Assembly: GCA_018780145.1 (NCBI GenBank) | Contig: JADMKA010000010.1 | Span: 1-49,110, forward strand | Direction of reading: 5' to 3' | DNA length: 49,110 nt | From: Vitreoscilla sp. | Lineage (GTDB): Bacteria > Pseudomonadota > Gammaproteobacteria > Burkholderiales > Burkholderiaceae_C | Shown here: positions 1 through 49,110 of the stretch, piece by piece | Position numbering within the stretch: position 1 is the first letter of the stretch | Layout of the letters: each line of letters starts with the position of its first letter | Program-made: the position numbers and the translations under genes | Notes under the pieces: model-generated | What the model was told of the DNA's origin: nothing | Database searches by the model: none | What the model saw: only the letters and a program-made list of their open reading frames with translations

Positions 1-389
1 GCACCTCGGTGGTCCAGACCCACATGACCAACTCGCGCCTGACCGACCCCGAGGTACTGGAGTTCCGCTTCCCCGTGCGGCTGGAGTCCTACGCCATCCG
101 CGCCGGCTCGGGTGGGGCAGGGCGCTGGCACGGCGGCGATGGCGGCACCCGCCGCGTTCGCTTCATGGCGGACATGACGGCCTCCATCCTCAGCAACGGC
201 CGCCAGCGCGGGGCCTTTGGCCTGGCCGGCGGCAGGCCGGGCGCGGTGGGGCTGAACCGGGTGGAGCGCGCCGATGGCACGGTGGAGAATCTGGGTCACC
301 TGGGCTCGGCCGAGATGCGGCCGGGCGATGTGTTCGTGATCGAGACCCCGGGAGGCGGTGGCTATGGAGAGCCCGATTGGCATGGTTGA
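1..389 (+). CDS. 5-oxoprolinase / hydantoinase B family protein, C-terminal part (gene enters from the left edge)
   Basis: Only about the last 129 residues are present; the reading frame is open to the left edge, so the start lies outside. The visible part begins TSVVQTHMTNSRLTDPEVLE, characteristic of the C-terminal region of HyuB/5-oxoprolinase proteins, and ends with the glycine-rich tail TPGGGGYGEP typical of the family. These enzymes hydrolyse 5-oxoproline to glutamate at the cost of ATP, or related hydantoins; the visible part cannot separate a stand-alone HyuB from a fused HyuA-HyuB oxoprolinase. The end overlaps the start of the pyroglutamyl peptidase gene, whose product is 5-oxoproline. 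That favours the oxoprolinase reading. Confidence 0.85.
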   Translation, partial: TSVVQTHMTNSRLTDPEVLEFRFPVRLESYAIRAGSGGAGRWHGGDGGTRRVRFMADMTASILSNGRQRGAFGLAGGRPGAVGLNRVERADGTVENLGHLGSAEMRPGDVFVIETPGGGGYGEPDWHG

Positions 390-1035
390 GCCGACCTGGC
401 TGGTCACCGGCTTTGAACCCTTCGACGGTGAGCCGGTGAACCCGAGCTGGGAGGTCGCGCAGGCCCTGCATGGCGCGCCGATGGCCGGCGGGCGTGTGGT
501 GGCTCGCCAGTTGCCTTGCCGCTTCGGGGCGGCACGCGAGGCGATGCAGGGCCTGCTGGCAGAGTGGCAGCCCGACTGCGTGCTGGCGCTGGGCCAGGCA
601 GCGGGTCGCACCGATTTCTCCATCGAGCGCATCGCCATCAACCTGGACGATGCACGCATCGCCGACAACGCCGGCGCCAGGCCGATCGACCAACCGGTGA
701 TACCGGGCGGGCCTGCCGCCTACTTCGCCACGCTGCCGATCAAGGCCATGGTCACCGGGCTTCGGGCGGCGGGGTTGCCGGCCTCGGTCTCGCACAGTGC
801 CGGCACCTTCGTCTGCAACCATGTCTTCTACGCCTTGATGCATGGGCTTCGCGAGCAAACCCGGGTGCGGGCCGGTTTCATGCACCTGCCGTTGCTGCCG
901 GCCCAGGCGTCGCGGCACCCGGGGCAGGCCTGCATGCCCCTGCCGCTGATGATCGAGGGCGTGCGCCAGGCACTCCGCATCGCCGCCAGCCACCAGGGCG
1001 TGGATCTGGCCTGGAGCGACGGGCAGATCGCCTGA
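364..1035 (+). CDS. pcp: pyroglutamyl-peptidase I (pyrrolidone-carboxylate peptidase)
   Basis: Cytoplasmic cysteine peptidase (family C15) that removes N-terminal pyroglutamate from peptides and releases 5-oxoproline. The N-terminus carries TGFEPFDG, and the catalytic triad is visible as E88 (in FSIERIAIN), C151 (in AGTFVCNH) and H174 (in AGFMHLPLLP), with spacing close to the family's Glu81/Cys144/His168. The start at 364 has GGGAGG 8 nt upstream. An ATG at 382 would give 217 residues, nearer the usual 215, so the first six residues are uncertain. The gene overlaps the oxoprolinase gene by 26 nt, which suggests translational coupling. Together the two would recycle pyroglutamyl peptides to glutamate. 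Confidence 0.93.
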   Translation: MESPIGMVEPTWLVTGFEPFDGEPVNPSWEVAQALHGAPMAGGRVVARQLPCRFGAAREAMQGLLAEWQPDCVLALGQAAGRTDFSIERIAINLDDARIADNAGARPIDQPVIPGGPAAYFATLPIKAMVTGLRAAGLPASVSHSAGTFVCNHVFYALMHGLREQTRVRAGFMHLPLLPAQASRHPGQACMPLPLMIEGVRQALRIAASHQGVDLAWSDGQIA

Positions 1036-1182
1036 CTTGGGACACCCGGTGCCGCATCCTCCTGATTGAGGAAGTTTGATGCGCACTCCGGTGAAACACG
1101 ATTGCCGGCTGCTGGGCGCCCGCCGACACTCCGGCCGCTGGCGATGTTTGCCGGCGCTGCACATTCACACGGAGGAGTCCCC

Positions 1183-2349
1183 ATGAACATGCCATCTCGT
1201 CGCCGCATTTGGGCGGCAGCGGCGTTCACCGCTGCTGGTCTGATCGGCTTGGCGACGTCGGCTGCCGCCAAGGAAGTGGCCTACTACACACCGTCCGATG
1301 GCAGCGACAGCGCCTACCTGATCGATTGGGCCAAGAGCAAGGCCCGGGTCGTCAACGGCGTCGGTGCACAAAAGGGGGTGGTGACCGGCGACTCGGCGCA
1401 ACGCGTGGTCACCCTGAACAGCCCGTTTAGCATCCTCAATGACGCGTTCGACTCCTGCGACATAGGCATCCAGCAGCGCAGGGACACGAACCAGGTCGTG
1501 GTGCGCGAAGGCGGCAAGACCGCCCAGATCATCGAGATCGGCACCTTCACCAACCTCGGCGGTTGCGAGGACGGCCTGGTGACCCCCTTCGGCTCGCCGA
1601 CCGATGAAGGTGTGACCCATCTGCAGGTCGCCATGGCCAAGCGCCCGCCAGTGACCGATCTCATTCCCGGTGCGGTGATGGCTGGCTTCAGCGAGGATGC
1701 GCAGTTGCCGGGTGAGTTCCAGGTGGCGCAGGACCTGGCCGTCATGCAGGCCGGGTCGCTGCTGTTCCAGACCACCGGAAACGCCGTGCCGGCGAGCCTC
1801 AGCCCGGACAAATGGTTGCTGTTGGCCTTGCCCTTCGAGCAACGCGGCTACACCCGGCTGTCGGTTGACGCCAAGACCGGCGGCGAGCACTGGCTCCGGG
1901 CCGTCTGGGCGAACGGCCAGACCCAGCGGGTTCACGAGGCGCTGCTGGTCAAACCGGTGGGTGGTGCCAGCTTCGGCTCGGTCAAGCAGGCCTCGCGCAT
2001 GTGGGAGTCCGGGCTGTTCTCTGGCACCCGCACGCCCTTCTACCTGTACCTCTACCAGGACGGGAACGGCGAACGGGTGTCCAAGAACCTGGACGCGGGA
2101 ACCGAGACCCGCACGCCCATGACCTGGGTCTTCGCCGGCAACGACATCGTGCAGACCCGTTCCCTGGGAGGCGGCTACTACCGAGGGGACCGCACCTGGC
2201 AGCCCTTGCGCGATGTCGGCACCTATGACGAGTGGGTGATGGAGTCCGAAATGCTGACCGATCCGGACGGCGTGGTCACAACCCTCATCAAGCCGCGCGT
2301 CAACCTCTACGTGGACACCGGCAAGGCGGTTCCGCCGGCACGCCGCTGA
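1183..2349 (+). CDS. secreted protein of unknown function
   Basis: I do not recognise the family. The product has 388 residues and starts MNMPSRRRIWAAAAF, with a basic n-region, a hydrophobic stretch at about residues 9-28 and a likely signal peptidase I site after ATSAAA, so it is probably periplasmic or surface-exposed. GGAGGAG lies 6 nt before the ATG and decides the start against earlier in-frame codons. The mature protein is rich in Tyr, Trp and Gly (for example GGGYYRGDRTW), has two cysteines (in DSCDIG and LGGCEDG) that could form a disulfide, and has no membrane helix after the signal. It follows pcp by 147 bp and looks monocistronic; the neighbours give no clue to its role. Confidence 0.75.
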   Translation: MNMPSRRRIWAAAAFTAAGLIGLATSAAAKEVAYYTPSDGSDSAYLIDWAKSKARVVNGVGAQKGVVTGDSAQRVVTLNSPFSILNDAFDSCDIGIQQRRDTNQVVVREGGKTAQIIEIGTFTNLGGCEDGLVTPFGSPTDEGVTHLQVAMAKRPPVTDLIPGAVMAGFSEDAQLPGEFQVAQDLAVMQAGSLLFQTTGNAVPASLSPDKWLLLALPFEQRGYTRLSVDAKTGGEHWLRAVWANGQTQRVHEALLVKPVGGASFGSVKQASRMWESGLFSGTRTPFYLYLYQDGNGERVSKNLDAGTETRTPMTWVFAGNDIVQTRSLGGGYYRGDRTWQPLRDVGTYDEWVMESEMLTDPDGVVTTLIKPRVNLYVDTGKAVPPARR

Positions 2350-2354
2350 GCCAC

Positions 2355-2573
2355 TCAGCGGTCCGGCGCCTGGCCGGGGCTGTCGCTGTCGCGATAGCCC
2401 CGCCACGGGCCCATGGCCGCCTTCATCAAGGCCATCTGGCGCACGAAGCGCGGGCAGGCGGCGCAGATGGCCAGGTGCAGGCGCAGGCGCAGGCGGTCGG
2501 CCCAGGGCAGGGCAGTGTCCTGCCCCTGCAGCACCAGGTGCGTCGCTTCCTTGCAGTTGATCATCCAGCTCAT
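2355..2573 (-). CDS. small zinc-finger (zf-HC2 type) anti-sigma factor
   Basis: A 72-residue protein starting MSWMINCKEATHL, with the anti-sigma zinc signature HxxxCxxC at H33, C37 and C40 and a further Cys at 7. Proteins of this type hold an ECF sigma factor inactive and release it on a redox or metal signal. Its ATG overlaps the sigma factor stop codon (ATGA), so the pair is co-transcribed and coupled. No membrane helix or periplasmic domain follows the zinc finger, so sensing must be cytoplasmic or through another protein. An upstream in-frame extension of 30 residues exists but lies inside the sigma gene and lacks family similarity. I infer that it controls the divergent bufferin operon. 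Confidence 0.82.
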   Translation of the reverse strand: MSWMINCKEATHLVLQGQDTALPWADRLRLRLHLAICAACPRFVRQMALMKAAMGPWRGYRDSDSPGQAPDR

Positions 2574-3145
2574 GTCGGGCCTCCGGTGCTGCCGAGGGGA
2601 GTGAACCAGCCCGCCTGCAGGCATTCCCGCAAGCGCAGCCGGGCTCGGTGCAGCAACACCCACAGGTTGGTCGAGGTGATCGCCAGTTCCTTGCAGATTT
2701 CGTCAGTTTCCAGCTCCAGCCACTCGCGCATCATGAACACGCGGCCCTGCGCGGCAGGCAGTTTCTCGACGCAGGCATCGAGCACGGCCAGGAACTGTCG
2801 CTGGCCCAACAGGGTCTCGGGTTGATCTCCCCAATCCGCCGGCTTGTCGCGCCAGTGGCCTGTCTCGTCGAAGAGCAGGGCGTCGAGATCCTCGCTGTCG
2901 TCGCGGTCGAGCACGGTGGCTTCGCGGGCCTGGCGCCGCAGCTGGTCGATCAGCTTGTGCTTCAGGATGCCGACCAGCCAGGTCTTCAGCTGAGAGCCGC
3001 CGGCAAAGGCCTGCGGCCGCTCCAGCGCGGCGAGCAAGGTGTCGGACACTGCATCCTCGGCCCAGGCATCATTGCGCAACTGGCTGCGCGCGTAGCGCAG
3101 CAGTTGCGGTCGCAAGGCCTGTACCTGCTGGGCAAAGTCGGTCAT
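2570..3145 (-). CDS. ECF-family RNA polymerase sigma factor
   Basis: A 191-residue sigma-70 family protein with only regions 2 and 4. Region 2 lies at about residues 10-75 (LLRYARSQLRND, TWLVGILKHKLIDQLRR). Region 4 lies at about 120-180 (LDACVEKLPAAQGRVFMMREWLELETDEI, then an HTH around ELAITSTNLWVLLHRARLRLRECL). The acidic linker between them is unusually long, at about residues 80-115. The gene is divergent from the bufferin operon with 104 bp between starts, and its stop overlaps the start of the anti-sigma gene. In Caulobacter an ECF factor (SigF) controls an equivalent operon, so regulation of bufABCD by this sigma is a well-founded inference. Confidence 0.93.
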   Translation of the reverse strand: MTDFAQQVQALRPQLLRYARSQLRNDAWAEDAVSDTLLAALERPQAFAGGSQLKTWLVGILKHKLIDQLRRQAREATVLDRDDSEDLDALLFDETGHWRDKPADWGDQPETLLGQRQFLAVLDACVEKLPAAQGRVFMMREWLELETDEICKELAITSTNLWVLLHRARLRLRECLQAGWFTPLGSTGGPT

Positions 3146-3180
3146 GCCGGTGTCGCGAGTGATCGAAGCGCGCAGTGTAA

Positions 3181-3206
3181 GGAATCATCGGCCCCACCGA
3201 CCGATG
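3181..3206 (+). promoter_or_regulatory. candidate ECF-type promoter of the bufferin operon
   Basis: GGAAT at 3181-3185, preceded by TGTAA, is separated by 16 bp from CGATG at 3202-3206. GGAA(T/C) with CG-rich -10 elements at this spacing is the usual layout of ECF-sigma promoters. The predicted start near 3213 gives a leader of about 37 nt ending in AAGGAG ahead of bufA1. No good sigma-70 boxes are visible in this 104 bp gap. The call is by pattern only. Confidence 0.45.
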
Positions 3207-3249
3207 CCTGTCCCGACATCATCCACCCTCGTTTCAAGGAGACTTCCAC

Positions 3250-3534
3250 ATGAGTTCACAACGCCAGATCGCCGCCTCCGCCCTGGCCGCCGTGTTTGCC
3301 CTGGGCCTGGCCAGCACCAGCGTGCATGCGCAGGAGAAGGCCAAGGAGAAGTGCTACGGCATTGCCAAGGCCGGCCAGAACGACTGTGCCAACCTGAGCG
3401 GCAGCCACTCCTGCGCCGGCCAGGCCAAGACCGACATGGACGCCAACGAGTGGAAGTACGTTCCCAAGGGCACCTGCAAGGACATGAAGGGCCTGAGCGC
3501 CGAAGAGGCCAAGGCCAAGACCAAGAAGGCCTGA
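3250..3534 (+). CDS. bufA1: bufferin precursor BufA1 (DUF2282), exported copper-binding RiPP
   Basis: A 94-residue precursor. It has a Sec signal peptide (residues 1-27, cleavage expected after SVHA) and a small mature part with four cysteines, C35, C46, C55 and C76, in the DUF2282 arrangement ([31 protein letters not shown]), then a Lys/Ala-rich tail. Bufferins are known RiPPs in which an MNIO enzyme converts cysteines to thiooxazole groups; the product is secreted to the periplasm and buffers excess copper. The ATG at 3250 has AAGGAG 7 nt upstream. It is the first gene of bufA1-bufB-bufC-doxX. A Sec signal on a RiPP precursor is itself unusual. The family assignment is secure; copper as the ligand here is inferred. 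Confidence 0.9.
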
Positions 3535-3562
3535 AGCCCTGCTGGCCCGACCGAGCCACGCC

Positions 3563-4426
3563 ATGGCCCATCTCCGCACGCCCCCAACGGCGCCACCAGC
3601 TCCGGTGGGCATCGGCTGGCGGGCCCCGCACTACCGGGAGTTGCTGACGCTGGTCCCGGCCCTGGACTTCATCGAGGTCCACTCCGAGAATTTTTTCGGG
3701 GACGGCGGTGCCGCATGGGCCCTGCTGGGCCAGGCCCGCGAGCACTACCCGGTCAGCCTGCACGGCGTGGGCCTGGCCCTCGGCTCGGCCGAGGGCCTGG
3801 ACCCGTGGCACCTGGACCAACTGGCGCGCCTGGTCGAGCGAGTGCAGCCGGTGCGGGTGTCTGACCACGCCAGCTTCGCCCGCGTGGCGCGGCCCGGCGG
3901 CGGGCCGGTGGTGCATGGCAGTGATCTGCTGCCCATCGCCTTCACCGACGCGTCGCTGGACCTGATGGTCGAGCATGTGCAGCAGGTGCAGGAGCGCCTG
4001 CGCCGGCCCATCCTGGTGGAGAACCTCTCGGCCTACCTGCGCTGGGAGGACGACCACCTGGCCGAGCCGGAGTTCTTCAATGCCCTGGCTCGGCGCAGCG
4101 GCTGCGGCCTGCTGCTGGACGTGAACAACCTGGTGGTCAATGCGCTCAACCGGTGCGCGAGCGATCCCACGGCCCAAGCCTGTGCCTGGGTCGATGCGCT
4201 GGACACCGGTATCGCCGGCGAGATCCACCTGGCCGGCTACAACGATGCCGGGCCGTTGGTGATCGACGACCATGGCTCGCCGGTGCACGACACCGTGTGG
4301 CCGGTCTACCGCCACGCGTTGCGACACCTGGGTCCGGTGCCCAGCCTGATCGAATGGGACACCGATCTGCCGGCGCTCGGGGTCTTGCTGGCCGAGGCGC
4401 AGCGGGCGCGGGAGTACGCGGCATGA
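3563..4426 (+). CDS. bufB: MNIO-family oxidase (DUF692), bufferin-modifying enzyme BufB
   Basis: A 287-residue TIM-barrel, multinuclear non-heme iron oxidase of the MbnB/DUF692 family. The family blocks occur in order: GIGWRAPHY near residue 17, [80 protein letters not shown] and LIEWDTDLP. The His, Asp, Asn and Glu residues in these blocks are the expected iron ligands. Such enzymes oxidise cysteines in a partner precursor, here BufA1, whose gene ends 28 bp upstream. The stop overlaps the next start (ATGA), matching the known need of BufB for its DUF2063 partner. The HSENFF and [11 protein letters not shown] blocks place it in the bufferin/DUF2282-linked branch rather than with methanobactin MbnB (inference). 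Confidence 0.92.
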
Positions 4427-5196
4427 GCCGTTTCATCGAAGCCGAACGCCAGCGTGGCCTTATGGCAGCGCTGCGCCATGCCGAGGGCGGTTTGCCGGTT
4501 GCGGCCGTTGCGCTGCCGGCGGCTGACCGGCTGGCCGGCCTGCGGGCGTACCGGGCCAACGCGCAGGCCATTGCCCAGCGCGCGTTGATCGCCGCGTACC
4601 CGACCGTGTCGCGGCTGCTGGGCGATGAGCCGATGAAGGCCCTGGCGCGCGATCTCTGGCGCGCGCATCCGCCTGTTCGCGGTGACCTGGCCTGGTTCGG
4701 TGCCGAACTCGGTGGCTGGATCGCCGGCGTGGCCGAGCTGGCCGAGTGGCCCTGGCTGGCCGATGTGGCCCGGCTGGACTGGGCGCTGCACCGCGCCCAG
4801 TTTGCCGCCGATCCACCCGACCTGCCTGAGGGCTTGCCGCTACTTGCCGAGCTCGACCCCCGGCAGTTGGCCGTGGTCTTCGTGCCTGGCGCCGCCTGCA
4901 TCGTCTCGGCCTGGCCTGTCCACGCCATCTGGGACGCCCAGGTTCGGGCGACCGGAGAGGCGCCTGATCCTGGCGTTGCCGAGACCGCCTGGGTCTGGCG
5001 CCGTGGCCATGGTGCCTGTGTCTCGACCTTGGGGCCCGGTGAGTTGGCGTTGCATCAGGTACTGCTGGCTGGCGATTCGCTCGGCCTGGCCTGGGAGTCC
5101 GCCTCGGCGGCCGACCCCGATTTCGACTTCCGCGCCTGGCTCACCCGCGCACTGCGCGAGGGGTGGCTGGCCGGTATCCACCCCCTGACTTCCTGA
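4423..5196 (+). CDS. bufC: DUF2063 partner protein of the MNIO enzyme (BufC)
   Basis: A 257-residue protein whose N-terminal part (about residues 1-100) is the helical DUF2063 domain: the [10 protein letters not shown] start, [23 protein letters not shown] is typical in spirit, followed by [15 protein letters not shown] and the [15 protein letters not shown] block. The C-terminal half resembles the MbnC-like part that binds the precursor leader and delivers it to the MNIO enzyme. The start overlaps the bufB stop as ATGA, so the two proteins are probably made in equal amounts as a complex. An in-frame region upstream is open but lies inside bufB and is not used. Confidence 0.88.
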
Positions 5197-5207
5197 AGGA
5201 GTTCCCC

Positions 5208-5687
5208 ATGTTCTCTGCGCCCCCTGTGCTGGCGCGCGCCTGGCTGCGCGCGATCGGCTGGCTCGAAACCCTGCAACCGCTGGCCTTGCTGGCGGCACGC
5301 CTCTATGTGGCGCGGGTCTTCTTCCTTTCCGGCTTGACCAAGATCCAGGACTGGGAGACCACGCTGGCACTGTTTGCCGACGAGTACCAGGTGCCCCTGT
5401 TGCCGCCCGAGCTGGCCGCCTACGCGGGCACCGCCGGCGAGCTGGTGCTGCCGGTGCTGCTGGCCCTCGGCCTGGCCGGGCGGTTCGGTGCGATGGGCCT
5501 GTTCGTGTTGAACATCGTAGCCGTGCTGAGCCTGCAGGAGATTGCCGATGCGGCCCTGCAGCAGCACATCTTCTGGGGCAGCCTGCTGGCTGGCCTGGTG
5601 CTCTGGGGGCCCGGCAACTGGTCGGTGGACCGGTTCGTGGCGCCCAGGTTTCTGAAGGTCAGTTCTTCGGGTAGCGCGACACGCTGA
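5208..5687 (+). CDS. DoxX-family inner-membrane protein of the bufferin operon
   Basis: A 159-residue membrane protein with about four helices (LALLAARLYVARVFFLSGL; LAAYAGTAGELVLPVLLALGLAG; MGLFVLNIVAVLSL; IFWGSLLAGLVLWGP) and the DoxX signature FFLSGLTKIQDW. The ATG at 5208 has AAGGAG upstream and follows the bufC stop by 11 bp. DoxX-type genes close many bufferin operons, including the Caulobacter one, but their biochemical role is not settled; terminal-oxidase-like or quinone-linked functions have been suggested for relatives. Its 3' end overlaps the convergent tolA gene by 29 bp. Confidence 0.88.
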   Translation: MFSAPPVLARAWLRAIGWLETLQPLALLAARLYVARVFFLSGLTKIQDWETTLALFADEYQVPLLPPELAAYAGTAGELVLPVLLALGLAGRFGAMGLFVLNIVAVLSLQEIADAALQQHIFWGSLLAGLVLWGPGNWSVDRFVAPRFLKVSSSGSATR

Positions 5688-6528
5688 GCGTCATCGGCGA
5701 GGGCACGCGGCCGTTGTCGTCGCGCGGCAGCACGGCGGTCTTCTCGACGGCGCGCAGCACGGCGTCGTCCCACTCCTTGATGCCGCTGGGTTTGACCACG
5801 CGCTGACTCAGGATGGTGCCGTCCGGCGCCACCCGCAACTCGACTTCGGTGGTCGGGTTGCCTGGCACCTCGAAAGGCAGCTGGATGTTGGGCCGGATGC
5901 GCGCCACGATGCGGCCGGCGTAGCTGGACGACGGCCCCGCATCGCGCGCCGCGGCGCCCGTGCTGGTGGGGGCGCCGCTGCCGCCAAGCTGCTCGTTCAT
6001 GCGGCGCAGCTGATCCTGGCGGGCCTTCTCGCGAGCGGCCTCGGATTTCTGCTGGGCCTGCCGCTCCTTGTCGGCCTGGGCCTTGGCGTCCCGCTCCTTC
6101 TCGCGCTGAAGCTCCTCCTGCTGGCGCTTTTCGCGGGCGCGCTGCTCCTCGGCTTCCTTGCGCTCCTTTTCCATGCGCTGCTTCTTGGCTTGCTCGATGG
6201 CGATCTGCGCGTCGCGCTCGGCCGTGTCGGGTGGCGGCACGGCCACTTTGGGCGGCGGTGGTGCCGGCTCGGCCGCCTCGGGCGGTGGTTCGGCGCGCGG
6301 CGCGGCGATCTCCGGCACCGCGGCCCACAACTCGGCGCTCACCCCCTCGGGCTCCACGTTGCGCCACTGCACGCCCAAGGCCAGCGCAGCCACGAGCCCC
6401 GCATGCGCCAGCACCGACATCAGCGCGCCCACGCGCGGGTTGTCGTTGCTCGGCGGCCGCAACGCGTCGCGCGGGATCGTCAGCGACTTGAGAGGGTGCC
6501 GCGGGTCGAAGGACGAGCTGGCGTTCAC
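5659..6528 (-). CDS. tolA: TolA, envelope-spanning protein of the Tol-Pal system
   Basis: A 289-residue protein with the TolA plan. One N-terminal membrane helix lies at about residues 33-53. A Pro-rich stretch (EPPPEAAEPAPPPPKVAVPPP) and a long Lys/Glu/Arg/Gln-rich helix (about 105-180) span the periplasm, and a TonB/TolA C-terminal domain (about 200-289, with YAGRIVARIRPNIQLPF and TTEVELRVAPDGTI) contacts TolB/Pal or colicins. TolA uses proton motive force through TolQR to keep the outer membrane tethered and constricted at division. The start is GTG, 24 bp after tolR. Usually tolB-pal follow; here the next gene is the convergent doxX, so tolB-pal must lie elsewhere. Confidence 0.92.
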   Translation of the reverse strand: MNASSSFDPRHPLKSLTIPRDALRPPSNDNPRVGALMSVLAHAGLVAALALGVQWRNVEPEGVSAELWAAVPEIAAPRAEPPPEAAEPAPPPPKVAVPPPDTAERDAQIAIEQAKKQRMEKERKEAEEQRAREKRQQEELQREKERDAKAQADKERQAQQKSEAAREKARQDQLRRMNEQLGGSGAPTSTGAAARDAGPSSSYAGRIVARIRPNIQLPFEVPGNPTTEVELRVAPDGTILSQRVVKPSGIKEWDDAVLRAVEKTAVLPRDDNGRVPSPMTLSVSRYPKN

Positions 6529-6552
6529 GATTCAGCTACCCAAGGGCCTCAT

Positions 6553-6984
<432 letters not shown>

Positions 6985-7002
6985 GCCACGTGCTCCGGCC
7001 GC

Positions 7003-7692
7003 TCAGCGCGTCGGCGTGGCCGTGGGGGCCGCGACGTTGCGCTGGAGGATGTTCGAGAACTCCTCGGTGAAGCTCTCGAGCTGGATCGCGATGCGGTCGA
7101 TGTCGCGCGCGAAGCGGTTGTAGCCGATCACCGCGGGGATGGCTGCGAACAGGCCGATGGCGGTGGCCACCAGCGCCTCGGCAATGCCCGGCGCCACGGT
7201 GGCCAGCGTCACGCTCTGCAGGTTCGACAGGCCGACGAAGGCGTGCATGATCCCCCACACGGTGCCGAACAGGCCCACATAGGGGCTGACGGAGCCTACG
7301 GTGCCAAGAAAGCCGAGGTTGCCCTCGATGGTGTCCAGCTCGCGCTGCAGACTGGCGCGCATCGCGCGGCGTGCGCCGTCGAGCTGGGCCGTGGTGTCCA
7401 GGCGGCGCTCACGCAGTTTCAGGAACTCGCGCATGCCGCTGGCGAACAGGCGCTCCATCGGCGCGGTGTCCACCCGCGTACTGGCGCCCTGGTACAGGTC
7501 GTTCAGGTTCTTGCCGGACCAGAACTCCTGCTCGAACTGGTCGTTGCGGCTGCGCACCTTGGCCAGGCCCACCAGCTTGGCGAAGATCACCGACCAACTG
7601 GCCAGCGACACGCCGAGCAGGCCGGCGATCACGAGCTGCACCACCCAGCTGGCGTGCATCACGAGGGAGATGATGGAGAGATCCTGGTTCAT
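7003..7692 (-). CDS. tolQ: TolQ, motor subunit of Tol-Pal
   Basis: A 229-residue MotA/TolQ/ExbB-family protein with three membrane helices: residues 8-32 (LVMHASWVVQLVIAGLLGVSL), then a cytoplasmic stretch, then two helices around GNLGFLGTVGSVSPYVGLFGTVWGIM and ALVATAIGLFAAIPAVIGYNRF. The GTVWGIM and AIPAV blocks are diagnostic. The start overlaps the ybgC stop (ATGA). It builds the proton channel with TolR and drives TolA. The paralogous set exbB-exbD-exbD-tonB lies at 44833-47260; this locus is assigned to Tol by its ybgC and tolA neighbours. Confidence 0.95.
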   Translation of the reverse strand: MNQDLSIISLVMHASWVVQLVIAGLLGVSLASWSVIFAKLVGLAKVRSRNDQFEQEFWSGKNLNDLYQGASTRVDTAPMERLFASGMREFLKLRERRLDTTAQLDGARRAMRASLQRELDTIEGNLGFLGTVGSVSPYVGLFGTVWGIMHAFVGLSNLQSVTLATVAPGIAEALVATAIGLFAAIPAVIGYNRFARDIDRIAIQLESFTEEFSNILQRNVAAPTATPTR

Positions 7693-8096
7693 TCGGTCAA
7701 TCGGGCAAGGATGTCGGTCGGAATGCGGAGGGGGCGGAAGGTTCCACGGTCCACGCAGGCGATCTGGATCTGGCCTTCGCACAGCACGGTGGTGTCGCGC
7801 CAGACTGCCTGGGCGATCTGCATGCTCGCCCGGCCGATGTCGACGGGCTGCACCGTGACCCGCAGCGTATCGTCCAGCCGAGCCGGGTGGAGGTAACGGA
7901 TGCGTGCATCGGTGACGACGAACATCGCCCCTTCGGCCTCGGCCATCGCCTGCTGCCCGTGGCCGAAGGCGCGCAACCACTCGGTGCGTGCGCGCTCGAA
8001 GAACTTCAGGTAGTTGGCGTAGTAGACGATGCCGCCGGCGTCGGTGTCTTCCCAGTAGACGCGCAGGGCATGGGAAAAGGCGGCGGGCTCATGCAT
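7689..8096 (-). CDS. ybgC: YbgC, acyl-CoA thioesterase of the tol operon
   Basis: A 135-residue hot-dog-fold thioesterase. The active-site block YWEDTDAGGIVYYANYLKFFERARTEWL (given here by its ends: YWEDTDAGG at residues 14-22 and FFERARTE near 33-40) matches the 4-hydroxybenzoyl-CoA/YbgC family, with Asp in DTDAGG as the catalytic residue. YbgC hydrolyses acyl-CoA thioesters in the cytoplasm and is linked to phospholipid metabolism; it is the standard first gene before tolQ. The stop overlaps the tolQ start. Upstream lies the tandem repeat 8124-8286 instead of an obvious promoter. Confidence 0.94.
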   Translation of the reverse strand: MHEPAAFSHALRVYWEDTDAGGIVYYANYLKFFERARTEWLRAFGHGQQAMAEAEGAMFVVTDARIRYLHPARLDDTLRVTVQPVDIGRASMQIAQAVWRDTTVLCEGQIQIACVDRGTFRPLRIPTDILARLTE

Positions 8097-8123
8097 GGCA
8101 AGCCGCGCATGATACGTGAGGGT

Positions 8124-8286
8124 CTCAAGGAAACGACGGGCCGCTCCCGAGTTTCCTTGACCCCCTCGGGGGGCCTGACGCGAAGCGGCAGGTTTGGGGG
8201 CGCTCTCAAGGAAACGACGGGCCGCTCCCGAGTTTCCTTGACCCCCTCGGGGGGCCCGACGCGAAGCGGCGGGTTTTGGGGGCGCT
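8124..8286 (-). repeat. tandem pair of an 81-82 bp dispersed repeat, terminator-like
   Basis: Two adjacent copies (8124-8204 and 8205-8286) differ at three positions. A third copy lies at 34215-34293. Each unit holds a hairpin with perfect 9-bp arms (CAAGGAAAC / GTTTCCTTG) and a GC-rich palindrome CCCCCTCGGGGGG, then CGAAGCGG and a run GGTTTGGGGGCGC. In all cases the element begins at the stop codon of the gene it follows and has the same orientation relative to that gene, so a role in termination or mRNA end protection is likely. Here it lies between the lipoprotein gene stop and ybgC. No reading frame of coding character is present. Confidence 0.8.
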
Positions 8287-8696
8287 CAGCGGCGCGACTG
8301 CTCGTACACGGGGCCCCAGACCGGGTGCCCGGCTTCGGCCTTGTTCAAGCTGAAGGCCGGGTCGGCCGCACGGGCGGCTCGGAAGGCGGCTTCGCATTCG
8401 GCCGCGCGGCCACTGGTGCAGTAGATGAAGGCCAGGGTCTTGTGCGCCGTGGCCCGGTCGCGCGCCGTGGCGGGCTGCAGGCGCAGGGCCTCGCCCAGTG
8501 CGCGCTCGGCCTCCGGGTACTGGGCCTCGTCATAGGCCCGAAGGCCCAGCAGCAAGTTGCGCTCGGCGGGCTTGTCGAAGGCGTCGCTGACGCTGGCCGG
8601 TGCGCCGGGTGTGACACACCCGGCCAGGGTGGCCACGAGGGTGATCGCGAGCGCGACAACGGCGTGGGATCCGGCAGACGGAGGGGGTCGGGTCAT
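8286..8696 (-). CDS. TPR-containing lipoprotein (TssQ-like), partner of the kinase upstream
   Basis: A 136-residue lipoprotein. Signal peptide and lipobox LVATLAGC give a lipidated Cys27. The mature part has TPR-like helices (NLLLGLRAYDEAQYPEAERALGEALRLQP and HKTLAFIYCTSGRAAECEAAFRAARAADP blocks) and a short C-terminal tail ending GPVYEQSRR. It resembles small TPR lipoproteins called TssQ-like in some Burkholderiales, where they sit beside serine/threonine kinases; no other type VI secretion gene is present here, so that link is weak. The start overlaps the kinase stop (ATGA), showing coupling. The stop codon lies at the edge of the tandem repeat. Confidence 0.8.
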   Translation of the reverse strand: MTRPPPSAGSHAVVALAITLVATLAGCVTPGAPASVSDAFDKPAERNLLLGLRAYDEAQYPEAERALGEALRLQPATARDRATAHKTLAFIYCTSGRAAECEAAFRAARAADPAFSLNKAEAGHPVWGPVYEQSRR

Positions 8697-10288
8697 TGTT
8701 CGAAACGGTGCTTCAGGGTCACGGGTTTGTCTTCGGCGATCTCGACAGTGCGCACGAGCGGAGGCAGGTCGCCATTGCGGATGGTGACCGTGTGCGAGCC
8801 CGCCGGCAAGCTCAGGCGCGTCAGCGGCGGGGCGATGCCGTGCGGCGTGCCGTCCACCTCCACCTGTCCCCAGGGGCTGATGGCCAGGTGCAGAACGCCA
8901 GATGGCGGTGGCGCGGGTGGCGCAGCTTCAATGTTCGTCGGGGTGGGGCTGGCGGGCTTGGCCTTCTTCTCGCGTGGGGCTGTCGCAGGGCGGGGCTTGG
9001 GCGGCTCGACGGCCGCCTGCGCCGCCATCGCCATCGACTCTGGTGCCGATGCCGCGGCTTGCGTGGCCGCCAAGGAGGGATCCGGTTCCGAAACCACGGG
9101 CGCGACCTGGGCTGGCAGCGGCGACGACGCCGCCGCCGAAGCCTCGGGCACGGCACCGGGGTCGGCCACCCCGTTCTGCCACAGCATCGATTGCAGCAGC
9201 GCCGCGGCCGCCGCCACGCCGGCACCCAGGCCCAGCAGCGCCAGGCGGCGGCGGCGGGCGCTGGCCGGGCTTTCGGTGAAGGCCCGTGCCTCGGGTTGTT
9301 CCAGCCAGTTGCGCAGATCCATCGACAAGTGGCGGGCCGAGGCGTAGCGGTCGCCGGGGTCGCGAGCCATGGCGCGGGCCGCGATGGCCGACAAGGTCGC
9401 TGGGACCTTCGGCTGCACTTGCCGGGCCTGCGGCATAGGGGCCGTCAGCACGGCCCGGTTGATGTCCTCGATCGTTGCACCGGTGTAGGGGCGCTGCCCG
9501 GTCAGCAGCTCGAACATCACCACCCCGAGCGAGTAGACATCGCAACGCCGGTCCACGGCCTCGCCGCGCAATTGCTCGGGGGCCAGGTAGTACGGTGAGC
9601 CTGCCACCGGTGTCTCGGCCGGTGTTCCTGCAGGGGCGGGCTCGTTGGCCGGCGCCTCGCGCTGGGCGATGCGGGCGATGCCGAAATCCAGCACCTTGGG
9701 CTGTTTGCGGCCGACCATGAAAATGTTGGCGGGCTTGATGTCGCAGTGCACCACCCCCTTGCCGTGTGCGTAGGCCAGGGCATCGGCGACGCGGCGAACC
9801 ACCTGCGCCGCTTCTGCAGGATTGGGGCGCCACCCTTCCTGCATCAGGTGGCGCAGGTCGCGCCCGCGCAGCGGCTCCATGGCGATGTAGATGCCCTGCT
9901 CGGACGGGCCGGCATCGAAGACGGTGACGATGTGCGGGTGCGACAGGCGTGCCGCGGCCCGGGCCTCGTTCAGGATCAGGTCGTCGCGTGCGCCCAAGGC
10001 TTCGGTCTCGGCGTGCAGGCGCAGTGTCTTGACGGCCACGGCGCGCGACAGCAGCGGGTCCCAGGCGGCGAACACCGTGCCCAGGCCCCCCTCGCCGAGC
10101 ACCGCCTTCAGGGCGTAGCGGCCCACGTAGCCGATGGTCGGCCGGGGCGCGGAGGGGTGCTCGGAGTCGCCCGGATCACCCGGCGCGGCGGGTTTGCCGA
10201 GGACCGGCAGATCCTCGACCACCGTGGCTTCAAAAGCGGAATCGGACGGCTCCTCGGCCGGCGATCGCCGGAACGGGTTCCAACGCAT
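8693..10288 (-). CDS. membrane-anchored serine/threonine protein kinase (PknB-like) with a PEGA-like tail
   Basis: A 531-residue Hanks-type kinase. The kinase domain spans about residues 55-325: Gly-rich loop GEGGLG (65-70), ATP-binding Lys87 in VAVKTL, catalytic loop HCDIKPAN (H181, D183), DFG at 201-203 and the YLAPEQL block. The loop reads HCD, not HRD, so it is a non-RD kinase. A single helix follows (LALLGLGAGVAAAAALLQSM), then a Pro/Ala-rich linker, then a C-terminal PEGA-like domain (VEVDGTPHGIAPPLTRLSLPAGSHTVTI is its core). The start is uncertain: ATG at 10288 or 10306, neither with a clear ribosome binding site. It is coupled to the downstream lipoprotein, a likely partner. Confidence 0.9.
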   Translation of the reverse strand: MRWNPFRRSPAEEPSDSAFEATVVEDLPVLGKPAAPGDPGDSEHPSAPRPTIGYVGRYALKAVLGEGGLGTVFAAWDPLLSRAVAVKTLRLHAETEALGARDDLILNEARAAARLSHPHIVTVFDAGPSEQGIYIAMEPLRGRDLRHLMQEGWRPNPAEAAQVVRRVADALAYAHGKGVVHCDIKPANIFMVGRKQPKVLDFGIARIAQREAPANEPAPAGTPAETPVAGSPYYLAPEQLRGEAVDRRCDVYSLGVVMFELLTGQRPYTGATIEDINRAVLTAPMPQARQVQPKVPATLSAIAARAMARDPGDRYASARHLSMDLRNWLEQPEARAFTESPASARRRRLALLGLGAGVAAAAALLQSMLWQNGVADPGAVPEASAAASSPLPAQVAPVVSEPDPSLAATQAAASAPESMAMAAQAAVEPPKPRPATAPREKKAKPASPTPTNIEAAPPAPPPSGVLHLAISPWGQVEVDGTPHGIAPPLTRLSLPAGSHTVTIRNGDLPPLVRTVEIAEDKPVTLKHRFEQ

Positions 10289-10363
10289 GGCCGCAAGCAT
10301 AGCCAAGCGCCGGGCTGCCGAAGCGTGAAATAAGCGGGAGGCACCCGGGGAGTTAACGCCTTG

Positions 10364-11548
10364 TCACCCTTTGAGTACCCGCCGCAACCGGGCGACGGCT
10401 TCCTGCAACAGGGGCAGGCTGGTGGCGAAGGACAGGCGCAGGTAGCGCTCGGCAGCGGCCGGGCCGAAGTCTCGCCCCGGCGTCAGGGCGACATGGGCGC
10501 GGCGCATCAGGTCGTCGCAGAAATCCCAGCTGCTGGGCGAGTGCGCGCTGCAGTCGGCCCAGGCATAGAAGGCTCCATCGGGCATCACGGGCACGGTCAG
10601 CCCCAACGCATCCAGGGCCGGCACGATGAAGTCGCGCCGCGCCCGGAAGGCCTCTCGGCGGCGCTCGTACTCGGCGATGGACTCGGGCTCGAAGCACGCC
10701 AGTGCCGCATACTGGGCGATGGACGAGGCGCAGATGTAGAGGTTCTGCGCCAGCTTGTCCAGGGGCGCCACCAACGCCGGCGGCACCACCAGCCAACCCA
10801 GGCGCCAGCCCGTCATCGAGAAGTACTTGGAAAAGCTGTTGACCGAGATCACGTCGTCGCCGAGCGCCAATGCGCTGCGGCCGTAGGCGGCGTCGTAGCT
10901 CAGGCCCAGGTAGATCTCGTCGACGATGCTGACGCCGCCGCGCTCGCGCACGGTGGCCACGATGCGGGCCAATTCGTCCGGCGCGATCGAGGTGCCGGTG
11001 GGGTTGGAGGGCGAGGCCAGCACCACGCCACGGGTGGCTGGCGTCCAGTGGGCGGCCACCCCGTCGGCGTCGAGCTGGAAGCGCGCAGCCGCCGAGGCGG
11101 GCAGGGCACGGGCACGGGCCCCAGTGGCGGCCACGAAGTGCCGGTTGCAGGGGTAGCTGGGGTCGGGCATCAGCACCTCGTCCCCCGGCTCGAACAAGGC
11201 CAGGCAGGCCAGCTGCAGCGCGGCCGAGGCACCGGCGGTGATCAGGATGCGGCCGGGATCGATGGCCAGGCCGTGCTGCTCGGCGTACCAGCGTGACAAG
11301 CGCTCGCGCAGCGCGGGCAGTCCGGCGGCCTCGGTGTACTGGCTGCGGCCGGCTCGGATGGCCGCCTCGGCAGCCGCCTGAACCCGTGGCGGCGCGGTGA
11401 AATCCGGCTCGCCGATGTTCAGGAAGATCATCGGCGAGCCGCCCAGGGACGGGTCGCAGGCCGGCGAGCGGGCGACCTCGGCGGCCGCCTTGGCGCACTC
11501 CATCACGTAGAAGGGCTCGATGTGGTCGAGCCGACCGGCGAGTTTCAC
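10364..11548 (-). CDS. PLP-dependent class I/II aminotransferase
   Basis: A 394-residue fold-type I aminotransferase with NIGEPDF near residue 45, the YTEAAGLPALRERL block, TAGASAALQL, SPSNPTGT (180-186), SIVDEIYLGL (Asp210, Tyr213) and the PLP Lys241 in SFSKYFSMTGWRLGW. It transfers an amino group between an amino acid and a 2-oxoacid; substrate cannot be told from the sequence, though aspartate/aromatic/valine-pyruvate types are the candidates. The start is GTG, 5 bp after the nusB stop, so it is the last gene of ribD-ribBA-ribH-nusB-aminotransferase, a common Burkholderiales order. Confidence 0.9.
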   Translation of the reverse strand: MKLAGRLDHIEPFYVMECAKAAAEVARSPACDPSLGGSPMIFLNIGEPDFTAPPRVQAAAEAAIRAGRSQYTEAAGLPALRERLSRWYAEQHGLAIDPGRILITAGASAALQLACLALFEPGDEVLMPDPSYPCNRHFVAATGARARALPASAAARFQLDADGVAAHWTPATRGVVLASPSNPTGTSIAPDELARIVATVRERGGVSIVDEIYLGLSYDAAYGRSALALGDDVISVNSFSKYFSMTGWRLGWLVVPPALVAPLDKLAQNLYICASSIAQYAALACFEPESIAEYERRREAFRARRDFIVPALDALGLTVPVMPDGAFYAWADCSAHSPSSWDFCDDLMRRAHVALTPGRDFGPAAAERYLRLSFATSLPLLQEAVARLRRVLKG

Positions 11549-11553
11549 TTCAG

Positions 11554-12039
11554 TCAGCGGCGCGCGGCGCGTCCTGCTGCCACCTCGGCAGGCCGCAAAT
11601 CTCCCGCGGCCTTGTCGAGCACACCATTGACGAACTTGTGGCCGTCGGTGCCGCCGAAGCTTTTGGCGAGCTCGACAGCCTCGTTGATGGCGACCTTGTA
11701 GGGCACGTCCACGCAGTGCAGCAACTCATAGGCGCCGATCATCAGCAGCCCATGCTCGACAGGCGACAGCTCCGTGGTGGGCCGGTCGACGTGGCGGGCC
11801 AGAGCGGTGTCCAGCGCCGCCGCCTCGCCGATGCAGCCGTGCAGCAAGGCGTCGAAGTGAGCGGTGTCGCATTGGGCAAAGCCCTCTTGCTCACGCATGT
11901 GGGCGTCGATCACGCCGGCGTCGCTGCCGGCCAGCAGCCATTCGTACAGGCCTTGCAGCGCGAACTCGCGGGCACGGCGGCGGGCGGATTTCGGGGCGCT
12001 GCGCTTCTTCGGGGCGACCGGGGGCGAGGTGTCGTTCAC
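11554..12039 (-). CDS. nusB: transcription antitermination factor NusB
   Basis: A 161-residue all-helical protein that, with NusE (S10), binds boxA RNA and supports antitermination, chiefly of rRNA operons. The basic N-terminus [20 protein letters not shown] and C-terminal blocks [29 protein letters not shown] (ends GAYELLHC and VELAKSFGG) and [10 protein letters not shown] are diagnostic. The start codon is GTG, overlapping the ribH stop as GTGA, so translation is coupled. The N-terminal 18 residues (Pro/Lys-rich) are an extension seen in many betaproteobacteria. Confidence 0.95.
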
Positions 12040-12500
12040 AGCAGGTCGTCCAGCAGGTTGGCCATCTCGACGGCGACACGGGCAGCGTCGCGGCCCTTGT
12101 CCACCGCGCGGGCCAGGGCCTGGGCCTCGTTCTCGACGGTCAGGATGGCGTTGGCGATCGGGATCTGGTGGTCCAGTGCGACACGGGTCACGCCGGCACC
12201 GCTCTCGTTGGCCACCAGCTCGAAGTGGTAGGTCTCGCCGCGGATGATGCAGCCGATGGCGATCAGGGCATCGAAATCCTCGCTGTCGGCCATGGCCTTC
12301 AGGGCCACCGGCACCTCCAGCGCACCGGGCACGGTGACCTGCACGATGTGCTTGTCCGCCACGCCCAGCGCGGCCAGCTCCGCCAGGCAGGCGTCGGCCA
12401 GCGAGCGGGTGATGGTGTCGTTGAATCGAGCGCGCACGATGCCGATCGACAGGCCGTCGCCTTCGAGCGGCGCGCTCTGGCCTTGGTCAGCGCCTTGCAT
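12036..12500 (-). CDS. ribH: 6,7-dimethyl-8-ribityllumazine synthase
   Basis: A 154-residue lumazine synthase that condenses 5-amino-6-ribitylamino-uracil with 3,4-dihydroxy-2-butanone 4-phosphate, the penultimate step of riboflavin synthesis. Family blocks: [12 protein letters not shown] (substrate Phe), [30 protein letters not shown] with the catalytic His92, and [18 protein letters not shown]. The ATG at 12500 lies 23 bp after the ribBA stop. Its stop overlaps the nusB start. It uses the butanone phosphate made by the adjacent RibBA. Confidence 0.96.
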
Positions 12501-12523
12501 GGGAATGTCCTGGGTGAGTGAAA

Positions 12524-13630
12524 TCAATCGGGTCGGTCGGCGGCGAGGAAGCCGGTGACCTCCAGGCCATAGCCGGTCATGCTGGGCATGCGGCGCGGGC
12601 TGCCCAGCAGCTTCATCCGGGTGACGCCCAGCTCGCGCAGGATCTGGGCGCCGACACCATAGGTGCGCAAGTCCATGGGTGCAGCCAGCGGCGGCGTATC
12701 GTCGCGGGGAAGCAGGGCGCCGACCAGGCCGTCGGCCGCACCGGCGCTGCAATTCAGCAGCACGGCCACGCCACGACCCTGGGCCTGCAGTGTGGCCAGC
12801 GCCTTGGGCAGCGGCCAGGAGTGGTGGCTGCCATTGCCGGTATCGAGCAGATCCAGCACCGACAGCGGCTCGTGGACACGCACCAGCACCTCGTCGCCCG
12901 GGGCCCAATCGCCCTTGACCAAGGCCAGGTGGACGCCACCGGAGCGGTCGCGGAACACATGGCAGTCGAAGGCGCCTTGAGCAGTTTGCAGCACCCGTCG
13001 CCCAGCGATGGCAACCAGCGATTCGTTGCGGCTGCGGTAGTGGATCAGGTCGGCGATGGTGCCGATCTTCAGGCCGTGCTGTTTGGCAAAGACCTCGAGG
13101 TCTGGCAGCCGGGCCATGCTGCCGTCGTCGTTCATGATCTCGCAGATCACCGAGGTGGGGCTCAGCCCCGCCATGGCCGCCATGTCGCAGCCGGCCTCGG
13201 TGTGGCCGGCACGCATCAACACGCCGCCATCCTGGGCCTGCAAGGGAAAGATGTGGCCGGGTTGGACCAGATCCGATGGCCGCGCCTCGCGGGCCACCGC
13301 AGCCTGCACCGTGCGGGCCCGGTCGGCGGCAGAGATGCCGGTGGTCACGCCGCGGGCGGCCTCGATCGACACGGTGAAGGCCGTGCCATGGGCGGTGCCA
13401 TTGCGGGTGGCCATGGGCGGCAGCTGAAGGCGCTCACAGCGCTCGCGGGTGAGGGTCAGACATATCAGGCCGCGCCCGTGCTTGGCCATGAAGTTGATGG
13501 CCTCGGGGCTGACATGGTCCGCGGCCAGCACCAGGTCGCCTTCGTTTTCGCGATCTTCCTCGTCGACGAGGATGATCATGCGGCCGGCGGCCAGCTCGGC
13601 CACCAGCTCGGGAATGGGGGAAATCGCCAT
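12524..13630 (-). CDS. ribBA: 3,4-dihydroxy-2-butanone 4-phosphate synthase with a degenerate GTP cyclohydrolase II domain (RibBX-like)
   Basis: A 368-residue protein. The N-terminal domain (1-205) is a complete DHBP synthase: [44 protein letters not shown] and the [13 protein letters not shown] block, with all acidic and His residues in place. The C-terminal domain (about 210-365) aligns with GTP cyclohydrolase II in VHLALVKGD and VLVRVHE. It lacks the zinc-binding ECLTGD...RCDC cysteines and the EGRGIGL block, so it should not hydrolyse GTP. Degenerate RibBA forms of this kind are known in proteobacteria. A separate RibA is then required outside this window. The ATG at 13630 is chosen because similarity begins at [16 protein letters not shown]. 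Confidence 0.93.
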
Positions 13631-13670
13631 CCCGCCATTGTAGGCGGCGGCATGGTCAAGAACTGGTATG

Positions 13671-14795
13671 TCAGGTGGCGGCGCTACCGGGGCGGCGCAG
13701 CAGCAGGCGCAGATCCTCGCCCACCCGGTCCACCCGGTGCCAGGCAAAGTGCCGGGCCTGATCCAGTGTCTGGTAGGGCCCCAGCGCGGCCAGACCGCGG
13801 CCGGCACCCAGCAGCAGGGGCGCCAGGTAGACCAGCAGTTCGTCCACCCAACCGCCTTCCAGCAGGGCCGCGTTCAGGCGTGCGCCGGCCTCCACGTGAA
13901 CCTCGTTGGTGCCACGGCGGACCAGCTCGGCGAAAAGCGCCGGCAGATCGACCCGGCCATCGGCGCCCGGCAGGGACAGGACCTCGGCCCCGCGAGCGCG
14001 CAAGGTCTGGGCCCGCCCGTCGTCTGGATCGGCGGCGACCAGCAGCAACGGCGCAGAGGCCTCGAACAGGCGGGCACCGGGCGGGGTGGCCAGGGCCGAG
14101 TCCAGCACCACCCGCAACGGCTGGTGGGCGATGGCATGGCCGCGCACGTCCAGCCGGGGGTTGTCCGCCAGCACCGTGCCCGAGCCGGTGAGCAGCACAC
14201 TGGCCCGTCGCCGCCAGGCGTGGCCGTCGTGGCGGGCCGCCTCGCCGGTGATCCACTGGCTGGCGCCGTTGTCCAACGCGGTCCGGCCGTCCAGCGACGC
14301 GGCGATCTTCATGCGCACCCAGGGGCGTTGCCGTTGCATGCGCGAGAAGAAGCCGATGTTCAGCTCGCGCGAGGCAGCTGCCTGCAGGGGTGAGCCCATC
14401 TCCACCAGGATGCCGGCGGCGCGCAGGCGGGCGATGCCGGCGCCGTTGACCACGGGGTTCGGGTCGCCCACGGCCACCACCACGCGTGCCAGGCCGGCGG
14501 CCACCAGGGCGTCGCAGCAGGGCGGTGTGCGGCCATGGTGCGAGCACGGCTCGAGGGTGACATGGGCGGTGGCGCCTTGGGTGCTCTCGCCGCGCGCCTG
14601 GGCGTCGCGCAGGGCCATCACCTCGGCATGGGCGGAACCTGCAGCCTGGGTATGCCCCTGGCCCAGCAACCGTGCGCCATCGGCGCTGACGATCACGCAG
14701 CCGACGCGCGGGTTGGGCTCGCTCAGGCCGACCGCGCCTTCGGCCAGCGACAGGGCGTGTTGCATCGGGTCGGGCGGGGCAGGGCGGGCGGGCAT
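13671..14795 (-). CDS. ribD: bifunctional riboflavin deaminase/reductase
   Basis: A 374-residue protein catalysing steps two and three of riboflavin synthesis. The N-terminal deaminase (about 10-150) has the zinc site H56 (HAEVMAL, with proton-shuttle Glu58), C84 and C93 in EPCSHHGRTPPCCDAL. The C-terminal reductase (about 155-370) has VRMKIAASLDGRTAL, SQWITGEAAR, LLTGSGTVLADNPRLDVR and EVHVEAGARLNAALL. The ATG at 14795 starts just before the deaminase; a longer frame to 14864 includes a structured intergenic region and is rejected. It is the first gene of the rib cluster, but ribE does not follow it as in many relatives. Confidence 0.94.
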   Translation of the reverse strand: MPARPAPPDPMQHALSLAEGAVGLSEPNPRVGCVIVSADGARLLGQGHTQAAGSAHAEVMALRDAQARGESTQGATAHVTLEPCSHHGRTPPCCDALVAAGLARVVVAVGDPNPVVNGAGIARLRAAGILVEMGSPLQAAASRELNIGFFSRMQRQRPWVRMKIAASLDGRTALDNGASQWITGEAARHDGHAWRRRASVLLTGSGTVLADNPRLDVRGHAIAHQPLRVVLDSALATPPGARLFEASAPLLLVAADPDDGRAQTLRARGAEVLSLPGADGRVDLPALFAELVRRGTNEVHVEAGARLNAALLEGGWVDELLVYLAPLLLGAGRGLAALGPYQTLDQARHFAWHRVDRVGEDLRLLLRRPGSAAT

Positions 14796-14831
14796 GGCCG
14801 AGCCAGTGTACGGGGTCGTACGGGGTCGCCC

Positions 14832-14884
14832 CTCCCCCAAAGGTGGGGGCGCGTCGAGGCGCAACAGGCGCCCATCAGGGGGAG
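14832..14884. other. GC-rich foldback in the ribD/pilin intergenic region
   Basis: Outer arms CTCCCCC (14832-14838) and GGGGGAG (14878-14884) enclose a second complementary pair (CCCCC with AGGTGGGGG) and GGCGC repeats, giving a compact structured element in the 202-bp gap between divergent ribD and the pseudopilin gene. A 10-bp tandem duplication (GTACGGGGTC twice, 14808-14827) lies beside it. It has no T-run. No promoter boxes were confidently found in this gap. Confidence 0.4.
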
Positions 14885-14997
14885 AGACGGCCGGGCCGGA
14901 ACGCGAAAAACTAACGCCACTACGTCACGCACAGCCACGGTCGAGTGCATGAGTCGACACCACCGTGGACTGGCTGCACCACCGGGAGGAAACCACC

Positions 14998-15591
14998 ATG
15001 AACCGTTCCGCTTGCGGCCCCCAGCCCCGCCCCCAGTTCCGCGTCCGGCAACGGGGCTTCAGCCTCGTCGAAGGCCTGGTGGCCACCGCCATCACCGCCA
15101 CCGTCGCCGCTGTCGGCGTGCCGAGCCTGCAGCAGTTCCGCGAAAAGCAGGCCATCGATGCCCAGTTCGAGCGCCTCAGCGCCTCGCTGCGCCTGGCACG
15201 CTCCGAGGCCCTGACCCGTGACGAGTTGGTCAGCGTTTGCGCCATCGATCCCGCCACGGCGGACAGCGATGCGCCCGAATGCCGCAGCGGCAGCAAGGAC
15301 TGGAGCAGCGGCTGGCTGGTCTTCGTGGACCGAGGCCGCCGCGGCCAGGTGGATGATGGCGACCTGGTGCTGAAGGTGCACCAGACGCCAGCCGGTTCAG
15401 GCGCGGTGCTGGGAACCCAGCGCTACCTGAGCTACCGCCCGGCGGGCGTGATGTTGAGCATGGCTGCACACTTCCGCTTCATCCCGCCGGGTCAACCCGT
15501 GGTTGACGATGCGGTGCCCGGTTCGGCGCTGGTCTGCGTCAACAAGCCTGGCAAGGCGCGCATGGCCAAGACGCCGGATTGCGAAGGCTGA
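14998..15591 (+). CDS. GspH/FimT-family type IV pseudopilin (first)
   Basis: A 197-residue minor pilin or pseudopilin. The prepilin peptidase site is RQRG/FSLVEGL, with Glu at +5, followed by the hydrophobic helix ATAITATVAAVGVPSLQQF. The C-terminal part matches GspH/FimT (LRLARSEALTRDELVSVC, GSKDWSSGWLVFVD). Four cysteines could form two disulfides. Such proteins prime assembly of the type IV pilus at its tip. GGGAGGA lies 8 nt before the ATG at 14998. It is the first gene of a seven-gene pilus operon on this strand. Confidence 0.9.
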   Translation: MNRSACGPQPRPQFRVRQRGFSLVEGLVATAITATVAAVGVPSLQQFREKQAIDAQFERLSASLRLARSEALTRDELVSVCAIDPATADSDAPECRSGSKDWSSGWLVFVDRGRRGQVDDGDLVLKVHQTPAGSGAVLGTQRYLSYRPAGVMLSMAAHFRFIPPGQPVVDDAVPGSALVCVNKPGKARMAKTPDCEG

Positions 15592-15676
15592 GGGCCGCCT
15601 AACCGTTCGTCGGCCCGCGTGCTCCGCTGGTCCGGCACCGCTGCACAAGTCCGGTCCGCGCGCCGAAGATGGCCAG

Positions 15677-16210
15677 ATGGGCACTTTCCACGACATGTCT
15701 CCATCCCGATCTGGCCGAATCAGCCGCCCCGGTCGGGTTCTGCACGCCGGCTTTACGCTGGTTGAACTTCTGGTCACTGTGGCCATTGCTGCCGTATTGA
15801 TGGCAGTCGGCGTGCCGGCCATGACGGCGTTCGTGTCCGATCAAGCGGCAGCGGCGAACGCCGACGAATTCGCCGAGGCACTGCGCTACGCTCGCTCTGA
15901 GGCCGTCAAGCGCGGCGATACGGTGTCGCTTTGTGCCAGCGCCGACTTCACCTCCTGCGGCGAAGACTGGAAGACTGGCTGGATTGTCAGCAGTTCCAGC
16001 GGCAAGGTGTTGCGGGTTCAGAACCCCCTGCGCTCCATGGGTGACTTGACGGCCGCTGCCAGCACGGTGACTTTCCAATCGACCGGCATCGCGACCGCGG
16101 GTTCGGGCAACTATGTCTTTGCCACCCGGTCCGGGAACACCGACCGCTCGCGCACAGTGGCGCTCAATGCTCAGGGGCGCGTGGTGGTGAGCAAGGGAGA
16201 AGGATCTTGA
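15677..16210 (+). CDS. GspH/FimT-family type IV pseudopilin (second)
   Basis: A 177-residue minor pilin with the cleavage site LHAG/FTLVELLVTVAIAAVL, a conserved Glu5 and the GspH/FimT body (EALRYARSEAVKRGDTVSLC, DWKTGWIV). It is a paralogue of the preceding gene in the same operon. The start is uncertain: ATG at 15677 or 15695, neither with a strong ribosome binding site; the leader is long and basic either way. The stop codon overlaps the start of pilV (TGATG). Confidence 0.88.
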   Translation: MGTFHDMSPSRSGRISRPGRVLHAGFTLVELLVTVAIAAVLMAVGVPAMTAFVSDQAAAANADEFAEALRYARSEAVKRGDTVSLCASADFTSCGEDWKTGWIVSSSSGKVLRVQNPLRSMGDLTAAASTVTFQSTGIATAGSGNYVFATRSGNTDRSRTVALNAQGRVVVSKGEGS

Positions 16211-16779
16211 TGACGCGCATGCCGATGAATCCAGGCCGCCAGCGGGGTGTCTCGCTGGTCGAGGTGCTGGTGGCCTTGCTGGTGGTCTCGCTGGGTGTAC
16301 TGGCCGTGACAGGCCTGCAGGCCACTGCGGCCCGCTACGGCAAGACCAGCGAGTTCCGTGCGATGGCCACGCTGCTTGCGTCCGATATTGCCGACCGGAT
16401 GCGCGCCAACAAGCCTGCGGTGGACGCAGGTTCCTATGCGTTGAGCGGCGAATTTTCGCCGATCGACGACGTCCCGGAAATCCCGTCTTGTGCTATTGCC
16501 AATGCCTGCACCGAGCCCGAGCTGGCTGCCATCGACATCGCAGAGTGGAAGCGTGCGCTCTACTCCGGCCTGCCCAGCCCGGATGGCTACGTGGCAACCG
16601 AGTCGATTGGCGGCAAAGTGGTAGCAGCCGATGTCTGGGTGGCTTGGTTGGACCCGTCGGCATCGAACAGCGAGACCAAGGCGGACAGCGACGAGGACGA
16701 GAACAAGAAGGAGTGTCCGCCGGGCTTTCGTGATCTTGATCCGCAGCCGCGCTGCTTGTACGTTCGGGTGGGGTTCTGA
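16210..16779 (+). CDS. pilV: type IV pilus minor pilin PilV
   Basis: A 189-residue protein. Leader QRG followed by VSLVEVLVALLVVSLGVLAVTGLQ matches PilV, with Val rather than Phe at +1, which is common in this family. The body has LLASDIADRMRANK, the usual PilV region. A strongly acidic insert (ETKADSDEDENKK) lies near the C-terminus ahead of PPGFRDLDPQPRCLYVRV. PilV acts with PilW, PilX and FimU in the pilus-tip priming complex. The ATG overlaps the stop of the gene before it, and its own stop overlaps the pilW start, so the operon is translationally coupled. Confidence 0.9.
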   Translation: MTRMPMNPGRQRGVSLVEVLVALLVVSLGVLAVTGLQATAARYGKTSEFRAMATLLASDIADRMRANKPAVDAGSYALSGEFSPIDDVPEIPSCAIANACTEPELAAIDIAEWKRALYSGLPSPDGYVATESIGGKVVAADVWVAWLDPSASNSETKADSDEDENKKECPPGFRDLDPQPRCLYVRVGF

Positions 16780-17642
16780 TGGCTGCGTCAATCCACGGGC
16801 AAGGGCGGCGTGGGCCGCAGGCCGGCTTCTCGCTGGTTGAGCTGATGATCTCCATGGTCATCGGCATGGTGGTTGTGGGGGCGGTGCTCGCCGCCTACCT
16901 GGGCGCCGGAGCCACCACCCGCACAAGCCGCGCCATGTCGCAAATCACAGAGGATGCCAGCGTCGCCCTCAGCGTGTTGCGTTCGGGCATTGGCATGGTC
17001 GGCTATAGCAACCCGACCGGAATCGTGGGCAACAAATTCACCAAGTCCTACAACGGCAATGGTCTGTTCGGCTGCAACACCACCTTCCAGGACGCCACCA
17101 TTGACTTGATCGACGACCTGACCTGCGCCGAAGGTGCCGGCCCGAACGCCATTGCCGTCGCCTACGAGGCCGACAGCGCCAACAGCGTGGTCAATGTAGA
17201 CAACGTGCCGCTGGATTGCCTGGGCAATGCGATCGACCCCGGTGCCGGGCCGACCTACCTGGCCTACAACCGCTACTACCTTGACGACAGCAAGCTGATG
17301 TGCATGGGGCCGGTGAACAACACGCCGGACGCTCTGGTGGACAACGTCGTCGACCTGCAGTTTCGCTACGGTGTGGCCATCGCCGCCGATGTGAACAAGG
17401 TGGGGTACTACGCCGATGCGGGCAATGTCGGCGTGACGCCGGCCAACGCCAACTGGGACAACACAGTCTCGGTGCGTATCTGCGTGGTGATTGCCAGTGC
17501 GGAGAACGTGCTGGAGGCCGACGGCATCAGCTACCGCGATTGCGACGGTGTAGAGATCACCCCGGCCGATGGGGACCGGCGCATGTTCCGCGCCTTCACG
17601 ACCACCGTGGTACTGCAGAACCGCCTGGGGACGATGCGATGA
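16779..17642 (+). CDS. pilW: type IV pilus minor pilin PilW
   Basis: A 287-residue minor pilin. Leader peptide to QAG, cleavage before FSLVELMISMVIGMVVVGAV, then a long globular domain with paired cysteines (GCNTTFQDATIDLIDDLTC, DCLGNAI, LMCMG, RICVV, RDCDG). The C-terminal LVDNVVDLQFRYGV and MFRAFTTTVVLQNR are the PilW family pattern. It is part of the tip complex that presents PilY1. Its start shares one base with the pilV stop and its stop overlaps the pilX start. Confidence 0.92.
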   Translation: MAASIHGQGRRGPQAGFSLVELMISMVIGMVVVGAVLAAYLGAGATTRTSRAMSQITEDASVALSVLRSGIGMVGYSNPTGIVGNKFTKSYNGNGLFGCNTTFQDATIDLIDDLTCAEGAGPNAIAVAYEADSANSVVNVDNVPLDCLGNAIDPGAGPTYLAYNRYYLDDSKLMCMGPVNNTPDALVDNVVDLQFRYGVAIAADVNKVGYYADAGNVGVTPANANWDNTVSVRICVVIASAENVLEADGISYRDCDGVEITPADGDRRMFRAFTTTVVLQNRLGTMR

Positions 17643-18172
17643 AGCCTGCAACGATGATTCTGCGTGCCCGCCGGGTGCGCCGCGGTGAACGCGGCGTGGC
17701 ACTGCTGGTGGCGCTGGTGGTGCTGGTGATCATCGGCCTGATGTCGGCCTCGATCATGCGCGGCGCATTGAGTTCGGACCTCATCGCCAACAACACGCGG
17801 GTGCAGACACTGGCCTCCCAATCCGCGCAGATCGCCTTGCGCTATTGCGAGGACCAAGCCACCGCCAACGTGCCCGCCATCACTGTCCTTGAGGCTGCGG
17901 CCAACCCTGATCAAAACGCCTGGCTGACTTACGCCAATTGGGGCGATGCCAACACGGTCAACGAAGTTCCGAGCGACTACCTGACATCCGAGAACAGCAC
18001 CTTCACACCGTCCAAGGCGCCGCAGTGCATGGTCCAGAAGATGTTGGTTGGTGGGGCAACGGTCTACCAGGTCACCGCCCGGGGTTTCAGCCCCGACTAC
18101 AGCGCCGATGAATCCGGCTTCACGAACACGGGTTCGGTGGTCTGGCTGCAGTCCGTTGTCTCCCTGCTTTGA
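17639..18172 (+). CDS. pilX: type IV pilus minor pilin PilX
   Basis: A 177-residue protein. The N-terminal RGERGVALLVALVVLVIIGLMSASIMRGA-type segment (given by its ends RGERGVALLVAL and SASIMRGAL) has no Glu at +5, a known feature of PilX. The body contains the SSDLIANNTRVQTLASQSAQ helix continuation, one Cys pair, and the C-terminal YQVTARGFSP and SVVWLQSVVSL strands. PilX helps to anchor PilY1 at the pilus tip. The ATG at 17639 overlaps the pilW stop. An in-frame extension upstream lies in pilW and is ignored. Confidence 0.9.
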   Translation: MKPATMILRARRVRRGERGVALLVALVVLVIIGLMSASIMRGALSSDLIANNTRVQTLASQSAQIALRYCEDQATANVPAITVLEAAANPDQNAWLTYANWGDANTVNEVPSDYLTSENSTFTPSKAPQCMVQKMLVGGATVYQVTARGFSPDYSADESGFTNTGSVVWLQSVVSLL

Positions 18173-18192
18173 ATTTGTTCCGAGGTACGCCC

Positions 18193-21100
18193 ATGTCGAC
18201 CTTCATCTCCCTGATCTCGCGTTCGCGCCCTGGCGCCACTGCGGGCCTGGCACTCCTGGCCCTGGTGGCCAACGCGTGGGGGGCGTCGGAGCCTGCACAG
18301 GTTCCGCTGACCAGCCGGGTGGCCGAACCACCGACCCCCAACGTGATGCTGACCATCGACGATTCGGGCTCGATGCTGGCGGATTTCATGCCTGAAGGCA
18401 CGTTCAAGCTCAATGGCTACAACGTCAACCTGGCCAATGACTGGGTAGGCGGGTTCCCGGCCGATTGGCGAAAGCTCTGCACCAGTGGCCAGAAGAACTG
18501 CGTGGCCGGAACCTGGCCGACAGGCAATTACCTGGCTGGTGTCGTTACATCCCGCAAGACAGGCGCCAGCGTCTACGAGATGCAGTACCGGTCGCCGGAT
18601 GTCAACAAGATCTACTACAACCCGGATCTGCTCTACCTGCCCTGGTACAAATCCGACGGCAGCGGAGACCGCATGCCGAACGCCACGTTGAGCGCGGCGA
18701 AGCTGGATCCGGTCATCAGCAACGGCACGTTCAACCTGTCGATCAACTACACGCTCGCGGCCGGGAATCAGATCACCACCAACTGGTTCACGGGCCCGGG
18801 TACCAAAAAGGTGATCGGCCGGGATTTCTACCCAGGCCTGGTGTATCGGCTGACCGCAGGCGCCAACCCGACCGCCACCGGCAGCTACACGCGCTATGAC
18901 ATTAACGCCACGGACGGGAGCCATGCGCCGAGCTTGCCGAGTGTGAATCGAACCGATTGCATGGCGAACAAGGTCTATGTGAAGTGCACTCTCGCTCAGG
19001 AGCAGCAGAACTTCGCCAACTGGTTCACCTACTACCGCATGCGCGAGTCGCTGACAAAGGCCGCGGTGTCCGAATCTTTCGTCATCTTCAAGGACAAGTT
19101 GCGCGTCGGCTGGGGCCGGATCAACAAGAACAACAGTGACACGATCGACGGTGCCAGCTTCAAGGTCGTCGAAACCGAGACCAACGGCGGTCCGATGCGC
19201 CCGCTTGATGGGAACCGACTCGGAAAGGTCCTGACTGGCGTGCAGAAGCTGGCCTCCTGGCCCAGCACGCCGCTGCGCGTCGCACTCGACGAGGTGGGGC
19301 GGTACTTCTTTGTGGACGACGGAGTGCATTCCAATGTCCGCCCCGCCGCCGGCAGCCCCTGGCTGACCGATCCGGCCAACGAGGCCTCCGAGAAGTTGAC
19401 CTGCCGCCGCTCGGTGAGCTTGCTGATGACCGATGGCTACTACAACGACAGCTACACCGCCGCGGGCGATGTCGACGGTACGAACGGGCCGTCTTACACA
19501 GGGACCGAGAACCCTGGCAACTACAGCCCCACCGAGTATGTGGCCCAGCGGCCCTATATCGACGCGCCCAATGCGCTGTCCAATACTCTGGCCGATGTGG
19601 CATCGCGCTACTACGTGATGGACATGGACACCACGATTGCCAACAAGGTGCCGCCAGTGAGCGGCGACATCGCCTACTGGCAGCACTTGACGCAATTCAT
19701 GGTGGGCCTGGGCGTCTATGGCACGCTCGATTCGTCCACCCCAGAAGCCAAGAGCGAAACGCTCAAGCAAATCACGGCGGGCACCAAGAACTGGCCCGAC
19801 CCGGCCTCCGGCAGCTCGCAGAAGATCGACGACATGTGGCACGCTGCCGTCAACACAGGCGGAGACTTCTACTCGGTATCGAACGTTACCGAGCTGACCG
19901 AGGCGCTGAAGGACGCCTTTGGCCGCGCTGCCGGCAACGAGGCCAAGGAGGCTGGCGTGGCCACGGCGTCGTCCACCCTGGTGGCGGACAACGTCAAGTA
20001 CGTGCCGAAGTACAAGTCCGTGTCCTGGTTTGGTGACCTGGAGGCCTGGGCCCTGGACATCGACGGCAATACCCCGGATTTCCCGACCTGGCGTGCCTCG
20101 GAGAAGCTCCCCGCGCACGGCAGCCGCAATCTGTTTACCTGGGTCGGTTCCGACGCGATCGAGTTCACGAGCGGCAAGTCTTCGGTGGTCGAGTTGGTGG
20201 GCTCGAAGGAACTGGTCGACTACATCCGTGGCGACACCTCGAAGGAAGGTGACGGGCAAGCGTTCCGGTCACGCCGGGTGGGCGTGACAAACCAGTTGCT
20301 CGGTGACTTTGTCGACTCTCCGCCGGTGGTGGTCAAGGGTTTGCTCGACCTGGGCTACGCGGCGTTCGATGCATCCTATGCCGACTACCTGGCCCAGAAG
20401 CAGGCGCGTACTGATTCGGCCATCGTGCTGGGTGGCAACGCCGGCATGGTGCATGCGTTCCGTGGTTCCGACGGCGTAGAGGTGTTCGGCTACCTGCCGC
20501 AGGAGGGGCTGTCGAATCTCCCGATCATCGCTTCCAAGGACTACGGCACCACCTCGAACTTCCACCGCTTCTTCGTCAACGGCCCGATGAACGAGACCGA
20601 TGCGAAGATCGACGACCAGTGGACCAACCTGGTGCTCGGTGCGATGGGTTCCGGCGGCAAGACCTTCTTTGCCTTGCGCTTCCCGACGGACTTTGGTGCC
20701 ACGCTGGACGCAGCGGATCTGGGCAAGAGCGCGGTCCTGTGGGAAAAGTCCGGCAAGGACGACGGCGATATTGGCTACATGTTCGCCGACTTCGCCGTGG
20801 GTAAGATCAAGGGCGGTGGCTGGAAGGCCTTCATCGGCAACGGCGTCTACAGCAGCAACGGCAACTCGGTGCTGTTGGTCGTCGACATCAAGACCGGTGC
20901 GATCGACAAGATCACCGTGGACAGTTCGGGCAATACCGGGATGATGGGCGTCAGCCTGATCAAGGACGCGACGACCCGCGAGGTGCTTGGTGCCTACGCA
21001 GGTGACCTCAAGGGCAATGTCTGGCGCTTCGATTTCGAGGGTGCCAGCTCTGCGGACTGGAAGGTCGGCTTCAGCGGCGAGCCACTGTTCGTGGCAATGA

Positions 21101-21921
21101 ACGCGGGCGGCGACCGGTTGCCGATCACGGTGCCACCGGTCTTCGTGTTGCACCCGACCAAGGGCCGAGTCGTGCTCGTGGGTACGGGTCGCCTGATTGA
21201 CACCGTGGACTCCGATTCCATCGACAAGCAGACCTTCTTTGGTGTCTGGGACAACGTGCCCGTGGGCGAGTTCTCGTCGCAGGCCGTCAGCCCCTTCTAT
21301 GGTCAGGCCAATGGCCGCGACAAGCTGCAGGAGCAGAAGGTCAACCTGACGCCGCTCGAAAACACTGCAGGAGGTATCTACTACTCGGTCGAAACGACGC
21401 CAGTCAACTGGACGAGCCAACTCGGCTGGTTGATGGATCTGCCCTTCGAGGGCCAGCGGGTGCTATACCCGTCGCTGGTGTTGGGCCTGGACTACGTGTT
21501 CTTCAGTACGGTGGTGCCAGCCCGCGATGTGGCGCAGTGCGAGTCATCCAGTGGCAAGGGCTACAACTACCTGTTGGTGGCGGCGGACGGTACCCAACCC
21601 ACAAGCGCGATCTTTGACACCGACGGCAATGGTGTTGTGGATGAGTCTGATCAGGCGGCCAGCGGCTTCGAGACGAAGGGTGACGGTCGGGATGCCATTG
21701 TCAATGACAAGGATGACCCCCTGATTGGCGGTGACCTGAAGGACGGCTCGAATGGAAGTGACGGCGATGGCAGTGGCGGCAAAGGCAAGATTTGCAACAC
21801 CGAAGGGTGTGAAGATGTCGATCTGAAGTGCATCTCCAACTGCCCACCTCCCCCGGGCGCCAACAAGGCCGTGGTCGACCGGGTCTGGAAGCAGATCATG
21901 AATCCGCCGAAGCCGGAGTAA
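18193..21921 (+). CDS. pilY1: pilus-tip adhesin and mechanosensor PilY1
   Basis: A 1242-residue secreted protein. Signal peptide (about 1-31, ending VANAWGAS). The N-terminal part is a von Willebrand factor A-like domain with a metal-site motif DDSGSM at 56-61 and a second conserved block LLMTDGYYND. The C-terminal part (about 690-1130) is the PilC/PilY1 beta-propeller (LGGNAGMVHAFRG, MGSGGKTFFAL, GAYAGDLKGNVWRFDF). A Ca-binding loop DTDGNGVVDESD sits at 1142-1153, followed by a Gly/Asp/Ser-rich stretch and a Cys-containing tail. PilY1 needs calcium, sits at the pilus tip, supports extension and adhesion, and signals on surface contact. The ATG at 18193 has GAGG upstream. Confidence 0.93.
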   Translation: MSTFISLISRSRPGATAGLALLALVANAWGASEPAQVPLTSRVAEPPTPNVMLTIDDSGSMLADFMPEGTFKLNGYNVNLANDWVGGFPADWRKLCTSGQKNCVAGTWPTGNYLAGVVTSRKTGASVYEMQYRSPDVNKIYYNPDLLYLPWYKSDGSGDRMPNATLSAAKLDPVISNGTFNLSINYTLAAGNQITTNWFTGPGTKKVIGRDFYPGLVYRLTAGANPTATGSYTRYDINATDGSHAPSLPSVNRTDCMANKVYVKCTLAQEQQNFANWFTYYRMRESLTKAAVSESFVIFKDKLRVGWGRINKNNSDTIDGASFKVVETETNGGPMRPLDGNRLGKVLTGVQKLASWPSTPLRVALDEVGRYFFVDDGVHSNVRPAAGSPWLTDPANEASEKLTCRRSVSLLMTDGYYNDSYTAAGDVDGTNGPSYTGTENPGNYSPTEYVAQRPYIDAPNALSNTLADVASRYYVMDMDTTIANKVPPVSGDIAYWQHLTQFMVGLGVYGTLDSSTPEAKSETLKQITAGTKNWPDPASGSSQKIDDMWHAAVNTGGDFYSVSNVTELTEALKDAFGRAAGNEAKEAGVATASSTLVADNVKYVPKYKSVSWFGDLEAWALDIDGNTPDFPTWRASEKLPAHGSRNLFTWVGSDAIEFTSGKSSVVELVGSKELVDYIRGDTSKEGDGQAFRSRRVGVTNQLLGDFVDSPPVVVKGLLDLGYAAFDASYADYLAQKQARTDSAIVLGGNAGMVHAFRGSDGVEVFGYLPQEGLSNLPIIASKDYGTTSNFHRFFVNGPMNETDAKIDDQWTNLVLGAMGSGGKTFFALRFPTDFGATLDAADLGKSAVLWEKSGKDDGDIGYMFADFAVGKIKGGGWKAFIGNGVYSSNGNSVLLVVDIKTGAIDKITVDSSGNTGMMGVSLIKDATTREVLGAYAGDLKGNVWRFDFEGASSADWKVGFSGEPLFVAMNAGGDRLPITVPPVFVLHPTKGRVVLVGTGRLIDTVDSDSIDKQTFFGVWDNVPVGEFSSQAVSPFYGQANGRDKLQEQKVNLTPLENTAGGIYYSVETTPVNWTSQLGWLMDLPFEGQRVLYPSLVLGLDYVFFSTVVPARDVAQCESSSGKGYNYLLVAADGTQPTSAIFDTDGNGVVDESDQAASGFETKGDGRDAIVNDKDDPLIGGDLKDGSNGSDGDGSGGKGKICNTEGCEDVDLKCISNCPPPPGANKAVVDRVWKQIMNPPKPE

Positions 21922-21942
21922 CCCGTGACACCAGGAGTGACA

Positions 21943-22386
21943 ATGATGTCTGGCCCGAGAACGAAGCGCAACGGCGTCCCACGCGGCTTCACGCTGGTTG
22001 AGTTGATGATCGTGGTGGCGATCCTGGGGATCATCGCCGCGATCGCCTACCCGAACTACACCGAGCAGGTGAAGAAGGGCAAGCGCGCAGACGGGCAGAC
22101 TGTGCTGATGGAGGCCTCGCAGTACCTGCAGCGCTACTACATCGCCAAGAACACCTATGCCAGCATGTCAGACCAGGAGTTGGAGAACGCAGGCTACGGC
22201 AAGGCGCCCAAGGGCAGCGGCACGCCGTCCTACATCCTTACCGTCGAGATCACCAACGGCGACAGGGGGTACACGCTCAAGGCAACGCCCCAGTTCACGG
22301 ACGAGGCCTGCGGCTACCTGACCCTCGCCGACACGGGCCAGAAGGGAACCGAGGTCGCCGACGCCGTGGCCACCTGCTGGAAGTGA
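21943..22386 (+). CDS. pilE: type IV pilin, PilE/major-pilin type
   Basis: A 147-residue type IVa pilin. The cleavage site is [27 protein letters not shown], with Glu5 and the conserved YP kink, followed by the [14 protein letters not shown] region and a C-terminal disulfide loop between Cys in DEACGYL and ATCWK. The size and Cys pair match PilE-like minor or major pilins encoded at the end of pilVWXY1E clusters. AGGAG lies 5 nt before the first ATG (21943) and 8 nt before a second (21946). It ends convergent with nrdR, with a 12-bp palindrome AGCCCGCGGGCT at the junction (22389-22400). Confidence 0.92.
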
Positions 22387-22398
22387 CCAGCCCGCGGG

Positions 22399-22842
22399 CT
22401 AGATCTCTTTGATCAGCCGGCTGAACTCGTCCACGTCCTCGAAACTGCGGTAGACCGAGGCGAAGCGCACGTAGGCCACCTTGTCCAGGCGCTTCAGTTC
22501 ACGCATGACGAGTTCGCCGATGCGCGTGGAGGGCACCTCACGTGCCCCGCTGGCCAGCAGCTTGTCCTGGATGCGCTCGATCGCCGCATCGACCTGCTCG
22601 ATGCTCACCTGACGCTTGCGCAGTGCCAGCGTCATCGAGGCACGCAGCTTGGCCGGGTCGAACTCCACTCGGGCGCCGCTGCGCTTGACGATGGCGGGCA
22701 GGGCGATCTCGGCCCGTTCGTAGGTCGTGAAGCGCTTGTCGCACTTAGTGCAACGGCGGCGACGCCGCACCACGTCGCCCTCGTCGGATTCCCGGGTCTC
22801 GACGACCTGGGTTTCGACGTGGGCGCAGTAGGGGCAGCGCAT
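22399..22842 (-). CDS. nrdR: transcriptional repressor NrdR of ribonucleotide reductase genes
   Basis: A 147-residue repressor. The N-terminal zinc ribbon MRCPYCAH...[10 protein letters not shown] has the two CxxC pairs (C3/C6 and C31/C34), followed by an ATP-cone domain ([33 protein letters not shown] region at the end). NrdR senses ATP/dATP and represses nrd operons. It lies 26 bp downstream of glyA, the usual glyA-nrdR order, and is probably co-transcribed with it, hence also behind the ZTP riboswitch. Confidence 0.96.
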
Positions 22843-22868
22843 GGCTCAGGCGTGCAGGTGCCCCGCGT

Positions 22869-24119
22869 TCAGCGGTAGACCGGGAAGTCGCGCGTCAGCG
22901 CGGCCACCTTGGCCCGCACGGCGGCGATGTGGGCTTCGTCGCGCGGGTTGTCCAGCACGTCGGCGATCAGGTGTGCGGTGGCGCGGGCCTGCTCTTCCTT
23001 GAAGCCGCGGGTGGTCATCGCCGGGGTTCCCAGGCGGATGCCGCTGGTGACCATCGGCTTCTGCGGGTCGTTCGGGATGCCGTTCTTGTTGCAGGTCATG
23101 TGGGCGGTGCCCAGGATGGCCTCGGCTTCCTTGCCGGTCAGCCCCTTGGGGCGCAGGTCGACAAGCATCACATGGCTCTCGGTGCGGCCACTGACGATGC
23201 GCAGGCCACGCTCGGTGAGTGTGTCGGCCAGCACTGTGGCGTTGGCGACCACCTGTTGCTGGTAGGCCTTGAACTCGGGCGCCAGTGCTTCCTTGAAAGC
23301 CACCGCCTTGCCGGCGATCACGTGCATCAGCGGGCCGCCCTGAATGCCGGGGAAGATCGCGGAGTTGATCTTCTTGGCGATGTCGTCGCCGCGCATCAGG
23401 ATGATGCCGCCGCGCGGGCCACGCAGGCTCTTGTGGGTGGTGGAGGTCACCACGTCGGCGTGCGGCACCGGGTTCGGGTAGACGCCAGCGGCGATCAGGC
23501 CCGCATAGTGGGCCATGTCCACCATGAAGTAGGCGCCGATCTCCTTGGCGACACGAGCGAAACGCTCGAAATCGATGCGCAACGCATAGGCCGAGGCACC
23601 GGCGATGATGAGCTTGGGCTTGTGCTCGCGGGCCAGGCGCTCCATGGCGTCGTAGTCGATGGCCTCGCTGGCGTCCAGCCCGTACGAGACGACCTTGAAC
23701 CACTTGCCGCTCATGTTCAGCGGCATGCCGTGGGTCAGGTGCCCGCCTTCGGCCAGGCTCATGCCCATGATGGTGTCACCGGGCTGCAGCAGGCCGAAGA
23801 ACACGGCCTGGTTGGCTTGCGAGCCGGAGTTCGGCTGCACGTTGGCGTGTTCGGCGCCGAAGAGCTGCTTGACGCGGTCGATGGCGAGCTGCTCCACGAC
23901 ATCGACATTTTCGCAGCCACCGTAGTAGCGCTTGCCGGGGTAGCCCTCGGCGTACTTGTTGGTGAGCTGCGACCCCTGCGCGGCCATCACGGCAGGCGAG
24001 GTGTAGTTCTCCGAGGCGATGAGCTCGATGTGCTCTTCCTGGCGGCGGTTCTCGGCCTGGATGGCGGCCCAGAGATCGGGGTCGACGTGGGCGATCGTCG
24101 ATTGGGAGCGGTCGAACAT
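22869..24119 (-). CDS. glyA: serine hydroxymethyltransferase
   Basis: A 416-residue PLP enzyme that interconverts serine and glycine while loading one-carbon units onto tetrahydrofolate. Family blocks: [10 protein letters not shown] (32-41), [39 protein letters not shown] and the PLP Lys230 in [14 protein letters not shown]. The ATG at 24119 has AAGGA upstream; a longer frame would run through the riboswitch. Expression is probably raised by ZTP/ZMP, which accumulate when 10-formyl-THF is short, through the element at 24190-24277. Confidence 0.97.
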
Positions 24120-24189
24120 GGAGGCTTCCTTCAAGTCGGGGCGTGATGACCCGGCACGGGGGCTTCGGCATGCGAAACCCACGGCGGGT

Positions 24190-24277
24190 TGCCCAGGCGA
24201 ACGGCTCACTCAGATGCCGCCGTGTGGCTGCACCCCGCGCTCCCCGGTGGTCGTCCACCTCGCAGCACCAGCGCGGG
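24190..24277 (-). promoter_or_regulatory. ZTP (pfl-motif) riboswitch upstream of glyA
   Basis: Read on the minus strand, the element starts CCCGCG (24277-24272). After CTGGTGCTGCGA it forms the hairpin GGTGG-ACGA-CCACC, continues GGGGAG, and closes with CGCGGG pairing to the start. After a linker comes CGCCTGGGCA (24199-24190). The segments CCACCGGGGAGCG and CGCCTGGGC are the two conserved halves of the pfl motif, which binds ZTP/ZMP (AICAR ribotides). Downstream, about 70 nt before the glyA ATG, lies a hairpin GGGTTTCG/CGAAGCCC without a T-run, so control may be at translation or by Rho. glyA is a known target gene of this class. Confidence 0.85.
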
Positions 24278-24350
24278 CCAGGAAACTGGCCGCGCGGCGC
24301 CCTGTCGCCAGTCGCGCGTCGGCCACTAGTGTAGCTTGTGCCCCCCGGTT

Positions 24351-25283
24351 TCAGTTCGCCAGGGCCACCTGTTCATGGGCCAGGGGCGCGGCTGCCTTGG
24401 TTTCCACGGCAGGCGCCGCGTCCGGCTCCGCACTCGCCGGGCCGGCAGCGGATGCCGCGCCTGGGGCGGTGGCCGCCACCGTCGGGGCGGGGTTGGATGG
24501 CGCGTTCACCGGGACCTGCTGGCCGGCCGCGACGCGCACCAGGTGGCGCTGTTCGGCCAGCACCTTGCCGGCATAGCCGCCGTCGTCTTCCATGTTGGCG
24601 CTGCCCACATAGAACTTGAGCCCGGCCTCGAGGCCACCGGCCCGCGCAATGCATTCCTTCAGCACCTGCACACCGACCCGCAGGTTGGTCACCGGGTCGA
24701 AGGCGGTCAGCTTGCCGCCGAACACCTCGTACTTGTCGTTGTGGATGCGGGTCATGACCTGCATCAGACCCTGGGCGCCGACAGGGCTCTGGGCGAAGGG
24801 GTTGAAACTCGACTCGATCGCCATGATGGCCAGGATCAGGGTCGGATCCAGGCCAGCACGCTGGCCCACGTGCCAGGCTTCCTGTACCAGCCGGGCGACC
24901 GGTTCCGGCGCCACGCGGTAGCGGCGCGACAGCCAGGTGGCCACGGCCGACTGTTGCCGGTTCAGGCTGGCCGGGTCGGCGGCCAGCGAGCGGGCCAGTG
25001 CGGCGGTGTCCGGGTCGTCCGGCTCGGCCACGTAGCCAAGTTCGTCGGCGCGGGCGGTGTGGCGCTGCTGCAGCCAATCCAGGGCCTGGCGCTCCACGCT
25101 GCTGCGCACGTCGGCACGGCCGAGCGCGAACACCAGGGCGCCGACCACCAGCAGGCCCACCAGGGCCAGCATGTTGTGGCTGACTTCAAGCAGGCCATTG
25201 CCCACGTCGCGCAGGAAGATGCCTGCTGCACGGCGTGAGGCCTGGGCCATGCGCAGCCACCATTGGGGCTCGGTCATGTCCAT
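24351..25283 (-). CDS. membrane-anchored lytic transglycosylase (SLT family)
   Basis: A 310-residue protein. A cytoplasmic N-terminus and one membrane helix (about 37-55, NMLALVGLLVVGALVFAL) anchor it. The SLT domain (about 125-245) has catalytic Glu157 in ILAIMAIESSFNPFAQSPVGAQGLMQV (ends ILAIMAIES and GAQGLMQV), plus the NLRVGVQVLKEC and LKFYVGSANMEDDGGYAGKVL blocks. The tail is Ala/Pro-rich and unstructured. It cleaves peptidoglycan glycan strands to 1,6-anhydro products in the periplasm. The start is ATG 25283, or 25277, behind the purine-rich AGGAGAAGGAAAGG. Confidence 0.9.
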   Translation of the reverse strand: MDMTEPQWWLRMAQASRRAAGIFLRDVGNGLLEVSHNMLALVGLLVVGALVFALGRADVRSSVERQALDWLQQRHTARADELGYVAEPDDPDTAALARSLAADPASLNRQQSAVATWLSRRYRVAPEPVARLVQEAWHVGQRAGLDPTLILAIMAIESSFNPFAQSPVGAQGLMQVMTRIHNDKYEVFGGKLTAFDPVTNLRVGVQVLKECIARAGGLEAGLKFYVGSANMEDDGGYAGKVLAEQRHLVRVAAGQQVPVNAPSNPAPTVAATAPGAASAAGPASAEPDAAPAVETKAAAPLAHEQVALAN

Positions 25284-25554
25284 CCTTTCCTTCTCCTCCC
25301 ACCCAGGGCGGTCGCGGCGGGCAAGCGGCCCGGCCCCACGATCACGGGGTGGAGATAATCGGCTGCCACTTCCGCAGTTGCGGAACAGGCGGTGCGGGGC
25401 ACACGCTCTGGCGGCAGGTCGCTGCGGTTTCCCCTGTCACGGCACCCACGGGGTGGATGCGGGTAAACCCGAGTCTTGGCTGTTTCGGCGAATTGTAGGG
25501 AGCGCGGAAATAACCGGTCAAGCATATGAAGTCTACCTCTAATTACTTTTCTGT
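25284..25554. other. intergenic region between divergent transglycosylase and ubiD genes, with a palindrome
   Basis: This 271-bp gap holds a perfect inverted repeat TTCCGCA-GT-TGCGGAA at 25370-25385 and a smaller foldback CGGGT-AA-ACCCG near 25469-25481. The first has the size and symmetry of a dimeric repressor site; IclR-type sites look similar, but the regulator is unknown. ubiD has no Shine-Dalgarno sequence: the bases before its ATG are CTAATTACTTTTCTGT. No coding frame is supported here. Confidence 0.45.
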
Positions 25555-27105
25555 ATGAAATACCGGGATCTCCGTGGCTTTCTGGACGGGCTTGAACCGC
25601 TTGGCGAGCTGCGCCGGGTGGTTGAGCCGGTCTCGCCGATCCTGGAAATGACGGCCCTGGCCGACCAGGTGCTGCGTGCCGGAGGGCCGGCGCTGTTGCT
25701 GACCCGGGTCACGGGTCACGAGACCCCGGCACTGGTGAACCTGTTCGGCACGCCGCGGCGGGTTGCACTGGGCATGGGGGCTGCGGAGGTGGCCGATCTG
25801 CGCGACGTGGGCCGCCTGCTCGCCGCCTTGAAGGAGCCCGAGCCGCCGGCCTCCCTGCGCGAAGCCGGCAAGCTGTGGGACATGGCCAAGGCGGTCTGGG
25901 ACATGAAGCCGGCACGTGTCAGCTCGCCGCCGTGCCAGGAGGTGGTGATCGACGGCCCGGAGGTCGACCTGGCGACATGGCCCATCCAGCATTGCTGGCC
26001 GGGCGACGTGGCCCCGCTGATCACCTGGGGCCTGGTCATCACCCGAGGGCCCCGCGGCGTGCCCCGGCCGCGGCTGAGGCAGAACCTGGGCATCTACCGG
26101 CAGCAGGTCATCGGCCGCCGGCAAGTCATCATGCGCTGGCTCGCCCACCGCGGCGGGGCACTGGACTTCAGGGACTTCGCTCGGGTGAACCCGGGCCAAC
26201 CGTTTCCGATCGCCGTCGCGCTGGGGGCCGACCCGGCAACCACCCTCGGCGCGGTGACACCGGTGCCAGACAGCCTCTCCGAATACCAGTTTGCCGGCCT
26301 GTTGCGTGGCGGCCGCACCGAGGTGGCCGACAGTGCGGTCGGCGAGGGCGACCTGAAGCTGCAGGTGCCGGCCCGGGCCGAGCTGATCCTGGAGGGCCAC
26401 ATCCCGACGGCGCCCTCCGGCTACGAGGGCCGCAGCGAACACGGGGTGCCGACCAAGGAGGTCAACGGCTACCTGCACGCGCTGGAGGGCCCCTATGGCG
26501 ACCACACCGGCTACTACAACGAGCAGGACTGGTTTCCGGTGGTCGACATCAGCCGGCTGACGCACCGCCGCGATCCGATCTACCACTCCACCTACACCGG
26601 CAAGCCGCCCGATGAACCAGCGGTGCTGGGCGTGGCGCTGAACGAGGTCTTCGTGCCGATCCTGCAGAAGCAGTTTCCGGAGATCGTCGACTTCTACCTG
26701 CCGCCCGAAGGTTGCAGCTACCGGCTGGCGGTGATCTCCATCAAGAAGAGCTACCCCGGCCATGCCAAGCGGCTGATGTTCGGCCTGTGGAGCTTCCTGC
26801 GCCAGTTCATGTACACCAAGTTCATCATCGTCACCGACGACGACGTGGACATCCGCGACTGGAAGGAGGTGGTGTGGGCCCTGACCACCCGGATGGATCC
26901 GGTTCGTGACACCACCCTCGTCGGCGAGACGCCGATCGACTACCTCGATTTCGCCTCGCCGGTCAGCGGCCTGGGCGGCAAGATGGGGCTGGACGCGACG
27001 AACAAGTGGCCGGGCGAGACCTCGCGTGAATGGGGCCGCACTATCGCGATGGACCCGGCAGTGCAGGCCCGCATGAATGCGTTGGCCGAGAGCCTGATGA
27101 AGTAG
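25555..27105 (+). CDS. ubiD: UbiD, prenyl-FMN-dependent 4-hydroxy-3-polyprenylbenzoate decarboxylase
   Basis: A 516-residue decarboxylase of ubiquinone synthesis that needs the prenylated flavin made by UbiX. Diagnostic blocks: [22 protein letters not shown] at the N-terminus, [68 protein letters not shown] and [13 protein letters not shown]. Length and motif order match true UbiD rather than aromatic-degradation relatives such as VdcC or PhdA. No ribosome binding site precedes the ATG, so translation may be leaderless or weak. No ubiX is seen nearby. Confidence 0.95.
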
Positions 27106-27390
27106 GGTGCGCGATGGCGCGCACGCTGTACAGGGGCACTGGATGGCCGTGTAAAGCCACTTGCGAGCCGGGCTCCCACGGAGCACACTGAATACGCCTC
27201 AACGAGGCACAACCCTGTAAGCGCAATTCCAGCGCCTACGGAGCCCCGGCTCACTTCCCAGCCGGAGCCCCACTGGGTGGCATCGCCACTCACAGGCCCC
27301 TCCACCCGCAAGGGCTCGGAGGGGCTTCGTCGTTCTGGGAGGCCGTCGGGCTCAGGGTTCGGTGGGCTCGGCCACAATCGAGCGGTGCAG
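27106..27390. other. structured intergenic region between ubiD and the AsmA-like gene
   Basis: Right after the ubiD stop a hairpin with 7-bp arms GTGCGCG-ATGG-CGCGCAC (27107-27124) could act as a terminator, though it has no T-run. Further on, GAGCCGGGCTCC (about 27165-27176) faces GGAGCCCCGGCTC (about 27240-27252), an imperfect long-range inverted repeat. Near-direct repeats CACTGGATGGC (about 27137) and CACTGGGTGGC (about 27271) flank this stretch. No coding frame has coding character. The outline recalls a small decayed repeat element, but a single copy is present and no family is recognised. Confidence 0.35.
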
Positions 27391-30300
27391 ATGCCCAAGC
27401 CGTCAGTGTTGAGTTTCTCGATCGGATCGCGTGCGCGCCGCTGGCTGCTGGGCGCTGCCCTGGCGGTCCTTGCGGTGCTGCTCGCTGTCTGGGGGCTGCT
27501 GCCCGGTTGGGTGCGAACGACAGCGCAGGAGCAGTTGGGTGCGGCCCTGGGCCGGCCGGTGTCCATCGAGGCGGTGCGCATCAACCCGCTGACGTTGACC
27601 GTGGAGGTCGACCAGCTGCAGGTGGCCGGCGCCAACCCGCAGGCACCGCCGGTGTTTGCCTTCGACCACTTGAGGGTCAGCGCCGACCTTCGGTCGATAT
27701 TGCGGTGGGCCCCGGTGGTCGACTCGGCCGAGTTGCATGGGCCGCGTCTGCGAGTTGCCCGCCTGGGTGAAGGGCGCTACGACATCGACGATCTGCTGGC
27801 CCGCTGGCGCCGCGCGCCCGATGCGCCGGCCGATGCGCCGCCACCGCGTTTCGCTCTCTACAACCTGAGCGTCCGTGACGGGCAGATTTCTTTCGATGAC
27901 CGCCCCAAGGACCGCCAGCACGAGGTCCGGGCGGTCCAGGTTGGCCTGCCCTTTCTGTCGAACCTCGACGAGGCGGTCGACATCAAGGTCGAGCCCCGCC
28001 TGGCTTTCGAGTTGAACGGCACCCCCTTCGACACCGGCACGAGCGCCACGCCTTTCGCGGCGGAGCGCGCTGGCGAGCTGAACCTGAAGACCGGCCGAGT
28101 CGACCTGGCGCACTGGTTGCCCTACCTGCCTGCCGGCCTGCCGGCTCGGCCGTTGACCGGGCAGGTCTGGGCCGAGCTGAAGGTGCAGTTCTCCGCCCCG
28201 GCGGGCGGCACGCCGCGGGTCGTCTTGAGTGGTCGCACGGGGGCCGATTCGATCAAGCTGGTGGATGCCTCAGGGGGATCATTGCTGGATTGGGAGCGGC
28301 TCGTCGTGCCGCTGGTCGACGTGCAGCCTCTGCAACATCAACTGGCGCTGGGTGAGGTGGACCTGCAAACCCCACGGGTCTGGGCGCGGCGGGATGCCCG
28401 TGGCGCGCTGAACTGGATTCAGGCGCTGGGTGGAGGCGGCCCGGTTGCCGGACCCACAGCGGCCGCGGCCGCTACCGGGCCGGCCTGGCGCGTGTCGGCA
28501 ACCCGCCTGACGGTGCAAGGTGGGCACGTTCAATGGCGCGATGAAGCCGTGCGCCCTGCGGCGCAGATCGAAGCCCGTGACCTCCGGCTTCAGATCGACG
28601 CGGGGCGCTGGCCCTTGCCCGAGGCCGCCCAGCCGGTTCGCCTCAATGCCAGCGCCAGCTGGGGCGCTCCCACAGGGGCGTCGGCCGCCTCAGCGCCGGG
28701 CTGGCAAGTCGGCGGCGAGTTGTCGGCTGCCGGCGGGCAGGCTCGGCTCCAGGCCCAAGGTTGGCCGCTGTCGATGGCAGCACCCTACCTGTCACCTTGG
28801 CTGAAGCCGCGGGTCAACGGCCAGCTGGGTTTCGATGCCAAGGCAAGCTGGGCCGACACGCCCGGCGGCATCTTGCCGAGGCTGAGCGTCGCCGAGCTCA
28901 CCCTGGATGATCTGCGCGTGGCCGAGCCGGGCCCGGCCTCGCGGGGGGCGAGCGTGGCCTGGCGGCAGCTGAGCTTGGCGAGCCTGGATGTCGATCCGGT
29001 CGAGCGCCGTGCGGTCATCGGCCCCTTGCGGCTCGACCAACCGCGCATCGCGGCACGGCGTGATGCGGGAGGCGGCATCGACCTGGCGCAATGGCTCACC
29101 CTGCCGAGCAGGCCTGATTCGCCGGCGGCACCGCGTGCCGACGAGCCTGTCTGGCGTCTGCAATTGCAAGATGCCAGTGTGGAGGGCGGGCAGTTGCGCT
29201 GGCGCGACGAAGCCGTGGCGGGCGGCGAACCGGTGGCGCTGGAGCTCAGCCGGCTGCGGATCGGCCTGCGAGACCTGCAATGGCCGGCCGTGCCGCGCGC
29301 CCGAGCCAAGTTGCAGGGCCAGGTTCAAATCGGTAGCGCCGGGGCGGAGAAGCCTGGCGCCGCTGGCCAGTTGTCCTGGCAAGGTGAACTCGGACTGTCG
29401 CCACTGTCGTGGCGCGGCACGGTGCGGGCCGATCGATTCCCGGTCCACGCCGTGGCCGCCTATGCGGGTGAGGCTTTGCCCGTGACGGTCACCCGGGCCG
29501 AGGCAGGCTGGGCCGGCGATGTGGCGGTACAACTGGGTGCCGACGGCGTGCCCGGCGTGACGCTGAAGGGGGACGCCCGGCTCACGGATCTGCGCCTGCA
29601 TGCCCGGCAGGCCACCGAACGAACGCCCGGCGACGAGCTGGTGAGTTGGCAGGCCCTGGAGTTGACGGGGGTGCAGGTCACCACTGCGGCAGGCCAGAAG
29701 CCCCGGGTGGAGGTTGCCGACAGCCGGCTGTCCGACTTCTACGCCAAGTTGATGGTCGATGAAGGCGGCCGGTTCAACCTGACGGATCTCGACCCGCCTG
29801 CGACCGCTGCATCGGCGCCGGAGGGGGCCGCGCCCGCAGCGAGTGCCGTTGCCGCATCGGGTGGGTCGGCGATCGATCTCATCATGGGCGGTGTGCAACT
29901 GCAAAACGGCCGTGTCGATTTCTCGGACCGCTTCATCCGCCCCAACTACAACGCCGCGCTGTCCGAGCTGAACGGCCACCTTGGGGCCTTCCGTACGGGA
30001 ACCCGCGACATGGCCGCGCTGGAGCTTCGCGGCCGTGTTGCCGGCACCGCCTTGCTGGACATCCGCGGCGCACTGAACCCGATGGCAGACCCGTTGGCGC
30101 TGGACATCCAGGCGAGGGCCACCGACCTGGAGCTGGCTCCGTTGTCGCCCTACGCCGGCAAGTACGCCGGCTATGCGATCGAGCGTGGCAAGCTCAGCAT
30201 GGACGTCAGCTACCGCATCGACGCCGACGGCAAGCTCGACGCCAAGAACCAGATCGTGTTGAACCAGCTCACCTTCGGCGAACGCATCGAGAGCCCGGAC

Positions 30301-31065
30301 GCGACCAAGCTCCCGGTCTTGCTCGCGGTGGCGCTGCTGAAGGACCGGAACGGCGTGATCGACCTGAACCTGCCCATCGGAGGTTCGATCAATGACCCGC
30401 AGTTCAGCGTCGGCGGTTTGATCGTCAAGGTGATCCTCAACCTGCTCGGCAAGGTGCTGACGGCACCGTTTGCGCTGCTGTCTGGTGGCGGCAGCGAAGA
30501 CCTCAGCCTGGTGGAATTCAACCCCGGTACGGCACAGATGGTGGCCAACGCGGCCCCGGTGATCGACAAGGTGGCGAAGGCCCTGGCCGACCGGCCGGCC
30601 CTGCAGATGACGGTCACCGGGGCCGCCGACCCGCAGAGCGAGCGCGACGCCGTGCAGGCGGCGTGGTTGGAGCAGCGGCTCACCGCCGAGCGGCGCCGCG
30701 ACGCCACTCGTGCTGGCGCGGCCGCCGACGCGCCGTTGTCGCCGATGGTGGGCGACGAGCGTGCGCGCCTGATCCGTCGCGTCTATGCCGACACCAAGCT
30801 GCCGAACAAGCCAACCAACCTGGTCGGGCTGGCCAAGGACATCCCGGTTGCCGAGATGGAGGCCTTGCTGAAAGCCTCGCATGTGGTGGGCACCGACACG
30901 GCACGCGAGCTGGCGCTGCAACGCGGCCTGGCGGTGCGCGATGCGCTGATCGCCAAGGGCCTTCCGAGCGAGCGGCTTTTCCTGGCGGCCCCGAAGCTTC
31001 GCGCATCCGGCGAAGATGATGCGCATTGGACGCCCCGGGTTCAGCTGAGCCTGGGAACGAAATGA
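27391..31065 (+). CDS. large AsmA/DUF748-family envelope protein
   Basis: A 1224-residue protein with one N-terminal membrane helix (about 18-38) and a very long periplasmic part. It has AsmA/TamB-like repeats: LGRPVSIEAVRINPLTLTVEV near 50, VRDGQISFDD, VQGGHVQWRDEAV, VEGGQLRWRDEAV and LQNGRVDFSDRFI, each a repeated strand unit. The DUF748 block is YAIERGKLSMDVSYRIDADGKLDAKN (ends YAIERGKLSMD and DADGKLDAKN). A C-terminal segment (LVEFNPGTAQMVANAAPVIDKVAKAL) recalls OmpA-like domains. Relatives form bridges that carry phospholipids between membranes; that role is inferred. The start at 27391 is chosen by the signal anchor. Confidence 0.88.
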   Translation: MPKPSVLSFSIGSRARRWLLGAALAVLAVLLAVWGLLPGWVRTTAQEQLGAALGRPVSIEAVRINPLTLTVEVDQLQVAGANPQAPPVFAFDHLRVSADLRSILRWAPVVDSAELHGPRLRVARLGEGRYDIDDLLARWRRAPDAPADAPPPRFALYNLSVRDGQISFDDRPKDRQHEVRAVQVGLPFLSNLDEAVDIKVEPRLAFELNGTPFDTGTSATPFAAERAGELNLKTGRVDLAHWLPYLPAGLPARPLTGQVWAELKVQFSAPAGGTPRVVLSGRTGADSIKLVDASGGSLLDWERLVVPLVDVQPLQHQLALGEVDLQTPRVWARRDARGALNWIQALGGGGPVAGPTAAAAATGPAWRVSATRLTVQGGHVQWRDEAVRPAAQIEARDLRLQIDAGRWPLPEAAQPVRLNASASWGAPTGASAASAPGWQVGGELSAAGGQARLQAQGWPLSMAAPYLSPWLKPRVNGQLGFDAKASWADTPGGILPRLSVAELTLDDLRVAEPGPASRGASVAWRQLSLASLDVDPVERRAVIGPLRLDQPRIAARRDAGGGIDLAQWLTLPSRPDSPAAPRADEPVWRLQLQDASVEGGQLRWRDEAVAGGEPVALELSRLRIGLRDLQWPAVPRARAKLQGQVQIGSAGAEKPGAAGQLSWQGELGLSPLSWRGTVRADRFPVHAVAAYAGEALPVTVTRAEAGWAGDVAVQLGADGVPGVTLKGDARLTDLRLHARQATERTPGDELVSWQALELTGVQVTTAAGQKPRVEVADSRLSDFYAKLMVDEGGRFNLTDLDPPATAASAPEGAAPAASAVAASGGSAIDLIMGGVQLQNGRVDFSDRFIRPNYNAALSELNGHLGAFRTGTRDMAALELRGRVAGTALLDIRGALNPMADPLALDIQARATDLELAPLSPYAGKYAGYAIERGKLSMDVSYRIDADGKLDAKNQIVLNQLTFGERIESPDATKLPVLLAVALLKDRNGVIDLNLPIGGSINDPQFSVGGLIVKVILNLLGKVLTAPFALLSGGGSEDLSLVEFNPGTAQMVANAAPVIDKVAKALADRPALQMTVTGAADPQSERDAVQAAWLEQRLTAERRRDATRAGAAADAPLSPMVGDERARLIRRVYADTKLPNKPTNLVGLAKDIPVAEMEALLKASHVVGTDTARELALQRGLAVRDALIAKGLPSERLFLAAPKLRASGEDDAHWTPRVQLSLGTK

Positions 31066-31108
31066 GCGCTGTTGGCTCTGCCTGTATTCAATCCTGCGAG
31101 GACACGCC

Positions 31109-31648
31109 ATGAGTGGCACAGAAACCATCACGTTGGCAGGCGGCTGCTTCTGGTGCCTGGAGGCGGTGTACGAGCAGGTGCATGGGGTGCTGTCGGTGGA
31201 ATCGGGCTATTCCAACGGGCAGGTCGAGCGCCCCAGCTACGAGCAAGTCTGCCGGGGCGACACCGGCCATGCCGAGGTGGTGAAGCTGGTGTTCGACCCG
31301 TCCCAGGTCAGCCTGCGCGAGCTGCTGGAGGTGTTCTTCGCCGTCCACGACCCGACCACGCTGAACCGCCAGGGCAACGACGTGGGCACCCAGTACCGCT
31401 CCGCCATCTATACCCAGACGCCCGAACAGGCCGAACTGGCCCGCGCGGTGATCGCCGAAGTGAATGCCGCCACCGGCAACCGGGTGGTCACCGAACTGGC
31501 GCCGCTGGCCAGCTACTGGCCCGCCGAGGCCTATCACCAGCACTACTTTGCGCAGCACCCGGGCCAAGGCTACTGCGCCTTTGTGGTGGCGCCCAAGGTG
31601 GAGAAGTTCCGCCACACCTTCAGGCGGCTGACGAAGGCGGCGGCATGA
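31109..31648 (+). CDS. msrA: peptide-methionine (S)-S-oxide reductase MsrA
   Basis: A 179-residue enzyme that reduces methionine-S-sulfoxide in proteins. The active site is GGCFWCLE with catalytic Cys13; YSNGQVERPSYEQVCRGDTGHAEVV, FFAVHDPTTLNRQGNDVGTQYRS (ends FFAVHDPTTLNRQ and GTQYRS) and YHQHYF follow. A resolving Cys is likely that in QGYCAFVV near the C-terminus. No signal peptide, so it is cytoplasmic. GAGGA lies 8 nt before the ATG. It stands 14 bp before a small unknown gene and may be co-transcribed with it and the ZnuD-like receptor gene. Confidence 0.96.
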   Translation: MSGTETITLAGGCFWCLEAVYEQVHGVLSVESGYSNGQVERPSYEQVCRGDTGHAEVVKLVFDPSQVSLRELLEVFFAVHDPTTLNRQGNDVGTQYRSAIYTQTPEQAELARAVIAEVNAATGNRVVTELAPLASYWPAEAYHQHYFAQHPGQGYCAFVVAPKVEKFRHTFRRLTKAAA

Positions 31649-31661
31649 CCTGGTGTCGCCG

Positions 31662-32027
31662 ATGAGCCGAGCACGAAGCATCCGCCAGCGCTGGTGGGCC
31701 GCCTGGCTGGCGGGCCTGTCGCTGGCCTTGCTGCTGGGCTCGTCGCTGGGGGCATGGCACCGCATACGCCACCTGGCTGGCCCCACCACCGTCTCGGTCG
31801 ACAGCCATCGGCTGTCGGCCAGCGACGTGCTGGGCCACCGGGCCGGGTCCGGCGAATGCGCCTTGTTTGACGAGGGGCTGCTGGGAAGCGGTCCGACCAC
31901 CACCCCCTTGGTCGTAGCCGCACACGAACCGCCAGCGATCCGGCTGACGGGTTCGCCGGTCCGGGTGCCGCTGGGCACCGGCCAGTGGCGTGCGCAGGCT
32001 CGCGGGCCTCCGGCACACAGCGCCTGA
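31662..32027 (+). CDS. small membrane-anchored or secreted protein next to a TonB-dependent receptor
   Basis: A 121-residue protein, not recognised with confidence. N-terminal basic stretch then a hydrophobic segment (WWAAWLAGLSLALLLGSSLGAW, about 11-32) acting as signal or anchor. The following part has WHRIRHLAG, a HRLSASDVLGHRAGSGECALFDEGLLG block and one Cys. His residues near the anchor and the GH-x5-E-C-x-L-F-D pattern recall small proteins found beside metal-related TonB receptors (DUF2946-like), but the similarity is loose. It starts 13 bp after msrA and 144 bp before the receptor gene. ATG 31662 is preferred over GTG 31653. Confidence 0.6.
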   Translation: MSRARSIRQRWWAAWLAGLSLALLLGSSLGAWHRIRHLAGPTTVSVDSHRLSASDVLGHRAGSGECALFDEGLLGSGPTTTPLVVAAHEPPAIRLTGSPVRVPLGTGQWRAQARGPPAHSA

Positions 32028-32171
32028 GCCCTCTGGGCGGCCGCCTGTTGCGGCCCGCCTGAACCCACCGCCGGCGGTCTGCTCGGCGGTGCAACGCCAT
32101 CCATGGATCACCGCGCCCTCGGGCGCTGCGCTCGTTCGCGCGCCAGGTGCGGTTCCACACGAACTCGTCCC

Positions 32172-34214
32172 ATGAAACACTCGAACACCTGTCTTCGCCC
32201 CGTCGCCGCAGCCTGCGCCAGCCTGCTCGCGGCGCTCTCCCACGCTCAGACGGCCGCTCCGGCGGATCCCGGGCGTGTGGTCATCACCGGCAATCCACTG
32301 GCCAGCACCGAGCTGGCCCAGCCCAGCGCCACCCTCGGCGGTGACGCCCTGACCTTGCGCCGAGCCGGCACCCTCGGCGAGACCCTGGATGGCCTGCCCG
32401 GTGTCTCCGCCACCTGGTTCGGCCCGAACGCCAACCGGCCAGCCATCCGCGGTCTCGATGGCGACCGCGTTCGCCTGCTCGACAACGCAGGTTCCACCAT
32501 CGACGCCTCCAACCTCAGCTTCGACCACGCGGTGGCGCTGGACCCGCTGGTGGTCGAGCGGGTCGCGGTGTTGCGTGGCCCGGCCTCGCTGCTGTATGGC
32601 GGCAGCGCCATCGGTGGGGTCGTCAACACGCTGGACAACCGCATCCCCCGTACGGCCCTGGACGGCATGGGTGGGCGGGCCGAACTGCGCGCTGGCGGTG
32701 CGGCCAACGAGCGCTCGACGTCCGGGCTGGTCGAGGCCGGCGCGGGGGGGCTGAACTGGCACGCGGATGCCTTCAGCCGCGCCACCGACGACCTGCGGGT
32801 GCCGCGTTTCACGCCGGTCGAGGACGGTGTGAGCGGCCCGCCGACGCGCCGGGTTCGCAACTCGGCCGCACGGGCAGAGGGTGGCGCGCTCGGGGCCTCC
32901 TGGGCCGACGCCGACGGTTACCTGGGCGCGGCGGTGGACAGCTACCGGAACAACTACGGTGTGACCGTGGAGCCCGATGTCCAGATCCGCATGCGGCGGG
33001 AGCGCCTGGCGGTGGCTGGCGAGCGCCACCTCGGCGAGCACGGCTTCACCGACCTGAGCCTGCGCGCTTCCGACACCACCTACCGGCACCAGGAGGTCGA
33101 AGGCGATGGGGCGGTGGGCACCACCTTCTCCAGCCGTGGGCAGGATCTGAGGCTCGAAGCCCGCCACGCCCCGCTGTTCGGGCTGTGGCGTGGGGCGATC
33201 GGCGTGCAGGCCGAGTCGATGCGCTTCTCCGCGCTCGGCGAAGAAGCCTTTGTGCCGGACACCCGCACCCGCTCGGTGGCCGTGTTCGCGCTGGAGGAGA
33301 TGCGCCTGGGCGCACTCAGCCTGAGTGCCGGGGCCCGCGTCGAACGCGTGAGCGTCGGTTCCGAGGGGGACGCCCCAGGGGCTGACGAGATCCGCTTCGG
33401 CGAGCCGTCGACACGCCGTTTCGCGCCGACGAGCGGTTCGCTGTCGGCAGTCTGGGCCCTGGCCAAGGGGTGGTCGACCAGCGCGGTCCTGGGCGCCACC
33501 GAGCGGGCACCTGCCTACTACGAGCTGTTCGCCAACGGTGTTCATGTGGCCACCGCAGCCTATGAGCGCGGCGATCCGGCCTTGGGCGTCGAGCGGGGGC
33601 GTCACGCCGACGTTGGCCTGCAGTGGAAGATCGGGTCGAGCAGCCTTGAGGCCCATCTGTTCGAGATGCGCTTTTCACGCTACCTCTCCCTCGACGCCTC
33701 GGGATCGACCATCCTGGTGCCTGACGAGCAAGGCGGCGTCAGCGAGGTGCCCGAGTACCGCTTTCGCGCGGTGCCGGCCAGGCTGTGGGGTGCCGAGATC
33801 GAGGGCCGGCACCGCCTCTGGGATGGGGCGACAACGCTGGACCTCCATGCCTCGCTGGACACGGTGCGCGGGCAGAACCTGGGCACGGGCGAACCGCTCC
33901 CGCGGCTGGCGCCGATGCGTGCTGCGCTCAGCCTGGATGCCGCCCACGGCCCTTGGCGAGCCGGGCTCGGTGTTCGGCACGCCTGGGCACAACGCCAGGT
34001 GCCGTCCACCGACCTGGCCACGCCCGGCTACACGCTGTTGAACCTGTGGGCCAGCCGGGGCTGGGCCGCTGGGGGGATGGACGGGCTGCTTTTCTTCAAG
34101 CTCGACAACCTCACCGACACGCTGGCCACCCCTGCCAGCGCGATCCGCACGCTGCGTGACCTCGCCCCGTTGCCGGGGCGCAGCCTGAGTGCGGGCGTTC
34201 GCGTGAGTTTCTGA
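32172..34214 (+). CDS. TonB-dependent outer-membrane receptor, ZnuD-like (probable zinc receptor)
   Basis: A 680-residue beta-barrel receptor. Signal peptide about 1-25 (ending LSHA). Plug domain (about 35-155) with TLGETLDGLPGVSATWFGPNANRPAIRGLDGDRVRLL (ends TLGETLDGLPGVS and RPAIRGLDGDRVRLL) and RVAVLRGPASLLYGGSAIGGVVN. The barrel contains the strand ERAPAYYELFANGVHVATAAYERGDPAL region (key part YYELFANGVHVATAAYE), which is close to ZnuD of Neisseria. The last residue is the usual terminal Phe. It should take up zinc or a related ligand with energy from TonB-ExbBD. No Zur box was found. The stop is followed at once by the dispersed repeat. Confidence 0.9.
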   Translation: MKHSNTCLRPVAAACASLLAALSHAQTAAPADPGRVVITGNPLASTELAQPSATLGGDALTLRRAGTLGETLDGLPGVSATWFGPNANRPAIRGLDGDRVRLLDNAGSTIDASNLSFDHAVALDPLVVERVAVLRGPASLLYGGSAIGGVVNTLDNRIPRTALDGMGGRAELRAGGAANERSTSGLVEAGAGGLNWHADAFSRATDDLRVPRFTPVEDGVSGPPTRRVRNSAARAEGGALGASWADADGYLGAAVDSYRNNYGVTVEPDVQIRMRRERLAVAGERHLGEHGFTDLSLRASDTTYRHQEVEGDGAVGTTFSSRGQDLRLEARHAPLFGLWRGAIGVQAESMRFSALGEEAFVPDTRTRSVAVFALEEMRLGALSLSAGARVERVSVGSEGDAPGADEIRFGEPSTRRFAPTSGSLSAVWALAKGWSTSAVLGATERAPAYYELFANGVHVATAAYERGDPALGVERGRHADVGLQWKIGSSSLEAHLFEMRFSRYLSLDASGSTILVPDEQGGVSEVPEYRFRAVPARLWGAEIEGRHRLWDGATTLDLHASLDTVRGQNLGTGEPLPRLAPMRAALSLDAAHGPWRAGLGVRHAWAQRQVPSTDLATPGYTLLNLWASRGWAAGGMDGLLFFKLDNLTDTLATPASAIRTLRDLAPLPGRSLSAGVRVSF

Positions 34215-34293
34215 GAGCCCCCAAACCCGCCGCTGCGCGTCAGGCCCCCCGAGGGGGCAAGGAAACTCGGGAGCGGCCCGTCGTTTCCTTGAG
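34215..34293 (+). repeat. third copy of the dispersed repeat, terminator-like
   Basis: The same element as the tandem pair at 8124-8286, in the opposite orientation in the window but with the same orientation relative to the gene it follows. It begins at the receptor gene stop codon with AGCCCCCAAACCCGCCG, continues with the palindrome GGCCCCCCGAGGGGG and ends with the hairpin CAAGGAAAC/GTTTCCTTG. Differences from the tandem copies are few: one base missing after CCTTG, and two substitutions. Confidence 0.8.
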
Positions 34294-34390
34294 CGCAGGC
34301 GGCGCCACCAGGCCCGGGCCGGCGCCGCTACACTGGCCTGGCGAGCGGTGTATCCGCCCGGCCCGTGACACCCCTATCTGCCCACTGACC

Positions 34391-37126
34391 ATGATGGACG
34401 CCCAGTGGAGCGACGCTCCCTTCGACCTGTTGGGCCGCTTCCTGAGAGTGGGCGTGGTCCGCCTCGCCCTGCCGGCCCGGATCACCACCTGGGATGAAGC
34501 CACCTTCGACATTCTCGGTTTGGCACCGGGGGCAACCGAGCCCAGTTTCGAGGCGATCGTCGAACGGGTTCACCCCGACGATCGGGCGGCATTGCGGGAG
34601 GCCGAGAAGGGCCTGGCGCACGGGCCGGGCAAGCGCAGCCAACGCGTCCGCTACATCCGACCTGACGGCGGCCTGCTCTACCTGAACCTGCTGTACGAGG
34701 TTCGCGCCGCCGCCGATGGCGAGGGCCTGGATGTCGCCGGTCTGGTGATCGACGAGACCGAATCGGTCCAGGCCTGGCGCGCCCAGTGGGAAAGCGAGAA
34801 TCTGGTGGGCCATGCCTTGTCGGTGGCCGGCATCTCGCTGTGGCAAGTGGATCTGGCCACGCAGCGGATCAGCTTCAACGAGCAGGGCTACAAGATCCTC
34901 GGCCGCGAACGGCCGCCCGGGGGCATGCCCTTGGCGGAGGTGCGCGACACGCTGCATCCCGATGACCGGCGGTTGATCGAGCAAGCCGGCGACGAGGCCC
35001 TGCACGTCGACCGGGTCGTCGAGGCCGTGGCGCGCTACCGCGATACCGAGGGCAGGTACCGCCACCTGCTGACCCGCCGCTTCCGCCACCGCGACGCCCA
35101 GGGCCGCACGGTCGGTGTGATGGGCCTGTCGATCGACATCTCCGAACTCGTCGCCGAGCGACAGCGCTCGCTGTCGTTGCTGGAGCGCATGCAACTGGTG
35201 GCCGAGGCCGTCGGTGTGGGCTTCTGGTGGCGCGACATCGACGCCGGCGTCTTCGAGTGGGACGAGCAGATGTACCGCATGCACCAGCGCGATCCTGCCC
35301 TGGGCCCGCCGCGCCTCGACGAGTGGATCGGCCGCCATGTGCACCCCGACGACAGGGGCTGGATGGCGGCGCGCCAGGAGGTCCACTTCAGCGAGTGGAC
35401 GCCGACCTCCGACGTGGTCTTCCGCACCGTGGCGGCCGATGGCAGCGAGCGCTGGATCCAGTCCTGGACACGGCGCCTGACGCGCGATGGCCGGCGACAG
35501 TCGCTGGGCATGCACGTGGACATCACCGAGCGCAAGCGCGCCGAACAGCGCGCCGAGCTCGAGCGCCAGCGGGACCAGTTCGCCATCGAGGCGGCCGGCA
35601 TCGGCATGTGGGAGCGGGACCTGAACGGCACTCCGCTGTACTGGAGCCCGGCCATGTACCGTTTGCGGGGGCTGGATGCCGACGATCCGCGCAGCCTCCA
35701 GGAGATCATCGAGGCCACCATGCAGCCCGGCGCTGACGCCGAAGGCCACCACCGGGTGGCCCACAGCCTGCGCACCGGCGAGCCCTTTGGCTTCGAGTTC
35801 GAGGTCACCTGGCCCGACGGCACCCGGCGCTGGCTGGCCTCCAGTGGCCGGGTGGTCCGGGACGCCACCGACACGCCGGTGACCGTGGCGGGTGTCAACG
35901 TCGACATCACCGAGCGGCGCATGGCCGAGCAACTGGCGCGCGAACGCGACCGCGCCCAGCAGGCCAGCGTCACCAAGTCCGAGCTGATGGCCCGTGTCAG
36001 CCACGAGTTGCGCACACCGATGAATGCCGTGCTCGGTTTTGCCGACCTGATGGCCCAGGATGAGCTGGCGCCGCTGGCGCCCGCGCAGGGCGAACGGCTG
36101 GCCCGGATCCGCTCGGCTGGCGGCCACCTGCTGGGCCTGATCGACGACCTGCTCGAACTTTCGCGGGCCGACCAGGAGGATCGCCCGACGGAGGCGGTGC
36201 CGGTTCGCCTGGGTGACCTGCTGGCCGACGCACTGCCCTGGGTGTCCACGCTGGCGGCAGAGGCCGGCGTCCAGGTCGCGGCCGAACTGCCGGACGCCGC
36301 GGCCTGCGTGCTCGCCGACCGCCGTCGGCTGGGTCAGGTGCTGACCAATCTGCTGACCAACGGGATCAGGTGCAACCGGCCCGGCGGCCGCATCTGGATG
36401 AGCGTGCGGCCGGTACCACTGTCCGGTCGCCCAGGCTGGGAGCTTGCGGTGCACGACGATGGACCGGGCCTGTCGGCACAGCAGATGGAGCGCTTGTTCG
36501 AGCCGTTCAACCGGCTCGGTGCGCAACGGCGCGGGGTTCCCGACACGGGCATCGACCTGAGTGACGTCCAACAGCTGGTGCAGGGCATGGGTGGCCGCCT
36601 GTCCGTCGACAGCCAGCCCGGGCTGGGCAGCCGTTTCGTCGTCTGCCTGCCGGCGGCAGACACCGGGCAGGCCGGGCCCGCACCCTCGGACCACCGCGAG
36701 CCTGCCACCGTTGCATCAGCGGACGACGTGCCCGTCGATGCAGGCAAACTGCGGGTGCTCTACATCGAGGACAACCCGGTCAACGAGTTGCTGGTGCGCG
36801 AGATGCTGGCACTGCGGCCTGCCGTGTCCCTGGCCTCAGCCCCCGACGGCCACAGTGGCATCGGCCAGGCCCTGGCCGAACCGCCCCACCTGATCCTGCT
36901 GGATCTGCAGTTGCCTGATATGAGCGGGATCGATGTGCTGCGGCGTCTGCGCCACGAACCGGCCCTGGCCAGCTGTCGCATCGTGGCCTTGTCGGCCAAC
37001 GCCATGCCGGACGACGTGGCCGCCGCGCTGTCGGCCGGCTTCAACGAGTACTGGACCAAACCGCTGAACCTGCAGCGCTTCCTGGCCGACATGGACGCGC
37101 TGTTGGCAGCTCACGCGATGGGCTGA
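34391..37126 (+). CDS. hybrid sensor histidine kinase with four PAS domains and a receiver
   Basis: A 911-residue cytoplasmic protein without membrane helices. Four PAS/PAC units (about 20-125, 135-265, 270-385, 395-515) carry the VHPDDRAAL, LHPDDRRLI and VHPDDRGWM blocks and PAC ends such as GMHVDITERK. A HisKA domain follows with phospho-acceptor His538 (ARVSHELRTPMNAVLGF). In the ATPase domain the N-box Asn (NLLTNGIRCNRPGG) and DDGPGLS are present, but the second glycine box reads DTGIDLSDVQQL instead of GTGLGLA, so ATP binding may be weak. A C-terminal receiver has Asp838 (LLDLQLPDMSG) and Lys in YWTKPL. The signal and partner are unknown. Confidence 0.92.
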   Translation: MMDAQWSDAPFDLLGRFLRVGVVRLALPARITTWDEATFDILGLAPGATEPSFEAIVERVHPDDRAALREAEKGLAHGPGKRSQRVRYIRPDGGLLYLNLLYEVRAAADGEGLDVAGLVIDETESVQAWRAQWESENLVGHALSVAGISLWQVDLATQRISFNEQGYKILGRERPPGGMPLAEVRDTLHPDDRRLIEQAGDEALHVDRVVEAVARYRDTEGRYRHLLTRRFRHRDAQGRTVGVMGLSIDISELVAERQRSLSLLERMQLVAEAVGVGFWWRDIDAGVFEWDEQMYRMHQRDPALGPPRLDEWIGRHVHPDDRGWMAARQEVHFSEWTPTSDVVFRTVAADGSERWIQSWTRRLTRDGRRQSLGMHVDITERKRAEQRAELERQRDQFAIEAAGIGMWERDLNGTPLYWSPAMYRLRGLDADDPRSLQEIIEATMQPGADAEGHHRVAHSLRTGEPFGFEFEVTWPDGTRRWLASSGRVVRDATDTPVTVAGVNVDITERRMAEQLARERDRAQQASVTKSELMARVSHELRTPMNAVLGFADLMAQDELAPLAPAQGERLARIRSAGGHLLGLIDDLLELSRADQEDRPTEAVPVRLGDLLADALPWVSTLAAEAGVQVAAELPDAAACVLADRRRLGQVLTNLLTNGIRCNRPGGRIWMSVRPVPLSGRPGWELAVHDDGPGLSAQQMERLFEPFNRLGAQRRGVPDTGIDLSDVQQLVQGMGGRLSVDSQPGLGSRFVVCLPAADTGQAGPAPSDHREPATVASADDVPVDAGKLRVLYIEDNPVNELLVREMLALRPAVSLASAPDGHSGIGQALAEPPHLILLDLQLPDMSGIDVLRRLRHEPALASCRIVALSANAMPDDVAAALSAGFNEYWTKPLNLQRFLADMDALLAAHAMG

Positions 37127-37156
37127 GGCGCCGCGGCGGGCGCTCGCCAGTGCGCT

Positions 37157-37792
37157 TCACGGCGCCAGACGTTCGCGCACCCACTGGCCGGCATCGAGCC
37201 GGTACCGCAGTCGGTCGTGCAGGCGCGATGGGCGGCCCTGCCAGAACTCCCAGGCCTCCGGCTCCAACCGGTATCCGCCCCAGTGGGGTGGGCGCGGCGG
37301 GTTCAGGCCGTGCTGCATAGCCGCCTTGGCCGCGTTGGCCACCAGCACCGCGCGAGAGCTGATCACCTGGCTCTGCGGCGAGGCCCAGGCGCCGAGGCGT
37401 GAATCCAGGGGCCGCGATCGGTAGTAGGCGTCGGACTCCTCGGCGCTGACACGCTCGACCTGGCCCTCGATGCGCACCACGCGCTCCAGCTCGACCCAGT
37501 GGAACTGCAGTGCGGCAAACGGGTGGCCCGCCAACTCGCGGCCCTTGCGGCTCTCGTAGTTGGTGTACCAGACGATTCCCCGGGCGTCGAAGCCCTTGAT
37601 CAGCACGATGCGGGTCGACGGCCGGCCGTCCGGCCCGACGGTGGCCACCGTCATCGCATTGGGCTCGGGAAGCTTTGCAGACAGGGCTTCGTCCAGCCAG
37701 CGCGCGAATTGTTGCCAGGGCTCGGCCGCCGAGGCGGACTCGTCGAGCTCGGCCCGCTCATAGCTTCTGCGCAGTTGCGAGAGGTCATCCAT
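37157..37792 (-). CDS. pdxH: pyridoxamine 5'-phosphate oxidase
   Basis: A 211-residue FMN enzyme that makes pyridoxal 5'-phosphate from pyridoxine or pyridoxamine phosphate. Family blocks: [92 protein letters not shown] and RLHDRLRY at the C-terminus. All the FMN- and PLP-contacting residues expected in RLHDR and QSR positions are visible. The ATG at 37792 is chosen because similarity starts at [12 protein letters not shown]. It is convergent with the sensor kinase and divergent from mocA. Confidence 0.96.
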
Positions 37793-37803
37793 ACCGCCCA
37801 GTG

Positions 37804-37818
37804 TAGGGCTAGGCCCTA
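37804..37818. promoter_or_regulatory. inverted repeat in the pdxH/mocA divergent promoter region
   Basis: TAGGGC-TAG-GCCCTA, a 15-bp inverted repeat with 6-bp arms, lies 11 bp upstream of the pdxH start codon in the 135-bp gap between divergent genes. Its size and place suit an operator or a short hairpin in the pdxH leader. The regulator is unknown. Confidence 0.35.
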
Positions 37819-37927
37819 AGTGAACGCCCCACTGGAAGGGCGGGGCCTTCGCTCCCATCCTTGGGGCAGTGAATTCTAGGTTGGGCGGGGCGCCGGATGC
37901 GCCCCGAGGGAACGGAAAAAGACTTTC

Positions 37928-38539
37928 ATGAAGGCGGCTCCAACCATCATCGTGCTGGGTGCCGGGCGGGGCGCCCGCTACACCGGTGCGCGTCACAAGC
38001 TGGCTGAGAGCCTGGGTGGCGCCAGCGTGCTCAGCCACACCGTGCGCCATGCCATTGCGAGTGGCCTGCCGGTCTTGGTGGTGACGACGCCGCACTTCGT
38101 CGACGAGGTCACCGGCCTGGTGGCGCGGCGCGACATCGTGGTCCTGGGCGAGCACACCGGTGTGGCGCCCGGTGGCATGGGGGACTCGATCGCCGCCGGT
38201 GTGGCGGCGCGTCCCGGCGCGGGCGGCTGGCTGGTGCTGCCCGCGGACATGCCACTGGTGCAGCCATCGACACTCGTGAGCGTGGCGGGCGCCATCGGCA
38301 CCCAGCCGGTGGCTTACGCCCAGTACCAGGGCCGTCGCGGCCATCCCGTCGCCTTCGGGGCGGAGCTGTTCTCGGAGTTGGTCCGCCTCAGCGGCGAAGA
38401 GGGTGCTCGTCGCATCCTGGCGCGGTTCCCGGGGCAGGCCGTCGAGGTCGATGACCCCGGCGTGCTGCTCGACATGGACACCGAGGCCGATCTGGCCAGC
38501 CTGCGCGCCCACTTCGAGGGCTTGTCGGTGCGGCCCTAG
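37928..38539 (+). CDS. MocA/MobA-like NTP transferase (molybdenum cofactor cytidylyl- or guanylyltransferase family)
   Basis: A 203-residue nucleotidyltransferase. The nucleotide-binding loop [19 protein letters not shown] matches the LAAGxSxRxGxxK signature of the MobA/MocA/IspD superfamily, with Lys at residue 24. [16 protein letters not shown] carries the metal-binding Asp motif (usually xGDMP), and [15 protein letters not shown] is the MocA block. The closest family is MocA-like CTP:molybdopterin cytidylyltransferase, which matures the cofactor of xanthine-oxidase-type enzymes; no such enzyme lies nearby. Its stop codon overlaps the chaC stop on the other strand by 4 bp (CTAG, 38536-38539). 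Confidence 0.85.
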
Positions 38540-39123
38540 TCCTTCGCCAGCAACAGCAGGCGCTCGACCTCGCGGTCGCGGATGCCACGGCGGCGCAGTT
38601 CCATGGCGGTTTCACGCAGGTAGTCCAGCGTGGTGCCATAGCGGCCCCGCGCGTGGTCCAGGATATGGCGCATCTGGGCGTCCGCCAGCCGGCCGGTGTG
38701 CCCTGGGCTGTCGTGGCGCAAAGTGAATGCCAGGGCGTTCACCGGGCCGCGCGGCGTGCGGCAAGGCAGCCAGCGAGGGTCGTACACCCCGGTTGGCATT
38801 TCACGCTCCCACAACAGGCGCAGTTCACCTTCGGCGCGGGCAGCGGGGACCCGGAACACCGCGCCCCGGCACGAGCCCCCCGCCATCAAGGCGAAGACCA
38901 GCCCCGGTTGGGCGGGGGTGCCTCGGTTGACCCGGGAGCGCATGCGGAAGGCGCGGTGCCAGCCGTACACCTGGGCGGGCGATTCGGCATCCGTCACGAA
39001 CTCGCGCCGCCACAGCAGCGAGCCATAGCCAAAGATCCACAGGGCGCCCTGGCCGCCCCATTCGCGAAGGGTCCGGTCGAGCAGCGGGGCGGGGTCGCGC
39101 AAGGTCAGTTGCGAATGCTCCAT
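38536..39123 (-). CDS. chaC: glutathione-specific gamma-glutamylcyclotransferase (ChaC)
   Basis: A 195-residue ChaC-family enzyme that cleaves glutathione to 5-oxoproline and Cys-Gly. The substrate-binding loop [12 protein letters not shown] (YGSLLW at 33-38), catalytic Glu108 in [16 protein letters not shown], and the C-terminal [16 protein letters not shown] block are present. The 5-oxoproline produced is the substrate of the oxoprolinase at the left edge; that functional tie is inferred only. It is divergent from edd, with which it shares the 95-bp control region. Confidence 0.93.
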
Positions 39124-39155
39124 GGCACAAATCTAGCGCAGGAGTCGATCCTGAT

Positions 39156-39184
39156 TTGACGATGTAACCAAGTTACATGATAAT
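39156..39184 (+). promoter_or_regulatory. sigma-70 promoter of edd-eda
   Basis: TTGACG (39156-39161) and GATAAT (39179-39184) are separated by exactly 17 bp, one of the strongest sigma-70 matches in the window. A start near 39191 gives a leader of about 20-28 nt to the edd start codon. The spacer is occupied by the palindrome listed next. Confidence 0.8.
39163..39177. promoter_or_regulatory. HexR-type operator in the edd promoter
   Basis: TGTAAC-CAA-GTTACA, a 15-bp inverted repeat with perfect 6-bp arms, fits the known HexR site pattern (TGTARTT-N-AAYTACA type). HexR (RpiR family) represses Entner-Doudoroff genes until 2-keto-3-deoxy-6-phosphogluconate binds it. The site fills the spacer between -35 and -10, so a bound repressor would block polymerase. 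A half-site GGTTACA lies just downstream (39194-39200). Confidence 0.75.
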
Positions 39185-39218
39185 CAAAGCGTAGGTTACA
39201 ACCCAGATCGTGAGTCTC

Positions 39219-41042
39219 ATGACTGCATTGCACCCCGTCCTGGCCCAGGTGACAGAGCGCATCAAGCTGCGCAGCGCAACCACCCGCAGCGCGTACCTGG
39301 CCCGCGTCGATGAATTGCGTCGCCGCCCCCGTGGTGCAGACCGCATGGGCTGCGCCAACGTGGCGCATGCCTTTGCCGCCATGCCGGGCGCCGACAAGCT
39401 GCGTATCGTGGCCGAGAAGGCGCCTCATCTGGGCATCGTCACGTCCTACAACGACATGCTGTCGGCCCACCAGCCCTACGAGGGCTACCCGGCGCAGATC
39501 CGCGAGGCAGCCCACCGCCTGGGGGCCACGGCCCAGGTGGCCGGCGGCGTGCCGGCGATGTGCGATGGCGTGACCCAGGGCTACCCAGGCATGGAGCTGA
39601 GCCTGTTCTCGCGCGACACGATCGCCATGGGTACTGCCATCGCGCTGTCGCACGACGTGTTCGATGCGGTGCTGCTGCTGGGCATCTGCGACAAGATCGT
39701 GCCGGGCCTGCTGATCGGTGCCCTGCATTTCGGGCACCTGCCCTGTGTGTTCGTGCCGGCCGGGCCGATGGGCTCGGGGTTGTCCAACAGCGACAAGGCC
39801 AAGGTCCGCGAGCAGGCTGCGCAAGGCCTGGTGGGCCGAGCCGAACTGTTGCAGGCCGAGCAGGCCGCCTACCACTCGGCAGGCACCTGCACCTTCTACG
39901 GCACAGCCAATTCGAACCAGATGCTGCTGGAGGCGATGGGCTTGCATGTGCCCGGCGCGGCCTTCGTGCATCCGGGCACCCCGCTTCGCGATGCGCTCAC
40001 GCGCGAGGCGGTGGGCACGGCGCTCAGCCTGCGCGCCGGCCAGCGCGATCTGCCGATCGGCCACCTCGTCGACGAACGCAGCATCGTCAACGCGATGGTC
40101 GCTCTGCTGGCCACCGGTGGCTCCACCAACCACCTGATCCACTGGGTGGCCGTGGCCCGCGCCGCAGGCATCCTCATCGATTGGAACGATTTCTCCGCGC
40201 TGTCGTCCATCATCCCCCTGCTGGCCCGGGTGTACCCCAACGGCACGGCCGACGTGAACCAGTTCCAGGCCGCTGGCGGAACCGGCTTCGTGCTGCGCGA
40301 GCTGATGGCCGCCGGGCTGATGCACGCCGATGCCAAGGCTGTGGCGGCGGGCGGCATGCCGGCCTATGGCGCCGTGCCGGCACAGGATGGCGACGGCGTG
40401 CGTTGGTCAGCTTTGCCCGCAGCCAGCGGCGACACCACGGTGCTGCGTGGCGCTTCGGAGGCGTTCTCGCCCACCGGCGGCCTGCGCCTGCTGCAGGGCA
40501 ACCTGGGCCGCGCCGTCATCAAGGTCTCCGCGGTACCGGACGACCGCCATGTGGTCGAGGCCCCGGCGATCGTCTTCGACAGCCAGGAGGGGCTGCTGGC
40601 CGCCTTCAAGGCGGGTGAGCTCGAGCGAGACTTCGTCGCCGTGGTGCGCTTCCAGGGCCCGCGTGCCAACGGCATGCCGGAGTTGCACAAGCTGACCCCG
40701 CCGCTGGCGGTGCTGCAGGGCAAGGGCTTCCGCGTGGCACTGGTCACCGACGGCCGCATGAGCGGCGCCTCGGGCAAGGTCCCCGCCGCCATCCACGTCA
40801 GCCCCGAGGCCCTGGCGGGCGGGCCACTCGGCAAGGTGCACACCGGCGATCTGCTGCGGATGGACGCCACCGCCGGCACGCTGGATGTGCTGGTGTCCGA
40901 CGCCGAATGGGCTGCGCGTACCCCCGCCGTGCGCGATGCGGCCCTGGCCGACAGCCACGGCCACGGCTTGGGACGCGAGTTGTTCGCCGGCCTGCGCCGC
41001 AACGTCAATAGCGCCGAGGAAGGCGCTTGCTCGTGGCTCTGA
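39219..41042 (+). CDS. edd: 6-phosphogluconate dehydratase
   Basis: A 607-residue IlvD/Edd dehydratase that converts 6-phosphogluconate to KDPG, the first committed Entner-Doudoroff step. Blocks: [49 protein letters not shown] (ends [13 protein letters not shown] and [10 protein letters not shown]), [33 protein letters not shown] and [20 protein letters not shown]. The Cys residues in MCDG, ICDK and GTCTF are the iron-sulfur ligands. ATG at 39219 or GTG at 39210; no ribosome binding site is strong. eda follows after 28 bp, in one operon. Confidence 0.96.
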
Positions 41043-41070
41043 CATCGAACCACTTCATCCGAACCGAAGC

Positions 41071-41694
41071 ATGAACACACTCGAACTTGCCGCCCACGGT
41101 CCTGTGATTCCGGTCATCGTCATCGACCGTCTGGAAGACGCCGTGCCCCTGGCACGCGCCCTCGTCGAAGGCGGCGTGAAGGTGCTGGAAGTGACCCTGC
41201 GCACGCCCGTGGCGTTGGCGGCCATCGACGCGATGGCGCGCCACGTCCCCGGTGCCATCGTGGGTGCGGGCACCATCCGCAGCGCGGCCGATGCGCGCGC
41301 TGCGCGACAGGCCGGGGCGGTCTTCGGCGTCAGCCCGGGCTACACGGCCGAGGTGGGGGCGGCTTGCCGCGAGGTCGGGCTGCCGCTGCTTCCGGGTGTG
41401 GCCACGGCCAGCGAGGTGATGGCGGCCCAGGCTGACGGCCTGGGCTTCCTGAAGTTCTTCCCTGCGACAGCCGCCGGTGGCATACCGATGCTGAAGGCCC
41501 TGGCTGGCCCCTTCCCGGACGTGGCCTTCTGCCCGACCGGTGGCATCACGCTGCAGACCGCTCCGGATTTCCTGGCGCTGCCGAACGTGAAGGTCTGCGG
41601 TGGCTCCTGGCTGACGCCGGCCGATGCAGTGAAGGCGGGCGATTGGGCACGCATCACGCGCCTGGCTGCCGAGGCCTCGGCACTGCGCGCCTGA
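41071..41694 (+). CDS. eda: KDPG aldolase (2-dehydro-3-deoxy-phosphogluconate aldolase)
   Basis: A 207-residue class I aldolase that splits KDPG into pyruvate and glyceraldehyde 3-phosphate, completing the pathway begun by Edd. The Schiff-base Lys128 lies in GFLKFFPA, and the catalytic Glu40 and Arg44 in [41 protein letters not shown] and [16 protein letters not shown] complete the fold. It starts 28 bp after edd and shares its HexR-type control. It ends convergent with the SDR gene. Confidence 0.97.
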
Positions 41695-41722
41695 TCGAAC
41701 GGGGCCGCAGCGGCTCTCAGGT

Positions 41723-42529
41723 TCAGACAGGAACGGTGTAGTTCAGCGCCATGCGGCCGCCGTCGATGTGCACGATCTCACCGGTCATGTAGCGTGCCGC
41801 ATCGCTGAGCAGGAAGGCCACGACGTCGGCCACTTCCTCCGGCTCCCCCAGGCGCTTCATCGGCGTGCGGCCGAGGATGCGCAGGCGCGCATCGTCGCTG
41901 GTGAGCACCGCCTCGCGCGCCAACTCGGTGGCGATGGTGCCGGGGGCGGCGGCGTTGACGCGGATGCCGTGGTCGGCCAGCGCCAGCGCCATCGCGCGCG
42001 TGAGCTGGTTGATGCCGCCCTTGCTGGCGTTGTAGCTGGCGATGCTGGCGATCGCCATCGAGCCGTTCACCGACGACATGTTGACGATCGCGCCGCCGTG
42101 GCCCTGGCGCACCATCTGGCGCGCAACAGCCTGGCCGACCAGGAAGGCGCCCTTCAGGTTGACGTCGATCACCGCATCCCAGTCTTCTTCGGTGACCTCC
42201 AGGAAATCGGCGGCGCGGAAGATGCCGGCGTTGTTCACCAGGCCATCGACCTGGCCCCAGGCGAGCACCGTGGCCGCCAGGGCGGCTTCCACATCGGCCC
42301 GACGCGCCACGTTGCACGGGATGGCCAGGGCCTGCCCCCCAGCGGCCGACAGGCGTTCGGCCAAGTTCACCGCGGCGGTCGGGTGGACATCCCACAAGGC
42401 CACCCGCGCTCCTTCGGCGGCAAAGCGTTCGGCGCACGCGGCGCCAATCCCCTGGCCACCGCCGGTGATGACGATGACGCGGCCACTCAGGCCGAACTGG
42501 GGGCGGGTGGGGGCAGGGCAGGTCGACAT
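41723..42529 (-). CDS. short-chain dehydrogenase/reductase
   Basis: A 268-residue classical SDR. The cofactor loop is TGGGQGIG (residues 22-29), and the NAG motif in LVNNAGIF, active Ser in NMSSVNG, Tyr166 and Lys170 (SYNASKGG) are complete. WDVHP after the second strand has Asp where NAD enzymes carry it, suggesting NAD rather than NADP. The substrate is unknown; sugar or polyol dehydrogenases (galactose or arabinose type) are likely because it sits beside edd-eda, but that is context only. The MBL-fold gene is upstream on the same strand, 32 bp away. Confidence 0.9.
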   Translation of the reverse strand: MSTCPAPTRPQFGLSGRVIVITGGGQGIGAACAERFAAEGARVALWDVHPTAAVNLAERLSAAGGQALAIPCNVARRADVEAALAATVLAWGQVDGLVNNAGIFRAADFLEVTEEDWDAVIDVNLKGAFLVGQAVARQMVRQGHGGAIVNMSSVNGSMAIASIASYNASKGGINQLTRAMALALADHGIRVNAAAPGTIATELAREAVLTSDDARLRILGRTPMKRLGEPEEVADVVAFLLSDAARYMTGEIVHIDGGRMALNYTVPV

Positions 42530-42561
42530 GGGCGCCAGTCTAGTGCTGCCATGAGCCCGGG

Positions 42562-43557
42562 TCAGGCGGCCAGGCGATCCAGCCAAATGGCCATGCCCTG
42601 GGCGTTCAGTTCGACATCCAGGGCCAAGATCTCGTCGACCGTGCTCTCCGGCAGCGTGCAGCCGTGCTGCCGAACCCGAGCCCGATAGAGGGCGCGCAAG
42701 GCGCTGCAGAGCGCCTGGTGCCGGGCAGGGTGCTGGCCATGCGCCAGACCGAGAGCCACGGTCTCGTCCAGCAGGCTCAGCAGTTGCCTGCCGAGCGTGG
42801 CCACGTCGCCCAGCCGGCCGAAGTGGGTGAGGAACACGCTGTCGGGCTCGCGTGCCAGCAGGCGGGCGATCGACGCCTTCAAGGCCTCGGGCTGGAACTG
42901 CACCGGCGTCGAGGTGGGCAAGATCCACGGCCGGCCGGCCACGTCGAACTCGCGGTAAGACAGGCCGAAGGTGTCGCCGGTGAACCAGCCGCGAGAGAGT
43001 GGGTCCCAGATGCAGTGGTGGTGCAGGGCGTGGCCCGGCGTGTCCACCAGTTCCAGCTGGCGGCGCCCCAGCGGGATCTGCATGCCGTCTTCACTCGTCG
43101 ACACGCGCTCGGCGGCTACGCCGACGAGCTGACCATAGGAGCGGTCCATCTCCTCCTGGCCATAAACCGCCAGGGCACCTTGATAGAGCGCGCTCGGGTC
43201 GATCATGTGGCGAGCGCCGCGCGGGTGGACCATCAATCGGGCAGCCGGCAAGGCCTGCATCAATGGACCCACACCACCCGCGTGGTCCAGGTGGACGTGT
43301 GTCGGGATCACCCAGTCAACGGCCGCAGGCGCCAAACCGAGCGCCTGCAGGGCACCGAGAAGCCGTGGCAACGCGTGCCGCGTGCCGGTGTCGACGTAAG
43401 CGGCACGCCCGTTGTCGACGATCAAATAGGCCGCGTCGAACAAGGGCCGGTGAAAGCCGGTGTCGACGGCGTGGACGCCATGCCCCAGCGCCTGAACGTA
43501 GTGGGGCAGTGCGCCCGCGATCGTTCCAGCGCTCACTGCGCGATCTGGATGGCCCAC
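42562..43557 (-). CDS. metallo-beta-lactamase-fold hydrolase
   Basis: A 331-residue MBL-fold enzyme with the metal site THVHLDHAGG (H87, H89, D91, H92), a further His in VDTPGHALHHHCIWD, Asp in WFTGDTFGLSYREF and a late His in VFLTHFGRLGDV. That is the full two-metal set, so it should be active, probably as a hydrolase or glyoxalase II-like thioesterase. The exact start is uncertain: ATG 43557, which overlaps the TPR gene by 25 bp, or GTG 43536 overlapping its stop as GTGA. Coupled to the TPR gene upstream. Confidence 0.88.
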   Translation of the reverse strand: MGHPDRAVSAGTIAGALPHYVQALGHGVHAVDTGFHRPLFDAAYLIVDNGRAAYVDTGTRHALPRLLGALQALGLAPAAVDWVIPTHVHLDHAGGVGPLMQALPAARLMVHPRGARHMIDPSALYQGALAVYGQEEMDRSYGQLVGVAAERVSTSEDGMQIPLGRRQLELVDTPGHALHHHCIWDPLSRGWFTGDTFGLSYREFDVAGRPWILPTSTPVQFQPEALKASIARLLAREPDSVFLTHFGRLGDVATLGRQLLSLLDETVALGLAHGQHPARHQALCSALRALYRARVRQHGCTLPESTVDEILALDVELNAQGMAIWLDRLAA

Positions 43558-44738
43558 AGGCGGCCTATGTCGGCCGCTCCGTCGCTGCCCTGAACGCTGC
43601 GCAGTGTCTGTTGGGCCTTGGTGCGGTTCTTGCCCGTTTGCGCCATCGCCAGCCCCAAGCGGAGCTTGGCGTCTTCCGGCCGCTTGAGGCTGCCTTTCGC
43701 AATGCCGTGCTCGATCAGGCTGACGCCTTGTTCGGTCTGGCCCATGGCTGCCAGCACCGAGCCGACCTGCACCAAGGCGTTGCCGTCCTTGGTGGAGTTG
43801 GCCGCGGTGATTTCCTTCTCGATGTTGGCGCGGATCTCGGCGTCCTGCTTGTTGGCCAGGTCGCGCAGGCGCTTGTGGCGATCCGCCTCGGCACCGGTCC
43901 CGAGGGCGCCTGACGCGAAGCCCTTGTCGACGATCAGTTTGGCCTCGGCGGCGTAGCCACCTTGCAGCGCCAGCTGGGCCATCTCCATGAATTCATCGGT
44001 CTTGCTGAGGTTGCCGGTGGCCAGCTTGAGGCGCATCACGTCGAGGGCAAAGCGGTCGGCGAAGCCGGGCTTGCGCGGCAGGCGGCCCAGCACCACCGAC
44101 CAATACTCCCGCTTGGGATAGTAGGCAATCAGCTTCTCGAGCGCGGCGCTCTGGCCGGCACCATTGTTGGTGCGCTGGTAGGCGTCGGCCAGGCGAAGCA
44201 GGTCACCTTCATCAGGGCGATGGCCAGCCTGCTCGGAGGCCGATACGGCCGCCGCCGCATCGCGGGCGATGGCGCTGTAGTCGCCGCTCTGGCCTTGGAG
44301 ATAGGCCTGCAGTTGCTTGAGCGACGAGCTGTTGGCGCCCAGTTGCTGGGCCCGGTTGGCCCATTGGCCCGCCTTGGCGTTGTCACGCAGCTGCGAGTAG
44401 GCAAACGCCAGGGACTCGGCCACCTGGGCCTGTTCCGCGCCGCTGAGCTTGCCCGAGTTGAAAGCCGACTCGAAGGCTTGCACGGCGGTGGCATTGTCTC
44501 CAGCGCGCTGGGCAGCCGAGCCACGCATGCGATCGATCGTCAACTGCTCCTGTGCGCTCTTGCCGCCTATTGCATCGGCTTCGCGGATCTTCGCGAGGGC
44601 TTCCTTGGCCTTGCCGGCCTTGAGCAGGTCACTCGCCTGTTGCAAGGGCTTGCCCACCTCGGGGCGCACTTGCGCTTGAGCGACAGAAAGGCAGCCGGCA
44701 GCCACCAGGGCCAGGGTCAGTGCGCGCAGGGATGTCAT
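43533..44738 (-). CDS. periplasmic TPR-like repeat protein near the tonB-exbBD genes
   Basis: A 401-residue protein with a signal peptide (MTSLRALTLALVAAGCLSVAQA, cleavage near 22; the Cys at 16 is not a clear lipobox). The rest is helical repeats of TPR type (ASDLLKAGKAKEALAKIREA, AQVAESLAFAYSQLRDNAKAGQWAN, VGSVLAAMGQTEQGVSLIEHG). Such proteins occur next to TonB-ExbB-ExbD genes in several betaproteobacteria, but their function is not established; scaffolding is the best guess. It follows exbD after 94 bp with a terminator-like hairpin between, so it may have its own promoter. Confidence 0.8.
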   Translation of the reverse strand: MTSLRALTLALVAAGCLSVAQAQVRPEVGKPLQQASDLLKAGKAKEALAKIREADAIGGKSAQEQLTIDRMRGSAAQRAGDNATAVQAFESAFNSGKLSGAEQAQVAESLAFAYSQLRDNAKAGQWANRAQQLGANSSSLKQLQAYLQGQSGDYSAIARDAAAAVSASEQAGHRPDEGDLLRLADAYQRTNNGAGQSAALEKLIAYYPKREYWSVVLGRLPRKPGFADRFALDVMRLKLATGNLSKTDEFMEMAQLALQGGYAAEAKLIVDKGFASGALGTGAEADRHKRLRDLANKQDAEIRANIEKEITAANSTKDGNALVQVGSVLAAMGQTEQGVSLIEHGIAKGSLKRPEDAKLRLGLAMAQTGKNRTKAQQTLRSVQGSDGAADIGRLWAIQIAQ

Positions 44739-44775
44739 GTTGAGATGTTCCGAGGGTTGGACAACGTGTCCTGTA

Positions 44776-44814
44776 AACGCAAACGGGGATCGAACCGCTG
44801 ACGGCCGATCCCCG
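44776..44814 (-). terminator. intrinsic-terminator-like hairpin after the tonB-exbB-exbD-exbD operon
   Basis: CGGGGATCG (44784-44792) and CGATCCCCG (44806-44814) are perfect 9-bp arms around a 13-nt loop. On the minus strand the hairpin is followed by TTTGCGTTT, a broken T-run, which suits termination after the last exbD. It lies between that stop and the TPR gene. Confidence 0.5.
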
Positions 44815-44832
44815 CCGGGCCGTGAGCCACGC

Positions 44833-45255
44833 TCAGTTCATGAACTGTTCGTTGCCGACGATACCGATCTTGGTGACTCCCAGGCGCTGGGCCTCGGCCA
44901 TCACCATGGCGACGTACTTGTAGGTGACGAGCTTGTTGGGGCGCAGGTGCACCTCGGGCTGGTCGGGCAGCAGGGCGGTGCGGTACAGGCGTGCCTGCAG
45001 GTCGGCCCGGTTGGCCACGAGTTCGCCGTTCCAGCCGATGGTGCCGTCGAAATCCACATCGATGCGGATGATCTCGGGCGGCTTCGGGGGCGGCGCGCTG
45101 TTGGAGTTCACCGGCATGTTCATCTTCACCGCGTGCGTCTGCACGGGGATCGTGATGATGAACATGATCAGCAGCACGAGCATCACGTCGATCAACGGCG
45201 TGGTGTTCATCTCCACCATCATGTCGTCTTCGGCACCGCCTACGTTCATGGACAT
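44833..45255 (-). CDS. exbD: ExbD-family biopolymer transport protein (second copy)
   Basis: A 140-residue ExbD/TolR protein with one N-terminal helix containing the proton-binding Asp (NTTPLIDVMLVLLIMFIITIP, Asp in PLIDVM) and a periplasmic domain ending KLVTYKYVAMVMAEAQRLGVTKIGIVG. It carries a Pro-rich insert SAPPPKPPEI. The gene lies 11 bp after the first exbD. Two ExbD proteins with one ExbB are common in Burkholderiales, where they may form a mixed 5:1:1 motor for TonB. Confidence 0.94.
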   Translation of the reverse strand: MSMNVGGAEDDMMVEMNTTPLIDVMLVLLIMFIITIPVQTHAVKMNMPVNSNSAPPPKPPEIIRIDVDFDGTIGWNGELVANRADLQARLYRTALLPDQPEVHLRPNKLVTYKYVAMVMAEAQRLGVTKIGIVGNEQFMN

Positions 45256-45266
45256 GGTTCAGTTCC

Positions 45267-45695
45267 TCAGTTCTTCGGCGGCGGCTCGGTGATGAAGCCC
45301 ACCTTGGCGATGCCCGCGCGCTGGCAGGCCACGATCAGGCGGCCCACGGATTCGTAACGCACGTTCTCGTCACCGCGGATGTGCACCTCGGGCTGAGGCT
45401 CCTTGACCGATTCCTTCTTCAGCGCCTCCACCAGCGCCTCGTTGTCGGGCATGCGCTTGGTGTTCCAGTACACGTCACCGTCCTTGGAGACGGCCAGCAG
45501 GATGTTCTCCGGCTTGGTCTGGGTGGGCAGGTTGATCTCTTTGGGCAGCGTCAGCTGCACCGACTGGGTGACCACGGGGATCGTGATCAGGAAGATGATC
45601 AGCAGCACCAGCATCACGTCCACCAGGGGCGTGGTGTTGATGCTGGAGTTCATCGTCTCCTCGCCGTCGTCCGGCGCGCCGACGGTCATGGACAT
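45267..45695 (-). CDS. exbD: ExbD-family biopolymer transport protein (first copy)
   Basis: A 142-residue ExbD with the helix INTTPLVDVMLVLLIIFLITIPVV and key Asp in PLVDVM, followed by a periplasmic domain (KEINLPTQTKPENILLAVSKDGDVYWN, ends as VGFITEPPPKN). Its ATG overlaps the exbB stop (TAATG), so it is coupled to ExbB. It shares about the same plan as its neighbour but differs clearly in sequence. It energises TonB-dependent receptors such as the ZnuD-like protein encoded at 32172-34214. Confidence 0.94.
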   Translation of the reverse strand: MSMTVGAPDDGEETMNSSINTTPLVDVMLVLLIIFLITIPVVTQSVQLTLPKEINLPTQTKPENILLAVSKDGDVYWNTKRMPDNEALVEALKKESVKEPQPEVHIRGDENVRYESVGRLIVACQRAGIAKVGFITEPPPKN

Positions 45696-46534
45696 TACTT
45701 CTTCCCGGCCAGCAGAACGTTGTGCAGGTCACCGGAGAACGCGCGCACGCGTTCCATGGCGGTCTTGTTGCGGCGGATCAGCCAGTTGTAGCCCATCACC
45801 GCGGGCACCGCCACGGCCAGGCCGAAGGCGGTCATGATCAGCGCCTCGCCCACCGGGCCGGCGACCTTGTCGATCGAGGCCTGGCCAGAGATGCCGATGG
45901 CGGTCAGCGCGTGGTAGATGCCCCAGACGGTGCCGAACAGGCCGACGAACGGGGAGGTGGAGCCCACGGTGGCCAGGAACGCCAGGCCGTCCTGCAGGCG
46001 GCTGTTGATGTTGTCCACCGAGCGCTGCACGCTCATGCCGATCCAGGTGTGGCGGTCGATCTGTTCGACCAGGCTGCCTTCGTGGTGGTCCGCCGCCTTC
46101 AGGCCCTGCTCGGCCATGTAGCGGAAGGCGCTGGCTTCGTCCAGGCCCTCGGCACCCTTCTTGACCGAGCCGGCGGTCCAGAACGTGGCGGTGGCGGCCT
46201 CGGCGCTCTTCATCAGCTTGCGCTGCTCCCACAGCTTGGTGAAGATGATGTACCAGCTGCCCATGCTCATGATGATCATGATGATCAGCGTGCCACGGGC
46301 CACGAAGTCGCCCTGGCTCCACAGGGCCTCCAGGCCGTAGGGGTTGTCGATGGTTTCCTTCTTCACCTCAGGGGTGGGCACGCCCACCGGGGCGGCGGCC
46401 TCGGCCGGGGCGGCCGCGGGGGCGGATGCACCCTGGTCTTGGGCCAGCGCGTCGGTGGGCACGGCGGCGGTGGCGCCCAGCAGGGCAATGCAGGCGGCCA
46501 GCAGGGGGGCGCGCAGGGAATTCAAAAAGGACAT
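45695..46534 (-). CDS. exbB: ExbB-family biopolymer transport protein with an N-terminal signal-like extension
   Basis: A 279-residue MotA/TolQ/ExbB protein. A signal-like N-terminus (LLAACIALLGATAAVPTDALA) and an Ala/Pro-rich periplasmic stretch (about 30-60) precede the usual three helices: RGTLIIMIIMSMGSWYIIF, then ATVGSTSPFVGLFGTVWGIYHALTAIG and ALIMTAFGLAVAVPAVMGYN. The GTVWGIY and AVPAVM blocks are diagnostic. The start is set at 46534 by GGAGG upstream; an earlier in-frame start has none. It forms the proton channel with ExbD and is co-transcribed with tonB, 54 bp downstream of it. Confidence 0.94.
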   Translation of the reverse strand: MSFLNSLRAPLLAACIALLGATAAVPTDALAQDQGASAPAAAPAEAAAPVGVPTPEVKKETIDNPYGLEALWSQGDFVARGTLIIMIIMSMGSWYIIFTKLWEQRKLMKSAEAATATFWTAGSVKKGAEGLDEASAFRYMAEQGLKAADHHEGSLVEQIDRHTWIGMSVQRSVDNINSRLQDGLAFLATVGSTSPFVGLFGTVWGIYHALTAIGISGQASIDKVAGPVGEALIMTAFGLAVAVPAVMGYNWLIRRNKTAMERVRAFSGDLHNVLLAGKK

Positions 46535-46588
46535 GGTTCCTCCAGGGGGCAAGGGGTCAGTTGCGCGGCGCGCTGCGCCACACGGGGT

Positions 46589-47260
46589 TCAATCCAGCTT
46601 CCAGACGTATTCGACGTTCGAGAACGCCCCAACGGGCTTGCCGTTCTCGTCGGCACCGGGTTTGAAGCGGCAGGCGCTGAGTGCGTCCACGGCCACCTTG
46701 TCGAGCTGGCGGTGTTCGCGCGAGGAGCCCGACGCGCCGGTGATCTCGGCCTTGGTGACGTGGCCGGTCTCGTCGATGGTGAAGCGGATGCGGGTGATGC
46801 CGGTGGCCTCGGCGCGGCGCGCCGCGGCGGGATAGTCGGGCTTGTCGCAGTTGGCGAAGTCGATTTGCGCGGGGCGGGCCACGCGCGGCGGAGCCGGCGG
46901 GGCCGGGGCGGCCGAAGGCGGCGCGATGACCACCGGGGCGGCCGGCGGAGGTGCGACCGTGGTCGTGGTGATGGTCGGCGCCATGTTGGGCGGCGGATTC
47001 ACGTTGACCTCGGGCGGCGGTACGAACGACGGCGGCGGCGGCAGGTTCTTGGGCGGCGGCGGCAGGTTCTCCGGCGGCGGCGGAGGCGGCGGCTTGATCT
47101 CCTCGATGATCTTGGTCTCGATGGGCGCCTTCACCACCTCGACCACCTTGCGCGCCAGCCCGCTCACCAGGGCCCAGCCCAGCAGCACGTGCAGCACGAT
47201 GACAACGCTCAGCCCCACAGGGTGCTTGGTTGGGTTGCGCTGCGCTTCAGCGTAGTCCAC
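46589..47260 (-). CDS. tonB: TonB energy-transducing protein
   Basis: A 223-residue TonB. N-terminal helix (about 15-35, VGLSVVIVLHVLLGWALVSGL), a Pro-rich spanning region (about 55-125, repeated PPPPP runs with ENLPPPPKNLPPPP), and a C-terminal TonB domain with CDKPDYPAAARRAEATGITRIRFTID (key part YPAAARRAEATG) and VEYVWKLD at the end. It contacts TonB boxes of outer-membrane receptors and passes on energy from ExbB-ExbD. The start codon is GTG, with GGAGG 6-7 nt upstream. First gene of tonB-exbB-exbD-exbD. Confidence 0.95.
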   Translation of the reverse strand: MDYAEAQRNPTKHPVGLSVVIVLHVLLGWALVSGLARKVVEVVKAPIETKIIEEIKPPPPPPPENLPPPPKNLPPPPSFVPPPEVNVNPPPNMAPTITTTTVAPPPAAPVVIAPPSAAPAPPAPPRVARPAQIDFANCDKPDYPAAARRAEATGITRIRFTIDETGHVTKAEITGASGSSREHRQLDKVAVDALSACRFKPGADENGKPVGAFSNVEYVWKLD

Positions 47261-47633
47261 TCGTTTCCTCCAGTCGCCAACGTTGGGCGCTGTGATAAAG
47301 ATACGCGGCCCAGGAGCCGCATGATGGGCGACTATAGCGCGGAGCTAATGTCGACCGATATAGGCTTCACCCTAATGATTCACTCCGAAAGCTGGGGTGC
47401 TGCCGCATGGAATGTGCCAGTTTGTGTCTGGCGCCGAGGTTTGGTGCGTTCTAAAGCGAGTTTGACAGAAGCTTGCCGACCCCGGCGACTCTGTCAGCCC
47501 CTTGAAAGATCCCGCGGGCTTGGTCGGGTACTGGTCGGTTACATCAGCCCTGAAACGAAAAAGGCCGAAACCTCGGTTTCGACCTTTCGGTGAACCGGCG
47601 TGGTGTTGCGCACGCCGATCTGACAACAGTGTT
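47261..47633. other. intergenic region between tonB and tRNA-Ala
   Basis: A 373-bp gap holding the 5' leader of tonB on the minus strand and the tRNA terminator. The leader has a hairpin GCGGC/GCCGC (near 47308-47323). A stretch GAATCATTAGGG on the minus strand (near 47376-47387) has a loose likeness to a Fur box core, not strong enough to call. No convincing promoter boxes and no supported gene are seen between about 47390 and 47556. Confidence 0.5.
47557..47587 (-). terminator. intrinsic terminator of the tRNA-Ala gene
   Basis: On the minus strand AAAGGTCGAAACC and GGTTTCGGCCTTT form a long stem with one G-U pair and a short loop, followed by TTTTTCGTTT. It lies about 46 nt past the tRNA 3' end and is the clearest intrinsic terminator in the window. 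Confidence 0.85.
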
Positions 47634-47709
<76 letters not shown>

Positions 47710-47721
47710 AGTAAGCCAAAG

Positions 47722-47730
47722 ATTCTAGCA
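47722..47730 (-). promoter_or_regulatory. extended -10 promoter of tRNA-Ala
   Basis: TGCTAGAAT on the minus strand (47730-47722) is an extended -10 element (TGnTANAAT), 12 bp before the tRNA start. No good -35 box lies at 17 bp, as is common for extended -10 promoters. Confidence 0.55.
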
Positions 47731-47800
47731 GCAAGTTTTGCGCGCCTTGGTGCACGAGCCGACCGCAGAATGCCCGAGCCGCCCCTTCAGGAGCCCCACG

Positions 47801-48655
47801 ATGAGTCAGCTCGATCCCGGCTGGTTGGACACGCAGTACAACAACCGCGCCCGCGTCCCGGAGCATGTGGCGATCATCGATCGCTGGCGCCAGGCATCGC
47901 AGCTCGTGCGCGAGCAAAGCCCGGCCTGCCGCATCGGACTGGCCTACGGCGAGGGCTCCGACGAGACGGTGGATGTCTTCCCGGCGGCCGAGCCCGACGC
48001 GCCGGTCCTGGTGTTCATCCATGGCGGCTACTGGCGCGCGCTCGACAAGGCCGACCATTCGTTCATCGCGCCGTCGTTCGTGGCCGACGGGGCCGCCGTG
48101 GTGATCCCCAACTACAGCCTGTGCCCGGCGGTCTCCATCGAGCACATCGCCTTGCAGATGACCCGCCTGGTCGCCTGGACGGTCCGGCATGCCCCCGCGT
48201 TTCGCGCCGACCCGGGCCGCATCGCGTTGGTGGGCCACTCCGCTGGCGGGCACCTGGCGGCGATGATGCTGGGCTGCCGATGGAAGGACGTCGATCCTGG
48301 CCTGCCGCTGCAACCCTTGCGCGGCGCACTGTCGATATCCGGCCTGTACGACCTGGAGCCCCTGCGTCACACACCGTTCATCGCCCCCGATCTGAAGCTG
48401 ACCCCTGCGAGCGTCAAGCGGCTCAGCCCGGCGTTCTTCCCGCGCCCGAAGCGGCCGTTGTACGCCGTGGTGGGCGGTGACGAAAGCGAGGAGTTCCTGC
48501 GGCAGAACCAGATGATCCGCGATCAATGGGGCCCGACCGCCGTGCCCGTCTGCGAAACCCTGGCGGGGCGCCACCACTTCGACATCCTCCACAACCTCGT
48601 CGAACCAGCAGGCCGCCTGCATCACCTGGCCTTGCGCCTGCTCGACCTGCGCTGA
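47801..48655 (+). CDS. alpha/beta hydrolase, kynurenine-formamidase-like
   Basis: A 284-residue serine hydrolase. The oxyanion block HGGYWRALDK (74-83) and nucleophile elbow GHSAGGHLA with Ser147 are clear; the His is in GRHHFDILHNLV and the acid in AVVGGDESEEFLRQ. HGGYW plus this order is the arylformamidase (KynB-like)/BD-FAE group, but kynurenine genes are not nearby, so the substrate (formamide or ester) stays open. AGGAG lies 8 nt before the ATG. Monocistronic, divergent from the tRNA gene. Confidence 0.88.
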   Translation: MSQLDPGWLDTQYNNRARVPEHVAIIDRWRQASQLVREQSPACRIGLAYGEGSDETVDVFPAAEPDAPVLVFIHGGYWRALDKADHSFIAPSFVADGAAVVIPNYSLCPAVSIEHIALQMTRLVAWTVRHAPAFRADPGRIALVGHSAGGHLAAMMLGCRWKDVDPGLPLQPLRGALSISGLYDLEPLRHTPFIAPDLKLTPASVKRLSPAFFPRPKRPLYAVVGGDESEEFLRQNQMIRDQWGPTAVPVCETLAGRHHFDILHNLVEPAGRLHHLALRLLDLR

Positions 48656-48656
48656 G

Positions 48657-48701
48657 ATAGTGCGCGTCTATGCCTCGGATTGACGCATTGCATTGGTCAA
48701 T
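48657..48701 (+). promoter_or_regulatory. OxyR/LysR-type dyad upstream of the rubrerythrin gene
   Basis: ATAG-N7-CTAT-N7-ATTG-N7-GCAT (48657-48693) matches 13 of 16 positions of the OxyR tetranucleotide array. Partly overlapping it, ATTGAC-N11-GTCAAT (48679-48701) is a perfect inverted repeat with the T-N11-A layout of LysR-family sites. The gene downstream acts against peroxide, which fits OxyR. Promoter boxes themselves are weak (TTGACG at 48680; a possible TGCTAG at 48714). Confidence 0.5.
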
Positions 48702-48785
48702 TGTCTCGGGCGGTGCTAGCGTCTGCGCTGAGCCGCCGGTCGCCACCGGCAGCCACTGTCACAACGTGTTCACGAGGAGCATGAC

Positions 48786-49110
48786 ATGGGTTTGAAGGGT
48801 TCGAAGACCGAACAGAACCTGAAGGACGCCTTCGCAGGCGAATCCCAGGCCAACCGCCGTTACCTCTACTTCGCCAGCAAGGCCGACGTTGAAGGCCAGA
48901 ACGATGTCGCCGCGCTGTTCCGCTCCACCGCCGAAGGCGAGACCGGGCATGCGCATGGCCACCTGGAGTTCCTGGAGGCTGTCGGCGACCCCGCCACCGG
49001 CCTGCCGATCGGCCCGACGCGTGACAACCTGAAGGCCGCCGTGGCCGGAGAGACCCACGAGTACACCGACATGTACCCGGGCATGGCCAAGACCGCGCGC
49101 GACGAGGGCT
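48786..49110 (+). CDS. rubrerythrin-family protein, N-terminal part (gene runs off the right edge)
   Basis: The first 108 residues of a ferritin-like di-iron protein. FAGESQANRRY (Glu19) and RSTAEGETGHAHGHLEFL (Glu52, His55) give the EXXH iron ligands of the first half, and AVAGETHEYTDMYPGMAKTARDEG starts the second. Rubrerythrins reduce hydrogen peroxide in the cytoplasm. GAGGAG lies 6-7 nt before the ATG at 48786; an ATG at 48781 is in another frame and soon stops. The end is cut by the window edge, so the rubredoxin-like tail cannot be judged. Confidence 0.92.
   Translation, partial: MGLKGSKTEQNLKDAFAGESQANRRYLYFASKADVEGQNDVAALFRSTAEGETGHAHGHLEFLEAVGDPATGLPIGPTRDNLKAAVAGETHEYTDMYPGMAKTARDEG

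Follow-up and report, generated by a model that had tools for sequence, protein, structure and literature searches.

The six genes at positions 2355-5687 of the analysed stretch of DNA (the window, 49,110 nucleotides) are best explained as a Buf1 bufferin operon under the control of its own ECF sigma factor and zinc-binding (ZAS) anti-sigma factor, a reading to which we assign a probability of roughly 0.8. This reading builds on features of the sequence: the six genes, their divergent layout, a conserved promoter-like element 5' of bufA and a zinc-ligand set in a soluble anti-sigma factor. While the gene set itself is of a known kind, the present analysis adds a view of its regulation, namely the predicted DNA sites of the sigma factor at this locus and genome-wide. 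Bufferins, or captophorins, are widespread, and systems of the gig/RpoQ type raise the questions of what the sigma factor recognises and what signal is sensed. Both questions become directly testable with the promoter predicted here, the soluble zinc-type anti-sigma factor and a short list of predicted regulon members, among them an unlinked BufA2 operon.

Gene content and layout of the locus

The minus strand carries the genes of the anti-sigma factor (2355..2573, 72 aa) and the ECF sigma factor (2570..3145, 191 aa, PRK12520/TIGR02943 family), which share a 4 bp overlap. Divergent from them, the plus strand encodes the DUF2282 precursor BufA1 (3250..3534, 94 aa; PF10048, 92.8 bits, cut-off 22.4), the MNIO (DUF692) modification enzyme BufB (3563..4426, 287 aa; PF05114, MbnB_TglH_ChrH, 297.9 bits, cut-off 25), the DUF2063 partner protein BufC (4423..5196, 257 aa; PF09836 at residues 9-100, 54.0 bits, cut-off 27.2) and a DoxX-family membrane protein (5208..5687, 159 aa; PF07681, 65.5 bits, cut-off 23.6). 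Against the narrower NCBIfam models, the MNIO scored 301.1 bits, below the BufB cut-off of 310, and the DoxX protein 56.1 bits, below the HvfX cut-off of 80. The MNIO gene lies directly 3' of the precursor gene and is followed by the gene of the DUF2063 partner, which is the order bufABC, here with a DoxX gene, and the operon is divergent from the sigma and anti-sigma genes as in gigPABT-rpoQ-rsqA. These sequence characters place the locus among Buf1 bufferin/captophorin operons, in the gigPABT-rpoQ-rsqA layout. The coordinates and Pfam families confirm the initial annotation, which had described a bufferin gene set divergent from its own sigma/anti-sigma pair; its assignment to the bufferin pathway is likewise supported by gene set, gene order and sequence signatures, which are those described for the Buf1 operon (PMC12452194).

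Among 41 loci inspected, sigma, anti-sigma and bufA genes were co-located in 18, of which 17 had the divergent layout. A DUF2282 gene was present in 60 of 80 named loci retrieved by the sigma protein (at least four of these, L178, L216, L217 and L237, belong to genomes that are also within the 60-genome set), and it was divergent from the sigma gene in all 60; hence, the arrangement is not due to chance. Plasmid searches retrieved 77 and 341 records, with identities below 60%. In Rfam searches of the window at gathering thresholds, a single tRNA was the only match.

Precursor and modification proteins

BufA1 contains exactly four cysteines (positions 35, 46, 55 and 76), the number given in the initial annotation, and all four are kept in 60/60 relatives. 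Its hydrophobic N-terminus ends in ...SVHA|QEK, where visual inspection suggests that cleavage is likely. By analogy with the roles in the legend of Fig. 3 of PMC12452194, where the outer two bufferin cysteines are reported as a disulphide, Cys46 and Cys55 are predicted to be modified and Cys35 and Cys76 to form a disulphide. For a peptide cut after Ala27, the computed monoisotopic masses are 7148.43 Da (unmodified), 7140.37 Da (two thiooxazoles) and 7138.36 Da (two thiooxazoles plus the disulphide). The expected mass change is −8 Da, the earlier figure, for the reduced peptide and −10 Da for the peptide as isolated, in which the outer cysteines are reported to be joined (PMC12452194).

BufB matches the solved structures 3bww and 8hci. 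Its residues H67, E153, N154, D186, H222, D235, H237 and E264, of a kind that we take to bind iron, lie in columns with ≥95% identity across 57 relatives. A profile search of BufC against the PDB for an RRE-type C-terminal domain gave one chance-level match (E 0.99), and no useful match in the PDB was obtained for BufA, BufC or the anti-sigma factor.

Sigma factor and anti-sigma factor

The sigma factor was recognised by Pfam (Sigma70_r2, 51.6 bits, cut-off 24; r4_2, 45.6 bits, cut-off 25.7) and by the family models NF009173 (289.7 bits, cut-off 255) and TIGR02943 (235.2 bits, cut-off 162.2). The anti-sigma factor matches zf-HC2 (26.7 bits, cut-off 22.2) and NF052368 (69.3 bits, cut-off 50), and its C7-X25-H33-X3-C37-X2-C40 agrees with the ZAS pattern C/H-X23-26-H-X3-C-X2-C. 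These Cys/His/Cys/Cys residues are kept in 80/80 relatives. No transmembrane stretch, defined as 19 residues above KD 1.6, was found in the window protein or in the 80 relatives. Regulation of the SigF/NrsF kind was rejected, since the anti-sigma factor is a zf-HC2 protein of 72 aa and not NrsF (DUF1109). Because the protein is soluble and has this conserved ligand set, it probably responds to thiol or metal-thiol stress rather than to copper alone.

A predicted ECF promoter 5' of bufA

A promoter-like element of the form aGTGTAAGGA-N14/15-CGAC lies 5' of bufA at 3173..3201 on the plus strand (CAGTGTAAGGA-N14-CGAC) and is the predicted ECF promoter of the buf operon. The element occurred in 16/16 training intergenic regions, with a motif defined after the alignment had been viewed and a training set without L057, whose sigma start was missed by the search pattern. 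It was found 5' of bufA in 56 of the 60 named divergent loci (57 after re-checking), compared to 0/60 on the antisense strand. The exact core occurs once in the window and in 0/100 shuffles, and a scan of positions 2200-6600 for sigma-70-type promoters found none. For 25 MNIO loci outside the training set, from genomes with a sigma factor of at least 60% identity, a score ≥12 was reached by 16 in sense and one in antisense orientation, and by 21 of 1240 shuffled controls. This count includes as misses the sigma-linked L057 (score 11.5) and the linked L074, omits L048, and contains one match inside a sigma gene (L124); for the second operons in L054 and L056, which share a contig with the sigma gene at a distance of ~4-5 kb, and for L040, whose contig measures 5.9 kb, linkage is uncertain.

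It seems improbable that bufA is not driven by this sigma factor and that the conserved element is used by another regulator. Such a regulator would fit with three genomes that have the element and no sigma factor detected at E 1e-30 (G020, 5' of bufA; G141 and G154, 5' of BufA2), and also with C. metallidurans, where control of gig by RpoQ is described as undemonstrated and deletion of rpoQ raised gig expression in metal-treated cells (PMC10304878). However, the element has the form of an ECF promoter and resembles the −35 region of neisserial sigma-E (PMC2893595). Moreover, GTAACC-N16-CGAA was present in two of three loci with a SigF-like/NrsF-like pair and in none of seven other Buf1 loci scanned; because of this distribution, promoter type appears to go with sigma type, which argues for the sigma factor as the regulator of bufA.

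Predicted regulon

The exact core has three sites in the 5.57-Mb genome (~1.1 expected from base composition; none for the reversed pattern). They are located 5' of the window operon, of an unlinked BufA2 bufferin operon and of a gene pair encoding a periplasmic thioredoxin and a DsbD-like (DsbD_TM) protein. In the BufA2 operon (C76), a precursor (NF050166, 94 bits, cut-off 60) is encoded beside an MNIO (BufB, 379.8 bits, cut-off 310) and a DUF2063-type partner found with the bufC profile. A second Buf1 operon of the same genome (C217) has no element. Among the 30 BufA2 genes read, from 40 places above the cut-off, 21 were preceded by the element; for BufA2 loci new to the analysis, the ratio was 15/23 in sense and 2/23 in antisense orientation. 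The sigma factor was present in 31/36 genomes with BufA2 vs. 64/164 other genomes. Eight thioredoxin orthologues were compared, four of which (G000, G011, G015 and G028) had first been found via the motif; two of the remaining four scored ≥12, one of these with a higher antisense score. Raw counts of the exact pattern were rejected as support, since the reversed control was nearly equal over 60 genomes (56 vs. 53; 39 vs. 24 in the 25 genomes with a sigma factor of ≥60% identity), and only the placement of sites is informative. Based on this placement, one sigma factor is predicted to drive both bufferins and periplasmic thiol repair.

Further predicted co-targets are MsrA in G027 and a DoxX-like protein in G016. 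With thiol and methionine repair genes as co-targets and a soluble ZAS anti-sigma factor, copper may be too narrow a description of the inducer. A wider departure, which we consider rather unlikely, would be a general role of the operon in thiol/oxidative stress, with copper binding as a secondary property and another physiological ligand or job, such as gold, silver or HOCl damage. These co-targets would suit it, as would the induction of H. influenzae RpoE2 by HOCl, H2O2 and paraquat (PMC7907618), the response of gig (PMC10304878) and Legionella GIG (PMC5413113) to gold besides copper, and the link of C. metallidurans RpoQ to thiol homeostasis (PMC11022561). Against it stand the reported binding of Cu by DUF2282 products and the findings in Caulobacter, where the sigF mutant was copper sensitive and the operons were copper-induced (PMC8224329).

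An element inside the sigma gene

A second promoter-like element (TGCAAGGA-N14-CGAC, minus strand, 2670..2695) lies within the sigma gene, ~95 bp 5' of the anti-sigma start, and differs at one position from the TGTAAGGA form. In relatives, the same element is often present within the sigma coding sequence, ~100 bp 5' of the anti-sigma gene. Nine of the 39 exact matches in genomes with a sigma factor of ≥60% identity were inside the sigma gene and were not counted as upstream promoters; silent-site usage of the codons was therefore analysed. The Cys151 codon is TGT in 56/79 relatives, vs. 9/80 and 13/79 at two other conserved Cys columns. Codon 158 is NCG in 77/79, with 19 first-base and two third-base changes. 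It was first set against six chosen columns and then, as a less one-sided comparison, against 19 other NCN columns, with 6 to 26 third-base changes each, and all 73 fourfold columns, two of which (24 and 172) also had only two changes.

That third-base constancy is hence not unique to codon 158, the conserved peptide CKELxITSTN dictates most letters of the element, and the window copy has TGC instead of TGT. The element could accordingly be a mere by-product of peptide and codon usage, which we hold to be somewhat short of an even chance, as the TGT bias at Cys151 and the rarity of third-base changes at codon 158 speak against it. A feedback promoter in relatives is possible. A wider proposal stands in our view at even odds: the sigma gene of this family would carry within itself a sigma-dependent promoter for the anti-sigma gene, and thereby a negative feedback, and the sigma factor would control both bufferin types together with periplasmic thiol repair as a single regulon. 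If true, one DNA stretch would both encode part of sigma region 4 and be read by the sigma factor.

Proposed mechanism

In unstressed cells, the sigma factor would be held by the anti-sigma factor. Thiol-reactive stress, caused by oxidants or by thiophilic metals (Cu or Au, for example), would strip the anti-sigma factor of zinc or oxidise its cysteines, and the sigma factor thereby freed would transcribe bufABC-doxX from 3173-3201 as well as the unlinked BufA2 operon and the periplasmic thioredoxin/DsbD-like pair. BufB and BufC would turn two cysteines of BufA, Cys46 and Cys55, into 5-thiooxazoles; after export by Sec and formation of the Cys35-Cys76 disulphide, the mature peptide would sequester copper in the periplasm. 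In relatives, the anti-sigma gene may in addition be transcribed by the sigma factor from the intragenic element (negative feedback).

Comparison with known systems

The divergent ECF sigma/anti-sigma layout has already been described for gigPABT-rpoQ-rsqA of Cupriavidus metallidurans, to which we liken the locus by layout: genes, order and divergence are the same (PMC10304878). The leader of GigP comprises 22 aa and its mature part, with four cysteines, 72 aa. RsqA is termed membrane-bound by the authors, whereas the window anti-sigma factor is soluble, and no promoter had been identified for gig, whereas the window operon has a predicted one (PMC10304878). As the signal of RpoQ, the authors favour periplasmic metal-glutathione (PMC11022561, PMC10304878). 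The GIG operon of Legionella is of the gig type and responds to gold and copper; it sits on an integrative element, and the word anti-sigma is absent from the main text of that paper (PMC5413113).

Small soluble ZAS anti-sigma factors as in the window are found in the N. meningitidis sigma-E/MseR and H. influenzae RpoE2/HrsE pairs, whose regulons comprise a methionine sulfoxide reductase and a DoxX cluster (PMC2893595, PMC7907618). ECF group 13 is the group number given for H. influenzae (PMC7907618), whose precursor is of the EGKCG type, unlike the DUF2282 precursor of the window (PMC13097082). Meningococcal sigma-E recognises the −35 GTMAGBWTT, of the GTAAG type as here, and the −10 CGTCTAAH, with CGTC instead of the CGAC found here; its operon NMB2140-2145 is co-transcribed, whereas the window layout is divergent, and the meningococcal sigma factor is described as showing no response to the oxidants tried (PMC2893595).

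Caulobacter SigF controls a DUF2282/DUF692/DUF2063/DoxX operon, a second DUF692/DUF2063 operon and a sulfoxide-repair system (PMC3511200, PMC8224329). This control by a single sigma factor resembles the regulon predicted here, but SigF is a different ECF sigma factor, and both NrsF (DUF1109, six transmembrane segments) and the promoter GTAACC-N16-CGAA are unlike those of the window (PMC3511200, PMC8224329). The comparison suggests that two different systems, SigF/NrsF and the window pair, came to drive similar content, with a pair of MNIO operons and sulfur repair in the periplasm.

Gene content and conservation of the bufferin locus

The locus at 2355–5687 is a Buf1 bufferin operon arranged in the gig/RpoQ manner (gigPABT-rpoQ-rsqA of Cupriavidus metallidurans), an already known type. 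The bufferin interpretation of the initial annotation is upheld, and all six genes that it had named were found as open frames, each with a Pfam match over the curated cut-off. The anti-sigma (2355–2573) and ECF sigma (2570–3145) genes are on the minus strand, whereas the genes for the DUF2282 precursor (bufA1, 3250–3534), the MNIO (3563–4426), the DUF2063 protein (4423–5196) and DoxX (5208–5687) are on the plus strand. A 4-bp overlap links the MNIO gene to the DUF2063 gene, and another of equal length the sigma gene to the anti-sigma gene, which fits two divergent operons. Our analysis adds a defined predicted promoter and a small coherent predicted regulon, one member of which is a BufA2 operon unlinked to this locus; for relatives, it also adds suggestive evidence that the sigma gene contains an overlapping regulatory site. 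Every regulatory statement made here is a sequence-based prediction.

The left neighbour (1183–2349), which had no match in Pfam and NCBIfam searches, and the minus-strand right neighbours, TolA/TolR/TolQ-like by eye, are outside the bufferin gene set. At ~8020–8200, six-frame translations contained two adjoining near-identical stretches (repeated ...KETTGRSRVSLTPSGG...), probably an intergenic repeat.

The best sigma matches among named records were from Burkholderiales, e.g. Ideonella, Aquabacterium, Roseateles, Rubrivivax and Sphaerotilus. DUF2282 was present in 36 of 60 genomes, including the genome under study. In a survey of 41 loci (the window plus 40 fetched), sigma, anti-sigma and bufA occurred together in 18, divergently in 17 and on the same strand in one (L074). 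Among 80 named loci retrieved with the sigma protein as query, bufA was present in 60, always divergent from sigma; 51 had the complete six-gene set, and 20 contained only sigma and anti-sigma within the stretch. The four Cys and His53 of the precursor were kept in 60/60 relatives, and C7, H33, C37 and C40 of the anti-sigma in 80/80. Several fetched loci were variants. In L048 (G007) DoxX lies between bufA and the MNIO gene, and in L060 (G051) and L064 (G039) the DUF2282 gene adjoins DoxX, the stretch having yielded no MNIO; these two are stand-alone precursors, perhaps modified in trans. In L050 (G020:C22) and L057 (G034:C32) the MNIO match is split in two although the open frame is continuous, which would fit an insertion or a lineage-specific loop in each enzyme.

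A predicted promoter upstream of bufA

Sixteen aligned divergent intergenic regions shared one block, aGTGTAAGGA-N14/15-CGAC, oriented toward bufA; it begins 74 to 160 bp upstream of the bufA start codon (3173–3201 in the window). A scoring matrix trained on these first 16 intergenics was applied with a threshold of at least 12. In the 60 named divergent loci, sense-strand scores reached at least 12 in 56 and at least 18 in 54, compared with 0/60 for the antisense control. Four loci were below threshold (L219, L250, L253, L256), of which L219 has a full-strength site just beyond the scanned stretch, resulting in a total of 57/60. GTGTAA and GAC were invariant in the 56 scoring loci. The predicted −35 is similar to that of the meningococcal sigma-E promoter (−35 GTMAGBWTT, −10 CGTCTAAH, spacer 12–13 nt, as given in the accessible text of PMC2893595), whereas the −10 differs.

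Bufferin operons in the genome and the predicted regulon

The genome (5.57 Mb, 280 contigs, the window being contig C254) contains two DUF2282 matches (C254, C217) and three MNIO matches (C254, C217, C76). Contig C217 carries a second Buf1 operon with DUF2282, MNIO, DUF2063 and DoxX (L035 ~5642–8679 and L002 1827–2330), and no sigma gene was found in the 16 kb read around it. A gene for a YHS-domain-like secreted protein, recognized by eye, is directly upstream of this operon. Contig C76 carries a Buf2-type operon, whose precursor (87 aa, six Cys) scored 94 bits against NF050166 (BufA2; cut-off 60) and whose MNIO scored 379.8 against the BufB cut-off of 310.

The exact core TGTAAGGA-N13..16-CGAC occurred three times in this genome (reversed control pattern, 0; chance expectation from base composition alone, 1.14). 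One site precedes bufA1 and another the BufA2 operon of C76. The third, on contig C250, is 66 bp upstream of where a thioredoxin-like protein of 126 aa begins; the N-terminus of this protein is signal-like, and a DsbD_TM protein follows it. The element was absent in the scan before the C217 Buf1 operon, which counts against the regulon prediction. Across 60 genomes the exact pattern was found 56 times and its reversed control 53 times; when only the 25 genomes with a sigma at 60% identity or above are counted, the numbers are 39 and 24. As the pattern barely exceeds the control, the count alone says little, and the evidence lies in placement. Thirteen of the 39 matches precede bufA1, six precede other Buf2-kind MNIO operons (NF050166 confirmed in G000, G013 and G014, the rest assigned by position before an MNIO gene), four precede a thioredoxin gene, one each precedes MsrA (G027) and a DoxX-like gene (G016), and nine are within the sigma gene; the remaining five, G013:C19 among them, are unassigned.

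For MNIO loci outside the training set, sense scores of at least 12 were obtained for 16/25 where the genome's sigma had 60% identity or more, 7/15 where it had 40–59% and 1/7 where there was no sigma (Fisher p = 0.033 for the first versus the last class). The antisense controls gave 1/25, 1/15 and 0/7, respectively, and shuffles 21/1240. The threshold was also reached by 21 of the 30 BufA2 loci read; the 23 newly seen ones gave 15 sense and 2 antisense hits. In 200 family genomes, sigma (E 1e-30) was present in 31/36 genomes over the BufA2 cut-off versus 64/164 others (p = 2e-7, kinship ignored). Thioredoxin orthologues were found in 8/60 genomes and six scored at least 12, four of these having first been found via the motif. 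Three genomes (G020, G141, G154) contain the element but no sigma at E 1e-30, which counts against the prediction. A radical SAM/DUF3641 gene in L055 (6500–7580; G017), which follows a strong element on the strand opposite to bufA, is a possible further regulon member. In L054 (G021) a TlpA/thioredoxin-like gene, recognized by eye, is in the divergent gap between sigma and bufA, with a TGTAAG-like sequence upstream.

The element within the sigma gene

In many relatives, the region 4 codons for C-K-E-L-x-I-T-S-T-N spell TGTAAGGA-N14-CGAC, ~100 bp upstream of the anti-sigma gene, and 29 matrix matches of at least 17 were inside sigma genes of the 80 named loci. Because the peptide itself could force this element, silent sites were examined. 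Cys codon 151 was TGT in 56/79, compared with 9/80 and 13/79 for the other two conserved Cys columns; where Cys is followed by Lys, TGT was used in 55/71 at codon 151 versus 25/213 elsewhere in sigma genes. Codon 158 was NCG in 77/79, a share that no other of the 20 NCN columns reached (second highest, 0.65). On the sigma-protein tree its first base changed 19 times and its third base twice, compared with 6 to 26 third-base changes in the other 19 NCN columns. However, among all 73 fourfold columns two others likewise had just two third-base changes, so codon bias can produce such low change. Codon 151 was TGT in 8/20 sigma loci without bufA nearby versus 48/59 with bufA, which counts against an overlapping function. 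Taken together, the evidence suggests a probable overlapping DNA function, the simplest reading being a promoter that depends on the sigma and serves the anti-sigma gene. In the window copy (2670–2695) AAGGA and CGAC are retained, but TGC stands in place of TGT, and this copy may thus be weak or lost. A literature search of titles and abstracts, with subscription papers mostly outside its reach, returned no report of the in-gene element or the regulon.

Proposed peptide chemistry and sensing

According to the available parts of PMC13097082 and PMC12452194, MNIO and DUF2063 partner proteins of relatives convert Cys to 5-thiooxazole with a loss of 4 H each, and the products absorb near 305 nm and bind copper; modification in Buf1 falls on the two central Cys, with a disulphide joining the outer pair (PMC12452194). 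By analogy, Cys46 and Cys55 of the window precursor would be modified and Cys35–Cys76 bridged, and the computed mass of the mature peptide as isolated would be lower by 10 Da.

No transmembrane stretch was found in the anti-sigma, and its signal is therefore probably cytoplasmic. Reports on the inducing signals of related systems, as far as their accessible text goes, disagree: no response of meningococcal sigma-E to oxidants was seen (PMC2893595), HOCl, H2O2 and paraquat each acted as inducers of H. influenzae RpoE2 (PMC7907618), and a periplasmic gold-glutathione signal was proposed for RpoQ (PMC11022561). Thiophilic metals, copper included, and thiol oxidants would be the expected inducers.

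Comparison with the SigF/NrsF type

A different ECF sigma is found in three Burkholderiales Buf1 loci (L039, L041, L062), accompanied by a protein judged NrsF-like by reading its sequence rather than by a profile match. In two of the three, GTAACC-N16-CGAA, the published Caulobacter SigF promoter (PMC3511200, accessible text), is near bufA; it was found in 0/7 other Buf1 loci scanned. In the portions of PMC3511200 and PMC8224329 available, Caulobacter SigF is described as controlling a DUF2282/DUF692/DUF2063/DoxX operon together with another operon of the DUF692/DUF2063 kind, as well as YedY, which is characterized elsewhere as a system for methionine-sulfoxide repair. Since SigF runs both operons, co-control of two such operons is already known in Caulobacter; the new part is that the same logic is predicted here with a different sigma, anti-sigma and promoter.
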